From positions 179,075-243,074 of the forward strand of contig NZ_CANLQB010000008.1 in NCBI RefSeq assembly GCF_947493125.1: a stretch of 64,000 nt of DNA, read 5' to 3'. Origin of the DNA: an uncultured Roseobacter sp. (GTDB lineage: Bacteria; Pseudomonadota; Alphaproteobacteria; Rhodobacterales; Rhodobacteraceae). Of the stretch, positions 1 through 64,000 are shown one piece after another (within the stretch, counting starts at the first letter, position 1; every line of letters begins with the position of its first letter). The notes beneath the pieces are model-generated. The model ran no database searches, had not been told where the DNA came from, and saw nothing but the letters and a program-made list of their open reading frames with translations. Position numbers and translations under genes: made by a program.

Positions 1-1089
1 GTGGATCACGGGATGCGTGCGGAGGCTGCCGATGAAGCCGCACAGGTCACGACGCTGTGCCACGCATTGAACATCCCGCACACCATCGTGCGGTGGAGCG
101 GCTGGGACCGGATGGGCAATTTTCAGAAAGAGGCGCGGGATGCCCGCTATCGCCTGATTGCCGATTGGGCGCGAGACCGGGCGCTGACGACGGTGGCTTT
201 AGGGCATACGTTGGATGACCAGGCCGAGACGGTGTTGATGCGTCTCGGGCGCGGTGCGGGTGTTGACGGGCTGTCGGCGATGGCGCCGCGGCGGTTGTCT
301 CACGGGATCACGTGGATCCGGCCGCTTCTGGACATCACGCGGGCGGAATTGCGCGAAGACTTGCGGCGGCGCGGGGCGGCTTGGGCAGAGGACCCCAGCA
401 ACGAGGACGAGCGTTTTGACCGCGTGAAGATGCGGCAGGCGCTGGACGTTCTTGCCCCACTTGGGATCGACGCCCGGGCGCTCGGCCAGGTGGCCTCCAA
501 CATGGCGCAGGCCCGTGATGCGCTGAATTGGCAGGCTTTCCTCGACGCCCGCCGGATTGCCAGGGTGGAGGCCGGGGCCGTGCGCGTGGACTGGCGCGCC
601 TATCGGACCCTGCCGGATGAGACCGCGCGCCGCATCCTGCTGAGCGCCATTGGATGGATCAGCGGCTCCGGGTATGCGCCGCGCCGACGCCCGGTGCTTG
701 GCTTGATCGAGGCGCTGAAGCAAGGGAGGGGCGGGACGGTCGATGGCTGCCGGGCCTGGCGTGACCGCGATGTGCTCTGGATCAGCCGCGAGCATCAGCC
801 TGTGCGCGACCTGATCTGCCGGGTCGATGAGCTCTGGGATGGCCGGTGGCATCTGCAGGGTGGGGTGCAGAGTGAGCGGCTGCACGTCGCGGCGCTTGGA
901 TTCAAGGGGCTGAAACAGCTGCCGGACTGGCGCGCTGCGGGATTGCCGCGGGATGTTTTGCGGGTCACTCCGGCGGTCTGGCGCGGTGAAGATCTGGTCG
1001 CAGCCCCTCTTGCTGGCCACGCCGACGGGTGGCACGCCCGCGTCGACGGCGGTGAAGACGCCTTCTTTGCCGCACTTTTATCGCATTGA
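1..1089 (+). CDS. tilS: tRNA(Ile)-lysidine synthetase, 5' truncated by window start
   Basis: ORF open at the window edge; '[28 protein letters not shown]' matches the TilS N-type ATP pyrophosphatase core; directly upstream of ftsH as in many bacteria. Confidence 0.9.
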
Positions 1090-1169
1090 ACCTGAGCGCG
1101 CAGTGTCTATCTTACCTCGGTAGTGGTACGATGGGCTGTCGGACCGCGCGCACATTTAGGAGAATTCCG

Positions 1170-3092
1170 TTGGGTAACGCACGCAACATCGCCTTTTGGG
1201 TCGTCCTGTTTCTACTGATCCTGGCTCTTTTCAACCTGTTCAGCGGGCCCGGCAGTACGCTGCAAAGCCGTGAGATCAGCTACTCCGAATTCGTCAACGC
1301 GGTCGAATCCGGCGAGGTCAGCAACGTCACCCTGGACGGCGAGCAGGTCCGTTTCCGTCAGGAAGATGGTGTCGACTATGTTGCGATCAAGCCGGAAGAC
1401 GCTGAAATCACGCAGCTTTTGATCGACAATGACATCGCCGTGCGCGCCGAACAGCAACAGCAATCAGGGTTCCAGACCTTCCTGATGTCGCTCTTGCCCT
1501 TCCTGCTGCTGATCGGTGTCTGGGTCTACTTCATGAACCGGATGCAGGGTGGCGGCAAAGGCGGTGCGATGGGCTTCGGCAAGTCCAAGGCGAAGATGCT
1601 GACCGAAAAGCATGGCCGCGTGACCTTTGACGATGTTGCGGGAATCGACGAGGCGAAGGAAGAGCTCGAAGAAATCGTTGAGTTTCTGCGGAATCCGCAA
1701 AAATTTAGTCGTCTGGGCGGAAAGATTCCGAAAGGCGCCTTGCTCGAGGGTCCTCCGGGGACCGGTAAGACCCTTCTGGCCCGGGCGATTGCGGGTGAAG
1801 CGGGTGTGCCCTTCTTCACAATCTCGGGATCGGATTTCGTGGAAATGTTCGTGGGTGTCGGTGCCTCCCGTGTCCGCGACATGTTCGAGCAGGCCAAGAA
1901 GAACGCGCCCTGCATCGTCTTCATCGACGAAATTGACGCCGTGGGTCGGCACCGGGGTGCGGGTTATGGCGGCGGCAATGACGAACGTGAGCAAACGCTC
2001 AACCAACTGCTGGTCGAGATGGACGGCTTTGAGGCCAATGAAGGTGTGATCATCATCGCGGCCACAAACCGCAAAGACGTGCTGGACCCTGCGCTGCTGC
2101 GCCCAGGCCGGTTCGACCGTCAGGTCACCGTGGGCAACCCGGACATCAAAGGCCGCGAAAAGATCCTCGGCGTGCACGCCCGCAAGACCCCGCTTGGCCC
2201 GGATGTGGACCTGCGCATCATCGCGCGCGGCACGCCGGGCTTCTCCGGCGCCGATCTGGCGAACCTGGTGAACGAAGCAGCACTTGGCGCAGCCCGCGTG
2301 GGGCGCCGCTTTGTGACGATGATCGATTTTGAAAGCGCCAAGGACAAGATCATGATGGGGGCGGAGCGCCGCTCCATGGTCATGACGCCTGAACAGAAGG
2401 AAATGACCGCCTATCACGAGGCCGGGCATGCGCTGGTGGGCATCAAGCTGCCCAAATGCGATCCGGTCTATAAGGCAACGATCATTCCGCGCGGTGGCGC
2501 GCTTGGTATGGTGATGAGCCTGCCCGAGATGGACCGCCTGAACATGTTCAAGGATGAATGCCACCAGCGGCTGGCCATGACCATGGCGGGCAAGGCGGCG
2601 GAGATCCACAAGTATGGCCCCGAGGCGGTATCGAATGGCCCGGCGGGTGACATCATGCAAGCCTCTGGTCTGGCGCGCGCGATGGTGCTGCGCTGGGGCA
2701 TGTCGGACAAGGTCGGCAACATCGACTATTCCGAAGCGGCCGAAGGCTATCAGGGCAACACCGCGGGCTTCTCCGTCTCGGCCAATACCAAAGAGCTGAT
2801 TGAGGAAGAGGTGCAGCGCTTTATCGCGGATGGGTACGACTGGGCGCTTAAGATCATCCAGGAAAACGAGACGGAGTTCGAGCGCCTTGCGCAAGGGCTG
2901 CTGGAGTATGAGACGCTGACCGGCGAGGAGATCAAGCGGGTCATGAACGGTGAACCGCCGGTGCCACCTGCGGGTGAGGATGACAAGCCCGACAGCGGGT
3001 CGGCCCCCAGCGTCATCGGTATTCCGAAGGCCAAAGCGAAGGCGAAGAAGACACCCCCGTCCGATGGCGGGATGGAGCCGGAGCCGACCTGA
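1170..3092 (+). CDS. ftsH: ATP-dependent zinc metalloprotease FtsH
   Basis: N-terminal TM segment, Walker [17 protein letters not shown] zinc motif. The ORF opens at 1086, but a TTG at 1170 preceded by AGGAGA gives the expected N-terminus ([21 protein letters not shown]). Confidence 0.96.
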
Positions 3093-3128
3093 TCACGCCC
3101 CGAAGTGGTGGCATCACAAAAAACCATG

Positions 3129-3158
3129 GGCCCCGCCACGCGCGGGGCCTTTTCTTTT
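3129..3158 (+). terminator. Rho-independent terminator after ftsH
   Basis: GGCCCCGC(3129-3136)...GCGGGGCC(3142-3149) followed by TTTTCTTTT. Confidence 0.75.
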
Positions 3159-3207
3159 GGCGAGGTCTCTGGTCCAACTGCGCGGGATAGCTCCCGGAGG
3201 ATCGCTC

Positions 3208-3804
3208 ATGCCCGCACTTTTGCCCACTCATTTTACTGGCACGATCACTTGGCTGGGCCGCGTGCGCAACAGCGCGAAGACGCTTCGGGCCGAGGCGTTG
3301 GAGACGGCGGAACTCACCTTTGCCGGCATCGCGGGCGAGTGCCACGGTGGCCTCACCCGCCCCTCCTGCGTGCGGGTCAAGGCCCAGTACCCAAAGGGCA
3401 CAGAGATCCGCAATGTGCGCCAGCTCTCGGTGCTCTCTGCCGAGGAGCTCGCCGTGATTGCGGCTGAGATGGGGCTGGAGGCCATTGATCCAATATGGGT
3501 CGGCGCGTCCATGGTGATCGAAGGGATCCCGGATTTCACACATGTGCCGCCGTCCTCGCGGCTGCAGATGGCCAGCGGGGCGAGCATCACGGTGGACATG
3601 GAGAACCGGCCCTGCGTGCTGCCGGGGCGGGAAATTGAAAAGGATGCGCCGGGCTTCGGTGCGGCCTTCAAACCGGCGGCCAAGACCCGACGTGGGGTCA
3701 CCGCCTGGGTCGAGCGGGAGGGCGCTGTGGCCGTCGGCGATACGGTGACGCTGCATATTCCGGATCAGCCGGTCTGGGCGCATCTCCCCGACGCGCGAAC
3801 GTAA
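3208..3804 (+). CDS. MOSC domain-containing protein
   Basis: ATG at 3208 with upstream CGGAGG; 'CHGGLTRPSCVRVKAQYPKGTEIRNVRQLSVLSAEEL' and 'ENRPCVLPGREIE' are MOSC-like. Confidence 0.8.
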   Translation: MPALLPTHFTGTITWLGRVRNSAKTLRAEALETAELTFAGIAGECHGGLTRPSCVRVKAQYPKGTEIRNVRQLSVLSAEELAVIAAEMGLEAIDPIWVGASMVIEGIPDFTHVPPSSRLQMASGASITVDMENRPCVLPGREIEKDAPGFGAAFKPAAKTRRGVTAWVEREGAVAVGDTVTLHIPDQPVWAHLPDART

Positions 3805-3830
3805 CAATCGTTTCCGAAACGAAACGATTG
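3805..3830. repeat. Perfect 10-bp inverted repeat (operator or hairpin) upstream of fhs
   Basis: CAATCGTTTC-CGAAAC-GAAACGATTG read directly. Confidence 0.7.
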
Positions 3831-3951
3831 CGGCGCTTCCCGCCGCTGACGACTGCGGAAAGGTCGGAATCCCCCTTCTGCGCGCCGGTGCGCGCTCGTA
3901 TGCAGGACGCAGCAACTTCGCCGCGTGCGGCGTCTCATCGGGGAGTGTTCC

Positions 3952-5628
3952 ATGGCCTATAAGTCTGACATCGAAATTGCACGCGCGGCGTCGAAGAAAC
4001 CGATCCAGGAGATCGGCGCGAAGCTGGGGATCTCCAGCGACGATTTGCTGCCATACGGCCATGACAAGGCGAAGGTGTCGCAGTCCTTTATCAACTCGGT
4101 GCAGGGCAATGAAAACGGCAAGCTGATTCTGGTGACGGCGATCAACCCGACCCCTGCGGGAGAGGGCAAGACCACCACAACCGTGGGTCTGGGGGACGGT
4201 CTGAACCGCATTGGCAAGAAGGCTGCCGTCTGCATCCGCGAAGCCTCGCTTGGGCCCAACTTCGGCATGAAGGGCGGTGCCGCGGGTGGCGGCTATGCGC
4301 AGGTTGTGCCGATGGAAGAGATGAACCTGCACTTCACGGGCGATTTCCACGCGATCACCTCGGCGCACTCGCTGCTGAGCGCGATGATCGACAACCACAT
4401 CTACTGGGGCAATGAGCTCGAGATCGACACCCGCCGCGTTATGTGGCGCCGTGTGGTTGACATGAACGACCGGGCGCTGCGCCAGATCACGACGTCGCTG
4501 GGCGGTGTGGCCAACGGCTTCCCCCGTGAGGCGGGCTTTGACATCACCGTGGCCTCGGAGGTTATGGCGATCCTCTGTCTGGCGAAGAACCTGTCAGATC
4601 TGCAGAAACGCCTTGGGGACATGATCGTGGCCTATCGCCGCGACCGCTCACCCGTCTATGCGCGCGACATCAAAGCGGATGGCGCAATGACCGTGCTGCT
4701 GAAAGACGCGATGCAGCCGAACCTGGTGCAGACGCTGGAGAACAACCCGGCCTTCGTGCACGGTGGTCCGTTTGCGAATATCGCGCACGGCTGTAACTCC
4801 GTGATCGCGACGACCACGGCGCTGAAACTGGCGGACTATGTGGTGACAGAAGCCGGCTTTGGAGCCGACCTTGGGGCCGAGAAATTCCTCAACATCAAAT
4901 GCCGCAAGGCGGGGCTCGCGCCCTCCTGCGTGGTGATCGTGGCCACTGTGCGCGCGATGAAGATGAACGGCGGCGTGGCCAAGGCCGATCTGGGTGCTGA
5001 GAATGTGGGTGCCGTCAAGAGCGGCTGTGCCAACCTCGGGCGTCACATCGAGAACGTGAAGAGCTTTGGCGTGCCGGTTGTGGTGGCGATCAACCACTTC
5101 GTGACCGACACGGACGCCGAAGTGCAGGCCGTGAAGGACTACGTGGCCGGGCAGGGTGCGGAAGCGGTGCTGTCGCGACACTGGGAGCTTGGCTCCGAAG
5201 GCTCCGCCGATCTGGCGACGAAGGTGGTCGAGACCATTGAGAAGGGGGAGGCTGACTTCGCACCACTCTACCCCGACGAGATGTCACTGGCCGACAAGAT
5301 CAACACCATTGCGACCAAGATCTACCGCGCAGATGCAGCCCTGATGGATCAGAAGATCCTCAACCAGCTGACGGATTGGGAAGAGCAAGGCTATGGCAAT
5401 CTGCCGGTCTGCATGGCGAAAACCCAGTACAGCTTTACCACCGACCCGAACGAGCGCGGCGCGCCCACCGGGTTCACCATCCCGGTGCGCGAGGTGCGTC
5501 TGAGCGCGGGTGCTGGCTTTGTGGTGGCGATCTGTGGTGAGATCATGACGATGCCCGGCCTGCCGCGCGTGCCGTCGGCGGAAGCCATCAAGCTGAATGC
5601 GGATGGCGATGTGGAAGGTCTTTTCTGA
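3952..5628 (+). CDS. fhs: Formate--tetrahydrofolate ligase
   Basis: Full-length similarity: [55 protein letters not shown]. Confidence 0.97.
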
Positions 5629-5728
5629 TCACCGCCGGATCACGAATGTCCACGGGGGCGGCAAATCCTGTTGCCCCTTGGGGCGTCGAGCGCGCAAGCT
5701 CGATCAACGGACATTCAGGGAGACGACA

Positions 5729-6199
5729 ATGACCAGAACACTTGCCCTTCTTTTCGCAGTGATCTTCGCGGGCGCCGTTGCGGCACAGGATCGCCATGTG
5801 GGCTACTACTACCCCGAAGTGACCTCTGAGGAGAGCTTCGACCGGGTGGTGCGCGCCAGCCAGGGTGCGGGCAAAGCGGTGCGGATTGACTTCGTCAACC
5901 TGCTGACCAGCTCGCAGCTGGAGGCTCCGGAAAGCCCGCGCTTTGTCTTCTTTGCCAAGGGCGCCGACGCGGATACGTTGATCCTCACGGCGCTGGATGA
6001 CGAGGTCTTTGCCACGCTCTATCGCGCACGCGCGATCATGGCGCAGCTCACAGTCGCCGTCCGTCAGGGCGGATTTTTTCAGCAGGAGGAGCTGCAATAT
6101 GTGGCGACCTTCTATGATTTGCTGCAACTTATGCAGTTCAATGAACTGGTGATCACCGATGGCCGCTCCTGGGCCCACAAGGTTGCCTTTCAAAGATAA
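5729..6199 (+). CDS. Hypothetical secreted/periplasmic protein (signal peptide, about 156 aa)
   Basis: ATG 5729 with GGGAG SD; signal peptide [20 protein letters not shown]; lies between fhs and folD on the same strand. Confidence 0.75.
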
Positions 6200-6212
6200 C
6201 GGGACAGACACT

Positions 6213-7115
6213 ATGCCAGCCAAGATCATCGATGGAAAAGCTTTTGCCGCAACGGTTCGGGCGCAGGTTGCGGACCATGTGGCCAAGCTCGAGGGCGATC
6301 ACGGGATCACACCGGGGCTGGCGGTGGTGCTGGTTGGTGAAGATCCGGCGAGCCAGGTCTATGTGCGCTCCAAGGGGAAGCAAACCGTCGAAGTGGGCAT
6401 GAAGTCGGTTGAGCACAAGCTGGCGGCTGACACCTCGGAGGCCGATCTGCTGAAGGTGATCGACGATCTGAACAACAATACCGAAATCCACGGCATTCTG
6501 GTGCAACTGCCGCTGCCGAAGCACCTGGATGAGGATCTGGTGATCAACTCCATCGCGCCCGAGAAGGATGTGGATGGCTTCCATATCTCCAACGTCGGTC
6601 TGCTGGGCACTGGCCAGAAATCGATGGTGCCCTGCACGCCGCTGGGGTGCCTGATGATGCTGCGGGATCATCATGGGAGCCTGTCTGGCATGGATGCGGT
6701 GGTGATCGGGCGCTCCAATATCGTCGGCAAGCCCATGGCGCAGCTGCTCTTGGGCGATAGCTGCACGGTGACCATTGCGCACAGTCGGACGAAAGATCTG
6801 CCGGATGTGGTCCGGCGCGCGGATATCGTGGTGGCCGCCGTTGGGCGCCCCGAAATGGTGCCGGGCGACTGGATCAAACCGGGGGCAACGGTCATCGACG
6901 TGGGCATCAACCGGCTTGATGCGCCCGAGAAGGGCGAAGGCAAGACCAAACTCGTCGGTGATGTGCGCTATGAGAGCTGTGCCGCCGTTGCGGGTGCGAT
7001 CACACCCGTGCCGGGTGGCGTTGGCCCGATGACCATTGCCTGCCTGCTGGCCAACACCGTGACCGCCTGTTGCCGCGCCAATGGTCTGCCCGAGCCCGAA
7101 GGGCTGACTGCCTAG
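6213..7115 (+). CDS. folD: Bifunctional methylenetetrahydrofolate dehydrogenase / methenyltetrahydrofolate cyclohydrolase
   Basis: [49 protein letters not shown] motifs. Confidence 0.97.
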
Positions 7116-7531
7116 AGCGGCACCGGCACCATGGTGCCCTGAAGGATCGCGATCAGCGTCTCTTCACCGTCCTTGAGCGCGTGCACCTCGCTGCTGACCA
7201 CGACCAGCCGACGCCCCGGTTTGATGACACGACCCCGGGCGCGGAGGTGATCCCCCAAGGCCGGTGACAGCAGGTTGATCTTGATCTCGGCCGTGACCAC
7301 TTCGCGGTCGAGCGGCAGCAGTGTGAGCGCGGCGTAACCCGCCGCGCTGTCACCGATGGAGAAGGTGAGACCTGCATGGCCAAATCCCTGCTGTTGAGTG
7401 GCTTTGGGCAAGATCGGCGCTGTGATCTCGACCGCGCCTTCGGCGACACTGGTGATCGCGGCGCCCAAAGTGGTCATCATGGCCTGCGCGTTGAAGCTCT
7501 GGTGGATGCGGTCTGTGTGTGCGGCGTCCAT
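7112..7531 (-). CDS. PaaI-family (hotdog) thioesterase
   Basis: Hotdog-like '[24 protein letters not shown]...[10 protein letters not shown]'; stop overlaps the folD stop tail-to-tail. Confidence 0.82.
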
Positions 7532-7540
7532 CTGCGTTCC

Positions 7541-8221
7541 CTACCGTGGCATCGGCACACATGTGGGCATGGGACCGGTGAGGATGGCAAGAGCGTCTTG
7601 CTGCATGAGGCGACCCAGCACATCGCTGTAGCTGCGCAGCCCGCCGGTGTAGGTGCCATAGGCGGGCAGGATCAACCGATTGGAATCAAACAGAAATGCG
7701 GGCCGGGTAATTGTCCGGCCCCGGGTGTGCAGACCGGCCTTGGGGTGGTAGTGGCCCGAGACCTCGCCCACCCCCTCTGCGCTGGCGATGTGGCGGAACG
7801 TCAGCGGGCCGAGCGTCATCTCCCGTCGGTGCGTGCCCCCGAACTCGAGCGGGCCCGGGTCGTGATTGCCTTCGATCCAGACCCAGCGACGCCCGGCCTG
7901 CAGTTGCGCGATCCAGAGCCGCTCCTCCTCGGGCAAGGCGGCGGCGGCGGTCAAATCGTCAAAGCTGTCACCGAGGCAAATGACGGTCCGCGCTTGCGTC
8001 GCTGCGAGATCGTCCGCGAGCCGCCCAAGCGTGTCGCGTGTCTCATAAGGCGGCAAGGCCTGCCCACTGCGTCGGGCCACACGTTCTGATTTGCCCAGAT
8101 GCAGATCGGAGACGCAGAGGAGCGCCTCACTGGGCCACCAGAGTGCACCGGAGCCCAGAGCTTTGAGCGCGGCATTCGCAAAGGTGAAATCGTGGCAGTT
8201 CATGATTTGTTCATCGCGCAT
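7541..8221 (-). CDS. pdeM: Metallophosphoesterase, ligase-associated DNA damage response endonuclease PdeM-like
   Basis: SDLHLGKSE, LGDSFDD, IEGNHDPG, SGHYHPK metallophosphoesterase motifs; next to an Lhr-like helicase. The start may be the internal ATG at 8203. Confidence 0.85.
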   Translation of the reverse strand: MRDEQIMNCHDFTFANAALKALGSGALWWPSEALLCVSDLHLGKSERVARRSGQALPPYETRDTLGRLADDLAATQARTVICLGDSFDDLTAAAALPEEERLWIAQLQAGRRWVWIEGNHDPGPLEFGGTHRREMTLGPLTFRHIASAEGVGEVSGHYHPKAGLHTRGRTITRPAFLFDSNRLILPAYGTYTGGLRSYSDVLGRLMQQDALAILTGPMPTCVPMPR

Positions 8222-8243
8222 CAGGACCGTCGGCGCAAGTGGT

Positions 8244-10697
8244 CTAATAGCCCACGCGCCAGCGCGGTTTGCTTGCCGGTTGCGGGGTGATCTGCGCGAG
8301 GCCCGATGTCTCCATCAGCCGCGCGGCTTCCTCGGCCAGCAGCTGCTCCTCGGCGGCACCTTTCACGGGCACGCGGCCCATTTCGAGGAACAGTGGCGCG
8401 GCCAGCGGGGTCACACGGTCGAGTGTGATATGGTCGATCCGGTCACCTACCCGTTGTGCCATCTCCTCGATCCGCCCGAAGTCCACCAGACCGCGCAGCG
8501 CTTCCTCCCGGGTGATGTCGAGGAGCAGGTGACCGGGGTCGTATTTCTGCAGGGTGTCGTAGAGGATGTCGGAGCTGAATGTGGCCTGCCGCCCGGTCTT
8601 GCGCGCGGAGGGTGTGTTGCGCTGGATCAACCCGGCGATGGTGGCGCTGGCTCTAAACGTCCGTTTCATAACGGCATTCCCGGCAAGCCAGGTCTCCAGC
8701 CCGTCCTGCAGCGCGTCGAGATCGAAGAGCGGTGCGGGCGCATCCACCCGGGTCAGACCCCAGATCAGGGTGGCGTAATCGGTGGCGACGAAGCCCATGG
8801 GATTGAGCCCCATCTCCTCCATGCGCTTGGTGAGCAACAAGCCCAGCGTCTGCTGGCCGTTGCGCCCGGCGAAGCCATAGATCACCGTCTGTTCGCGCCC
8901 GTCATGAGGGAAGCTCTCGATCAGCAGACGGCCGGGTTCGGGCAGCTGGCTGACCTGGCGTTGGAGCGCCAGCCAGTCCGCGGTATGGGCGGGCAGGTCG
9001 GGCCAGCTCTCCTGCTGGAACATCTCGATGACGCGGGCGCTGAGTTGGGTGGACGTGGCAAACTTCGTGCCGAGGAAGGTGGCCACCTTCGGCTTCTTCG
9101 CGGCGTTGCGGCTGACCTCGACGGTCATCTCGCGCAGGCCCTCGTAGCGCACGATCTGGCCGCCGATCAGGAAGGTGTCGCCCGGCGTGAGCGACGCGGC
9201 GAAGCCTTCTTCGACCTCGCCCAGAGGCTTGCCGCCGCGGTTGCGCTTGAGGCGCACCTTCAGCGTGTCGGTGTCCTGTATCGTCCCGATATTCATACGA
9301 ATTTTCTGGGCGGCACGCGGGTCGCGCAGCTGCCATTGGCCATCGGGGCGCTGCAGCAGCCGCTGCCATTGGTCATAGGCGCGCAGCGCATAGCCGCCGG
9401 TGGCGCAGAAGTCGAGGCAGGCGTCGAATTCCGCGCGGCTGAGCGTGGTGTAGGCCCCGACGGTGATGACTTCCGCATAGAGCGCGTCGGCATCGAAGGG
9501 GCCGGCGGCGGCGGTGATCAGGATGTGCTGGCAGAGCACGTCGCGCGGGCCGCGCCCGCGCGGGTCTCCGTCGAGCGCGCCTTCGCGGACAGCCTCGAGG
9601 GCGGCCACGCACTCGACCACCTCGAAGCGGTTGGCGGGCACCAGCAGCGCCTTCGAAGGCGCGTTGTAGCGGTGGTTGGCGCGACCGATCCGCTGCACCA
9701 GCCGTTTGACGTTCTTGGGCGCGCCGATCTGAATAACCAGGTCGACATCGCCCCAGTCGATCCCGAGATCGAGGCTGCCGGTGCAGACGATTGCGCGCAG
9801 CTCGCCGCGGACCATGGCGCCCTCGACGCGCTCGCGCTGCTGGCGGTCCAAGGATCCGTGGTGGATGCCGACCGGCAGGCTGTCTTCATTGGCAAGCCAC
9901 AGATTATGAAAGAAAATTTCCGCCTGCGCGCGAGTGTTGTGGAAGATCAGCGTGGTCTTGTGCTGGCGGATCTGGTCGAGCACGGCGGGGATCGCATAGG
10001 CCGCTCCGCCGCCCGACCAGGGGGGCGCTTCCTCGGTGGTGAGCATGGAGATGTCGGGGGCGGGGCCGGGGTCGGCCAGGAGGATCTCGCAAGGGTCGGG
10101 GTGGCGGGCGAGCCCACGTGCGATGGCCGCCGGGTCTTCGACGGTGGCGGAGAGACCGACGCGACGCAAATCCGGGCAGAGGCGCTGCAGCCGTCCCAGC
10201 GCGAGCATGAGTTGATCGCCGCGCTTGCTCTCGGCGAGGGCGTGGATTTCATCGACGACCACGCGCTGGAGCCCCTCGAACATGCGTGGCGCGTCCTCGT
10301 AGGAGGTCAGCAGGGCGAGGCTCTCGGGCGTGGTCAGCAGGATGTGCGGCGGGTCTGCGCGCTGGCGCTTCTTGCGGCTGGCGGGCGTGTCGCCGGTGCG
10401 GTCTTCGATGCGGATGGGCAGGCCCATCTCCGTCACGGGGGTCGTCAAATTCCGTTTGATATCAGCGGCCAAGGCCTTGAGGGGCGAGATGTAGAGCGTG
10501 TGCAGCCCGTCCCGGGGCGCCTCTGCCAGATCGACCAGCGTGGGCAGGAAACCGGCCAGTGTCTTGCCGCCGCCGGTAGGGGCGATGAGCAGCAGGGCGG
10601 GCGCGTCGGCGCGGTCGAGCATCTGCTGCTGATGCGGGTGAATGGACCAGCCTTTGGCGGCGAACCAGTCGTGAAAGGTCTGGGGCAGGGCGGACAT
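8244..10697 (-). CDS. Ligase-associated DEXH-box (Lhr-like) DNA helicase
   Basis: APTGGGKTLAGFLP, VDEIHALAESKRGDQL, GLSATVEDP, QRIGRANHR; start at MSALPQTFHDWFAAKGW (10697). Confidence 0.92.
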   Translation of the reverse strand: MSALPQTFHDWFAAKGWSIHPHQQQMLDRADAPALLLIAPTGGGKTLAGFLPTLVDLAEAPRDGLHTLYISPLKALAADIKRNLTTPVTEMGLPIRIEDRTGDTPASRKKRQRADPPHILLTTPESLALLTSYEDAPRMFEGLQRVVVDEIHALAESKRGDQLMLALGRLQRLCPDLRRVGLSATVEDPAAIARGLARHPDPCEILLADPGPAPDISMLTTEEAPPWSGGGAAYAIPAVLDQIRQHKTTLIFHNTRAQAEIFFHNLWLANEDSLPVGIHHGSLDRQQRERVEGAMVRGELRAIVCTGSLDLGIDWGDVDLVIQIGAPKNVKRLVQRIGRANHRYNAPSKALLVPANRFEVVECVAALEAVREGALDGDPRGRGPRDVLCQHILITAAAGPFDADALYAEVITVGAYTTLSRAEFDACLDFCATGGYALRAYDQWQRLLQRPDGQWQLRDPRAAQKIRMNIGTIQDTDTLKVRLKRNRGGKPLGEVEEGFAASLTPGDTFLIGGQIVRYEGLREMTVEVSRNAAKKPKVATFLGTKFATSTQLSARVIEMFQQESWPDLPAHTADWLALQRQVSQLPEPGRLLIESFPHDGREQTVIYGFAGRNGQQTLGLLLTKRMEEMGLNPMGFVATDYATLIWGLTRVDAPAPLFDLDALQDGLETWLAGNAVMKRTFRASATIAGLIQRNTPSARKTGRQATFSSDILYDTLQKYDPGHLLLDITREEALRGLVDFGRIEEMAQRVGDRIDHITLDRVTPLAAPLFLEMGRVPVKGAAEEQLLAEEAARLMETSGLAQITPQPASKPRWRVGY

Positions 10698-10851
10698 GCG
10701 CGGAAGATAGCGGATGTTGGAGGGCGGGCCAGTCCCAACAGTCGGGATTTCGCACACCAGAGGAGACGCCCGGACGCAACGTTCGGTGGGCACCGTACGG
10801 TGCGACACGGCGAATCAAGGGTTAATGCCAGTGTTTCATGGCAAAACCCAC

Positions 10852-10902
10852 GTCGGTATTGCGTCGGTATCACGTCGGTATTGCGTCGGTGTTTGGGTCG
10901 GT
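10852..10902. repeat. Five direct GTCGGT repeats at 11/11/11/12-bp periodicity
   Basis: GTCGGT at 10852, 10863, 10874, 10885 and 10897 by direct reading. Confidence 0.85.
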
Positions 10903-11024
10903 GCGACCCGGGTGAAGAGACCGGACGGTGCGTTTGTGACCAGAGTGTTAACGCGGACCGGGCGTCGGACGCTCACACCGTCTGCACCCGTCTGGCCCAC
11001 CAGGGGAGATGCGGTCAGATGACC

Positions 11025-12104
11025 CTAACCGGGCAGCGCCAGCTCGGCAGCTGCGAGGCGAACGAAGGCCTGTTGATTTTTCACGTGACGCTCGGCCAGT
11101 TTTGCCTGGGCCTTGCCGCGTGTGAACAGGCGCGCGGGCTCTGCCGCGGAGGATGACCCCGCGGGTCCCGCAGGGCTGCGGCGGGCGGCCTGCAGCATGT
11201 CGTCGGGCAGGATCTGTTCGGCCATCGGCCCGAGAAAGAGGCTTTCCGTCGGGGCGCCGTTGGAGAAGATGATCTCGTGCCGGTCCAGCAGAATGTGCCA
11301 GTAGGTGATGCGGGCCACTTCGGTTGCGCTGCGGATGCCGGGCACGCCGACCAGCTTCTTGGCGGGGATCAGGACCTCGGGGTGATCGAAGATCCGCTGC
11401 GCGATCTTCGAGTTGACGAACACCCGGTGCTGCGGCGAGACCATGAGGGTGCGGCTGGGAATGCCCGGACCCAGCGCGTCCTTCTCAATGGCGATGGGGC
11501 AGGTTCGGGGTGTCGTCGGGATCGTGAAACTGCCGATCCAGCGGATGGGCTGGAAGCCCCTGTCGAGGGTGCGCAGTCTGGCCCCGGGAGACAGCGCGCC
11601 GACGGGGATCTCGCCCTGATCCGTCTCGATGAGGGTTCCGGACGCGAAACAGACGACGCTCGAGCTGTCGATGGAGCGCGAGGCGCTGCTGACATACATG
11701 CCGTCATAGCTGGCATTCTCCACGGAGGTGAGTTCGATGGATTGAATGCTGATATTGTCGAGATGGGTCTGATCGGTGGGGACGACATAGGCCTGGCCAT
11801 TGGCGAGCTGGGCAATCCCGACCGAGGTCAACATCGTGCTGCCATCGCCCAGGGTCACCGTTGCGGCGTAGGATTGAATGCTGTCGAGCGTGCTTGTGAC
11901 GCCGTCGATGGTGATGGTCTCGGCGCCGCCGAGGTCGTTCTCCCAGATCACGCCGTCGCCATTGGAATCGGTCGCGGTGGCGTTCACGAAGGACATCACG
12001 GAGTTGTCGTAGGTGCCGAGAAGTGCGGCTGCGTTCTCGCTCGTGGTGTTGCCTTCCGTGGTGTCCACGTCCGCAAAGGAGCCTATCGAAATCCAGGTTG
12101 CCAT
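11025..12104 (-). CDS. Hint domain-containing protein
   Basis: VVCFASGTLIETDQGEIPVGALSPGARLRTLDRGFQPIRWIGS...VSPQHRVFV matches the Hint (hedgehog/intein-like) domain; the N-terminal half is Ser/Thr/Asp-rich. Confidence 0.85.
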   Translation of the reverse strand: MATWISIGSFADVDTTEGNTTSENAAALLGTYDNSVMSFVNATATDSNGDGVIWENDLGGAETITIDGVTSTLDSIQSYAATVTLGDGSTMLTSVGIAQLANGQAYVVPTDQTHLDNISIQSIELTSVENASYDGMYVSSASRSIDSSSVVCFASGTLIETDQGEIPVGALSPGARLRTLDRGFQPIRWIGSFTIPTTPRTCPIAIEKDALGPGIPSRTLMVSPQHRVFVNSKIAQRIFDHPEVLIPAKKLVGVPGIRSATEVARITYWHILLDRHEIIFSNGAPTESLFLGPMAEQILPDDMLQAARRSPAGPAGSSSAAEPARLFTRGKAQAKLAERHVKNQQAFVRLAAAELALPG

Positions 12105-12327
12105 GATCCATGTCCAAAAGCGCGGCCCCGGGGGCACGCATCCGCGAGCCCCTGCTTAGGAAAAATTGGTCAATATGAGCTTAAGAGGGCCTGGGATGTC
12201 GCGATGCGCCGCCGGGCGGGATCAGGCCGCGCGCGTGCACGCTGGCGAATGCCCGGGGAGACCCTGCAGACGGGCGGGACCGGGCGCGGCCTCGACCGCA
12301 TGGGGGCGCGCGGCCTGCAGCCCGGCC

Positions 12328-13635
12328 TTACTTCACGATGTGCTCGTCCTTGACGAACATGTTGGCCCAGGCGCGATCGATCAATTCGGGGCTCATCTGG
12401 TAGGGGAGGCCCTCGAAATCGCAGATCGAGATCATCTGGTCGATCAGGAAGATCGGCTGGTAGTTGGCATAGATGTTGTCGATCTCGGGGTATTTGACCT
12501 TCAACAGGTGCACCAGCGTGGCCTCGTCCAGCGGCATCTGGCGCTTCTTGGCGACCATGGCGAAGATTTTCAGGAAGTTCTCCTGATTGGGGCCGTCGAT
12601 CTTGATCTTGAAGAAGATCCGGCGCAGGGCGGCCTGGTCGAAAATCTCGTTCGGGTGGAAGTTGGTGGAGAAGATCACCAGCGTGTCAAACGGCACCTCG
12701 AATTTTTCGCCCGACTGCAGGGCGAGGATGTCCTTGCTTTCCTCCAGCGGCACGATCCAGCGGTTTACGAGGCTTTGCGGCGGTTCAGCCTGGCGGCCAA
12801 GGTCGTCGACGATGAAGATGCCGCCGGTGGATTTCAGCTGCAGCGGCGCCTGATAGGTGCGCGCGGTGGGGTTGTAGACCAGATCGAGCATCTCGAGGCT
12901 GAGCTCGCCCCCGGTGATCACCGTGGGGCGTTCGCATTTCACATAGCGCTGGTCGAACTTCGGCGTGCGGCGCAGGGAGGTGGGGTCGTCCTCCTCCACC
13001 GGCACGGCGGCATGCACGATGGGGTCGTAGACCGTGATCACCTGACCGGCGTATTCGATGGCGCGGGGTACGAAGACATGATCGCCCAGCGCGTCGCGGA
13101 TGCCGTTGGAGATGGAGGATTTGCCGTTGCCGGGGGGGCCGTACATCAGGATCGAGCGCCCGGCGGAGACGGCGGGGCCCAACTGGTCGAGCAGGGTGTC
13201 GGGCAGGACGAGGTGGCCCATGGCGCCGGTGAGCTGGGCGCGTGTGATCTGCATGTTGCGCACGGACTGGCGTTTGACCTGCTCGCGGTAGACATCGAGC
13301 GGCACCGGCATGGCGCCGAAGTATTCCGATTGCGCCAGCGCATCGAGGGCGCGGGATTTGCCCTGCTCGGTCAGCTGATAGCCCATCTCGTTGCCGTTGT
13401 TGGCATTGAGCGTGCCCGTGGCCTCCAGCAGGCGCTGTTCGCGGGCCATGTCGATGAGTTCCTGCGTGACGCGGATGGGCAGGCAGATCGCCTGGGCGAG
13501 TTCGCTGACCATATCGACGTTCTTGCGGAACATGGTTTTCAGCACGATGTCGCGCATCATCACGGTAGAGAGCTGCATGTCGTCCAGCGTGCTGGGTTGC
13601 GGCGGCGCCAAGACGTCGGCGGTGTGCATGTTCAT
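12328..13635 (-). CDS. AAA family ATPase associated with the Tad locus
   Basis: Walker A YGPPGNGKSS, Walker B-like GGIFIVDDLGRQ, 'VIFSTNFHPNEIFDQAALRRIFFKI'; start at MNMHTADVLAPP. Confidence 0.85.
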   Translation of the reverse strand: MNMHTADVLAPPQPSTLDDMQLSTVMMRDIVLKTMFRKNVDMVSELAQAICLPIRVTQELIDMAREQRLLEATGTLNANNGNEMGYQLTEQGKSRALDALAQSEYFGAMPVPLDVYREQVKRQSVRNMQITRAQLTGAMGHLVLPDTLLDQLGPAVSAGRSILMYGPPGNGKSSISNGIRDALGDHVFVPRAIEYAGQVITVYDPIVHAAVPVEEDDPTSLRRTPKFDQRYVKCERPTVITGGELSLEMLDLVYNPTARTYQAPLQLKSTGGIFIVDDLGRQAEPPQSLVNRWIVPLEESKDILALQSGEKFEVPFDTLVIFSTNFHPNEIFDQAALRRIFFKIKIDGPNQENFLKIFAMVAKKRQMPLDEATLVHLLKVKYPEIDNIYANYQPIFLIDQMISICDFEGLPYQMSPELIDRAWANMFVKDEHIVK

Positions 13636-13718
13636 GGGCTCGTCCTCGATAACAGCTGCTCTGCGGTGGCGCTTGGCCTCCGGTTTATGTGCAGCGTATC
13701 GGATGAAAATGGCGTAAA

Positions 13719-14216
13719 TCAGGCGCCATAAAGGACAGCGAGGATCAGATAGAGCGAGAGCGCCATGCCGAGGGCGAGGCCCATGGGGAATTTGGTGCCC
13801 TGGTCCCAGCTGGTCCAATGGGGGGCGAGCTTGCGCAGGGGGGTGGCGCGGGCAATGCGGTGCGTGACGAAGGCCGCGAGCAGGGAGGCGGCGAGCAGCG
13901 ACAGGATCAGCCGCAGATCGCCCGGGGCGACGAAGGGGGCGGCGGCGGCGATGAATTTCGCGTCACCGGCCCCCATGGCGCCGATGGCGTTGAGCAGGAT
14001 GCCGAAGACCAGCATGATTGCCAGTTGCGCCAGCCGCCAGAGGTAGGTTTCGAGATCCGGCATGGCGAAGGGGCCGACCACCACGAAGACCAGCGCCAGG
14101 GCGACCACGGTGGGGTTGGTGATCTTCATGCGCGAGAGATCCGTGAAGGCCACGTAGAAGCAGAGCGGCAGCACGAAGGGCAAAAACCACCAGGCGGAGG
14201 AGGCGGTGATGGCCAT
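13719..14216 (-). CDS. A24-family prepilin peptidase (minimal TadV/CpaA type)
   Basis: TDLSRMKITN and GAMGAGDAKF (GxGD protease motif), multiple TM segments, 165 aa. Confidence 0.88.
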   Translation of the reverse strand: MAITASSAWWFLPFVLPLCFYVAFTDLSRMKITNPTVVALALVFVVVGPFAMPDLETYLWRLAQLAIMLVFGILLNAIGAMGAGDAKFIAAAAPFVAPGDLRLILSLLAASLLAAFVTHRIARATPLRKLAPHWTSWDQGTKFPMGLALGMALSLYLILAVLYGA

Positions 14217-14223
14217 GCCGGCG

Positions 14224-15072
14224 TCAGGCTTCGAGCGCTTTCAGGGCGCGCACCGCCGGTTCAAAGTGCTGCGGGTGGGTCTCGATGGCGTCGCGCAGCA
14301 GCGTCTTGCCCACGGTCACATCGCCCTGCTTGATCGCCGAGAGCGCCATGGTGTGCAAAAGCTGGGCGCGTTCGGTCTGGTCCATGGGAATCACGGGCAG
14401 GGTGTAGTCCCCCTGTGCGCCGCGGGCCAGAACCAGGTTGTTCTTGGCGGTAAAGAGCGTGGGGTCCTGGCGGATCGCCTCGCCGAAGAGGCGCTCGGCC
14501 TCCTCGTAGTCGCCGCGGGTGAGCTTGGAATAGCCCCAGTTGTTGAGCACGCCGGAGGGTTTGGTGGTCAGCCCGGTGGCGATCTCGTAGAAGCTGTCGG
14601 ACTTGGTCCATTCCTCGTTGCTGTCGGCGAGCATCGCCTCGAGCCGGTAGCGGTTGAAGGTCTCATGGGTTGGGGGCAGCGCGTCGAGCGTCGCCTCGGC
14701 CTTCTTCCAGTTGCCGGTGCGAATGAGCGTGTCGGCATAGGCCACGCTGTCCTCGGCGGTGGATCCGTCCATTCTGGTCACCTTTTCCCAGGCCGGTGCG
14801 GCTTCGGCGAAGCGCTTGGCGCGCACCAGCGAATAGGCCAGCCCGCGCTGCAGGTCGATGCGGTCGGGCTTTTCGGTGGCGGAGCGCGTGAAATAGGCGA
14901 CCGCCTCGTTGGGATCGGCAACCGTCAGCATCACATCGTTGAGGTTGCTTTCGTCGATCACGTTGACGTCCTGGAACGCACGTTCGACGGTGTCGTCAGC
15001 ATCTTTTTCGGCGCAGCCCGCAACGAGGACCGCACCCGCCAGACAGGCGGACAGAAGGATGGGGTGGCGCAT
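14224..15072 (-). CDS. TPR-repeat lipoprotein (TadD-like)
   Basis: Lipobox 'LAGAVLVAGC'; TPR-like repeats; located in the Tad operon. Confidence 0.8.
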   Translation of the reverse strand: MRHPILLSACLAGAVLVAGCAEKDADDTVERAFQDVNVIDESNLNDVMLTVADPNEAVAYFTRSATEKPDRIDLQRGLAYSLVRAKRFAEAAPAWEKVTRMDGSTAEDSVAYADTLIRTGNWKKAEATLDALPPTHETFNRYRLEAMLADSNEEWTKSDSFYEIATGLTTKPSGVLNNWGYSKLTRGDYEEAERLFGEAIRQDPTLFTAKNNLVLARGAQGDYTLPVIPMDQTERAQLLHTMALSAIKQGDVTVGKTLLRDAIETHPQHFEPAVRALKALEA

Positions 15073-15105
15073 GGGTTTTGCGTCCTTTTACTGCTCTTGC
15101 CTCGA

Positions 15106-15681
15106 TTACGGCGTCTGGCGGATCAGGAAGTCGCTGCTGCCGCGCCGTACCAACTTATAGTCGTCGGTTTGTACCCTGTTTGTAGCAGAATTTTCAGATT
15201 TTGCGAGCGCTAAGCGCAAGTTGTCGCGGATTGCGACACTTTCGCCATTGTCGAGCGCGAAGGCGCGTTTGAAGACCAGTTCGGCCTCGGCGAGCTTGCC
15301 CGCTTCCATCAGCACGACGCCGAGGTTGTTCCAGTCTTCGGGCTGGGCATCGTCGCGCGCCACCGCCCGGCGCAGCAGGGTTTCGGCCTGTCCCAGACGC
15401 CCCAGGCCCAGATTGGCGCTGCCGAGACTGGCGAGGATCTCGGCGTCGATGGCGCCGCGGGCCACGGCGGCGCGGTTGAAGGATTTGATCGCCAGTTCGT
15501 ATTCGCCCGCCGCGAGCAGACGGTGCCCGACCGCGACCCCGTCAACCGCCTCGCCCTCGAGATCGACCCCGGGCGCGTCGATCTGGCCTTCGGGGAGCGC
15601 CACGGGGTCGGTGCCCGTGACACAGCCCGCAAGACCGAAGCCGAGAAGGAGGGCGGCGGCGGCCCTGGCCGGTGTCATCAT
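15106..15681 (-). CDS. TPR-repeat lipoprotein (TadD-like)
   Basis: Lipobox 'LLLGFGLAGC'; TPR repeats; ATG overlaps the TadC stop codon. Confidence 0.82.
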   Translation of the reverse strand: MMTPARAAAALLLGFGLAGCVTGTDPVALPEGQIDAPGVDLEGEAVDGVAVGHRLLAAGEYELAIKSFNRAAVARGAIDAEILASLGSANLGLGRLGQAETLLRRAVARDDAQPEDWNNLGVVLMEAGKLAEAELVFKRAFALDNGESVAIRDNLRLALAKSENSATNRVQTDDYKLVRRGSSDFLIRQTP

Positions 15682-16664
15682 CAGTTTGCGGTCATGTTAC
15701 CCAATTGCGTGATGCCGTGTACGGAGGGCCCCACCAGGATGATCAGCAAGGGCGGCACGGTCAGCATCATAGTGGCAAGGGTCATCTTGGTTGGCAACTT
15801 GTTTGCCGCCTCTTCGGCGCGCATCACGCGCTTGTCGCGCATCTCGGCCGCATAGACCCGCAGCGCCTCGGCGATCGAGGTGCCGAAGGTGGCCGACTGG
15901 ATCATCACCGTGACGAAGGACGACACATCCTGCACGCCGCAGCGCTCGGCCATGTCGTTCAAAACCTGGGTCTTGTCCTTGCCGGCCTTCATCTCATAGG
16001 CGACGATGTCGAATTCCTGCGCCAGCGCCGGGTAGGAGGCGTGCAGCTCGCGCGCCACCCGCACGATGGATTGATCGAGCGACTGGCCCGCCTCGACGCA
16101 GACCAGCATCATGTCGAGGCTGTCGGGGAAGCCGCTGGTGATTTCCTCCTTGCGGGTCTCGACCCGGCGGGTGACCCAATAGGTGGGCAGGTAGTAGCCG
16201 ATGGCGCCGGGGATGATGAGGTACATCATCATCTGGTTGCTGGAGAAACCTTCCCCACCGCCGAGTACGATCAGGTAGATGAAGGCGCCGAGCAGGCCCA
16301 GGATCGCCAGCGAAAATTGCGCGAAGTGGAAGATGCGCACGGCGTCCTTGCTCTGGTAGCCCGCCTGGCGCAGCTGCAGCTGTTTCTTGCTGAGCTCCTG
16401 GTGATCCTGCGGCTCGAGGAAGCTGGCGAAGCGCTGCAGCTGTTCATTGCGCTCGCCCTGGCGCAGACGCTGCTGCGGCTCTTTCCCGGCATCGGGCGAT
16501 TGCGCCGATTTCTTCAGCTTGCTCATCGGGTCTTCGGGCTGCTGCAGGATCAGGATGACCGTGACAGCGACCATGATGACACCGATGGTGCCGAGGATGA
16601 TGATCGGACCGAGCGGGCCGAGGAGATCCGTGATCATGGTGTTCAGAGAGGCGAAAAAGTCCAT
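15681..16664 (-). CDS. tadC: Type II secretion F-family protein, Tad pilus platform TadC
   Basis: T2SSF domain 'GFPDSLDMMLVCVEAGQSLDQSIVRVARE...', TM helices; next to tadB. Confidence 0.92.
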   Translation of the reverse strand: MDFFASLNTMITDLLGPLGPIIILGTIGVIMVAVTVILILQQPEDPMSKLKKSAQSPDAGKEPQQRLRQGERNEQLQRFASFLEPQDHQELSKKQLQLRQAGYQSKDAVRIFHFAQFSLAILGLLGAFIYLIVLGGGEGFSSNQMMMYLIIPGAIGYYLPTYWVTRRVETRKEEITSGFPDSLDMMLVCVEAGQSLDQSIVRVARELHASYPALAQEFDIVAYEMKAGKDKTQVLNDMAERCGVQDVSSFVTVMIQSATFGTSIAEALRVYAAEMRDKRVMRAEEAANKLPTKMTLATMMLTVPPLLIILVGPSVHGITQLGNMTAN

Positions 16665-16675
16665 CGGTCAGATCC

Positions 16676-17638
16676 TTACACCTTGATGTCGGTCAGAATG
16701 CGCATCACGATCAGGTTCAGCGCCAGCATGATGCCCACCGCGAAGCAGGCCGGGATGAAGAGCGCGTGGTCGCGCACCTCGTCGTAGTAATTCGGGTCGG
16801 ACACGTTGATCACGATCAGCGCCACGATGGGGAAGGCGGAGAGGAACTTGCCGGACCATTTCGCCTCCGCCGTGATCGCCTTGACGCGGCGGAAGAGGCG
16901 GAAGCGGGCGCGGATCACCTTGGCGAGCCCTGCGAGGATTTCGGCGAGGTTGCCGCCCGAGGTCTGCTGGATGGTCACCGCGACGGCGAGGAAGCGCAGA
17001 TCCTGCATTTCCAACCGTTCGGCCATTTCCTTGAGCGCATCGCCCACGTCACGGCCATAGGCGGATTCGTCCGCGATCATGCCGAATTCGGAGGCGAGCG
17101 GGTCCTGCACCTCCTTGGCGACGATCTGGATGGCGGAGGAGAAGGGGTGGCCGACGCGCAAGGAGCGCACCATCAATTCCACCGCGTCGGGCAACTGTTC
17201 TTCGATCATCGACAGGCGTTTGTTGGCCTTTTGCGAGACCCACATGTAGACCGCGCCGACACCGATGCCGACCGACAGCAGCGCACGCACGCCCACCTCG
17301 GTGGCGGTGCCGACGGTCAGCCCCATGAAGGCCACACCCGCCAGCAACACCATGATCAGGATGAGCTGGCGCGGGGTGAAGGCGATGGCGGCTTTCTGCG
17401 CCTTCTCGCCCAGCAGCGAGTAGAGCGGAATGCTGCGGGATTTCATGTGCTGCTGCATTTCCTTGCGCAGCTTTTCCAGCACCTCTTCGCGGCCATTGCC
17501 CTTGTCGAGCATCTCCAGCCGGCGGTTGACGCGGCTGTTGAGGCTGATGGATTTGCCGAAGGTGACGAGGTAGAGGCCCTCGACCAGCACCAGCACGCCG
17601 ATGAAGATCAGGCCGTAGACGATGAATTCGGTGTTCAT
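16676..17638 (-). CDS. tadB: Type II secretion F-family protein, Tad pilus platform TadB
   Basis: T2SSF domain 'QLPDAVELMVRSLRVGHPFSSAIQIVAKEVQDPLASEF'; start MNTEFIVYG at 17638. Confidence 0.92.
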   Translation of the reverse strand: MNTEFIVYGLIFIGVLVLVEGLYLVTFGKSISLNSRVNRRLEMLDKGNGREEVLEKLRKEMQQHMKSRSIPLYSLLGEKAQKAAIAFTPRQLILIMVLLAGVAFMGLTVGTATEVGVRALLSVGIGVGAVYMWVSQKANKRLSMIEEQLPDAVELMVRSLRVGHPFSSAIQIVAKEVQDPLASEFGMIADESAYGRDVGDALKEMAERLEMQDLRFLAVAVTIQQTSGGNLAEILAGLAKVIRARFRLFRRVKAITAEAKWSGKFLSAFPIVALIVINVSDPNYYDEVRDHALFIPACFAVGIMLALNLIVMRILTDIKV

Positions 17639-17644
17639 GAGCAA

Positions 17645-17714
17645 GTCCTCAAGTGGCGAAGCGGTAGGACATGAAAGAGGTCCTCAAGTAGCGAAGCGGT
17701 AGGACATGAAAGAA
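17645..17714. repeat. Two 35-bp near-identical tandem repeats (partial third copy)
   Basis: gtcctcaagtggcgaagcggtaggacatgaaagag / gtcctcaagtagcgaagcggtaggacatgaaagaa. Confidence 0.9.
17649..17707 (-). other. Tandem mini-ORFs (MSYRFAT*, 17684-17707 and 17649-17672) upstream of tadB
   Basis: 35-bp direct repeat; each unit reads (minus) GAGGAC-N6-ATGTCCTACCGCTTCGC(T/C)ACTTGA, with the stop overlapping the next SD-like GAGGAC. Confidence 0.6.
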
Positions 17715-17769
17715 GTCCTCAGTTCCAGTGACGTCCCAAAAATCTGAGATGCTTTTGCCCAAGACCAGA

Positions 17770-17872
17770 GGCCAGCCCCCGACCCTGGGTGGGGGTGAAG
17801 CCCGCTCCCGCCAAACCGAAGGTTTGCCTTCGGCAAAACGGGAGGATCGGGGGCTGGCCGGCGGTGCCGGCC
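17770..17872. repeat. REP-like palindromic element (13-bp inverted arms plus hairpins)
   Basis: GGCCAGCCCCCGA (17770-17782) / TCGGGGGCTGGCC (17847-17859), inner TTTGCC-TTC-GGCAAA, followed by GGCCGGC-GGT-GCCGGCC. Confidence 0.8.
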
Positions 17873-17974
17873 GGGCGCATTGGCCCACCGGATGGGTCCG
17901 GTTTCTGGATGGTGCTTTGGCGAAGCGATTGGACATGGAAACGATCCTGACGGCGGGGCGGCTGTGTTTTGCCC

Positions 17975-19417
<1,443 letters not shown>

Positions 19418-19435
19418 CGCTTATCCTTTGCCCGT

Positions 19436-20665
19436 TCAGGCCGCCTTGACGTCGTTGGTGTTGAGTTCATGGATCGAGGCCGCGAGCTTGGCGATTTCGC
19501 GGCGCAGCGGGTTCTTTGCGGCCGCCTGCGCCAGAGGCATGCCATGGTCGGCGCCCTGCGTGATCGGCTTGCCGCCGTCGGGCAGATGCACGTCGATGGA
19601 GATACCGAGGCTCTCGGCCATGCGCTTCACGCGGCTCTTGCCGCTCAGATCGGTGAATTTCGGCCCGCGGTTCATCACATAGCGCAGCTTTTCGACCGGC
19701 AGCTCCTCGGCCTGCAGCGCCCGCTTGAAGCGCAGGGTGTTCTGGGCCGAGCGCATGTCCAGCTCGACGGTCGCAAAATAGACGTGGGCGGCGCTCAGCA
19801 CCGCTTCGGACCAGGTCACCAGCGTCGAGGGCATGTCGATCACCACATAGTCGAAGTGCCGCCGCGCCATATCCAGCACGCGATTGACATCTTCGGAGGT
19901 TATGATGTCCAGCGGCAGCATCTCCATGGGCGCGGTCAGGACCTGCAGTTTGTCCTGGAAGGTCAGCAGCGACTGGCCGAAGATCTCGTCGTCCATGCCT
20001 TCGGTGTCGGAGAGCATGTCATAGACCACCTCGCGGCGCGGCAGATCGAGATAGGTCGCCACGGCGCCATACTGCAGGTCGAGATCGAGAATGCAGACGC
20101 TGGGGGCGGTGTCCTTGTCGGCGGTGGCAAGCTCCCAGGCGAGGTTGACGGCCAGCGTGGTGGCACCGGTGCCGCCGGCCAGCCCGTGCACGACGATCAC
20201 GGCACCCTCTTTCTGGTTCTGTGCGTGCAGCGTCGTCCCGCCCGCCGCGGCCAACAGCGCCTCCTGCGCGCGGACCCGTTCGATGGCCTCGCCCAGCTCG
20301 TTCTCCGGCAGCGGGTAGGGAACGAATTCATCCGCCCCCTGACGCAGCAGCTGGTGCAGGGCTGCGGGTGTCACGTCTTCGGCGATCAGGATCACCTTGA
20401 TGCCGCGCGCCTTGGCCTGGGTGATGATTTCGCCCATCAGGGGCAGGTTGTCCTCGTCGGTCTCGTCGAGCGCGAGGGCGATGAACTCGAGCGCCTGCGC
20501 CTCGGGCTGTTCGAAAAAGGCAAGCGCCTCGGCAAAGCCCAGATCACCCCAGTTCTCGCCCAGGGCAAGCTCCATGTCTTCGATCAGCAGATCGAAGTTC
20601 TGGACATCGCGGCTGACCGTGCAGGCCACGATGAGTGATGGTTCCGATTGCGGCAGCGTGCTCAT
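19436..20665 (-). CDS. cpaE: CpaE/TadZ-like pilus assembly ATPase (MinD/ParA-like)
   Basis: VHGLAGGTGATTLAVNLAWEL (deviant Walker A), receiver-like N-terminus; position between cpaF and cpaC. Confidence 0.9.
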   Translation of the reverse strand: MSTLPQSEPSLIVACTVSRDVQNFDLLIEDMELALGENWGDLGFAEALAFFEQPEAQALEFIALALDETDEDNLPLMGEIITQAKARGIKVILIAEDVTPAALHQLLRQGADEFVPYPLPENELGEAIERVRAQEALLAAAGGTTLHAQNQKEGAVIVVHGLAGGTGATTLAVNLAWELATADKDTAPSVCILDLDLQYGAVATYLDLPRREVVYDMLSDTEGMDDEIFGQSLLTFQDKLQVLTAPMEMLPLDIITSEDVNRVLDMARRHFDYVVIDMPSTLVTWSEAVLSAAHVYFATVELDMRSAQNTLRFKRALQAEELPVEKLRYVMNRGPKFTDLSGKSRVKRMAESLGISIDVHLPDGGKPITQGADHGMPLAQAAAKNPLRREIAKLAASIHELNTNDVKAA

Positions 20666-20902
20666 TGCCTCGTCTTCCTTTGTTCAAGGACGACGCAGAG
20701 CACCGGAGGATTGTTTCTGATGTTACCCCAAAGTCCCCTGCGACCGTCCCTCTCCAGCGCTGTGGCTGGACGTAGGTGTCCCATTGGAGGGAAAGTCGCA
20801 GTGAACTTGGGCGAGATTAGGGCCTAATCCGCCCAATTGTTGGGTATCTCGACACAATAACCGATCTGAGGCCGATTTGTGGGAGCAGTGCCCGCGCGGG
20901 CT

Positions 20903-21301
20903 CTACTCGGCAGTGGCTTCGGTGACGGTGATCGCCTGACCAGCGCTGTTCACGTAGTCACGGTAGATGATCCGCGCGTAGCGGCCATCGAGCTGGCCAT
21001 CGCAATGCACGCGGTAGACGGGCCGGCGGGGCGTGCTGGCGGGGTCGACCACGACCACCGGGTCGCCCGCGGTGCCGCCAATCTTGGTGCCGCCAAAGGC
21101 GCCGCTGCGGCCATTGGGGAAGCAGACCTGTGCGATCATGTTCTGCATGGTGGCATTGCCGAATTCGCCATTGTCGAGCTGGGCACCGGCTTCGCGGAAC
21201 CATTTGCCGCCGCCGCTGCCCTGTTCGCCGCAGGCGGCCAGAGCCGCGAGGCCGGTGAGCAGGGCGAGGGCGCGCAGTTTGCCTGAGGTCAGCTGTGTCA
21301 T
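20903..21301 (-). CDS. Small lipoprotein in the Tad operon (possible CpaD/RcpB-position protein)
   Basis: Lipobox 'LTGLAALAACGEQ'; located between cpaC and cpaE. Confidence 0.7.
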   Translation of the reverse strand: MTQLTSGKLRALALLTGLAALAACGEQGSGGGKWFREAGAQLDNGEFGNATMQNMIAQVCFPNGRSGAFGGTKIGGTAGDPVVVVDPASTPRRPVYRVHCDGQLDGRYARIIYRDYVNSAGQAITVTEATAE

Positions 21302-21305
21302 CGTC

Positions 21306-22733
21306 TCACTCCATCACATAGCCGTAAGAGCCGCTGAAGTCCTGTTTGGCCACCTCGCCCAGCGCTCCGCTGGCGGGGGCGCCGCCCGAACGGGCGGTCC
21401 GACCGAAGAGGAACAGGTCCTGCTCGGTGGGCGGTTTCACCCGATCCGTCGGCAGGGCCAGCGCTTCGCCGCGGGTCGGGCTGACCAGATGCGCGGTGAT
21501 GATGATCACCAGCTCGGTCTGGCTGCGCTGGTATTCGGCGCTGCGGAAGAGCGCGCCGAGCACGGGGATATCGCCGATCCAGGGCAGCTGTGAGGCCTGG
21601 TCGGTGAAATCATCCTGCAGCAGTCCGGCGATGGCAAAGCTCTCGCCGTCCCGCATTTCGACCGTCGTGGAGGTTTCGCGGCGGGTGAAGGCATCGAGTT
21701 CGAAGCCGCCGCCGAGGCTGATCCCGTTGGCCGGGTCGATGGCGGAGACCGCCGCGGAGAGCTGCAGGTTGATCAGGTCGTTGTCGACCACGCGTGGCAC
21801 GAAGTTCAGCTCCACGCCGAAGGGCTTGAAATCGACGCTGATGGTGTCGTTGTCCTGTGCGATCGGCACCGGGTACTCGCCACCGGCGAGGAAGTTGGCC
21901 TCTTGCCCGGAGAGGGCGACGAGGTTGGGTTCGGCGAGCGTGCGCACGGCCCCCTTGGTTTCCAGCGCTTCGAGCAGCAGGCCGATCTGGACCGAGCCGA
22001 GGCTGAAGCCGACGCTGGCGACACCGGCGGCATCGGTGACGTTGGGCAGTGAGCCGCCGCCGCGCAGGTTGGTGTTGTTGGGGTTGGTCGTGGCAAGCCC
22101 GGTGCCGAGTGCCGCATCGGAGCCGCCGATGGCAAGCGAGGAGCTGAGCGATTTGGAGACGGTGCGGTTCATCTCGGCGAAGCGCACCTTGAGCATCACC
22201 TGCTGGATGCCGCCCACGCTCATCAGGTTGGAGACGCGGTCGGGCGCGTAGCGCGCGGCGAGATCCAGCGCCTTTTGCAGCCGCTGGCTGCTGGAGACCG
22301 TGCCCGAGAGCACGATGCCGTCATTGGCGGTGCGCACCTCGATGTTTTCACCCGGCAGGATCTGGCCCAGCCGTTCCTTGAACTCGGTGACGTCGGGCGC
22401 GACGCGCACCTCGACGTTGGTGATCAGCTGCCCCGCCGCATCGAGCAGCGTCAGCGTCGTCATGCCGGGGGTCTTGCCCAGCACGTAGATGCTGCGGTCC
22501 GACAGCGAGGAGATATCCGCGATGCCGGGGTTCGCGATGCTGAGTTCGGCGAAGGGGATTTCGCTTTCCACCACCACCGCGCGGTTCATCGGGATGGCCA
22601 GCGTCCGGTTGGTGCCCTTGGTGACCACGCGGAGCGTGTCGGCCTGTGCGGAGATCGGCGCGGTGAGCGCCAGTGGCGACAGGCTGACCGTCAGCCCCAG
22701 AAGGGCCGCTTTCAAGAATCCATTCATGTGCAT
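21306..22733 (-). CDS. cpaC: CpaC/RcpA secretin (type II/III secretion family)
   Basis: BON-like and secretin domains: 'VVKGTNRTLAIPMNRAVVVESEIPFAELSIANPGIADISSLSDRSIYVLGKTPGMTTL', 'LLQDDFTDQASQLPWIGDIPVLGALFRSAEYQRSQTELVIIITAHLV'. Confidence 0.95.
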   Translation of the reverse strand: MHMNGFLKAALLGLTVSLSPLALTAPISAQADTLRVVTKGTNRTLAIPMNRAVVVESEIPFAELSIANPGIADISSLSDRSIYVLGKTPGMTTLTLLDAAGQLITNVEVRVAPDVTEFKERLGQILPGENIEVRTANDGIVLSGTVSSSQRLQKALDLAARYAPDRVSNLMSVGGIQQVMLKVRFAEMNRTVSKSLSSSLAIGGSDAALGTGLATTNPNNTNLRGGGSLPNVTDAAGVASVGFSLGSVQIGLLLEALETKGAVRTLAEPNLVALSGQEANFLAGGEYPVPIAQDNDTISVDFKPFGVELNFVPRVVDNDLINLQLSAAVSAIDPANGISLGGGFELDAFTRRETSTTVEMRDGESFAIAGLLQDDFTDQASQLPWIGDIPVLGALFRSAEYQRSQTELVIIITAHLVSPTRGEALALPTDRVKPPTEQDLFLFGRTARSGGAPASGALGEVAKQDFSGSYGYVME

Positions 22734-22926
22734 GTGACCTGCCCTTTTTGATCACGCCTCGGTTCCGGGTCTTAATGCCCGCATAAATTGTACTGTGCGT
22801 CGGTTTTGATTTTTTTGCAAGAATCAAGGGGTTCTGCACTGGCCTTTATGTGGATAAATGGCAACAGGCGCAAAAAAGACAGGCGCCGCGGGGACGCGAC
22901 GCCTGCTGTAATCTGTTGGTTTTGCT

Positions 22927-23775
22927 TCAGTTTGTGCAGGGGATCGGGATTGCCACGACCTCGGCCCCGCGGCGTGTGCGGATGCTGCATTCGCGCTGTT
23001 TTTGCACCTTTGGCTTCGGGGCCGCCTGTTTGAGGCCGAGCAGGGAGACCTGATCCACCTGGATTTCGCTCAGTTCGGTGTCATCGCCGATCCCCACAAG
23101 CGCGAGCGACAGCGTGCCTGTCGACTGGGCCTGGGCGAGCGCGGCCACCTGTTCGGGGCGCACCGCGACGGTCACCGTGCGGGCGATGCGCGCGCCAGAG
23201 AGGGTCTCGTCGTTCTGGTCGACCGCGATCAGCTGGATGGAGGTGTCGATCAGCTGTGTGACATCCTCGCTCCCGTTGGCGGTCTCGACCCGGCCGGTCC
23301 AGTAGACATCCACCCGGTCGCCCGGGCGCAGGAAGCCGGAGACGCCGCTGGCCACGTCAACGCGGAGGGCGAAGGCGCGCATGCCCTTCTCGAGCCGCGT
23401 GGTCAGGCCGATGTCCTCGCCGGGCTTGGTGACCTTCACGGCCATCACCGGCTCGTCCACTTCCATCGGGCGGACGATGCGCCGCGGCTCGTCGGTGTCT
23501 TCGGGGAACAACGCCTCGAGCGTGTTGAACGTGCCCTGGGGCAGGGAGGTCTGAGGCCAGGCGACGGCGCGCACGTCCTCCTTGGCCAGTGTCTCGCCGT
23601 ACTTCAGGCTGCGCGTGGCCACATAGACCGTCTGGGTCGGAACCACCTGTTGCTGGTTCTGCTGGGCGCGGGCCAGCTCGGCCTGATAGGCGCCGATGTA
23701 GTTTTTGGCCATATAGACCGCGCCGCCTGCAAGGGCGACGCCAGCCAGAAGCACCAATCCGAATATCATTCGCAT
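22927..23775 (-). CDS. cpaB: Flp pilus assembly protein CpaB/RcpC
   Basis: SAF-like 'VPTQTVYVATRSLKYGETLAKEDVRAVAWP' and 'RAFALRVDVASGVSGFLRPGDRVDVYWTG'; start MRMIFGLVLL at 23775. Confidence 0.92.
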   Translation of the reverse strand: MRMIFGLVLLAGVALAGGAVYMAKNYIGAYQAELARAQQNQQQVVPTQTVYVATRSLKYGETLAKEDVRAVAWPQTSLPQGTFNTLEALFPEDTDEPRRIVRPMEVDEPVMAVKVTKPGEDIGLTTRLEKGMRAFALRVDVASGVSGFLRPGDRVDVYWTGRVETANGSEDVTQLIDTSIQLIAVDQNDETLSGARIARTVTVAVRPEQVAALAQAQSTGTLSLALVGIGDDTELSEIQVDQVSLLGLKQAAPKPKVQKQRECSIRTRRGAEVVAIPIPCTN

Positions 23776-23962
23776 AATCTCACACCTCGTGTCTCGATGG
23801 CACCGTCCGCAAACGGAGTGTTTGGAGACCAAGATCGCCCGTGATTGTGGCGATTTCGCGGTCAGGCGGTGTCGGCGCGGTGGTTTTCAACCGGATTGCG
23901 CAACAATCGCGCGAAATGGTCGGGCTGTGGCCAATCGGCCCGGGCGGCCTCTCGCGCGGATG

Positions 23963-23998
23963 GAAAAAGCCGCCCCCAGTCAAGGGGAGCGGCTTCGA
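23963..23998 (-). terminator. Terminator after the second Flp-like pilin gene
   Basis: Minus strand AAGCCGCTCCCC-TTGACT-GGGGGCGGCTTTTTCC. Confidence 0.75.
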
Positions 23999-24018
23999 GT
24001 ACAGTGCGTTGCGCAGGG

Positions 24019-24219
24019 TTACTCTGAGGGCAGACCGATCTCTCCAACGACCTGGGAGCCGAGGAAACTGTCGGTTTCCGCCGTCAGACCGGATGAGCCG
24101 GCCTGCAATTGAATAACCAGCAAGGTTGCCAATCCAACCACTGCGGCGGTCAAGACCACCCAGTCTACAGTTACAGCCCCGGCCTCGTCTTCTTTGAAAT
24201 TCTGAAACGCTTTCAACAT
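24019..24219 (-). CDS. Flp-type pilin-like protein (second paralogue)
   Basis: MLKAFQNFKEDEAGAVTVDWVVLTAAVVGLA; strongly similar N-terminus to the neighbouring Flp. The ORF can also start at 24234. Confidence 0.8.
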   Translation of the reverse strand: MLKAFQNFKEDEAGAVTVDWVVLTAAVVGLATLLVIQLQAGSSGLTAETDSFLGSQVVGEIGLPSE

Positions 24220-24260
24220 GCGACGTGCTTTCAATTTGGGAACCTGTCAGGGGTCCGGGT

Positions 24261-24298
24261 AAAAGAAGGGCCGCGTTCACGCGAATGAAGCGGCCCCC
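24261..24298 (-). terminator. Terminator after the first Flp pilin gene
   Basis: Minus strand GGGCCGC-TTCATTCGCGTGAAC-GCGGCCC-TTCTTTT. Confidence 0.75.
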
Positions 24299-24330
24299 AT
24301 ATTTGAGTTCAGACTGTCGTGCCTGAGTGC

Positions 24331-24567
24331 TTACCCGCCAGGAGCAGGATCCACCGGCTCTTCTTCGCCGCCACCTGCGCCGCCGATGTTGCCGACTTCC
24401 TGCACGCCCAGGAAGGACGATGTGTTGTTGGTCAGGGTGGTTGCACCGTTCTGGATGGAGCCGTAGGCCGCGATGGCCAGGCCCACAACGGCTGCGGTCA
24501 GCACGACCCAGTCAACCGTAACGGCACCGTCTTCGTCTTTGCGGAAGTTCTTGATAAAGTTCATCAT
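24331..24567 (-). CDS. Flp family type IVb pilin
   Basis: MMNFIKNFRKDEDGAVTVDWVVLTAAVVGLAIAAYGSIQNG; first gene of the Tad locus. Confidence 0.88.
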   Translation of the reverse strand: MMNFIKNFRKDEDGAVTVDWVVLTAAVVGLAIAAYGSIQNGATTLTNNTSSFLGVQEVGNIGGAGGGEEEPVDPAPGG

Positions 24568-24907
24568 TGCATGTCCCTCCAAAGGATCACTCGATTGCAT
24601 TTGCTAACCTTGCCGTCCTCCGAGCCTTCTCTCTCACTCTCGCAACAGGCTCGTCCGACTTGGTATGGAGCCATATAGCCAAGGGATTGGGGCATGATTT
24701 TGGCGGCAAATGTGACTTTTGCGGATTCGGCGGCGAAAACCGCTGGAAAAATCACAAAGCACTGATTTCAAATGAAAAGAAAACCTTCCCCTGTTTACAT
24801 TTCATTAAAGAGACCCCTGAATGTGGCAAAATCGCCGTGCTCTTGTCGCGGAGTCACTGGTCTGGGCGGGCGTTCTCTGCAATGCTGAGCCCATAAGAAC
24901 GCAAAAA

Positions 24908-25741
24908 ATGCGAGCAGTTCAGATGTGCAGGCTTCTCCTGAGCGTGGTTCTGGCCACGGCGCTCTCGGTGCCGGGTGTGACGGCGGATACGCCGCGGCCC
25001 TTTCCCGTCTTCGAGGCCAAGCGCATCGGCGTGCCGCAGCTGGGCCAGAAGCGGATCACCGTGCAGATCGACCCCGACGCGCAGAAGGCGGCGCTGGCGG
25101 TGCCGGAGCCTGTGGCACCGGATCCGCAGAGCGATGCGCCCGCCCCGGCTCGGCCCGTCGGGCAGTACAGCTGGTTCTGGGACAAGGTGTCGCCCTCGAT
25201 CTTCGACGTGCAGCCGGGGCGGCTGGACGCGATCATGGATGTGATCACCGGCTCCGGGCAGATCGCGGCGCCGCGGCTGCAGCATATGCAGAGCATCGCC
25301 CAGGCCAATGGGCGGCACATCCTCGCATCGACGGTGGGCACACAGGTGTCGCCGGCGCTGGTTCTGGCGGTGATCTCGGTGGAATCGGCCGGCGAGGTCG
25401 AGGCGGTGAGCCGGGTGGGGGCGCAGGGTCTGATGCAGCTGATGCCGGCCACGGCGGCCCGGTTCGGTGTGACCGACAGTTTTGCCGCTGCGGAGAACAT
25501 TGCAGGCGGGGTGAAATATCTCGACTGGCTGATGCGCGAGTTCGGAGGTGATCCGGTGCTGGTGCTGGCGGGATACAATGCGGGCGAGGGGTCGGTGCGG
25601 ACCCATGACGGGGTGCCCCCCTTCGCCGAGACCCGGGACTATGTGCCCAAGGTGCTGGCCGCCTTCCAGGTGGCGCGGGGCCTGTGCCTGACGCCGCCGG
25701 AACTGATCACCGATGGCTGCGTCTTTGCGGTGCTGAAGTAG
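24908..25741 (+). CDS. Lytic transglycosylase (SLT domain)
   Basis: ALVLAVISVESAGEVEAVSRVGAQGLMQLMPATAARFGV...GVKYLDWLM...LAGYNAGEGSV; signal peptide; divergent from the Tad locus. Confidence 0.9.
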   Translation: MRAVQMCRLLLSVVLATALSVPGVTADTPRPFPVFEAKRIGVPQLGQKRITVQIDPDAQKAALAVPEPVAPDPQSDAPAPARPVGQYSWFWDKVSPSIFDVQPGRLDAIMDVITGSGQIAAPRLQHMQSIAQANGRHILASTVGTQVSPALVLAVISVESAGEVEAVSRVGAQGLMQLMPATAARFGVTDSFAAAENIAGGVKYLDWLMREFGGDPVLVLAGYNAGEGSVRTHDGVPPFAETRDYVPKVLAAFQVARGLCLTPPELITDGCVFAVLK

Positions 25742-25883
25742 CGCGTCGGGACGAATGCCGGGCACTTGCCTCTGAGCCGGACCGCCCGGCGGTTTTCGCC
25801 GGGCCGCGCCCGACCCCCCTTCGATGGGGGGTGAGGGCGCTGACTGTCCGGTCTCGCACGGGGTGTGGGTGCCTGCGGGCCTC

Positions 25884-26171
25884 TCAGACGTTGAACACGT
25901 CCGCCCAGTCCGGGTGCTTGCGCCGCTGGGCGTTCACGAAGGGACAGAGCGGGACGATCTTGAACCCCTCGGCGCGCGCATCCTCGACCAGCCGGATCAC
26001 CAGCGCTTCCCCTGCGCCGGTGCCGCGCAGCGCCTCGGGCACGGCGGTGTGATCGGCAATCACCGTTTGCGGCGAGAGGATGGAATAAGTCAGATCCGCC
26101 TCATGCCCGTCGCGGACCAGCACATAGCGGCCCTTGGCGCCCTCGACGACGCGGGTGATCGGATCAGACAA
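25884..26171 (-). CDS. Small GNAT-like N-acetyltransferase (YjdJ type)
   Basis: '[41 protein letters not shown]'. Confidence 0.85.
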
Positions 26172-26787
26172 GTGTCGCCTCGGTGGCGGCGCGCAGTTCC
26201 TCTTCCGTCACGCCCTCGGCGGTCTCGACGATCTTCAGCCCGCCCTCGACCACGTCGAGCACGCCGAGGTTGGTGATGATCCGGTCGACCACACCCTTGC
26301 CGGTGAGCGGCAGGGTGCAGTCTTTCAGCAGCTTCGACTCGCCGTGCTTGTTGGTGTGGTCCATGACAACGATGACGCGCCCGACGCCGGCGACGAGGTC
26401 CATCGCCCCGCCCATGCCCTTGACGAGCTTGCCGGGGATCATCCAGTTGGCGAGATCGCCGTTCTCGGCCACTTCCATGGCACCGAGGATGGCGGCGGCG
26501 ATCTTGCCGCCGCGGATCATGCCGAAGCTGGTGGCGCTGTCGAAATAGGAGGTGCGGCGCAGCTCGGTGATGGTCTGCTTGCCGGCGTTGATCAGGTCCG
26601 CGTCCTCTTCACCCTCCAGCGGGAAGGGGCCCATGCCGAGCATGCCGTTTTCGGACTGCAGGGTGATGTCCTTGTCGCCCACGTAGTTCGCCACCAGCGT
26701 CGGGATGCCGATGCCGAGATTGACATACATGCCGTCTTCCAGTTCCTCGGCCGCGCGGGCGGCCATTTGATTGCGGTCCCAAGGCAT
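26164..26787 (-). CDS. 3-oxoacid CoA-transferase subunit B
   Basis: [30 protein letters not shown]; CoA transferase family I subunit B. Confidence 0.93.
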
Positions 26788-26796
26788 CAGGTGATC

Positions 26797-27825
26797 CTAT
26801 TCTGTGATGGAAGCGCCCGCAGGCACATCGATGGTGACAAAACTGCCCGCAGCACCCCGGCCAAGCTGCAGCGTGCCCTCCAGCCCCTCGATCAGGCCGT
26901 TCACGATGCGGCCGCCGACGGTGGAGGGGTTGGGCCAGGACATGGTCTGCGGGATGCCGACGCCGTCGTCGGAGACGGTGACGCGCAGCCCGCCGGCGCT
27001 GAGCTGCGACATGCGCACCTCGACGAGCCCGGTGTCGATCCGCTCGAAGGCGTGCATGAAGGCGTTGGTCAGCACTTCCGAGACCACGAGGCCGACGCGG
27101 CTGGCCGTCTCGATGGGCACTTCCAGCGGATCGATCTGCATGTTGAGGCGAATGCCGGAGCGGCCATAGACATGGCCGATGGCGCAGCAGAGCCGCGACA
27201 GGTAGCTCGCCATCTGGATATGGTCGCGGTTGGAGTGCTGATCGGAGAGCTTCATCTCTTCGTAGAGCAGCTGCAGCGTCTCGATCCGGCGGCTGAGCGC
27301 GGCATATTCGGCGGGCACCGAGGTGGAGTTCGACTGGTGCCGGATCATGCCGATGATCATCGACATATCGGTCTCGACCCGGTCCTGGATCTCGGTCAGT
27401 TGCGCGTTGATCTTCTCGGGCGCGCTGCCGCGCTCTTCTTGGCGCAGCTCCTTCTGCACGCCGACAAAATACTGCACCTCGCCCGCGTCATCGCAGATCG
27501 GCGCGATCACGAGGCGGTTGAGGAAGGGCTCGCCATTGGCGCGGTAGTTCAGAATGTCGGTGCTGACGGATTCGCGGGCCTCGATCCCGCGGCGAATGAG
27601 ATCGACCGCTGCCTTGTCCGTCTCCTCGCCCTGCAGGAAGCGGCAGTTGCGCCCGATGGCGGCGCTGCGGGCAAAGCCGGTCTGCCGGGTGAAGGCGTGG
27701 TTCACATAGACGATCGGGTTGTCTTCCAAGTGCGGGTTGGTGACCACCATCGACACCTGCGTGCGGCTGAAGCCCTCAAACGCCAGGTCCTCGACCAGAT
27801 CTTTATCAACGGTGTCTGCTGCCAT
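26797..27825 (-). CDS. LOV-domain (blue-light PAS) sensor with HisKA_2/HATPase-like C-terminus
   Basis: LOV signature GRNCRFLQG within 'NPIVYVNHAFTRQTGF...NYRANGEPFLNRLVIAPICDDAGEVQYFVGVQ'; ATPase N-box VVSEVLTNAFMHAF and DDGVGIP; start MAADTVDKD at 27825. Confidence 0.9.
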   Translation of the reverse strand: MAADTVDKDLVEDLAFEGFSRTQVSMVVTNPHLEDNPIVYVNHAFTRQTGFARSAAIGRNCRFLQGEETDKAAVDLIRRGIEARESVSTDILNYRANGEPFLNRLVIAPICDDAGEVQYFVGVQKELRQEERGSAPEKINAQLTEIQDRVETDMSMIIGMIRHQSNSTSVPAEYAALSRRIETLQLLYEEMKLSDQHSNRDHIQMASYLSRLCCAIGHVYGRSGIRLNMQIDPLEVPIETASRVGLVVSEVLTNAFMHAFERIDTGLVEVRMSQLSAGGLRVTVSDDGVGIPQTMSWPNPSTVGGRIVNGLIEGLEGTLQLGRGAAGSFVTIDVPAGASITE

Positions 27826-27835
27826 CGTCGTCACT

Positions 27836-28549
27836 CTACGCTGCGCGCGTGGTCCTTTGTTCGATGCGTTTTTCATGTGCGCCCTGGACGATCCGGTGCA
27901 CATAGATGCCCGGAAGATGGATCGCATCCGGGTCGAGCGTGCCCAGCGGCACGATTTCTTCGACCTCGGCCACGCACACCTTTCCGCACATCGCCGCCGG
28001 CGGGTTGAAGTTGCGCGCGGTTTTGCGGAACACAAGGTTGCCCGAGGGATCCGCCTTCCAGGCCTTCACGATGGAAAGATCCGCGAAGATGCCGCGTTCG
28101 AGGATATAGGTCTCCTCGGCGCCGTCCGGTCCCGTGGGAAACTCCTTGTGCTCCTTGCCCTCGGCGATCACCGTGCCGACGCCTGTCTTGGTATAAAAGC
28201 CGGGGATCCCGCAGCCGCCCGCGCGCATGCGCTCAGCCAGCGTGCCCTGCGGGTTGAACTCCAGCTCCAGCTCGCCGGAGAGATACTGGCGCATGAATTC
28301 GGCGTTTTCCCCCACATAGGAGGAGATCATCTTCTTGACCTGCTTGGTCTGCAACAGGATGCCAATGCCAAAGTCGTCAACGCCCGCATTGTTGGAAGCG
28401 AAGGTGAGATCCTTGGTGCCGGCGTCCTTGATCGCCTGCAACAGCAGTTCAGGGATGCCGCAGAGGCCAAACCCGCCTGCCGCGATCAGCATGCCGTCTC
28501 GCAGCACACCATCCAGCGCCGAGGACGCCGTGTCGTAAATCTTGGTCAT
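27836..28549 (-). CDS. 3-oxoacid CoA-transferase subunit A
   Basis: DGMLIAAGGFGLCGIPELL, SNNAGVDDFGIG, GIPGFYTKTGVGT; CoA transferase family I subunit A. Confidence 0.93.
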   Translation of the reverse strand: MTKIYDTASSALDGVLRDGMLIAAGGFGLCGIPELLLQAIKDAGTKDLTFASNNAGVDDFGIGILLQTKQVKKMISSYVGENAEFMRQYLSGELELEFNPQGTLAERMRAGGCGIPGFYTKTGVGTVIAEGKEHKEFPTGPDGAEETYILERGIFADLSIVKAWKADPSGNLVFRKTARNFNPPAAMCGKVCVAEVEEIVPLGTLDPDAIHLPGIYVHRIVQGAHEKRIEQRTTRAA

Positions 28550-28722
28550 GTCGCTCCCTTGGTCCGGGCAGATTGTCCGGAGGCTTTTGCAGGCCGCGTG
28601 GCGGTCGGACTACAGATTCCACCTGATTTTCCGCGCGAGTATAGACACAGTTTGACATTGGTCAAACCGGTTTGGGCCTGTGCCGGTGCGTGCGGATGGA
28701 TTTCACGCAGCGCGTTGCGCTG

Positions 28723-31305
28723 TCACGATTTCTTGGCCGCCGCGGCCTTCTTGGCAGGGGCCTTTTTCTTGGCGGGCGCCTTGCGCCGCCCCTTGCCTTT
28801 TTTCGCGGCCTTTTCCTCGATCAGCTGCGTGGCCGCTTCGAGCGTCACGTCGTCGGGTTCGGTGCCCTTGGGCAAGGTCGCGTTGATCTTGTCCCACTTC
28901 ACGTAAGGGCCGTATTTGCCCTCCATGATCGCGATGGGGCCGCCCTGATCCGGGTGCTCGCCCAGCTCGCGCAATGTCTTGGCGGGCGCACCGCGTCCGC
29001 CGCGGCTGGCGACCTTTTCGGCCAGAAGCTGCACGGCGCGGTTCATACCCACCGTCCAAACTTCGTCGATGCTTTCCAGGTTGGCGTTGGTGCCGCCGCG
29101 TTCGGAGGTGGAGGCCGCGTGTTTGATATAAGGACCATACCGCCCGATATTGGCCCAGACCATGACGCCATCTTCGGGGTGCGGCCCGATTTCGCGGGGC
29201 AGGGAGAGCAGCATCACCGCCTGCTCCAGATCGACGTTTTCGGGGGGCCAGTCCTTGGGGATCGACTGGCGCGGCGGCTTCTTGTTGTCCTCGGTGACTT
29301 CGCCGCGCTGGACGTAAGGCCCAAAGCGGCCTTTGTGCACGTAGATCTTGTCGCCCGCGTCCTCGCCCAGAAGCTTGCCTTCGGGGGGGATGCCGCTGTC
29401 GTCCTCCTCGCCCGGAGGGCCGAATGCGCGTGTGTAGCGACACTCGGGGTAGTTTGAGCAGCCGATGAAGGCGCCGCCGGAGCGCGCGGTGCGCATGGAG
29501 AGCCGCCCCGCGCCGCAGTTGGGGCAGAGCCGCGGGTCGGTGCCGTCCTCGGTGGGCGGGAAGAGATGCGGCTCCAGCACCTCGTTGATCTTCTCCAGCA
29601 CCTCGGTGATGCGCAGATCCGCCGTCTCGGCGATGGCGGCGGAGAAATCGCGCCAGAAGCGCCGCAGCACCTCTTTATATTCGGCATCGCCCGCGCTCAC
29701 ATCGTCGAGCTCGTTCTCCAGCTCGGCAGTGAAGCCGTAGCCCACGTATTTGCGGAAGTAGTTTTCCAGAAACGCGGTGACGAGGCGGCCCTTGTCTTCC
29801 GGGATCAGGCGATTCTTGTCCTTGCGGACATATTCACGGTCCTGGATCGTGGTCACGATGGAGGCATAGGTGGAGGGGCGGCCGATGCCGAGCTCTTCCA
29901 TCTTCTTGACCAGCGTGGCCTCGGTATAGCGGGGCGGCGGCTGGGTGAAGTGCTGCTCCGGGTTCACGGAGCGCTTGTCCATTGTGTCGCCCTCGTCGAT
30001 CTGGGGCAGGCGCTTGTCGTCCTCGTCCACCACATCGTCGCGGCCTTCCTCGTAGACCCGCAGGAAGCCGTCGAAGAGCACCACCTGGCCGGTAGCACGC
30101 AGTTGCACCTGGCCATCGGCGCTGCCCACATCGACGGTGGTGCGCTCCATCCGGGCGGCTTCCATCTGGCAAGCCAGCGTGCGCTTCCAGATCAGATCAT
30201 AGAGCCTGCGCTGGTCGGCGTCGGAGGTTTTCAGGTCCTCCGCCTTGGTCATCATGTCGGTGGGGCGCACACACTCGTGGGCCTCCTGCGCGTTCTTGGC
30301 CTTGTTCTTGTACATGCGCGGTTTGTCGGGCACGTACTCTGCCCCGTAGAGCGTCGTGATCGCGTCGCGCGCGGCCTGCACGGCTTCGGGCGCCATGTCG
30401 ATGCCATCGGTCCGCATATAGGTGATGTAGCCCGCCTCGTAGAGGCGCTGGGCCGTCGACATCGTCTGCCGCGCGCCCATGCCGAATTTGCGGCTGGCCT
30501 CCTGCTGCAGCGTCGAGGTCATGAAGGGCGCGGCGGGGTTGCGGTTGGCGGGCTTGGCCTCGACCGACTGCACGGTGAGATCGCGGCTGGTGATCGCCTG
30601 CACCGCCATTTCGGCCTGGGTCTGATTTTCGATGTCGAATTTGTCGAGCTTCTTGCCGGCGAGCACCGTGAGCCGCGCCTCGAATTCCTGCCCGCGTGGT
30701 GTCGCGAGCAGTGCCTTCACCGACCAGTATTCGCGGTTGCGGAAGGCCTCGATCTCCATCTCGCGCTCGACGATGAGCCGCAGGGTGACGGATTGCACGC
30801 GGCCTGCGGATTTGGCACCAGGCAGCTTGCGCCAGAGCACCGGCGACAGGTTGAACCCCACCAGATAATCGAGCGCGCGGCGGGCGAGATAGGCCTCCAC
30901 CAGCGGCATGTCGACCTGGCGGGGGTTTTCCATCGCCTCGGTCACGGCCTTCTTGGTGATCTGGTTGAACACGACCCGGGAGACGGGCGTGTCCTTCTTG
31001 ATCGACTTCCGCTTGGTCAGCGCTTCCTGCAGGTGCCAGGAGATCGCCTCGCCCTCGCGGTCGGGGTCGGTGGCGAGGATCAGCGCGTTGTCGTCCTTCA
31101 GCGCATCGGCGATGGCCTTGACGTGTTTTTTGCTGTCGCTGGCGACCTCCCAGAGCATGTCGAACTCGTTCTCGGGGTCGACGGAGCCGTCCTTGGGCGG
31201 CAGGTCGCGGACATGGCCATAGGAGGCCAGAACGGTGTAGTTGTCACCCAGATAAGCGTTAATTGTCTTGGCTTTAGCCGGCGACTCAACAACAACGACT
31301 GGCAT
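28723..31305 (-). CDS. topA: DNA topoisomerase I
   Basis: MPVVVVESPAKAKTINAYLG, YITYMRTDG, zinc-ribbon 'CPNCGAGRLSMRTARSGGAFIGCSNYPECRYTR', Lys/Ala-rich tail. Confidence 0.97.
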   Translation of the reverse strand: MPVVVVESPAKAKTINAYLGDNYTVLASYGHVRDLPPKDGSVDPENEFDMLWEVASDSKKHVKAIADALKDDNALILATDPDREGEAISWHLQEALTKRKSIKKDTPVSRVVFNQITKKAVTEAMENPRQVDMPLVEAYLARRALDYLVGFNLSPVLWRKLPGAKSAGRVQSVTLRLIVEREMEIEAFRNREYWSVKALLATPRGQEFEARLTVLAGKKLDKFDIENQTQAEMAVQAITSRDLTVQSVEAKPANRNPAAPFMTSTLQQEASRKFGMGARQTMSTAQRLYEAGYITYMRTDGIDMAPEAVQAARDAITTLYGAEYVPDKPRMYKNKAKNAQEAHECVRPTDMMTKAEDLKTSDADQRRLYDLIWKRTLACQMEAARMERTTVDVGSADGQVQLRATGQVVLFDGFLRVYEEGRDDVVDEDDKRLPQIDEGDTMDKRSVNPEQHFTQPPPRYTEATLVKKMEELGIGRPSTYASIVTTIQDREYVRKDKNRLIPEDKGRLVTAFLENYFRKYVGYGFTAELENELDDVSAGDAEYKEVLRRFWRDFSAAIAETADLRITEVLEKINEVLEPHLFPPTEDGTDPRLCPNCGAGRLSMRTARSGGAFIGCSNYPECRYTRAFGPPGEEDDSGIPPEGKLLGEDAGDKIYVHKGRFGPYVQRGEVTEDNKKPPRQSIPKDWPPENVDLEQAVMLLSLPREIGPHPEDGVMVWANIGRYGPYIKHAASTSERGGTNANLESIDEVWTVGMNRAVQLLAEKVASRGGRGAPAKTLRELGEHPDQGGPIAIMEGKYGPYVKWDKINATLPKGTEPDDVTLEAATQLIEEKAAKKGKGRRKAPAKKKAPAKKAAAAKKS

Positions 31306-31507
31306 GTACTCGGGCACCTCTGGGTAAAAATCTTCACGTCTATGGCTAAGGCAGATGTGGTGTGCAAGCGGGTTTGTCAATCTGCGCGCGCATCTGGTGG
31401 GAAAAAACAGGCCCCGCTCAGCGCGTGGGCGCGAGGGTGTCCGGGGCGGGGCGGTCGTGCGCGGTGCGGGCGGGTGCCGAAGGCGGGCCCGGCATGGGCG
31501 GCGGGGC

Positions 31508-32656
31508 TCAGGCGCGGGACAGCAATCCACCCGAGCGCCGGGTGATCTTGCCATCCATTTCCAGATCGAGCAGGGCGGGGGCCACATCCGCGGGCGCGAC
31601 GGCCAGATCGCGGATCAGCTGGTCTTCGGCCACGGGCGCGGGGCTCAGACGCGACAGGATCTGGCGGTGCAATGCGGCGATCTCGCGCAGCGTCTTGTTG
31701 GTCTTGGGCGCAGGCTTGACCGCTGGTTCCAGGGGCAGCTCAGGCGCGTCGCCGCTGAGCGGCGTGAGCGCCTCGAGCACATCGGCGGCCGAGCGGATGA
31801 GCGTGGCGCCCTCGCGGATCAGCTGGTTGCAGCCGGCGGCGCGTGCGTCGAAGGGGTGGCCGGGCACGGCAAGCACCTCGCGGCCCTGGTCGAGCGCATC
31901 GCGGGCGGTGATCAGGCTGCCGGACTTGGTCGCAGCCTCGACAACCACGGTGGCGCGGCTGAGCCCGGAAATGATGCGGTTGCGGCTGGGAAAGTGGCGC
32001 GCCGTGGGCTGCAGGCCCATGGGCTGTTCGGAGAGGCGCAGGCCGGTGTCGGCAATCCGGTGCGCGAGATCGGCGTTCTCGGCGGGGTAGATCACATCGA
32101 CGCCGCCCGCCTGCACCGCGATCGTGCCGGTGGGCAGGGAGGCCTCATGCACAGCCGTATCGATGCCGCGGGCGAGACCGGAGACGATGATATAGCCCTC
32201 GGCGCCCAGATCGCGCGCCAGCGCCTTGGCCATGCGCGTGCCCAGCGAGGAGGCGTTGCGCGCGCCCACCAGAGAGATCATCGGGCGCTGCAACAGCTCG
32301 GGCGCGCCGATGGCCCACAGGAAGGGCGGCGCATCCTCGAGCTCGTCCAGAAGGTCGGGGTAGGCGGCGGTGCCCTGCAAGATCAGGCGGGCGCCTGCGG
32401 CGCGGGCCGCCTTGAGTTCCGCCATCACGACGCCTTCGGGGCAGATTTCATAGTTCTCGACGCCGGCGGCGCGCGCTACCTCAGGTAGCGCGGCCAGCGC
32501 GTTCTGCGCCGTGCCGTGTTCAGTCAGCAGTCGTTTATACGTCGTTAAGCCAACCCGGCGGGATCGTAAAAGACGGAGGCGAGAAAACTGTTCGTCTTCC
32601 GAGGTGGGTGGGAGTGGGGGGTGAGTGGAAGAAGGATTGTGGTCCTTTTCAGTCAT
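31508..32656 (-). CDS. dprA: DNA-processing protein DprA
   Basis: 'MISLVGARNASSLGTRMAKALARDLGAEGYIIVSGLARGIDTAVHEASL' DprA/Smf Rossmann core; winged-helix-like C-terminus. Confidence 0.95.
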   Translation of the reverse strand: MTEKDHNPSSTHPPLPPTSEDEQFSRLRLLRSRRVGLTTYKRLLTEHGTAQNALAALPEVARAAGVENYEICPEGVVMAELKAARAAGARLILQGTAAYPDLLDELEDAPPFLWAIGAPELLQRPMISLVGARNASSLGTRMAKALARDLGAEGYIIVSGLARGIDTAVHEASLPTGTIAVQAGGVDVIYPAENADLAHRIADTGLRLSEQPMGLQPTARHFPSRNRIISGLSRATVVVEAATKSGSLITARDALDQGREVLAVPGHPFDARAAGCNQLIREGATLIRSAADVLEALTPLSGDAPELPLEPAVKPAPKTNKTLREIAALHRQILSRLSPAPVAEDQLIRDLAVAPADVAPALLDLEMDGKITRRSGGLLSRA

Positions 32657-32762
32657 CCGCGTCTCCGTCTCTTACAGGAATCAGAATTAAGGGGAGATGG
32701 TTAACAACCGGTGAACAAACCCCGTCAAATCGTATCGCTATTTATGGGGAGGCGCGCCCGGA

Positions 32763-34184
<1,422 letters not shown>

Positions 34185-34362
34185 GGGGCAATTCCTCCAG
34201 AGCGCGGTGAAAAGTGGTGTCAGCGTCTCTATGACGCAAGCTGAACTCTTTATCTCGTCGTCAGAATATGATTGTAAGAGCGCAGATTACAATGTGCGGT
34301 CTGGTGCGCAGACCTTTCCCGCACAGGCAAGACACCACATGATCCCAAGATCAGGACGACAC

Positions 34363-35244
34363 ATGACACGTTTCTTCACTCTCTCAGGTTTGCTGGCGGG
34401 GCTTGCCGCGACCACGGCGCAGGCACAGGATACGCTCGAGATTATCGGGGCGCCGGTCGACGGCAAGATGGGGTTCCAGCCCGCCGCGACGGAGCTGGCG
34501 CGCGACCTGCAGTGGCTCGACGGCATGATTCTCGTGATCATCACGGCGATCACCCTCTTCGTGACCGGGCTGATCGCCTGGGTGGCGATCCGCTACAACG
34601 CCAAGCGCAACCCGGAGTCGGCCACCTTCACACACCACACGCCGGTGGAGGTCGCCTGGACGGTAGTGCCGATCGTGATCCTGGTGTTCATCGGGGCGTT
34701 TTCGCTGCCGGTGCTGTTCAAGCAGCAGGAAATCCCGGAGGCGGACATCACCATCAAGGTGACCGGGTATCAGTGGTATTGGGATTATGAATATGTGGAC
34801 GAGGGCTTTGAGTTCTCCAGCTACATGATCGGCGCGCCCGCCACGGGGGGCACAAACCAGAAATCACCCGAGGTGATTGCGCAGCTGGAAGAGGCGGGCT
34901 TTTCGGAAGAGGAATTCCTGCTGGCGACAGACACCTCCGTGGTAATCCCCGTGGGCAAGACCATCGTCATGCAGGTGACGGGCGGTGACGTGATCCACGC
35001 CTGGACCATTCCGGCCTTCGGCGTGAAGCAGGACGCGGTGCCCGGTCGTCTGGCCGAGCTGTGGTTCAAGGCCGAGCAGGAAGGCGTCTACTTCGGTCAG
35101 TGCTCGGAGCTCTGCGGCCTGAACCACGCCTATATGCCGATCACGGTCAAGGTCGTGTCGGAAGAGGCCTATGCCACGTGGCTGGAAGAGGCCCGGGAAG
35201 AATACGCGGGTACCCCGAGGACCCGTGTGATCGCTTCGAACTGA
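34363..35244 (+). CDS. coxB: Cytochrome c oxidase subunit II
   Basis: CuA motif 'VYFGQCSELCGLNHAYMPITV', 'YQWYWDYEY'; signal peptide at 34363. Confidence 0.97.
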   Translation: MTRFFTLSGLLAGLAATTAQAQDTLEIIGAPVDGKMGFQPAATELARDLQWLDGMILVIITAITLFVTGLIAWVAIRYNAKRNPESATFTHHTPVEVAWTVVPIVILVFIGAFSLPVLFKQQEIPEADITIKVTGYQWYWDYEYVDEGFEFSSYMIGAPATGGTNQKSPEVIAQLEEAGFSEEEFLLATDTSVVIPVGKTIVMQVTGGDVIHAWTIPAFGVKQDAVPGRLAELWFKAEQEGVYFGQCSELCGLNHAYMPITVKVVSEEAYATWLEEAREEYAGTPRTRVIASN

Positions 35245-35299
35245 CAGGTTGGGCGGGCTTTCAGGCCGCCCCTTCCCTCACAGCACGCAGGGCGCATGA

Positions 35300-36238
35300 A
35301 TGGCGGACGCTAGCTACACAAGCACACCACAGGACTACGACACGCAGCTGGGCGATTACTTCGCCCTCATGAAGCCTCGCGTCATGTCGCTCGTGGTCTT
35401 CACCGCGCTCGTCGGCCTGCTGGCGGCGCCGGTGGCGGTGAACCCCGTGGTGGCCTTCTGCTCCATCCTCTTCATCGCCATTGGCGCCGGCGCCTCGGGG
35501 GCGCTGAACATGTGGTGGGATGCGGATATCGACGGGGTGATGCAGCGCACGGCGAAGCGGCCTATCCCGTCGGGCCGGGTGCCCGCGGGCGAGGCGCTGT
35601 CGCTGGGCATCGCGCTGTCGGGTCTCTCGGTGATGATGCTGGGGCTGGCCGCCAACTTGCTGGCCGCCGCCTTGCTGGCCTTCACGATCTTCTTTTACGC
35701 CGTGATCTATTCGATGTGGCTTAAACGCGCGACACCGCAGAACATCGTGATCGGCGGGGCTGCCGGAGCCTTCCCGCCCGTGATCGGCTGGGTTGTCGCC
35801 ACGGGCAGCGCGTCCCTCGAGGCCTGGCTTATGTTCGCGCTGATCTTCATGTGGACCCCGCCGCACTTCTGGGCGCTGGCGCTCTTCATGAAGTCCGACT
35901 ACAACGATGCGGATGTGCCGATGCTGACGGTGACGCATGGGCGCAAGGTCACCCGCCTGCACATTCTTGGCTATACGGGTCTGCTCGCGCTGCTTGCCGT
36001 GGGCACTGGCCTCAGCGCCGTCGGCGGACCTCTCTACTTGGCCGTTGCCGTGATCTTCAACGCGCTCTTCCTGAAGGGCGCGGTGGAGATCTGGTGCCGG
36101 GATGAGGTGCAGGCCGAGGCCGACGGATATGCGGTTGAGAAAAAGGTGTTCCGCCTGTCGTTGTGGTATCTTTTTGCCCACTTTGGTGCGATCCTGATCG
36201 AAGCGATGATGCGCCCCTTTGGCCTGGGAGGCTGGTAA
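35300..36238 (+). CDS. ctaB: Protoheme IX farnesyltransferase
   Basis: 'ALNMWWDADIDGVMQRTAKRPIPSGRV' UbiA-family DxxxD motif; cox cluster context. Confidence 0.96.
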   Translation: MADASYTSTPQDYDTQLGDYFALMKPRVMSLVVFTALVGLLAAPVAVNPVVAFCSILFIAIGAGASGALNMWWDADIDGVMQRTAKRPIPSGRVPAGEALSLGIALSGLSVMMLGLAANLLAAALLAFTIFFYAVIYSMWLKRATPQNIVIGGAAGAFPPVIGWVVATGSASLEAWLMFALIFMWTPPHFWALALFMKSDYNDADVPMLTVTHGRKVTRLHILGYTGLLALLAVGTGLSAVGGPLYLAVAVIFNALFLKGAVEIWCRDEVQAEADGYAVEKKVFRLSLWYLFAHFGAILIEAMMRPFGLGGW

Positions 36239-36241
36239 GCC

Positions 36242-36406
36242 ATGACGTTCCGCCCCGAGCATGAACTGCACACCCGCCGCAGGGGCCGCAATGTGGGCGT
36301 CGGCCTGCTGCTCGGCGGCTTTGTCGTTCTGGTCCTGGCCCTGACCGTGGCCAAGGTGACCAGTGGAGATTTCGAACTGCCCAAAGCAGAGGAGCTGTCC
36401 CAGTAA
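36242..36406 (+). CDS. Small single-TM protein of the cox cluster (54 aa; CoxF-like position)
   Basis: ATG 36242 to TAA 36404-36406: MTFRPEHELHTRRRGRNVGVGLLLGGFVVLVLALTVAKVTSGDFELPKAEELSQ. Stop overlaps the ctaG start (TAATG). Below the ORF-track length cut-off. Confidence 0.8.
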   Translation: MTFRPEHELHTRRRGRNVGVGLLLGGFVVLVLALTVAKVTSGDFELPKAEELSQ

Positions 36407-36990
36407 TGGCCCTGACCGGACCCGCGAAGACCGTTGCCCAGACTGTGAGCCTGGTCGTCGTCATGGGCGGCCTCGCCTGGGCCTCGGTCCCCTTCTACGA
36501 CTGGTTCTGCCGGGTGACGGGATTCGGCGGCGTGACTGGTGTGTCAGAGGTCGCACCGGATGACGTGCTCGACCAGACGATCACCGTGCGCTTCGACGGC
36601 TCGCTGCACAGCAATATGGCCTGGGAGTTCACGCCGGTAGAGCGCGAGATGGAGGTGCGCATCGGCGAGACAGGCCTCGCCTTCTATGAAGCCTACAACC
36701 CGACAGACCGGCCCATCGCAGGCTCGGCGAGTTACAACGTGACGCCCTATCAGGCGGGTGGCTTCTTCAACAAGATCCAGTGTTTCTGCTTTGAAGAGCA
36801 GGTGTTGCAGCCCGGAGAGCGGGTGCAGATGCCGGTGACCTTCTATGTGGACCCGGAGATCGTGGACGACCGTGACGGCAAGTTCATCCACACCATCACG
36901 CTCTCCTACACTTTCTACGAAATCGAGCTGCCAGAGGGGTACGCCTCGCTGGAGCAGACTGACCAATCCTCAGACACAAGTCTGAACTGA
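36406..36990 (+). CDS. ctaG: Cytochrome c oxidase assembly protein CtaG/Cox11
   Basis: '[43 protein letters not shown]' with the Cox11 CFCF copper motif. Confidence 0.96.
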
Positions 36991-37015
36991 CCACCATAAG
37001 GCAAGGGACGACGCC

Positions 37016-37837
37016 ATGGCCCATGAAAAGAACCACGACTATCATATTCTGAACCCCTCGATCTGGCCGCTTCTGGGTGCGCTCGCGGGCTTCATCATGC
37101 TCTTCGGCGCTGTCCTCTGGATGCAGAACGTCACACCCTGGATGTTCTGGATCGGCTTTGTCGGTGTGCTCTACGTCATGTTCGGCTGGTGGGCCGAGGT
37201 GGTCGCTGAGAGCCGCGTGGGCGATCACACTCCGGTGGTGCGGATCGGCCTCCGCTATGGCTTCATCCTCTTCATCATGTCGGAGGTGATGTTCTTCGCG
37301 GCCTGGTTCTGGAGCTTCTTCAAGCACGCCATCTATCCGATGAGCGAATACGCGGGCACCGAATATGTGCAGCCCGAGATCTACCATGTGGATGCCTTCC
37401 ACCTGCCGCTGATCAACACGCTGGTGCTGCTGCTGTCGGGCTGTGCCGTCACATGGGCGCACCATGCGCTGGTGCATGGCGGGCCGCGCAAGGATGTGAT
37501 CAATGGCCTCGGGATCGCCGTGGTTCTGGGCGTCGCCTTCACCGTTCTTCAGGGCTACGAGTACTCCTATCTGCTCTATCAGGGCTGGGAGTTCGGGGGC
37601 GACAAGTTCTTCTCCAACTTCTTCATGGCGACCGGCTTTCACGGCGCCCATGTGATCATCGGGACCATCTTCCTCGCGGTCTGCTGGTTCCGGGCGATGA
37701 AGGGGCATTTCACGGCTGAGAAGCACATCGGCTTCGAGGCGGCAGCCTGGTACTGGCACTTCGTCGATGTGGTCTGGCTGTTCCTGTTCTTTGCCGTCTA
37801 CATCTGGGGTGTGGGGCAGATGCCCAGCGCGCACTAG
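37016..37837 (+). CDS. coxC: Cytochrome c oxidase subunit III
   Basis: '[21 protein letters not shown]', '[16 protein letters not shown]', '[16 protein letters not shown]'. Confidence 0.97.
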
Positions 37838-37860
37838 GCGCCTGCACCAAGAAAAGAGCA

Positions 37861-37887
37861 AAGCGCGCGGATTCCGCGCGCTTTTCA
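37861..37887 (+). terminator. Rho-independent terminator after coxC
   Basis: AAGCGCGCGG-ATT-CCGCGCGCTTTT. Confidence 0.75.
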
Positions 37888-37911
37888 TTTTGAGAGGGGT
37901 TTGAGCGCGCG

Positions 37912-38592
37912 ATGCGGCTGTGGTTCGGGGTGATCGTTGGGGTGATCGGGGTGGGCATCCTTCTGTCGCTGGGCCTCTGGCAAGTGCAACGCCTGGCCTG
38001 GAAAGAGGACCTGCTGGCCCGGATCGAGCGCGAGATTTCCGCGGATCCGGTTCCCCTGCGCGCGACGTTGGAGCCGGAGCTGCGCCGTTACAGCCCGGTC
38101 ACGGTCAGCGGAACGTTCGATGTCGATGCGGAACCCATCCGCATTCTCGCCTCGCGCAAGACCGTGGGGGCGGTCTATCGCATCATCCGACCGTTTCAGG
38201 CCGAAGGCTACGGACGCATTCTGGTGGACACCGGCTGGATCGTGGATGATGCGGGCATGCCTTCCGCGCCTGCGGACGAGCAGATCACGCTGGTGGGCAA
38301 CCTCGACACGCCCATTGAGGCGGACGGGTTCACGCCTGCGCCCGATCTGGAGGGCAACATCTGGTTTGCCCGTGACGTGCCCGAAATGGCGCGGGCGCTA
38401 AGCACGGAGCCCGTGCTTGTCGTTCTGCGCGACGCGCCGGAAACAGACCTTGGCGTGACGCCCTGGCCGGTAGACACGGCTGGTATTCCGAACGATCACC
38501 TGCAATACGCCATCACGTGGTTTTCCCTAGCGCTGATCTGGGGGGCCATGACCGTGTATTTCCTGCTGCGCACTCGGCGCAGCGCGCGCTGA
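37912..38592 (+). CDS. SURF1 family protein
   Basis: 'LGLWQVQRLAWKEDLLARIE...ILVDTGWIVDD...NDHLQYAITWFSLALIW'. Confidence 0.92.
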   Translation: MRLWFGVIVGVIGVGILLSLGLWQVQRLAWKEDLLARIEREISADPVPLRATLEPELRRYSPVTVSGTFDVDAEPIRILASRKTVGAVYRIIRPFQAEGYGRILVDTGWIVDDAGMPSAPADEQITLVGNLDTPIEADGFTPAPDLEGNIWFARDVPEMARALSTEPVLVVLRDAPETDLGVTPWPVDTAGIPNDHLQYAITWFSLALIWGAMTVYFLLRTRRSAR

Positions 38593-38604
38593 GAGGGACG
38601 AGCG

Positions 38605-39993
38605 ATGCGCTATATCTCCACCCGTGGCACGGCCCCCGTGCTGAATTTCGAAGAGGCGATGCTGACCGGGCTCGCACGGGACGGCGGGCTCTATGTGCCC
38701 GAGGTGATCCCGCAGATGAGTGCGGGGGAGATCGCGCGGCTGGAGGGGCTGAGCTATGAGGCGATTGCCTATCGCGTGATGCGGCCTTTCGTGGGCGATG
38801 TCTTCACCGACGAAGACTTCGAGGGGATTATCGAACGGGCCTATGCGGGCTTTGGTCATGCCGCGCGCGCACCGCTGGTACAGTTGGATCAGGGGCATTT
38901 CCTGCTGGAGCTCTTCCACGGGCCCACGCTGGCCTTCAAGGACTTCGCGATGCAGCTGATCGGGCAGATGTTCCAGACAGCGCTCGGGCGCAAGGGCGAG
39001 CGGGTGACGATTGTGGGCGCGACCTCCGGCGATACCGGGTCGGCCGCCATCGAGGCGTTCCGGGGGCTCGATAATGTGGATGTGTTCATCCTCTACCCGC
39101 ATGGGCGCATCTCGGAGGTGCAGCGGCGGCAGATGACCACGCCCACTGAAAGCAACGTGCACGCGCTGGCGATGGACGGCGATTTCGACGACTGCCAGGC
39201 GCGGCTGAAGGACATGTTCAACGATTTTGCCTTCCGGGACGGGGTGAGGCTGGCGGGGGTGAATTCGATCAACTGGGGCCGGGTGCTGGCGCAGGTGGTC
39301 TACTATTTCTCCGCCGCGGTCTCCGTCGGCGCGCCGCACCGCCCGGTCAGCTTCACCGTGCCCACGGGCAATTTCGGCGATATCTTCGCGGGCTACATCG
39401 CCAAGCGCATGGGGCTGCCGATCGACAAGCTGGTGGTGGCGACGAACCAGAACGATATTCTCGACCGCTGCCTGAGAGGGCAGGGGTATCATAAAGGCGA
39501 GACCGTACCCTCGATCAGCCCGTCGATGGACATTCAGGTCAGCTCCAACTTCGAGCGGGCGCTGTTTGATGCCTATGACCGCGAAGGTCCGGCCATCGTG
39601 CAACTGATGGACGAGCTGAAGGCCGGTGGTTTCGAGGTCAGCCAGGGGGCGATGCAGGTGTTGCAGTCGCACTACCTGTCGGGGCGCGCGTCCGAGGAGG
39701 AGACCATGGCGACCATCGCGTCCGCGCTGAAGACGACGGGCGAATTGCTCTGTCCGCATTCCGCTGTTGGCGTGAAGGTGGCGGAGGACCATCGCGTGAC
39801 CGGCACGCCGATGATCACGCTGGCCACCGCGCATCCGGCGAAGTTTCCTGACGCAGTGGAACAGGCGTCGACGCAACGGCCCCCCTTGCCCCCGCGTATG
39901 GCAGACCTGTATGAACGCGCGGAACGGGTGAGCCGGGTGCCGAATGACCTTGCAGCGCTCACCGCGCATATCAAAGGGCACAGAGCTGCGTGA
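38605..39993 (+). CDS. thrC: Threonine synthase
   Basis: 'MRYISTRGTAPVLNFEEAMLTGLARDGGLYVPE', 'FHGPTLAFKDFAMQLIG', 'GATSGDTGSAAIEA'. Confidence 0.97.
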   Translation: MRYISTRGTAPVLNFEEAMLTGLARDGGLYVPEVIPQMSAGEIARLEGLSYEAIAYRVMRPFVGDVFTDEDFEGIIERAYAGFGHAARAPLVQLDQGHFLLELFHGPTLAFKDFAMQLIGQMFQTALGRKGERVTIVGATSGDTGSAAIEAFRGLDNVDVFILYPHGRISEVQRRQMTTPTESNVHALAMDGDFDDCQARLKDMFNDFAFRDGVRLAGVNSINWGRVLAQVVYYFSAAVSVGAPHRPVSFTVPTGNFGDIFAGYIAKRMGLPIDKLVVATNQNDILDRCLRGQGYHKGETVPSISPSMDIQVSSNFERALFDAYDREGPAIVQLMDELKAGGFEVSQGAMQVLQSHYLSGRASEEETMATIASALKTTGELLCPHSAVGVKVAEDHRVTGTPMITLATAHPAKFPDAVEQASTQRPPLPPRMADLYERAERVSRVPNDLAALTAHIKGHRAA

Positions 39994-41252
39994 CACTGAA
40001 CCAACACCGCCTGCCGAACGGCTTTCGCATCGTTACCGAAGAAATCCCCGGCCTCGCTTCGGCTTCTGTCGGCGTCTGGGTGACGGCGGGCGCCCGGCAC
40101 GAGACACCCGAGCAGAACGGGATTGCGCATTTCCTCGAGCATATGGCCTTCAAGGGCACCAAGCGCCGCACGGCCCTGCAGATTGCCGAGAGCATCGAGG
40201 ATGTGGGTGGCTATATCAACGCCTACACCAGCCGCGAGGTCACGGCCTATTACGCGCGGGTGTTGCAGAATGACGTGCCGCTGGCGCTGGATGTGATTGC
40301 CGACATCCTGCTCAACCCGACGCTGGAGGAGGCCGAGATCGAGGTGGAGCGGGGCGTGATCCTGCAGGAGATCGGTCAGGCGCTCGACACACCGGACGAC
40401 GTGATCTTCGACTGGTTGCAGGAGGAGGCCTATCCGGATCATCCCATGGGTCGGACCATCCTGGGGCCGTCGGAGCGGGTGGCGCAGTTCACGCGCGCCG
40501 ATCTGCAGGGCTTCATTGCACAGCATTATGGGCCGGAGCAGATGATCCTCTCCGCCGCCGGTGCCGTCGACCATGAGGCCATTGTCAAGCTGGCCGAGGA
40601 GTTGTTCGGCGGCATGGAGGCCCGGCCGGTCTTTGACGCGGATGCGGCGCGGTTTCTGGGCGGTGAGCGGCGGCAGCCGAAGGCGCTGGAGCAGGCGCAT
40701 TTCGCGCTGGCGTTTGAAAGCCCCGGCTATCGCGAGGACAGTATCTATACCGCGCAAATCTACGCATCAGCCCTGGGCGGTGGCATGTCGAGCCGTCTGT
40801 TTCAGGAGATCCGGGAAAACCGCGGGCTCTGCTATTCGATCTTCGCGCAGGCCGGCGCCTATGCGGACACCGGCATGACGACGATCTATGCCGGGACCAG
40901 CGCGGACCAGCTGCCACAGCTGGCGGAGATCACCATCGACGAGATGAAGCGTGCGGCCAGCGACATGTCCCCGGCGGAAGTCGCGCGGGCACGCGCGCAG
41001 ATGAAGGCGGGGCTGCTGATGGGGCTTGAGAGCCCCTCGACCCGGGCGGAACGTCTGGCGCGGCTGGTGCAGATCTGGGACCGGGTGCCGCCGCTGGAAG
41101 AGACTGTTGCGATGATCGACGCGGTGACCACGGGTGATGTGCGCGAGTTTGCGGAAGGCATGGCATCGGCGGCCCCGGCGGCGCTGGCGCTCTATGGGCC
41201 GATTGACGCCGCACCGAGCCTCGCGCAGTTGCAGGAGCGTCGGGTGGCGTGA
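39990..41252 (+). CDS. M16 family (insulinase-like) zinc peptidase
   Basis: HFLEHMAFKGT (HxxEH) and 'EIEVERGVILQEIGQALDTPDD'. Confidence 0.95.
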   Translation: MTLNQHRLPNGFRIVTEEIPGLASASVGVWVTAGARHETPEQNGIAHFLEHMAFKGTKRRTALQIAESIEDVGGYINAYTSREVTAYYARVLQNDVPLALDVIADILLNPTLEEAEIEVERGVILQEIGQALDTPDDVIFDWLQEEAYPDHPMGRTILGPSERVAQFTRADLQGFIAQHYGPEQMILSAAGAVDHEAIVKLAEELFGGMEARPVFDADAARFLGGERRQPKALEQAHFALAFESPGYREDSIYTAQIYASALGGGMSSRLFQEIRENRGLCYSIFAQAGAYADTGMTTIYAGTSADQLPQLAEITIDEMKRAASDMSPAEVARARAQMKAGLLMGLESPSTRAERLARLVQIWDRVPPLEETVAMIDAVTTGDVREFAEGMASAAPAALALYGPIDAAPSLAQLQERRVA

Positions 41253-41836
41253 TGCTGCGCGGGTTTCGCAAACTCCGCATCGAGACCGAACGCATGACCT
41301 TGCGCCCGCCGATCCACTCGGATTTCCGGGCCTGGACCGGCCTGCGATCCCAAAGCAAGGATTATCTGACCGCCTGGGAGCCGAGCTGGGCGAAGGATCA
41401 CCTCACGCGCAAGGCCTTCACCAACCGGGTCTATTGGGCGCAGCGGTCGGTCTCCGGGGGCACGGCGCTGCCGCTCTTCCTGATCCGGCGAAAGGACGAT
41501 GCGCTGCTGGGGGCGATCACGCTCGACAATATTCGTCGCGGGCCGGCGCAGTCGGGCACCCTGGGGTATTGGACCGGTGAGCCGTTTGCGCGGCAGGGGT
41601 ACATGCGCGAGGCGATCACGGCGCTGGTGCATTACGCCTTCACCCAGCTGGATCTGAGCCGGATCGAGGCGGCCTGCCTGCCGGAGAACGCCGCCTCGCG
41701 CGGGCTGCTGGAGCGGTCGGGGTTCAAATACGAGGGCGTGGCGCAGAGCTACCTGCAAATTGACGGGCGCTGGCGGACCCATGTGCTCTATGCCGCGTTG
41801 CGCGGAGATCGACGGGGCAAGACCGACGCGGGATAG
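41252..41836 (+). CDS. GNAT family N-acetyltransferase (RimJ/RimL-like)
   Basis: 'ERMTLRPPIHSDFRAW...TLGYWTGEPFARQGYMREAI...NAASRGLLERSGF'. Confidence 0.92.
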   Translation: MLRGFRKLRIETERMTLRPPIHSDFRAWTGLRSQSKDYLTAWEPSWAKDHLTRKAFTNRVYWAQRSVSGGTALPLFLIRRKDDALLGAITLDNIRRGPAQSGTLGYWTGEPFARQGYMREAITALVHYAFTQLDLSRIEAACLPENAASRGLLERSGFKYEGVAQSYLQIDGRWRTHVLYAALRGDRRGKTDAG

Positions 41837-42008
41837 TGGGCGTCTCCGCCTTGGGCGGATGAAGCTGCGTGCCCTGGACGACGAAGGCGAGCGGAGCCAT
41901 CCGTTTGGTCGGTTTGGCGGCAGTCGACACAGATCGCGCGGGCCGGGCCGTGAAAAACCTTCTGGGAATCGGTGGGTTCACGCTAGGTTTGGGCCGTGGG
42001 AGGTCGCC

Positions 42009-42818
42009 ATGCTCATTCGGGTTTTCATTGCTCTTTTTCTGTTCGCACAGGTCGCGGTCGCGCAGGAGCGCACGCCGAGCCATTGTATCGCGCTCGCCGA
42101 GGCGCCGGGGCTTGAATATGTGGTGCCCGCGAGCCTTGGGCCGGTGGCCGAGGAGACGGTGCGCATTCACTACATCACGCACGCCAGTTTTCTGATCCGA
42201 AGCCATGGCGGGCTGAATATGGTCACGGATTTTACCGGCTTCACCGGCTCGGCACCGCTGATCCCGGATGTGGTGACCATGAACCACGCCCATGACACCC
42301 ATTGGACGGCGAACCCGGACCCGGCCATTCCGCATGTGCTGCCGGGATGGGGGCTGTTTGGGGAAGGCATTTCGCATCACCTCGATCTGGGTGAGGTGCT
42401 GGTGCGCAATGTCTCCACCGATATCCGCTCGCAGTTTTCGGGCGTTGAAGAGAACGGCAATTCGATCTTCGTCTTTGAGCTCGCGGGGCTCTGCGTGGGG
42501 CATCTGGGGCACCTGCATCACGAGCCGGATGCCGAGCAATATGCCGCCTTGGGGCGGCTCGATGTGGTGATGGCGCCGGTCGATGGCGGCTATACGCTGG
42601 ATCTGCCGACCATGATCCGGGTGCTGAAGCGGCTGCGGTCCTCCGTGGTGATCCCGATGCACTGGTTTTCGCTCTATGGGCTCGATGAGTTTCTGGCGGG
42701 CATGGCGGATGAGTTTGCGGTGGTCGAGGTGGGTGGGCCCGCGCTCGACATCTCGCTCGACCGGTTGCCGGGGCGGCCCACGGTGATGGTGTTGCGCCCG
42801 CAGTTGCTCAGCGAGTAG
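42009..42818 (+). CDS. Secreted MBL-fold metallohydrolase
   Basis: Signal peptide MLIRVFIALFLFAQVAVAQ; 'THASFLIRS..MNHAHDTHW' and 'HLGHLHH', 'IPMHW'. Confidence 0.82.
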   Translation: MLIRVFIALFLFAQVAVAQERTPSHCIALAEAPGLEYVVPASLGPVAEETVRIHYITHASFLIRSHGGLNMVTDFTGFTGSAPLIPDVVTMNHAHDTHWTANPDPAIPHVLPGWGLFGEGISHHLDLGEVLVRNVSTDIRSQFSGVEENGNSIFVFELAGLCVGHLGHLHHEPDAEQYAALGRLDVVMAPVDGGYTLDLPTMIRVLKRLRSSVVIPMHWFSLYGLDEFLAGMADEFAVVEVGGPALDISLDRLPGRPTVMVLRPQLLSE

Positions 42819-42857
42819 GCCCCTTGCATCGGTCCGCGCGGCGGGGGATCAAGGCGC

Positions 42858-44273
42858 ATGGACCTCAATTCCGCTGATTCCGAGTTCGAGACGCTGTTGC
42901 GTGGGGCCTTGCCCGACGATGCGGTGAAGAGGTCCGAGGCGCGCTATCTCGAAGAGCCGCGCGGGCGGTACCAGGGGCGCGAGACGCTGGTGGTTCTGCC
43001 GCGTTCGGTGGAGGAGGTGGCGACGGTTGTGCGGCTGGCCGGGCAGGCGCGTGTCGGCGTTGTGGCCTATGGCGGCGGCACGGGGCTGGTGGGCGGGCAG
43101 ATCTCGCCCGAGGGGCCCTTGCCGGTGATCCTGTCGCTGGAGCGGATGGCAGCGATCCGGGGCGTCTATCCGCAGGAAAACGTCCTGATCTGTGAGGCGG
43201 GAGCCGTGCTGGCGGATGTGCAGGCGGCGGCGGCGGCGGTAGACCGGCTTTTTCCCTTGTCTCTGGCGTCGGAAGGCTCGGCGCGCATTGGCGGGAACCT
43301 GGCGACGAATGCGGGTGGGACGGCGGTGCTGCGGTATGGCAATGCGCGCGGGCTCTGTCTGGGGCTGGAGGCGGTGCTGCCGGATGGGCAGATCTGGCAT
43401 GGGCTGAAGCGGCTGCGCAAGGACAACACCGGCTATGACCTGCGCAACCTGCTGATTGGCTCAGAGGGCACGTTGGGGGTCATCACGGCCGCTGCGCTGA
43501 AGCTGAGCCCGCAGCCCGCAGCCCACGGCACGGCGATTTTTGTGGTGCCTTCACCTGCGGCGGCGCTGGAGCTGCTGGCGCTGGCGCAATCGCAATTGGG
43601 CGAGCTGGTGAGTGGGTTCGAGCTGATCAGCGGGCAGGGGCTGGCGTTTCTGGCCGAGACGGTGCCGGAGGTGCGGCAGCCGTTTGAGGAGCCGCCTGCA
43701 TGGTCGGTGCTGATCGAGGTTGGTCTGGTGGCGGGGCTGGAGCCGCAGGGAGCCCTGGAGCGGGTGTTTCTGGCGGCGTCCGAGGCAGGTCTGGCGCTGG
43801 ATGGGGTGATTGCGCAGAGCGAACAGCAGTCGGCGGACTTCTGGTCGGTGCGGGAGCATATTCCGGAGGCCAATAAGCGGACCGGGGCCATTATTTCAAG
43901 CGATGTGTCGGTACCGCTTGGGGCGATCCCCGAATTCATCGAAGCGGGGCGGGAGGAGATTGCGAAGATCGGGGCGTTCCGCATCAACTGTTTTGGCCAT
44001 GTGGGCGATGGCAACCTGCATTATAACGTATTTCCTCTGCCCGGCGGGCGTGCGGCGGACCACGCCAACCAGCGCGCGGCGTTGCAGCGGGCCGTGCATG
44101 ATCTGGCGCATCGCTTGGGCGGGTCGGTCAGTGCCGAGCATGGGGTTGGGCGGCTCAAGGTGGACGATCTGGAGCGCTATGGCGATCCGGCGAAACTGTC
44201 GGCCTTGCGCGCGATCAAGGCGGCGCTTGATCCGCTGGGCATCATGAACCCCGGCGCGGTCCTCCGAAAATGA
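42858..44273 (+). CDS. FAD-binding oxidase (GlcD/D-lactate dehydrogenase-like)
   Basis: 'VVAYGGGTGLVGGQISPEGPLPVILSLERM', 'NCFGHVGDGNLHYNVF', 'SAEHGVGRLK'. Confidence 0.93.
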   Translation: MDLNSADSEFETLLRGALPDDAVKRSEARYLEEPRGRYQGRETLVVLPRSVEEVATVVRLAGQARVGVVAYGGGTGLVGGQISPEGPLPVILSLERMAAIRGVYPQENVLICEAGAVLADVQAAAAAVDRLFPLSLASEGSARIGGNLATNAGGTAVLRYGNARGLCLGLEAVLPDGQIWHGLKRLRKDNTGYDLRNLLIGSEGTLGVITAAALKLSPQPAAHGTAIFVVPSPAAALELLALAQSQLGELVSGFELISGQGLAFLAETVPEVRQPFEEPPAWSVLIEVGLVAGLEPQGALERVFLAASEAGLALDGVIAQSEQQSADFWSVREHIPEANKRTGAIISSDVSVPLGAIPEFIEAGREEIAKIGAFRINCFGHVGDGNLHYNVFPLPGGRAADHANQRAALQRAVHDLAHRLGGSVSAEHGVGRLKVDDLERYGDPAKLSALRAIKAALDPLGIMNPGAVLRK

Positions 44274-44301
44274 GGCGCTGACGCGCCACACGATGTTTTT
44301 C

Positions 44302-44318
44302 AAATCCCTCCGGGATTT
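44302..44318. terminator. Hairpin between convergent genes, T-rich on both flanks
   Basis: AAATCCC-TCC-GGGATTT with TTTTT on the 5' side and TTGGTTGG on the 3' side. Confidence 0.5.
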
Positions 44319-44326
44319 GGTTGGCT

Positions 44327-44857
44327 TCAGAGGCCGTCGAAGGCGCAGAGGGCGTGTACGTCCATACCCATGGTTTCGAGCTTTTTGCGCCCGCCCAGAT
44401 CGGGCAGGTCGATGATGAAGGCACAGGAGACGATCTCGCCGCCCAACCGTTCCAGCAGTTTGATCCCGGCCTCGGCCGTACCTCCGGTGGCGAGCAGATC
44501 GTCGACGACGAGGATTTTTTCCCCCGCGCTGATGGCGTCATCGTGGATCTCGACGATGGCTTCGCCGTATTCGAGTTTATAGTCTTGGCTGATCGTGGTG
44601 CCGGGCAGCTTGCCTTTCTTGCGGATGGGCACGAAGCCCACGGACAGTTGGTGCGCAATGGCCCCGCCGAGGATGAACCCGCGCGCTTCCAGCCCCACCA
44701 CCTTGTCGATTTCCAGCCCCGCGTAGGGGTGCAGCATCTGGTCGATGGCCATGCGGAACCCGCGCGGGTCGGCGAAGAGCGTGGTGACATCGCGGAACAT
44801 GATGCCTTCGTGGGGGAAGTCGACGATGGTGCGGATGTAGTCCTGGACGGTTTTCAT
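44327..44857 (-). CDS. apt: Adenine phosphoribosyltransferase
   Basis: '[31 protein letters not shown]', '[31 protein letters not shown]'. Confidence 0.96.
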
Positions 44858-45477
44858 GTGGCTCTCCGGAGGGTGGCTGTGAGCACGCCCATGCCCACCA
44901 GGGTGGCACCGCCCGCGCGGGTGAGCCAGGCGATGACGCTGGGGCGGTCGATGGTGCGGCGCATACGGTCGGCGAGCAGCGCGTAGGCGAGCGCGTTGAG
45001 GGCGGCAAGAGTGCAGAATGTGGTGATCAGGATGGCGAACTGCGGCAGGAGCGGGGTGTCGGGGCGGATGAACTGCGGCACGAAGGCGATGAAGAAGGCG
45101 ATGGATTTGGGGTTGAGTGCCGTGACGGCGGCTGCGTGACCAAACACGCCGCGCGCGTTGACCTCGGCCTTGGGCATGGCGAGCCCTCGGGACGGGGCGG
45201 AGCGGATCAGTTTGATACCAAGCCAGACGAGGTAGATCGCGCCAAGCCATTTCAGAATTGTGAAGAGCGTGGCGGAGGCCAGAACCAGCGCTCCGAGACC
45301 CGCGAGTGACGCGCTCATCGCGATGAAATCGCCAAAGGCAACGCCGCCTGCGGAGGCCACGGCGACGGACCGGCCCTTGCTGAGCGCGTAGCTCAGAACA
45401 AGCAGCACCGTCGGGCCGGGGATGAGCAGCAGCGCGGTGGAGGCCGCCACGAAGGCGAGCCAGAGATCGAAGGACAT
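44854..45477 (-). CDS. LysE family translocator
   Basis: '[35 protein letters not shown]' LysE/RhtB family. Confidence 0.92.
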
Positions 45478-45487
45478 GAGGGGTCTC

Positions 45488-46363
45488 CTATGTGAGCAGG
45501 CGGCCGGCGACCGCGTCGAGTTTGGCCATGAGCGCGGGGTCGCGGGCGTCGGGGACTGTGAGGATCGCGTATTCCAGCGCGCGGTCGCAGCCGTGCGGAC
45601 AGGGCGTGCGCTCGGGCCCCAGAAGGCCGGGCAGGCGGCGCACCATGTCGCGGCCTTTGTCGGCATTGCCCATCAGGGTGGCAATGATTTGCGTGACATC
45701 GACCTCGCCGTGATCCGGGTGCCAGCTGTCGTAATCGGTGATCATGGCGACCGAGGCGTAACAGAGCTCGGCCTCGCGGGCGAGCTTGGCCTCGGGCATA
45801 TTGGTCATGCCGATCACATCGCAGCCCCAGACCTCGCGGTAGATCTTGGATTCGGCGAGGGTGGAGAACTGGGGGCCTTCCATGGCGAGATAGGTGCCGC
45901 CCTTGTGGACGGTGATGCCCGCGTCTTTGGCGGCGGTCTCGCAGGCGTCGGTGAGGCGCGGGCAGGTGGGGTGCGCAACCGAGACATGGGCCACGCAGCC
46001 TGTGCCGAAGAAGCTCTTCTCCCGGGCGAAGGTGCGGTCGATGAACTGATCGATCAGCACGAAATCTCCTGGCGCCATCTCCTCGCGGAATGACCCGCAG
46101 GCGGAGACGGAGATCACATCGGTGCAGCCCAGACGTTTGAGCGCGTCGATGTTGGCGCGGTAAGGCACGGTGGTGGGGCTGTGGATGTGCCCGCGCCCGT
46201 GGCGGGGCAGGAAAGCCATTTCGGTTCCGTCAAGCGTGCCGGTCAGGATGGCGTCGGACGGCGCGCCCCACGGGCTCTCGACAGTGGTCCACTCCGCGTT
46301 TTCCAGCCCGTCGATATCGTAGATGCCAGAGCCGCCAATCACGGCGATCTTGGGTGCGGTCAT
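45488..46363 (-). CDS. mtnP: S-methyl-5'-thioadenosine phosphorylase
   Basis: 'IAVIGGSGIYDIDGLENAEW', 'FLPRHGRGHIHSPTTVPYRANI', 'TYLAMEGPQFSTLAESKIYR'. Confidence 0.96.
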   Translation of the reverse strand: MTAPKIAVIGGSGIYDIDGLENAEWTTVESPWGAPSDAILTGTLDGTEMAFLPRHGRGHIHSPTTVPYRANIDALKRLGCTDVISVSACGSFREEMAPGDFVLIDQFIDRTFAREKSFFGTGCVAHVSVAHPTCPRLTDACETAAKDAGITVHKGGTYLAMEGPQFSTLAESKIYREVWGCDVIGMTNMPEAKLAREAELCYASVAMITDYDSWHPDHGEVDVTQIIATLMGNADKGRDMVRRLPGLLGPERTPCPHGCDRALEYAILTVPDARDPALMAKLDAVAGRLLT

Positions 46364-46460
46364 GAGGCGGGCTCCGTTGTTGTCCAAGGAGGATCGTGGC
46401 GGGAATGCGCGGTGAAATCAATGGGGTGGCGTTGTTGATTTTCGATGAGCGCCGCGCGCG

Positions 46461-48013
46461 TCAGTCCCGCCGGATGATGCCGGTAATGGCGGCGGCGCCG
46501 AGGGCTGTGACGATCCAGCCTGCGATGGACAGGAAGAAGCCATAGCGCCAGAGCCTTTGTCCCCAGACCTCCCGGTTTGTGGATGGGGCCCATGCGTCGG
46601 TCTGACCAAGGTCAATGATCGGAATCACCAGATCAGCGCCATAGGCGTAGCGGTTGAAGGTGGCCCAGTCGCGCCCCGGGCCATTTCGGGCGGACCAGTT
46701 ATCGGCTGGATTGGAAACAGTGCTTTCCAAGGCCATCCAATCTCTGGTTGTCAGAATGACGGCGGAGTTTGGAGCCATACTTCCTTCTTCCCAAGCCATG
46801 TGAGCCAGCCAGGTGGCGAGTAGCGTCATGCCGCCCAAGATCCAAGGACTGCGAAAGGGTCGAATGCCGTACCCGACGACCAAACGCAGCAAAAGATCGA
46901 TTGATAGGCGCCATAGGTTTGTCAGGTCGCGCCACAGCCCCAACAAGGCAACGCTTACGTCGCCGTTTGGTTCGATGCGGCACTGCTCTCTGCTATGCTT
47001 ACGACGCTGCCGTTCGAGATCAAACAGGACGGTGCGCGCATCTTCTCTGTGTCCCATCTCGCGGTAGACCTTGGCCAGCTGCGTGTAGGGCTGGGGGTAG
47101 AACTCGTGACCCAGGTGCTGCCCTTGGCGAGCCAATCGAGCCGATGTGTCAGCTTGAGAAAGGTTGCGTTTTCCACAGTCGAATAGATGAATCCGTCCAG
47201 AATGAGCCGCTCCTTCGAGGGCCAGCTTTCGGGATCATCAACCAAGGTGCCAACCTGTGCCGTGGTCAAGTTAATCACACCGTTAGCGGTGCTTACGCGC
47301 CGAAAGAAGAAAGCCTGCCGCACCTTTGCGCCTTGGGCGTTGAGCGCGTGTCCGGAGGTTGCGTTGAATCCAGCGTCGTCACAGTCAAGCTGCCCGTCGA
47401 TGGTGGCTGAGTTGATGGCGACAGTTGCCTCGGCGGTGATGCCGCGCAGGAAAACGCTCCCTTTCACCTGCATGCTGTGGGCGTTGAGCGCGTGTCCGGA
47501 GGTTGCGTTGAATCTGGCGTCCTCACAGGAAAGCTGCCCGTCGATGGTGGCTGAGTTGATGGCGACAGTTGCCTCGGCAGTGATGCCGCGCAGGAGAACG
47601 CTCCCGGTCACCTTTGCGCCTTGGGCGTTGAGCGCTGGAACCGCGCTGCTGTTCAGGTTGAGAATCTGTAGCTTTGCCTGGAGCGCGTCAATTGGATTGT
47701 CAAAACGACACCGAATGAGTCCGGTGACGCCGTGTGAGCTGGCCAGATTCAGGTCTAGGGAGCCTGTGATATGGGCGCCGGCAAGCGTCACACCCCAATC
47801 AGCCACCGGGTGCAGATCGCAGCCGCCAGTGATGAGGTAGCGCAGGACATCGGCCCGGATCTGGATCGCCGGGTCAGGCGCGCGCTTTGGCGGAAGCTCA
47901 CCGCTTAGGACACAGAAGTCCCCGGCCAAGCAGGTGGCGAGGAGTTTGTCTTCTGCGGGGGTGGGGCCGCCGAGGTGTTCGTCGATGTCGGCGCGGGTGC
48001 GGATGAGGGGCAT
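46461..48013 (-). pseudogene. Repeat protein with C-terminal TM segments, apparently split by a frameshift near 47125-47135
   Basis: ORF 48013->46955 (solenoid-like repeats) loses sense after '...LTHRLDWLAKG'; ORF 47135->46461 continues in another frame with '...LARQGQHLGHEFYPQPYTQLAKVYREMGHREDAR...' and two or more TM helices. Confidence 0.65.
47334..47621. repeat. Two 144-bp (48-codon) tandem repeats within the gene above
   Basis: 'tgggcgttgagcgcgtgtccggaggttgcgttgaat...' begins at 47334 and 47478; a third unit begins at 47622 and diverges. Confidence 0.88.
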
Positions 48014-48142
48014 GAAATGGCTCGGTCAAAAAATGGGCAAAGAATGCGGTCAGACTAGCGGATGAGGCGGGTCTGTGAAGGGGCGGCGGGATGCGGGGTC
48101 ATAGAATCTTTACCATGATGGTGCAGGGGCGCGGGGTTTCCA

Positions 48143-48206
48143 TTTCACGTGAAAGGGTCTAAAGCAGCGCGGCTATGGGCTTCGGGACATGACAGAGCCC
48201 TTTCAC
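48143..48206. other. Palindrome TTTCACGTGAAA plus complementary downstream arm in the sulP leader
   Basis: TTTCACGTGAAA (48143-48154); GTGAAAGGGTCT (48149-48160) complementary to AGAGCCCTTTCAC (48194-48206). Confidence 0.65.
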
Positions 48207-48228
48207 ACTAGAGTGTAGGAATTTGAGA

Positions 48229-49863
48229 ATGGCGCGAACACCGTTCAGCACCTTTACCAAGAACCTTGCGATCACCGATCTGCGCTGGATGCCGGAGGAC
48301 GGGTTCTCGCCGCAGCGGTTGCGGATCGAGCTTTTGTCGGGGCTGACCGTGGCGCTGGCCCTCGTGCCCGAGGCAGTGGCTTTTGCCTTTGTGGCCGGGG
48401 TGCATCCGCTGGTGGGGCTTTATGCGGCGTTTCTGGTGGGATTGATCACCGCGCTGATCGGGGGGCGGCCCGGCATGATCTCGGGCGCGACGGGGGCTCT
48501 GGCGGTGGTGATGGTGTCGCTGGTGGCGACCCATGGGGTGGAGTACCTCTTTGCGACCGTGGTGCTGATGGGGCTCTTGCAGGTCTTTGCGGGCGTGATG
48601 CAGTGGGGCAAGTTCATCCGGCTGGTGCCGCACCCTGTGATGCTGGGGTTCGTGAACGGGCTGGCGATCGTGATTTTTCTGGCCCAGCTCGGTCAGTTCA
48701 AGGTGCCGGGCACGATGGAAAACACCGGCCATGGCATGGGCGGCGGCGAGTGGCTGTCGGGGCAGCCGCTTTTCCTGATGCTGGCGCTGGTCGCCGTGAC
48801 CATGGCGATCATCTGGGTGATGCCGCGGATCACGCGGGTGATCCCCGCGCCGCTGGCGGGCATCGGGATTGTTGCGGGGATCGTGATCGTCTTTGGGCTT
48901 GAGGTGCCGCGGGTGGGGGATCTGGCCTCCATTCAGGGCGGGTTTCCGAGTCTGCATATTCCGATGGTGCCGCTCAATTGGGAGACCTTCGAGATCATTC
49001 TTCCTTATGCGGTGATCCTGGCCGCGATTGGCCTGATCGAGAGCCTGCTGACCCTGAACCTCGTGGGGGATATGACCAACCAGCGGGGCGGCGCCAGCCA
49101 GGAGTGTATCGCGCAAGGCGTCGCCAATACGGTGACCGGCTTTTTCGGCGGTATGGGGGGCTGTGCGATGATCGGGCAGTCGATGATCAACGTGAAATCC
49201 GGCGGACGGACACGGGTGGCTGGCATCGCGGCGGCGGTGTTTCTGCTGCTGTTCATTCTGGTGGGGGCGCCGGTGATCGAGCTCATTCCGCTCGCGGCCC
49301 TTGTCGGGGTGATGTTCATGGTGGTGATCGGGACCTTTGCCTGGAACAGCCTGACGATCCTGCGCAAGGTGCCCTTTACGGATGCCTTCGTGATCCTGCT
49401 GGTGACGGTTGTCACGGTGATGGAAGACCTTGCGGTTGCGGTGGTGGTTGGTGTGATCGTGAGCGCGCTGGCCTATGCGTGGAACAACGCGCGGCGCATC
49501 TACGCCACCACCCGCGAGTCGCACACAGAGAAGGGTGCGAAGGTCTATGAGATCCATGGGCCGCTGTTCTTCGGGTCCAGCGACGGGTTCATGGAGTTGT
49601 TCGATGTCGACAGCGACCCGGACTGCGTGATCGTCGATTTCGCGGAAAGCCGCGTGGTGGATCAGTCGGCCCTGCAGGCCATTGAGGCAATTGCCGCGAA
49701 GTATGAGGCTGCGGGCAAGACGCTGATGCTGCGGCATCTCAGCCGCGATTGTCATCGGCTGTTGAACAAGGCGGGACAGCTGATGGTGGATAGCGATGAC
49801 GATCCCGATTATGCGCTTGCGGTGGACTATTCGGTGCGGACCGGCATGCTGGGCGGGCACTGA
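48229..49863 (+). CDS. SulP family inorganic anion transporter with STAS domain
   Basis: 'LSGLTVALALVPEAVAFAFVAGVHPLVGLYAAFLVGLITALIGGRPGMISGATGAL'; C-terminal STAS 'VIVDFAESRVVDQSALQAIEAI'. Confidence 0.95.
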   Translation: MARTPFSTFTKNLAITDLRWMPEDGFSPQRLRIELLSGLTVALALVPEAVAFAFVAGVHPLVGLYAAFLVGLITALIGGRPGMISGATGALAVVMVSLVATHGVEYLFATVVLMGLLQVFAGVMQWGKFIRLVPHPVMLGFVNGLAIVIFLAQLGQFKVPGTMENTGHGMGGGEWLSGQPLFLMLALVAVTMAIIWVMPRITRVIPAPLAGIGIVAGIVIVFGLEVPRVGDLASIQGGFPSLHIPMVPLNWETFEIILPYAVILAAIGLIESLLTLNLVGDMTNQRGGASQECIAQGVANTVTGFFGGMGGCAMIGQSMINVKSGGRTRVAGIAAAVFLLLFILVGAPVIELIPLAALVGVMFMVVIGTFAWNSLTILRKVPFTDAFVILLVTVVTVMEDLAVAVVVGVIVSALAYAWNNARRIYATTRESHTEKGAKVYEIHGPLFFGSSDGFMELFDVDSDPDCVIVDFAESRVVDQSALQAIEAIAAKYEAAGKTLMLRHLSRDCHRLLNKAGQLMVDSDDDPDYALAVDYSVRTGMLGGH

Positions 49864-49959
49864 CGGTGGGCGCCGCTGTTGGCCTGCGGCCAAGGCGCCC
49901 CGCCCACCGTCCCGTTTCGGCGCTCATTGCGGTCCGCTTCGTCGCTCCGGTGGAGCGAC
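49862..49959. repeat. Stacked perfect hairpins between convergent genes
   Basis: GACGGTGGGCG...CGCCCACCGTC enclosing GGCGCC...GGCGCC and TTGGCC-TGC-GGCCAA; then GTCGCTCC-GGT-GGAGCGAC. Confidence 0.8.
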
Positions 49960-49960
49960 G

Positions 49961-50788
49961 CTAGTAAATCTTGAAGCTTGCGACAAAGGGCAGGTGGTCT
50001 GAGACGCTGCGCCGGAAGGCCTCGCGGCCCATGTCCATGGTCCAGTGCATCGGGAAGAGGCGCAGGCTGCCCTTGATATAATCCGTTGAGAAGTTGCGGC
50101 TGACGGCAAAGCCGTCAAGCAGATTGGCGCGGCCCTTCTCCAGGATATGCGAGAAGCGGTCCTGCAGATCCCAGGAGGAGACGAAGTCCATCACGTCGTC
50201 CCCACCCAGATAGTGGAAGTTCGACACGTCCTGCCCTGGGATCATGTTGAAGTCCCCCATCAGGAATATTGCGCGGCGCTTGAGCCCCGGGGTCTTGTGG
50301 ATGTTGGTGATATGGGTGCCGATCACCTTGCATTGGCTGTCTCGCATCTTCTGTTCGTCGCGGTCGCGGCCTGACTTGAGGTGCACGCCGATCACGATGG
50401 CCTTGAGCTTGGCGATCGCGATGTCGACGGCGAAGGCCTGGCGCCCCTTGCCGTAGTCGCCTTCGGAGCCTTCGATGAAGCGGGGATTGGTCACCTCGAT
50501 GCCCGGCTTGTGCAGAAATCCGATGTGAATGTTGCCGTGCTTTTGTGGCAGGATCGTATGGTTGTAGTCGACCCCGAAGCTGCGCAGCTTCTCCACCAGC
50601 GTTTCGATGTAGGTGACTGGCGAGACCTCGATCAGGGTCACGAACTCAGCGTCGAGCAGGGCGAGTCCCTCGGCCTGTTTTTCTGCCTTCCTGGAGCGGG
50701 CGGAGATCCCGATGGGGCGTCCGGGGCGGGTGAAGCCCGCGAGGTTCCAGACCGCGGCGCGAATAATGGAGTGATTGAAATTGGTCAT
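49961..50788 (-). CDS. Endonuclease/exonuclease/phosphatase (EEP) family protein
   Basis: 'RAAVWNLAGF...LLDAEFVTLIEVSP...VIGVHLKSGRDRDEQKMRDSQ...IFLMGDFNMIPGQ...SVSDHLPFVASF'. Confidence 0.88.
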   Translation of the reverse strand: MTNFNHSIIRAAVWNLAGFTRPGRPIGISARSRKAEKQAEGLALLDAEFVTLIEVSPVTYIETLVEKLRSFGVDYNHTILPQKHGNIHIGFLHKPGIEVTNPRFIEGSEGDYGKGRQAFAVDIAIAKLKAIVIGVHLKSGRDRDEQKMRDSQCKVIGTHITNIHKTPGLKRRAIFLMGDFNMIPGQDVSNFHYLGGDDVMDFVSSWDLQDRFSHILEKGRANLLDGFAVSRNFSTDYIKGSLRLFPMHWTMDMGREAFRRSVSDHLPFVASFKIY

Positions 50789-50888
50789 GCTGTCGTTCCC
50801 TAAACCGCAGAGACGCCGCAGGGCGCGGTGCACTGCATCAATGGGGGCAGCATAGCAAGAGGACGGACAGCTGTCGCGTTTGGCCGGT

Positions 50889-51491
50889 CTAGCCGGGGCG
50901 GACCAGTTCGAAAAGCTCGGTCACGCGGGCGTAGTCGTGATAGCCAAGGCGGCTGAGTGGCTGGAAGCTGCGCACGTCAAAGCGGCCGTCGATGAGCGTG
51001 TCGTCGCGGATGTGCACGCCAATCACCTCGCCGAAAACGACGAAGTTGGTCTCGCCTGCGAGTTTCACGATCTGGGTCATGCGGCATTCGAGAGCGGCGG
51101 GGGCACCCTGGACCCGGGCGCAGTCGATGTCCTCGCATTCGACGGATGTGGCGCCGGCGACGGCAAACTCGTCCTCCTCTTTTCCCAGCGGCGCCGACGA
51201 TGCGTTCATGACATCGCGCATCCCGTATTCGACGATATTGACGCAGAAGCTGCCGGTATCGCGGATGTTGGCCACGGAATCCTTGGTATCGCCCCGGTCG
51301 GGTTTGCTGCTGGTGGAGGCGAACATGACCTGCGGCGGCACATAGGCGACGGCGTTGAAGAAGGAATAGGGCGCGAGGTTGTTGCGGCCTTGTGGATCGC
51401 GCGTGGAGATCCATCCGATGGGGCGCGGGCTGACGATGGCGTTGAAGGGGTTGTGCGGCAGGCCGTGGCCTTCGGACGGGCGGTAGAACAT
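50889..51491 (-). CDS. Flavin reductase family protein
   Basis: 'PHNPFNAIVSPRPIGWISTRDPQGRNNLAPYSFFNAVAYVPPQVMFAS'. Confidence 0.9.
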   Translation of the reverse strand: MFYRPSEGHGLPHNPFNAIVSPRPIGWISTRDPQGRNNLAPYSFFNAVAYVPPQVMFASTSSKPDRGDTKDSVANIRDTGSFCVNIVEYGMRDVMNASSAPLGKEEDEFAVAGATSVECEDIDCARVQGAPAALECRMTQIVKLAGETNFVVFGEVIGVHIRDDTLIDGRFDVRSFQPLSRLGYHDYARVTELFELVRPG

Positions 51492-51578
51492 GGCGGGCTC
51501 CTGAGCATTTGCAGCCGGTGTAACGCATGTGCTACGGGCGAGCCACCTGAAACCCAAGCCGGGGCTTTTTGCCTGCCG

Positions 51579-52085
51579 ATGTATAGACTTGCCGCAGAAA
51601 CCCCGCAGGACGTGTATGAGGTCGAGGCGCTGTTCGATCTGTGCTTTGCGCCGGGGCGGGAGGCGCTGTCGTCCTACCGGTTGCGGGACGATGTGCCCCG
51701 CATTCGCAGGCTGAGCCTCGTGGCCCGTGACGCGGAGGACATTCTGGCGGGGGCCGTTCGGTTCTGGCCGGTGACGGTGGCGGGGGCGGTGGCCTTGCTG
51801 CTGGGACCGATTGCGGTGCACCCTACGCGTCAAGGCGAGGGGCTGGCGGGTGAGTTGATCCGCGACGCTTTGGCTCGGGCGTCCGCGGAGGGCTGGGCGC
51901 GGGTCATGCTGGTCGGTGATGCACCCTATTACGGGCGGTTTGGGTTTGCGCGGCTTGAGGAGGTGGTGATGCCGCCGCCGACAAACCCCGAGCGTGTTCT
52001 CGGTCGCGCCCTGCGGGACGGCGCCTGGGATGGGGTGCGCGGGCAGGTGAACCGCTGGGAGGGAGAGCCGCTGCCCTCGGATTGA
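51579..52085 (+). CDS. GNAT family N-acetyltransferase
   Basis: 'LLLGPIAVHPTRQGEGLAGELIRDALARASAEGWARVMLVGDAPYYGRFGF'. Confidence 0.9.
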   Translation: MYRLAAETPQDVYEVEALFDLCFAPGREALSSYRLRDDVPRIRRLSLVARDAEDILAGAVRFWPVTVAGAVALLLGPIAVHPTRQGEGLAGELIRDALARASAEGWARVMLVGDAPYYGRFGFARLEEVVMPPPTNPERVLGRALRDGAWDGVRGQVNRWEGEPLPSD

Positions 52086-52127
52086 CATGGGTCGATCCGC
52101 CCCCATGTAAGTGTCAGGAGGGCCAGC

Positions 52128-52889
52128 ATGAGTGACATTACTTTGGTTGCGCCGGTCGATCTGGATGCGGAACTGGATCGCCTCGCGCAGCGATACTCCC
52201 GCGCCGGCAGCGGGGCGGTCGACCTGCTGAACGTGATCGGCGGCCGGGCCGAAGGCTTGCTGGACCGTTTGCCGCAACAAGCGCGCACGGGTCTACAGGA
52301 GGCCACCCGGAAGGCGCTTGAGCAGGCCATGAACGTGGCGCACGGCAGTCGCGGCGTGGTGCCGGACCAGAAGGGCTGGCTGAACACCGTTGTGGGCACC
52401 GCTATGGGGGCGGCGGGTGGTGCGGGTGGTTTGCCGGCCGCGCTTGCTGAGCTGCCGGTGACCACCACCTTGCTGCTGCGGATCATTCAGGGCGTCGCTG
52501 TCGAGTACGGCTTTGACCCCGCATCCGACAATGTTCAGTTCGACTGTATCGAGGTCTTTGCCGCTGCTGGCCCGCTGTCGCATGATGATGGTGCAGATCT
52601 GGGCTTTCTCTCCGCCCGGATGACGCTGACCGGTTCGGCGGTGCAGACCATCATCGCCCGGGTGGCGCCCAGGCTGGCGACGGTGCTGGGCCAGAAGCTG
52701 GCGGCGCAAGCCGTGCCCGTGCTGGGCGCGGTGGCCGGGGCGGCGACCAACTACGCCTATACGAGCTATTATCAGGAGATGGCGCATGTGCATTTTGGAC
52801 TGCGCAAGCTCGCGATTGAGGCGGACGTGCCGGTTGAAGAGCTGGTCGCCCGGCTGCGGAGCCGTATCGCCTCGCGCGCGGTGACCTGA
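52128..52889 (+). CDS. EcsC family protein
   Basis: 'GTAMGAAGGAGGLPAALAELPVTTTLLLRIIQGVAVEYGFDP' and C-terminal 'VPVLGAVAGAATNYAYTSYYQEMAHVHFGLRKLA'. Confidence 0.85.
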   Translation: MSDITLVAPVDLDAELDRLAQRYSRAGSGAVDLLNVIGGRAEGLLDRLPQQARTGLQEATRKALEQAMNVAHGSRGVVPDQKGWLNTVVGTAMGAAGGAGGLPAALAELPVTTTLLLRIIQGVAVEYGFDPASDNVQFDCIEVFAAAGPLSHDDGADLGFLSARMTLTGSAVQTIIARVAPRLATVLGQKLAAQAVPVLGAVAGAATNYAYTSYYQEMAHVHFGLRKLAIEADVPVEELVARLRSRIASRAVT

Positions 52890-53022
52890 CGCGGGCTGCC
52901 TGTGCCGCGGAGGGGGGCGTCGTTAACCTTTGTATTCTGGGCAAATCGGTGCAACTGGGGCATACTTGGATCATGAGACGGTGGTCCTGTTTCCGGATCG
53001 CACAAGGCATTGTGACTGAAGT

Positions 53023-53484
53023 ATGATTAAGCAACTGCCCATTTCATTGTCGGGCGCGGGCAAACGCGACGTGCGGACCCAGTTCGCCGCGCTGTGTTAC
53101 CGGGTGCGCAAGACCAAGGTGCAGGTGCTGTTGATCACGTCTCGCGGCACGAAACGTTGGATCGTGCCGAAGGGCTGGCCGATGGACGGGCGCACCCCGG
53201 CGGAGTCGGCACTGCAGGAAGCCTGGGAGGAAGCGGGCGTGCGGGGCCACTCGGATGGGCGCTGCCTGGGGATTTTCTCCTTCAGCAAGGATGCCGATGA
53301 TCTCGGTGAATTCCCGTGTCTGGCCATGGTCTATGCCATCGACGTGGACAGCCTCGCCGAGGATTATCCCGAAGCCGGTCAGCGCCAGCGCAAGTGGATG
53401 TCGCGGAAAAAGGCCGCCCGACTGGTCTCGGAGCCGGAACTGGCCCGGATTCTGCGCGATTTTGACCCAAGGCTCTCCCCTTAA
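53023..53484 (+). CDS. NUDIX hydrolase
   Basis: 'GWPMDGRTPAESALQEAWEEAGVRG' Nudix box. Confidence 0.93.
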   Translation: MIKQLPISLSGAGKRDVRTQFAALCYRVRKTKVQVLLITSRGTKRWIVPKGWPMDGRTPAESALQEAWEEAGVRGHSDGRCLGIFSFSKDADDLGEFPCLAMVYAIDVDSLAEDYPEAGQRQRKWMSRKKAARLVSEPELARILRDFDPRLSP

Positions 53485-53558
53485 CATTCTTGACGTATCT
53501 GGCGGCCTGCCCCATGTCATAAGGACTTGGTAACCGTTTCAGGAGTACACTCAGGGCC

Positions 53559-53993
53559 ATGATTCAATATGCGCTCAGATGTGATCAGGGGCATGACTTT
53601 GACAGCTGGTTTCAATCGGCGTCAGCCTTCGAGACGCTGAAGAACGCAGGTCACATGTCCTGTGCCATCTGTGGATCGTCGGCGGTGGAGAAAGCGGTGA
53701 TGTCGCCGCGTGTTGCGGTCCCTGCGAAGGCCGAGAAGGCCGAGACGACGGCGGCGCTGCGCAAACCCGAAACGGAAGGTGAGAAGGCCATAACCGCGTT
53801 GCGCCGGCATGTGGAGGCAAACTCCGACTATGTGGGCACGCGGTTTGCCGAAGAGGCACGGTCCATGCATCTGGGTGAAACGCCTGAGCGGGCCATCTAT
53901 GGGGAGGCCAACGGGGCCGAAGCCCGAAAGCTGATCGAAGACGGTATCCCGGTGGCGCCTTTGCCGTTCCTGCCGAATCGCAAAGCGAACTGA
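53559..53993 (+). CDS. DUF1178 family protein
   Basis: 'MIQYALRCDQGHDFDSWFQSASAFETLKNAGHMSCAICGSSAVEKAVMSPRV'. Confidence 0.88.
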   Translation: MIQYALRCDQGHDFDSWFQSASAFETLKNAGHMSCAICGSSAVEKAVMSPRVAVPAKAEKAETTAALRKPETEGEKAITALRRHVEANSDYVGTRFAEEARSMHLGETPERAIYGEANGAEARKLIEDGIPVAPLPFLPNRKAN

Positions 53994-53998
53994 ACTCC

Positions 53999-54637
53999 AT
54001 GACAATTGTGATCACCGGCACCAGCCGCGGCATCGGGGCGGGTCTGGTTGCCGCCTATGAGGCGCGCGGAGAGCAGGTGATCGGCACCACCCGGGGGGGC
54101 GCCCATCCACTCGAGGTTGCGGACCCGGACAGCCATGCGGCTTTCGCGCAAAGCTTGGACGGCGCGCCGGTGGATCTTCTTGTCTGCAACGCCGGTGTGT
54201 ATCTCGACAAGGGAGAGATGCTGGAAGATGGCTATCCGCCCGCGCAATGGGCGCAGAGTTTTGCGGTGAACGTCACCGGCGTCTTCCTGACGGTGCAGGC
54301 CTTGCTGCCGAACCTGCGGGCCGCGACAGCGGCGAAGATCGCGATCCTCTCCTCGCAGATGGCGTCTTCCGAGCGGGCGCCGGGGGGCAGCTATATCTAT
54401 CGCGCATCAAAGGCAGCGGCGCTGAACCTGGGCCGAAACCTCGCCTCCGACCTGATGTCCGAAGGGATCGCCGTGGGGATCTATCACCCTGGCTGGGTCC
54501 AGACCGATATGGGGAGTTCTGCTGCTGAGATCACCGTTTCCGAGTCCGTTGCCGGGCTGATCGAGCGGTTTGATGCGCTTGAACTGGCACGCACCGGTGC
54601 TTTCGAGACCTGGGATGGGCGACCCCACCCATACTGA
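53999..54637 (+). CDS. SDR family oxidoreductase
   Basis: TGTSRGIGAGLV, 'YRASKAAALNLGRNLASDL'. Confidence 0.93.
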   Translation: MTIVITGTSRGIGAGLVAAYEARGEQVIGTTRGGAHPLEVADPDSHAAFAQSLDGAPVDLLVCNAGVYLDKGEMLEDGYPPAQWAQSFAVNVTGVFLTVQALLPNLRAATAAKIAILSSQMASSERAPGGSYIYRASKAAALNLGRNLASDLMSEGIAVGIYHPGWVQTDMGSSAAEITVSESVAGLIERFDALELARTGAFETWDGRPHPY

Positions 54638-54740
54638 CCTCCACGTGTGCTGGCGAGAGTTAGAGACGGCGGGCCCCCGGGTGCTTGTGGTTCCCGACGG
54701 CAGGGCGTAAACCCCCCGCGACGAAGGCGAGGGACGCAAA

Positions 54741-55979
54741 ATGCCTGTTCTGGTGATGAAATTCGGCGGCACGTCGGTGGCCACGCTCGACCGCATCCGG
54801 CGGGCTGCGAAACGGGTCGGTGTCGAGGTGGCCCGGGGCTACGATGTGATCGTGATCGTGTCGGCCATGTCAGGCAAGACCAACGAGTTGGTGGGCTGGG
54901 TCAACGAGACCTCGCCACTTTATGATGCGCGCGAGTACGATGCGGTTGTCTCCTCCGGCGAGAATGTGACGGCAGGGCTGATGGCGCTGACCTTGCAGGA
55001 AATGGACGTGCCAGCGCGGAGCTGGCAGGGGTGGCAGGTGCCGGTGCGGACGAGCTCGGCCCATTCTGCCGCGCGGATCGAGGAGATCCCGACCGACAAC
55101 ATCATGGCCAAATTCGGCGAAGGAATGCGCGTCGCCGTCGTGGCGGGCTTTCAGGGGGTCAGCGCCGAGGGCCGCACGACCACTTTGGGGCGTGGCGGAT
55201 CGGACACCACCGCCGTGGCCTTTGCGGCGGCCTTCGGTGCAGACCGCTGCGATATCTATACGGATGTGGATGGTGTCTATACCACGGACCCGCGCGTGAG
55301 CCCCAAGGCGCGAAAGCTTGAGAAGATCGCTTTTGAAGAAATGCTGGAGCTGGCCTCTTTGGGGGCCAAGGTGCTGCAGACACGCTCTGTAGAATTGGCG
55401 ATGCGCTATAAGGTAAAGCTGCGCGTGCTCAGCAGCTTTGACGAACAATCGGACAACGCCGGCACACTGGTCTGCGACGAGGAGGATATCATGGAAAGCA
55501 ATGTGGTGGCGGGCGTGGCCTTTTCGCGCGACGAAGCGAAGATGACCCTTGTGAGCGTGGCTGACCGGCCCGGGATTGCGGCAAGCATCTTCACCGCGCT
55601 CAGCGATGGTGGCGTCAACGTCGACATGATTGTGCAGAACATCTCGGAAGAAGGGCGGACGGATATGACCTGGTCCTGCCCGACAGATCAGGTTGTCCGG
55701 GCTCAGAAGGCCGTGGTGGAGGCCAAGGAGCAGGGTCTGATCAACTTCCATGAGGTGATCGCAGATACCGATGTGGCCAAGGTGTCGGTGGTCGGTATCG
55801 GCATGCGGTCTCACACCGGGGTCGCTGCAAAGATGTTCCAGGTGATGAGTGCCGAAGGGATCAACATCAAGGTGATCACCACCTCGGAGATCAAGATTTC
55901 GGTTCTGATTGATCGGAAATACATGGAACTCGCCGTGCAGGCGCTGCATGATGCGTTCGAGCTGGAAAAAGCTGCCTGA
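54741..55979 (+). CDS. lysC: Aspartate kinase
   Basis: 'MPVLVMKFGGTSVATLDRIRRAAKRV', 'TTLGRGGSDTTAVAFAAAF', C-terminal ACT domains. Confidence 0.97.
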   Translation: MPVLVMKFGGTSVATLDRIRRAAKRVGVEVARGYDVIVIVSAMSGKTNELVGWVNETSPLYDAREYDAVVSSGENVTAGLMALTLQEMDVPARSWQGWQVPVRTSSAHSAARIEEIPTDNIMAKFGEGMRVAVVAGFQGVSAEGRTTTLGRGGSDTTAVAFAAAFGADRCDIYTDVDGVYTTDPRVSPKARKLEKIAFEEMLELASLGAKVLQTRSVELAMRYKVKLRVLSSFDEQSDNAGTLVCDEEDIMESNVVAGVAFSRDEAKMTLVSVADRPGIAASIFTALSDGGVNVDMIVQNISEEGRTDMTWSCPTDQVVRAQKAVVEAKEQGLINFHEVIADTDVAKVSVVGIGMRSHTGVAAKMFQVMSAEGINIKVITTSEIKISVLIDRKYMELAVQALHDAFELEKAA

Positions 55980-56027
55980 TCTGCAAGGCTCGCGGATCAG
56001 AGCCCTGAGAGGTGGAGGATCGCGCGC

Positions 56028-58274
56028 GTGGCTGATCGTGTGGAGACAGGATCCCGCAAATTGCTGGGGCGCTTGCGGGACGCCATGGCGGGCGATGTCG
56101 AAGGGCAGGCGCGGCTGAACCGGATCACCCACCTCATCGCCGACAGCATGGGGTGTGAGGTCTGCTCGATCTACCTGTTCCGCGATGCCGATACTTTGGA
56201 ACTCTGCGCGACCGAAGGCTTGAATCCCGAGGCCGTCCACAAGACCCGGATGAAGCTGGGCGAAGGGCTGGTGGGCATGGTCGCCCGCCGACGTCAGGTG
56301 GTGAACACGCCCGATGCACCGCAGGCCAAGGGCTTTCGCTATATGCCGGAGACGGGCGAGGAGGTGTTTTCCAGCTTCCTCGGCGTGCCCGTGCAGCGGC
56401 TGGGCGAGGCGTTGGGCGTGCTGGTGGTGCAGTCCCGCACGGCGCGGGAGTTTTCTGCCGATGAGGTCTATGCGCTGGAGGTCGTCGCGATGGTGCTGGC
56501 CGAGATGACCGAATTGGGCGCCTTTCTCGGCGACAATGCGGCGATGTCGGCGCGACATTCCCAGCCCGTGATGTTCCGCGGCACCGTGGGGCAGGAGGGG
56601 GCGGCGGAGGGCCATGTCTGGCTGCACGAGCCGCGTGTTGTTGTGACGAACCCCATTGCCGATGACCCGGTGCGCGAGTTGGAGCGGCTGCGCGAGGCGG
56701 TCGAGCAACTGCGCGTCGGCGTCGACAAGATGCTTGAGATCGCCGGCAATCAGGACAAGGACCAGCAGCAGGTGTTGGAGGCCTACCGGATGTTCGCCAA
56801 TTCCAAGGGCTGGATGCGGCGCATGGAGGAGGATATCTCCAACGGGCTTTCGGCCGAGGCGGCGGTGGAAAAGGAGCAATCGGTCGCGCGGGCGCGGATG
56901 GAGCAGGTCACTGACAATTATCTGCGCGAGCGTCTGAGCGATCTTGATGATCTCAGCAACCGGTTGCTGCGCATTCTGACAGGCCAGGGTGCCGACACAG
57001 GTGCCGAAATGCCCGCCGACCCGATCCTGATTGCGCGGAACATTGGCCCGGCTGAGCTTCTGGAGTACGGGCGCGGTCTCAAGGCGATCGTGCTGGAGGA
57101 GGGCTCTGTTGGCAGCCATGCGGCCATTGTGGCACGGGCTCTTGCCATTCCGCTGGTGGTGCATGCCGAGCGGGTGACAACCGAGGCCCTGAACGGCGAT
57201 CACATCATGGTCGACGGTGAGCAGGGCGTGGTGCACCTGCGGCCTGATGACAACGTGGTCACCGCGTTCCGGGACAAGATCGCGATGCTGGCTGCGGCGC
57301 AGGAGCGCTATGCCTCCATCCGCGATCAGCCGGCCGAGACACGGGACGGCGCGGTGCTGTCACTGCAGATGAACGCAGGGCTGATGGCCGATCTGCCGTC
57401 GCTGCCGAGTTCCGGTGCGGAGGGTGTGGGGCTCTTCCGGACGGAACTGCAATTCCTGGTGCGCAACCAGATGCCGCGCCGCTCGGAGCTTGTTGCGCTC
57501 TACGCGCGGGTGCTTGACGCGGCGGGCGGAAAACAGGTGATCTTCCGCACACTCGACATCGGCTCCGACAAGGTCCTGCCCTACATGAAGCCGAACGACG
57601 AACCGAACCCGGCGCTTGGCTGGCGGGCCATCCGCGTGGGACTGGACAAACCGGGTATCATGCGGATGCAGTTGCAGGCGCTGATCCGAGCGGCCAATGG
57701 TCGACCGCTGACGGTGATGTTTCCTTTCGTTGCGCAGCTCGAGGAATACCGTGCCGCACGCAAGCTCATGGACAAGACACTGGCGGCCGAAGAGCGGCTC
57801 GGCCATGTGCTGCCCGAGACCGTGAAGGTCGGCGCGATGCTGGAGACACCCAGTCTCGCCTTTGCACCGGTGAAGTTTTTCGAGGAGGTGGATTTCCTGT
57901 CGATTGGTGGCAATGACCTCAAACAGTTCTTCTTTGCCGCCGACCGCGAAAACGAGCGAGTGCGCCGCCGGTATGATACGTTGAACGTCTCTTTTCTGAG
58001 CTTTATCGAGGGCATCGTGGAGCGATGCAATGCAACCGGTACGCCCTTGTCTTTCTGTGGCGAGGACGCGGGCCGACCTGTGGAGGCGATGTGTCTTGCA
58101 GCGATTGGTCTGAAGGCTCTGTCCATGCGGCCGGCCTCGATTGGACCGGTCAAGAGCCTGCTGCGCCGGACAAATCTGCAGGAGGTCCGCAAGGTCATCG
58201 CAGACGCCCGCCACCGAGGCGAAATGTCGGTGCGCCCGGCGGTGATGGAGTGGTTGCGGACCCACGGGGGGTGA
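56028..58274 (+). CDS. ptsP: Phosphoenolpyruvate--protein phosphotransferase PtsP (GAF + EI, nitrogen PTS)
   Basis: N-terminal GAF, 'EEGSVGSHAAIVARALAIPLVV' phospho-His region, 'EGVGLFRTELQFL', 'SIGGNDLKQFFFAADREN'. Confidence 0.95.
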   Translation: MADRVETGSRKLLGRLRDAMAGDVEGQARLNRITHLIADSMGCEVCSIYLFRDADTLELCATEGLNPEAVHKTRMKLGEGLVGMVARRRQVVNTPDAPQAKGFRYMPETGEEVFSSFLGVPVQRLGEALGVLVVQSRTAREFSADEVYALEVVAMVLAEMTELGAFLGDNAAMSARHSQPVMFRGTVGQEGAAEGHVWLHEPRVVVTNPIADDPVRELERLREAVEQLRVGVDKMLEIAGNQDKDQQQVLEAYRMFANSKGWMRRMEEDISNGLSAEAAVEKEQSVARARMEQVTDNYLRERLSDLDDLSNRLLRILTGQGADTGAEMPADPILIARNIGPAELLEYGRGLKAIVLEEGSVGSHAAIVARALAIPLVVHAERVTTEALNGDHIMVDGEQGVVHLRPDDNVVTAFRDKIAMLAAAQERYASIRDQPAETRDGAVLSLQMNAGLMADLPSLPSSGAEGVGLFRTELQFLVRNQMPRRSELVALYARVLDAAGGKQVIFRTLDIGSDKVLPYMKPNDEPNPALGWRAIRVGLDKPGIMRMQLQALIRAANGRPLTVMFPFVAQLEEYRAARKLMDKTLAAEERLGHVLPETVKVGAMLETPSLAFAPVKFFEEVDFLSIGGNDLKQFFFAADRENERVRRRYDTLNVSFLSFIEGIVERCNATGTPLSFCGEDAGRPVEAMCLAAIGLKALSMRPASIGPVKSLLRRTNLQEVRKVIADARHRGEMSVRPAVMEWLRTHGG

Positions 58275-58601
58275 GTGTCGCGCAAGACTGCCCTAATCCT
58301 GGGCGTCTTTGGGATGGCCAAATTTTGGGCAGCTGCGCCATTCGCTGGCAGTTTTTTGAGCATTTCGGCGGGTCGGGCCGCTCGGTTTAACCATTCATTG
58401 GCCAATCTCCGCCGCATGCCCCTAACTCGGCATGCCTGCTAGGCGCTAAACGCCGCGCAGAGGGCCATCCTGGCAGATTGCTCCCCCTGCGCGACTACAA
58501 CATCACTGTTGCGGATCCTGACTACACCTGTTGGGTCGCGGCCGGAAGACGCATCTGCGGTCTGCCGTTCGCCCGCAGCGACAACGGGGAACGTTTGATA
58601 C

Positions 58602-59882
58602 ATGAAACTGAAACTCTACTCCATGGCGACCGCCGCTCTTCTGGGATCGACCGCCATGGCTGCCGCCGAGTGTGCCGACCCGATCAAGGTGGGCGTGCTG
58701 CACTCGCTGTCGGGCACCATGGCGATTTCCGAGACCACGCTGAAAGACACCATGCTGATGCTGATCGAACAGCAGAACAAGGCAGGCGGGCTGCTGGGCT
58801 GTGAGATTGAAGCGGTTGTGGTTGATCCGGCCTCCGACTGGCCGCTCTTTGCCGAAAAAGCGCGTGAATTGCTGACCGTGCACGAGGTTGATGTGATCTT
58901 CGGGAACTGGACCAGCGTGAGCCGCAAGTCGGTTCTGCCGGTGATTGAGGAGTTGAACGGGTTGCTGTTCTATCCGGTGCAATACGAGGGCGAGGAAAGC
59001 TCGCGCAACGTGTTCTATACCGGCGCCGCCCCGAACCAACAGGCGATTCCGGCAGTGGACTACTTCCTGGAAGAACTGGGTGTCGAGAAATTCGCGCTGC
59101 TTGGCACCGATTACGTCTATCCGCGCACGACCAACAACATCCTTGAGCAGTATCTGAAGGACAACGGGATCGCGGCAGACGATATCTTCGTCAACTACAC
59201 GCCCTTCGGTCATTCGGATTGGGCAACCATCGTGGCCGATGTTGTGGCGCTTGGAGAGGACGGCAAGCAGGTTGGCGTGATCTCGACCATCAACGGCGAC
59301 GCCAACATCGGCTTCTACAAGGAACTCGCGGCGGCAGGTGTGTCGGCGGATGACATCCCCGTGGTGGCCTTCTCGGTGGGCGAAGAGGAGCTGTCCGGGC
59401 TCGACACTTCGAACCTCGTCGGCCATCTGGCAGCCTGGAACTATTTCCAATCGGCTGAGACGGATGCCAACGCGGAGTTCATCGCGGCATGGAAGGAGTT
59501 CGCGGGCGAAGATCGTGTGACCAATGATCCGATGGAAGCGCATTACATCGGGTTCAACATGTGGGTGAACGCGGCGACAGAAGCGGGCACCACCGACGTG
59601 GATGCAGTTCGGTCGGCGATGTACGGGCAGGAGTTCCCGAACCTCACGGGCGGCACTGCCGTCATGCTGCCGAACCACCACCTCGCCAAGCCGGTGCTGA
59701 TTGGTGAGATCACAGCAGACGGGCAGTTCGACATCATCTCCAAAACCGAAGAGGTGCCGGGCGACGCCTGGACGGACTTCCTGCCGGCGTCAAAGGTTTT
59801 GACGTCCGACTGGAAGGACCTGGGCTGTGGGATGTATAACATCGAGACCGAGACCTGCGTTCAGCTGACGTCGAACTACTGA
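58602..59882 (+). CDS. urtA: Urea ABC transporter substrate-binding protein
   Basis: 'IKVGVLHSLSGTMAISETTLKDTMLMLIEQQNKAGGLLGCEIEAVVVDPASDWPLFAEKARELL'; heads a urtABCDE cluster. Confidence 0.96.
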   Translation: MKLKLYSMATAALLGSTAMAAAECADPIKVGVLHSLSGTMAISETTLKDTMLMLIEQQNKAGGLLGCEIEAVVVDPASDWPLFAEKARELLTVHEVDVIFGNWTSVSRKSVLPVIEELNGLLFYPVQYEGEESSRNVFYTGAAPNQQAIPAVDYFLEELGVEKFALLGTDYVYPRTTNNILEQYLKDNGIAADDIFVNYTPFGHSDWATIVADVVALGEDGKQVGVISTINGDANIGFYKELAAAGVSADDIPVVAFSVGEEELSGLDTSNLVGHLAAWNYFQSAETDANAEFIAAWKEFAGEDRVTNDPMEAHYIGFNMWVNAATEAGTTDVDAVRSAMYGQEFPNLTGGTAVMLPNHHLAKPVLIGEITADGQFDIISKTEEVPGDAWTDFLPASKVLTSDWKDLGCGMYNIETETCVQLTSNY

Positions 59883-59958
59883 ACCGACAGCCCGGGGCCG
59901 CCGCAGGATGGCCCCGGGCTGCACAAAGCGATTTGACCCTTCCCGAAAGCCCGTGTTT

Positions 59959-61884
59959 ATGCGCCGTTTCCTCGTTGCCATCGCGCTGTTTTTTTGCGCG
60001 CTGACGCCGGTGCAGGCAGAGGATTTGCAGCGGATCCTGCAGGCCCACGCAGAGGAAGTCGCCAACCCATCGCGCCGCAGTGTCGGCGTCGTACTGGATG
60101 ATCTGGTGACCTCCGGCCTGGCGCAGGTTCCCGGTTTTCTTGAGAACTGGGCTGACAAAAACGTGTGGCGCAGCCCCGATCGGCTGTTCTTTCTCGGGGA
60201 TGTCGCGGGCGACGTTATTGAGGTGACCGACCTTGACAGTGGCGAGACCCGATCCGCGCCCCGTGCGGGCTTCACGCAGCTCAAGCCAAACGGCGGCGTG
60301 CGGAGGCTCATCGGCACGGCTTTGGTGCAGTTTCAACTGGCAGACCCGGATATCACGCGGCGCGAAAGCGCGGTGGCGGCGATCGCCCGGCGGCCTGAGG
60401 CCGCGCAACTGGCCCCGCTCATCGCCTCTATCGACACCGAGACGGATGAGCGGTTGCGAGCCAGAAAAGTTCAGCTCGCCAACTTCCTGTCAGCGCGTTT
60501 CGCCGAGGCGCCTCAGGACCGGATAGACGCGATTCAATCGCTGGCGCAAGACACATCCGTTGAGGCGCGTAGCGTGCTCAACCAGATCTTGCAGACCGAG
60601 GCCGGCGTTGGTGCCGCAGAACCTGAGGGCAACATCGCGCGGCTGCTCGACCCGATGGAGGCGCCCGATGCCTACTATGCGCAGCTCGTCGAGGCCGGCC
60701 TGGCGCCTGCGCGGACCGGCCCGGCCGTGATTCGTGCAGCACTCGAGGCGCATATCGACGCGGGAACGGTTGGTGGGGTGCCTCTGGCGCAGCTGGGCAC
60801 GGACGCGGCGCGCGAGCGGGCCTATGCCGCCCTGTCAAAGGCGGGGGCGGTCCCGCCGCTGGTGACCGAAGATACCCGCGATTACGCGCTGAATACCTAT
60901 GTGTTTTATGAGCTTTACGATGAGCCCAACGCAGAGATCACGGCGGCTGCGGAGGCGGCGCTGGCTTCAGTTGAGCAACGCGTGGCCTTTGCGCAGGCTG
61001 CAGATCTGGCGCTGGACGGGCTGTCGCTGGCGTCGATCTACTTTCTCGCGGCCATCGGTCTGGCCATCACCTTCGGGGTAATGGGTGTCATCAACATGGC
61101 GCATGGCGAGTTCATTATGATGGGCGCCTATACGGGCTATGTGGTGCAACTGTTCGTACCGGATTACACGCTGTCGATCATGATTGCTCTGCCACTTGCC
61201 TTTGCGGTCACCTTCGGGGCAGGCGTGACGATGGAACGCCTCGTGATCCGGCATCTCTATCACCGCCCGCTGGAGACCTTGCTGGCCACCTTCGGGATTT
61301 CCATTGCACTGCAACAGCTCGCCAAGAACATCTTCGGCACCCAGGCGCGCCCGCTGACATCGCCCGATTGGCTCGACGGTGCCTGGGTGATCTCGGATGT
61401 GGTGCAGATCAGCTTTATCCGCATTGCGATCTTCGTGTTGGCGCTGCTCTTCCTCGCCCTCATTCTCTTCGTCCTCAAGCGCACGCGACTGGGGCTGGAA
61501 GTGCGCGCGGTGACGCAAAACCCGGGCATGGCTGCGAGCATGGGAATCAATCCGGACCGCATCAACATGCTGACCTTCGGGCTGGGCTCCGGCATCGCGG
61601 GGATCGCGGGCGTGGCCATCGGGCTCTATGCCAAGGTGACCTCGGAGATGGGCGCCGACTACATCGTGCAGAGCTTCATGACTGTCGTTGTCGGCGGCGT
61701 CGGAAACGTTTGGGGGACATTGGCCGGGGCGTCACTCATAGGGTTTTTGCAGAAGGGGATCGAGTGGCTGAACCCCTCCAATACACTGGCCGCGCAGACC
61801 TACATGATCCTCTTCATCATCCTCTTCATTCAATTCCGACCCAAGGGCATCGTGGCGCTCAAGGGGCGGGCGGCCGCGGACTGA
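59959..61884 (+). CDS. urtB: Urea ABC transporter permease UrtB (with long N-terminal extracytoplasmic region)
   Basis: Signal peptide at 59959; C-terminal LivH-like permease 'GVMGVINMAHGEFIMMGAYTGYVVQ'. Confidence 0.95.
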   Translation: MRRFLVAIALFFCALTPVQAEDLQRILQAHAEEVANPSRRSVGVVLDDLVTSGLAQVPGFLENWADKNVWRSPDRLFFLGDVAGDVIEVTDLDSGETRSAPRAGFTQLKPNGGVRRLIGTALVQFQLADPDITRRESAVAAIARRPEAAQLAPLIASIDTETDERLRARKVQLANFLSARFAEAPQDRIDAIQSLAQDTSVEARSVLNQILQTEAGVGAAEPEGNIARLLDPMEAPDAYYAQLVEAGLAPARTGPAVIRAALEAHIDAGTVGGVPLAQLGTDAARERAYAALSKAGAVPPLVTEDTRDYALNTYVFYELYDEPNAEITAAAEAALASVEQRVAFAQAADLALDGLSLASIYFLAAIGLAITFGVMGVINMAHGEFIMMGAYTGYVVQLFVPDYTLSIMIALPLAFAVTFGAGVTMERLVIRHLYHRPLETLLATFGISIALQQLAKNIFGTQARPLTSPDWLDGAWVISDVVQISFIRIAIFVLALLFLALILFVLKRTRLGLEVRAVTQNPGMAASMGINPDRINMLTFGLGSGIAGIAGVAIGLYAKVTSEMGADYIVQSFMTVVVGGVGNVWGTLAGASLIGFLQKGIEWLNPSNTLAAQTYMILFIILFIQFRPKGIVALKGRAAAD

Positions 61885-61887
61885 TCC

Positions 61888-63054
61888 ATGCGCAAGAGCT
61901 TCATCTCTCAGAACCCGTCCGTGCTGTGGTTCCTGCTGGCTCTGAGCCTGTTCACCCTTGGTGTTGTGATGCTGTCCGAGGTGACCGGGTCGAACGTGAT
62001 TTCGACGTCATTTGTGAAAACGCTGGGCAAGACGTTGTGCCTCTGTCTCGTTGCAATCGCGATGGATGTGGTTTGGGGGTATTGCGGCATTCTCTCGCTG
62101 GGCCACTTCGCCTTCTTCGGGATCGGCGGATATGCGATTGGCATGTGGCTGATGTATGCGCGCACCGAAGCAATCGTCATGGATAGTCTGCAGGCACAGG
62201 TGATCCCGCCGACGCCGCAGGAAATCTCCGATGCGATTGGCAATCAGATCTTTGGTGTCGTGGGCTCCTCCGAGTTCCCGCTGATCTGGGCCTTTGCCGA
62301 CGGTCTGTTTCTGCAACTGCTCATGGTGGTTCTGGTGCCGGGGGTGTTGGCGCTGGTGTTTGGATGGCTGGCTTTCCGCTCGCGGGTCACGGGGGTGTAT
62401 CTGTCGATCCTGACCCAGGCTATGACGCTCGCCCTGTCGCTCTATCTCTTCCAGAATGACAGCGGGCTGCGCGGCAACAATGGATTGTCCGGCCTTCAGA
62501 ACATTCCCGGATTTGAGGACACGCCGCAGGCGACGATCTCCATCGTCTTTTTTCTGGCCTCTGCCGTTGCTTTGGGCGCGGGCTATGTCTTTTTCGCCTG
62601 GGTGGTCTCGGGGAAAATGGGCAGTGTGATAAAGGGTGTGCGCGACAACGAGGCGCGCGTGCGGTTCCTTGGGTATCACGTGGAGAGCTACAAGCTTTTC
62701 GTCTTTACGATCACGGCCATCATTTCGGGCATCGCGGGCGCGCTCTATTATCCGCAAGCGGGCATCATCAATCCCGGTGAGATCGCACCGATTGCGTCGA
62801 TCTACCTCGCTGTCTGGGTGGCGATCGGTGGGCGCGGGCGGCTCTATGGCGCCGTTATAGGTGCGGCCTTCGTCTCTTTGCTGTCGAGCTGGTTCACCGG
62901 CGGCGGCGCGCCGGACGTGAACCTCGGGATTTACACCATCCAGTGGACAGATTGGTGGCTGGTGCTGCTGGGCGTCTCTTTCGTCGCCGTTACGCTGTTC
63001 TTCCCGAAGGGCATCGGCGGGCTTTTTGACTATCTGGTGCGGAAGCCGTCATGA
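61888..63054 (+). CDS. urtC: Urea ABC transporter permease UrtC
   Basis: LivM-like permease 'WGYCGILSLGHFAFFGIGGYAIGMWLM'; cluster position. Confidence 0.95.
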   Translation: MRKSFISQNPSVLWFLLALSLFTLGVVMLSEVTGSNVISTSFVKTLGKTLCLCLVAIAMDVVWGYCGILSLGHFAFFGIGGYAIGMWLMYARTEAIVMDSLQAQVIPPTPQEISDAIGNQIFGVVGSSEFPLIWAFADGLFLQLLMVVLVPGVLALVFGWLAFRSRVTGVYLSILTQAMTLALSLYLFQNDSGLRGNNGLSGLQNIPGFEDTPQATISIVFFLASAVALGAGYVFFAWVVSGKMGSVIKGVRDNEARVRFLGYHVESYKLFVFTITAIISGIAGALYYPQAGIINPGEIAPIASIYLAVWVAIGGRGRLYGAVIGAAFVSLLSSWFTGGGAPDVNLGIYTIQWTDWWLVLLGVSFVAVTLFFPKGIGGLFDYLVRKPS

Positions 63055-63800
63055 GTATGCTGCTGGAAGTCTCCGGCGTCTCCGTCACCTTCGACGGGTT
63101 CCGCGCGATCAACAACCTGTCGATCAACTTCGCGGAGGCGGAGTTGCGCGCGATCATCGGACCCAACGGCGCGGGCAAGACGACCTTCATGGACATCGTC
63201 ACAGGCAAGACCAAACCGGACGAAGGCAAGGTGATCTGGGGCGAAAAGAACATTTCCCTGCTCGGGCTGTCCGAAAGTCAGATCGCGATGGAGGGCATTG
63301 GACGGAAGTTCCAGAAGCCCACCGTGTTCGAAGACCAGACCGTGCGCCAGAACCTCGCCATGGCTTTGAAGAACCCGCGCGGGCCTTTTGCGGTTCTTCT
63401 GCACAAGAAAACCGAGCGGAATGCGGCGCGGATCGACGCGATAGCCGATGAGATTGGATTGACTGAGAGCCTGACGCGCCGGGCGGGTGAGCTGAGCCAC
63501 GGGCAGAAACAGTGGCTGGAAATCGGCATGCTGCTGGCACAGGAGCCGCGATTGCTGCTCGTGGATGAACCGGCGGCGGGCATGACGGTCGAAGAGCGCG
63601 AGAAAACCACAGACATCCTGCGCAAGGCCGCGCAAACACGCGCCGTCGTTGTCGTCGAGCATGACATGGAGTTTGTCCGGCGGCTCGACTGCAAGGTGAC
63701 GGTGCTGCACGAAGGAGCGGTGCTGGCCGAGGGGAGCCTCGATCACGTGACATCCAACCAGACCGTGGTCGATGTGTATCTGGGGCGCGGACATGCTTGA
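63051..63800 (+). CDS. urtD: Urea ABC transporter ATP-binding protein UrtD
   Basis: IIGPNGAGKTTFMD, LSHGQKQWLEIGMLLAQEPRLLLVDEPAAGMT. Confidence 0.96.
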   Translation: MSMLLEVSGVSVTFDGFRAINNLSINFAEAELRAIIGPNGAGKTTFMDIVTGKTKPDEGKVIWGEKNISLLGLSESQIAMEGIGRKFQKPTVFEDQTVRQNLAMALKNPRGPFAVLLHKKTERNAARIDAIADEIGLTESLTRRAGELSHGQKQWLEIGMLLAQEPRLLLVDEPAAGMTVEEREKTTDILRKAAQTRAVVVVEHDMEFVRRLDCKVTVLHEGAVLAEGSLDHVTSNQTVVDVYLGRGHA

Positions 63801-64000
63801 GGTTTCCCATCTTGATCTGCACTACGGGCAGAGCCAGATCCTGTTCGACATCTCCATGACCGCTGCGGTCGGTGAGATCACGGCGGTCATGGGAAACAAC
63901 GGTGCGGGAAAAACCAGCCTGCTGAAGGCAGTGGCCGGGCGACACCCCGCCAGCAGCGGTGAGGTCGTGGTCAGTGGAGTGGCGGTGCCCACCGCATCGG
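63793..64000 (+). CDS. urtE: Urea ABC transporter ATP-binding protein UrtE, 3' truncated by window end
   Basis: ATG 63793: MLEVSHLDLHYGQSQILFDISMTAAVGEITAVMGNNGAGKTSLLKAVAGRHPASSGEV...; overlaps the urtD stop. Not in the supplied ORF track. Confidence 0.93.
   Translation, partial: MLEVSHLDLHYGQSQILFDISMTAAVGEITAVMGNNGAGKTSLLKAVAGRHPASSGEVVVSGVAVPTAS

Follow-up and report, generated by a model that had tools for sequence, protein, structure and literature searches.

The window, i.e. the 64,000-nucleotide stretch of DNA from an uncultured Roseobacter sp. analysed here, carries a gene that is probably the Roseobacter orthologue of ldaP and that, by analogy, would code for a phosphorylation-independent, blue-light-switched antirepressor of PpsR. 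LdaP (Dshi_1135), from Dinoroseobacter shibae, counteracts the photosynthesis repressor PpsR, as an antirepressor that is active in the dark and inactivated by blue light (PMC10890935). The window protein carries the annotation of a blue-light histidine kinase but is almost certainly no kinase. It is one of an entire clade of such proteins, a further member of a recently described kind and not a new sort of light-gated kinase. The features of the gene and of its neighbours are given in Table 1.

Table 1. Features of the LOV gene locus (positions in the window)
Feature	Position	Strand	Details
scoB, 3-oxoacid CoA-transferase subunit B	26164..26787	minus	TIGR02428, 319.5 bits; 9 bp downstream of LOV gene
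LdaP-like LOV protein gene	26797..27825	minus	342 aa, ATG at 27825; identified by domains, EL346 match, LdaP clade
CA (ATP-binding) domain, residues 201-337	26815..27225	minus	E250, N254, D286, G288, G290, G304 conserved
DHp-like two-helix region, residues 136-200	27226..27420	minus	without phospho-acceptor
Asp153 codon	27367..27369	minus	second His at this position in kinases
Asp148 codon	27382..27384	minus	site of EL346 His142
LOV domain, residues 20-128	27442..27768	minus	GRNCRFLQG motif
Photoactive Cys61 codon	27645-27643	minus	within LOV domain
scoA, 3-oxoacid CoA-transferase subunit A	27836..28549	minus	TIGR02429, 222.9 bits; 10 bp upstream of LOV gene

The phospho-acceptor histidine is missing

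An earlier note on this DNA, made from the sequence alone, had described a LOV flavin-cysteine signature, an ATPase-like C-terminus and, between them, an Asp in place of the phosphorylated His. The first two are intact: Pfam found PAS_9 at residues 26-127 and HATPase domains at 236-335, the ATP-site motifs are complete, and Cys61 of the GRNCRFLQG signature is invariant across a 41-row alignment. The protein scored 165.8 with the NCBIfam profile BluLightHisKinLov, the cut-off being 450.

As to the Asp, the note had proposed an HMM search and an AlphaFold model as checks. The HisKA_2 profile does match, weakly, at residues 145-219 (23.5 bits for a Pfam cut-off of 22.3). The closest PDB structure is EL346 (4r3a, E 5e-89), of which the segment LAEVQHRVKNHLAMIVSMIR aligns to LTEIQDRVETDMSMIIGMIR of the window protein, so that Asp148 faces the acceptor His142. 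The model, built with orthologues (mean pLDDT 84), has EL346 as its best Foldseek match (44% identity) and places residue 148 within the first long DHp helix (136-162). Alignment and model thus agree with the note on the position of the Asp. The loss goes beyond the acceptor defining HisKA_2/HWE kinases, the HRVKNH box of EL346 being DRVETD in the window protein, with K151, N152 and H153 replaced as well.

Forty relatives likewise lack the acceptor His. Their residue 148 is N (16), D (12), S (7), R (2) or else A, G or E, and 38 of them have Asp at position 153, which excludes chance or a sequencing error as the origin of Asp148. The His-bearing comparison set has H148, K151, N152 and H153 without exception.

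The same note had suggested that another His, e.g. that of MIRHQ, might serve as acceptor. This is not supported: H163 is a His in just three of the 40 His-less relatives, and as no other His of the dimerisation region is conserved among them, a substitute acceptor there is unlikely. More generally, the protein might be active as a kinase or ATPase by way of some other phospho-residue, and the ATP site would allow it: the residues required in HisKA_2/HWE kinases (E250, N254, D286, G288, G290 and G304) are all present in the window protein and conserved in at least 39 of the 40 His-less relatives. However, besides the lack of a conserved DHp His and the variability of position 148, the H-box has also lost its supporting Lys and Asn, and LdaP, which photocycles, shows neither 32P incorporation nor a Phos-tag shift, i.e. 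does not autophosphorylate (PMC10890935). We regard phosphorylation at another residue as very unlikely. The pseudokinase proposed in the earlier note survives, then, on a clade-wide loss and on a tested orthologue that the note had missed, LdaP, whose function is independent of phosphorylation. The light-gated ATPase also considered in the note is a hypothetical activity, with which the conserved ATP-site motifs would be compatible.

Nor does the protein look like the relic of a decaying kinase, a reading that the loss of key catalytic residues might invite. All domains, DHp included, are under strong purifying selection: in seven pairs of close relatives dN/dS was 0.04-0.17 for the whole gene and 0.02-0.13 for the DHp region. 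Of the 19 genomes of the genus, 18 gave the orthologue in a protein search and, in D. shibae, LdaP is essential for pigment, the ldaP mutant being colourless (PMC10890935). Decay is thus hardly credible.

Origin of the His-less clade

A family-wide search for relatives covered 397 genomes. In a tree of 59 sequences, from which the H-box columns and the longest branches were left out, the His-less proteins form one clade that includes LdaP (support 96/97), and one change of His state is needed; a faster tree, in which more long-branch rows were included, needs three. Since the more careful tree requires a single change at a well-supported split, the acceptor His was most likely lost once, after which residue 148 would have drifted. 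An additional, distant His-less protein from a Hellea MAG (L116), on a very long branch, was set aside. A His-bearing relative (L185, genome G080) reads GRNWRFLLG, with Trp replacing the photoactive Cys.

In this set, L041 was matched to LdaP by published traits. LdaP is 338 aa long, with GRNCRFLQ at 58-65, Cys61, and Arg148 where EL346 has His (PMC10890935); L041 has this size and all these landmarks, lies within the His-less clade and shares 54% identity with the window protein. That some EL346-like proteins form a subgroup without the His had already been noted (PMC10359499), and a literature search for HisKA_2 pseudokinases gave no match. What is new here is the single loss of the His, the usual location of the clade between scoA and scoB, and the distribution of PpsR and PhyR across His-less and His-bearing relatives.

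The scoA-scoB locus

The LOV gene has scoA and scoB as its neighbours and, as the earlier note had remarked, no response regulator adjoins it. The scoA-LOV-scoB order is kept by orthologues in many genera of the family and is the usual site for the His-less clade, L041 included; the genes flanking ldaP are not mentioned in the LdaP paper (PMC10890935). Relatives with a canonical HRVKN motif, which by the earlier note's own standard would have told against its reading, do occur at this same site, but they are an outgroup to the His-less clade.

The widespread gene order and the 9-10 bp spacing in the window would suit a LOV protein that regulates the ScoAB CoA-transferase of its own operon. Yet several Roseobacter species have an intact LOV gene at a locus from which scoB, or both sco genes, have gone or where they persist as scraps. 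Because of this decay, upkeep of the LOV gene is independent of intact sco neighbours at the locus. A functional tie to ScoAB was rejected on these grounds, which concern the locus only, and such regulation seems to us most improbable. A literature search joining LOV kinase and CoA-transferase found no match.

PpsR, photosynthesis genes and PhyR across genomes

The genome to which the window belongs has the presumed target. It contains pufM and, in one run, bchF, a B12-binding PpaA-like gene, ppsR and bchG; bchF and the ppaA-like gene are divergent, as described for D. shibae, with TGT-N12-ACA sites between them. Around the LOV gene, such PpsR sites occur in the window in chance numbers only, with none nearby. 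A second LOV protein of the genome (L002, G000:C8:40602-40970, minus strand) has at most 241 aa and a GQNCRFLQG motif, and no kinase part.

PpsR above the curated cut-off was found in 21 of the 22 genomes outside the genus with a His-less protein, versus five of the 19 with a His-bearing protein of the sco clade (p = 7e-6). The one exception among the former is 77% complete and has pufM. In the family sample, a His-less LOV protein occurs in 19 of 168 genomes with PpsR and in one of 229 without, and that one has pufM. The distribution of PhyR goes the other way: a PhyR-type match was present in all 19 His-bearing sco-clade genomes versus 15 of the 22 His-less ones outside the genus (p = 0.01), PhyR being counted by hand from long ORFs that scored 66 bits or more, as PF22029 also matches ECF sigma factors. 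Since the His was lost once, these PpsR and PhyR counts are non-independent events and an independent-pairs test is powerless; the distribution is consistent with a change of partner, short of proof.

Within the genus, PpsR and pufM occur together in 17 of the 19 genomes. The LOV gene is missing from one of the two genomes without them and kept in the other. The latter is the complete genome G010, where an intact scoA and the LOV gene are found with no adjoining scoB (L195:3566-5308), and it is the sole genome in which the LOV protein persists without PpsR.

The PhyR data bear on another explanation, that the protein has retained a role in the general stress response, in which it would bind PhyR or PhyR's kinase and so inhibit or dephosphorylate PhyR. 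Its His-bearing relatives at the same locus come from genomes that all have PhyR, that response involves related HWE/HisKA2 LOV kinases (PMC12148442), and the window's own genome codes for PhyR and an EcfG-like sigma factor as well as for a distinct HisKA_2 kinase whose HHRVKNN motif is intact. Against this, seven of the 22 genomes with a His-less protein from outside the genus lack a PhyR-type match, when 21 have PpsR; and in the LdaP pull-downs PpsR was enriched and no response regulator was (PMC10890935). A retained stress role is, on balance, improbable. The stress module of PhyR, sigma factor and HisKA_2 kinase (L194:3932-7289, contig C10 of G000, about 24-27 kb) shares a 139-kb contig with pufM (50 kb) and ppsR (91 kb). 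Stress module and photosynthesis cluster are linked here, as they apparently are across much of the genus.

Proposed function

The window protein combines a LOV photoactive Cys, a DHp region without His, membership of the LdaP clade and a genome with PpsR and photosynthesis genes; its sequence, its clade, these genomic partners and the selection on it are direct observations. LdaP binds PpsR mainly in the dark, which relieves the repression of photosynthesis genes (PMC10890935), and PpsR binding under light control is attributed to the window protein on the model of LdaP. Bound to PpsR in the dark, the protein would hold the repressor away from photosynthesis promoters; in blue light, formation of the flavin-Cys61 adduct would lead to release of PpsR which, once freed, would shut down the photosynthesis genes. 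The DHp and ATP-binding domains would be kept as a protein-binding scaffold, with no phosphate transfer, and the ATP site may still bind nucleotide. Three points count against an antirepressor: the LOV gene kept without PpsR in G010, the single loss of the His behind the PpsR association, and Asp148 instead of the Arg148 of LdaP.

Tentatively, one may go further and imagine that a light-sensing stress kinase lost phosphotransfer once and became a stoichiometric binder of a new partner, passing from PhyR to PpsR, its retained ATP site giving photosynthesis control a second input, one that senses energy. The natural series at one locus, with His-bearing proteins in PhyR genomes and His-less ones in PpsR genomes, offers material for studying a switch from kinase to binding protein. 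Reports of 1989 and 1996, which PMC10890935 cites, describe light repression of bacteriochlorophyll in Roseobacter denitrificans; no name for the blue-light receptor behind it was found in the literature searched, and proteins of the window type are candidates for this receptor.

Comparison with known systems

LdaP is the nearest known system. The two proteins share their length class, LOV motif, missing acceptor His, scoA-scoB site (through L041), occurrence in a ppsR genome, and clade; they differ in that sequence identity is 54% and by residue 148, and function is demonstrated for LdaP alone. EL346, the LOV histidine kinase of Erythrobacter litoralis (PDB 4R3A), has the same domain order and fold but is an active kinase with its acceptor His142 and HRVKNH box. 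The His-bearing LOV kinases at the scoA-scoB site (e.g. L046, L047, L105 and L107) share locus and architecture with the window gene, whereas they have an intact QHRVKNH and belong to genomes with PhyR and mostly without PpsR. AppA of Rhodobacter sphaeroides is likewise a blue-light antirepressor of PpsR, but it is a BLUF/FAD photoreceptor whose fold is unrelated to that of the LOV protein.
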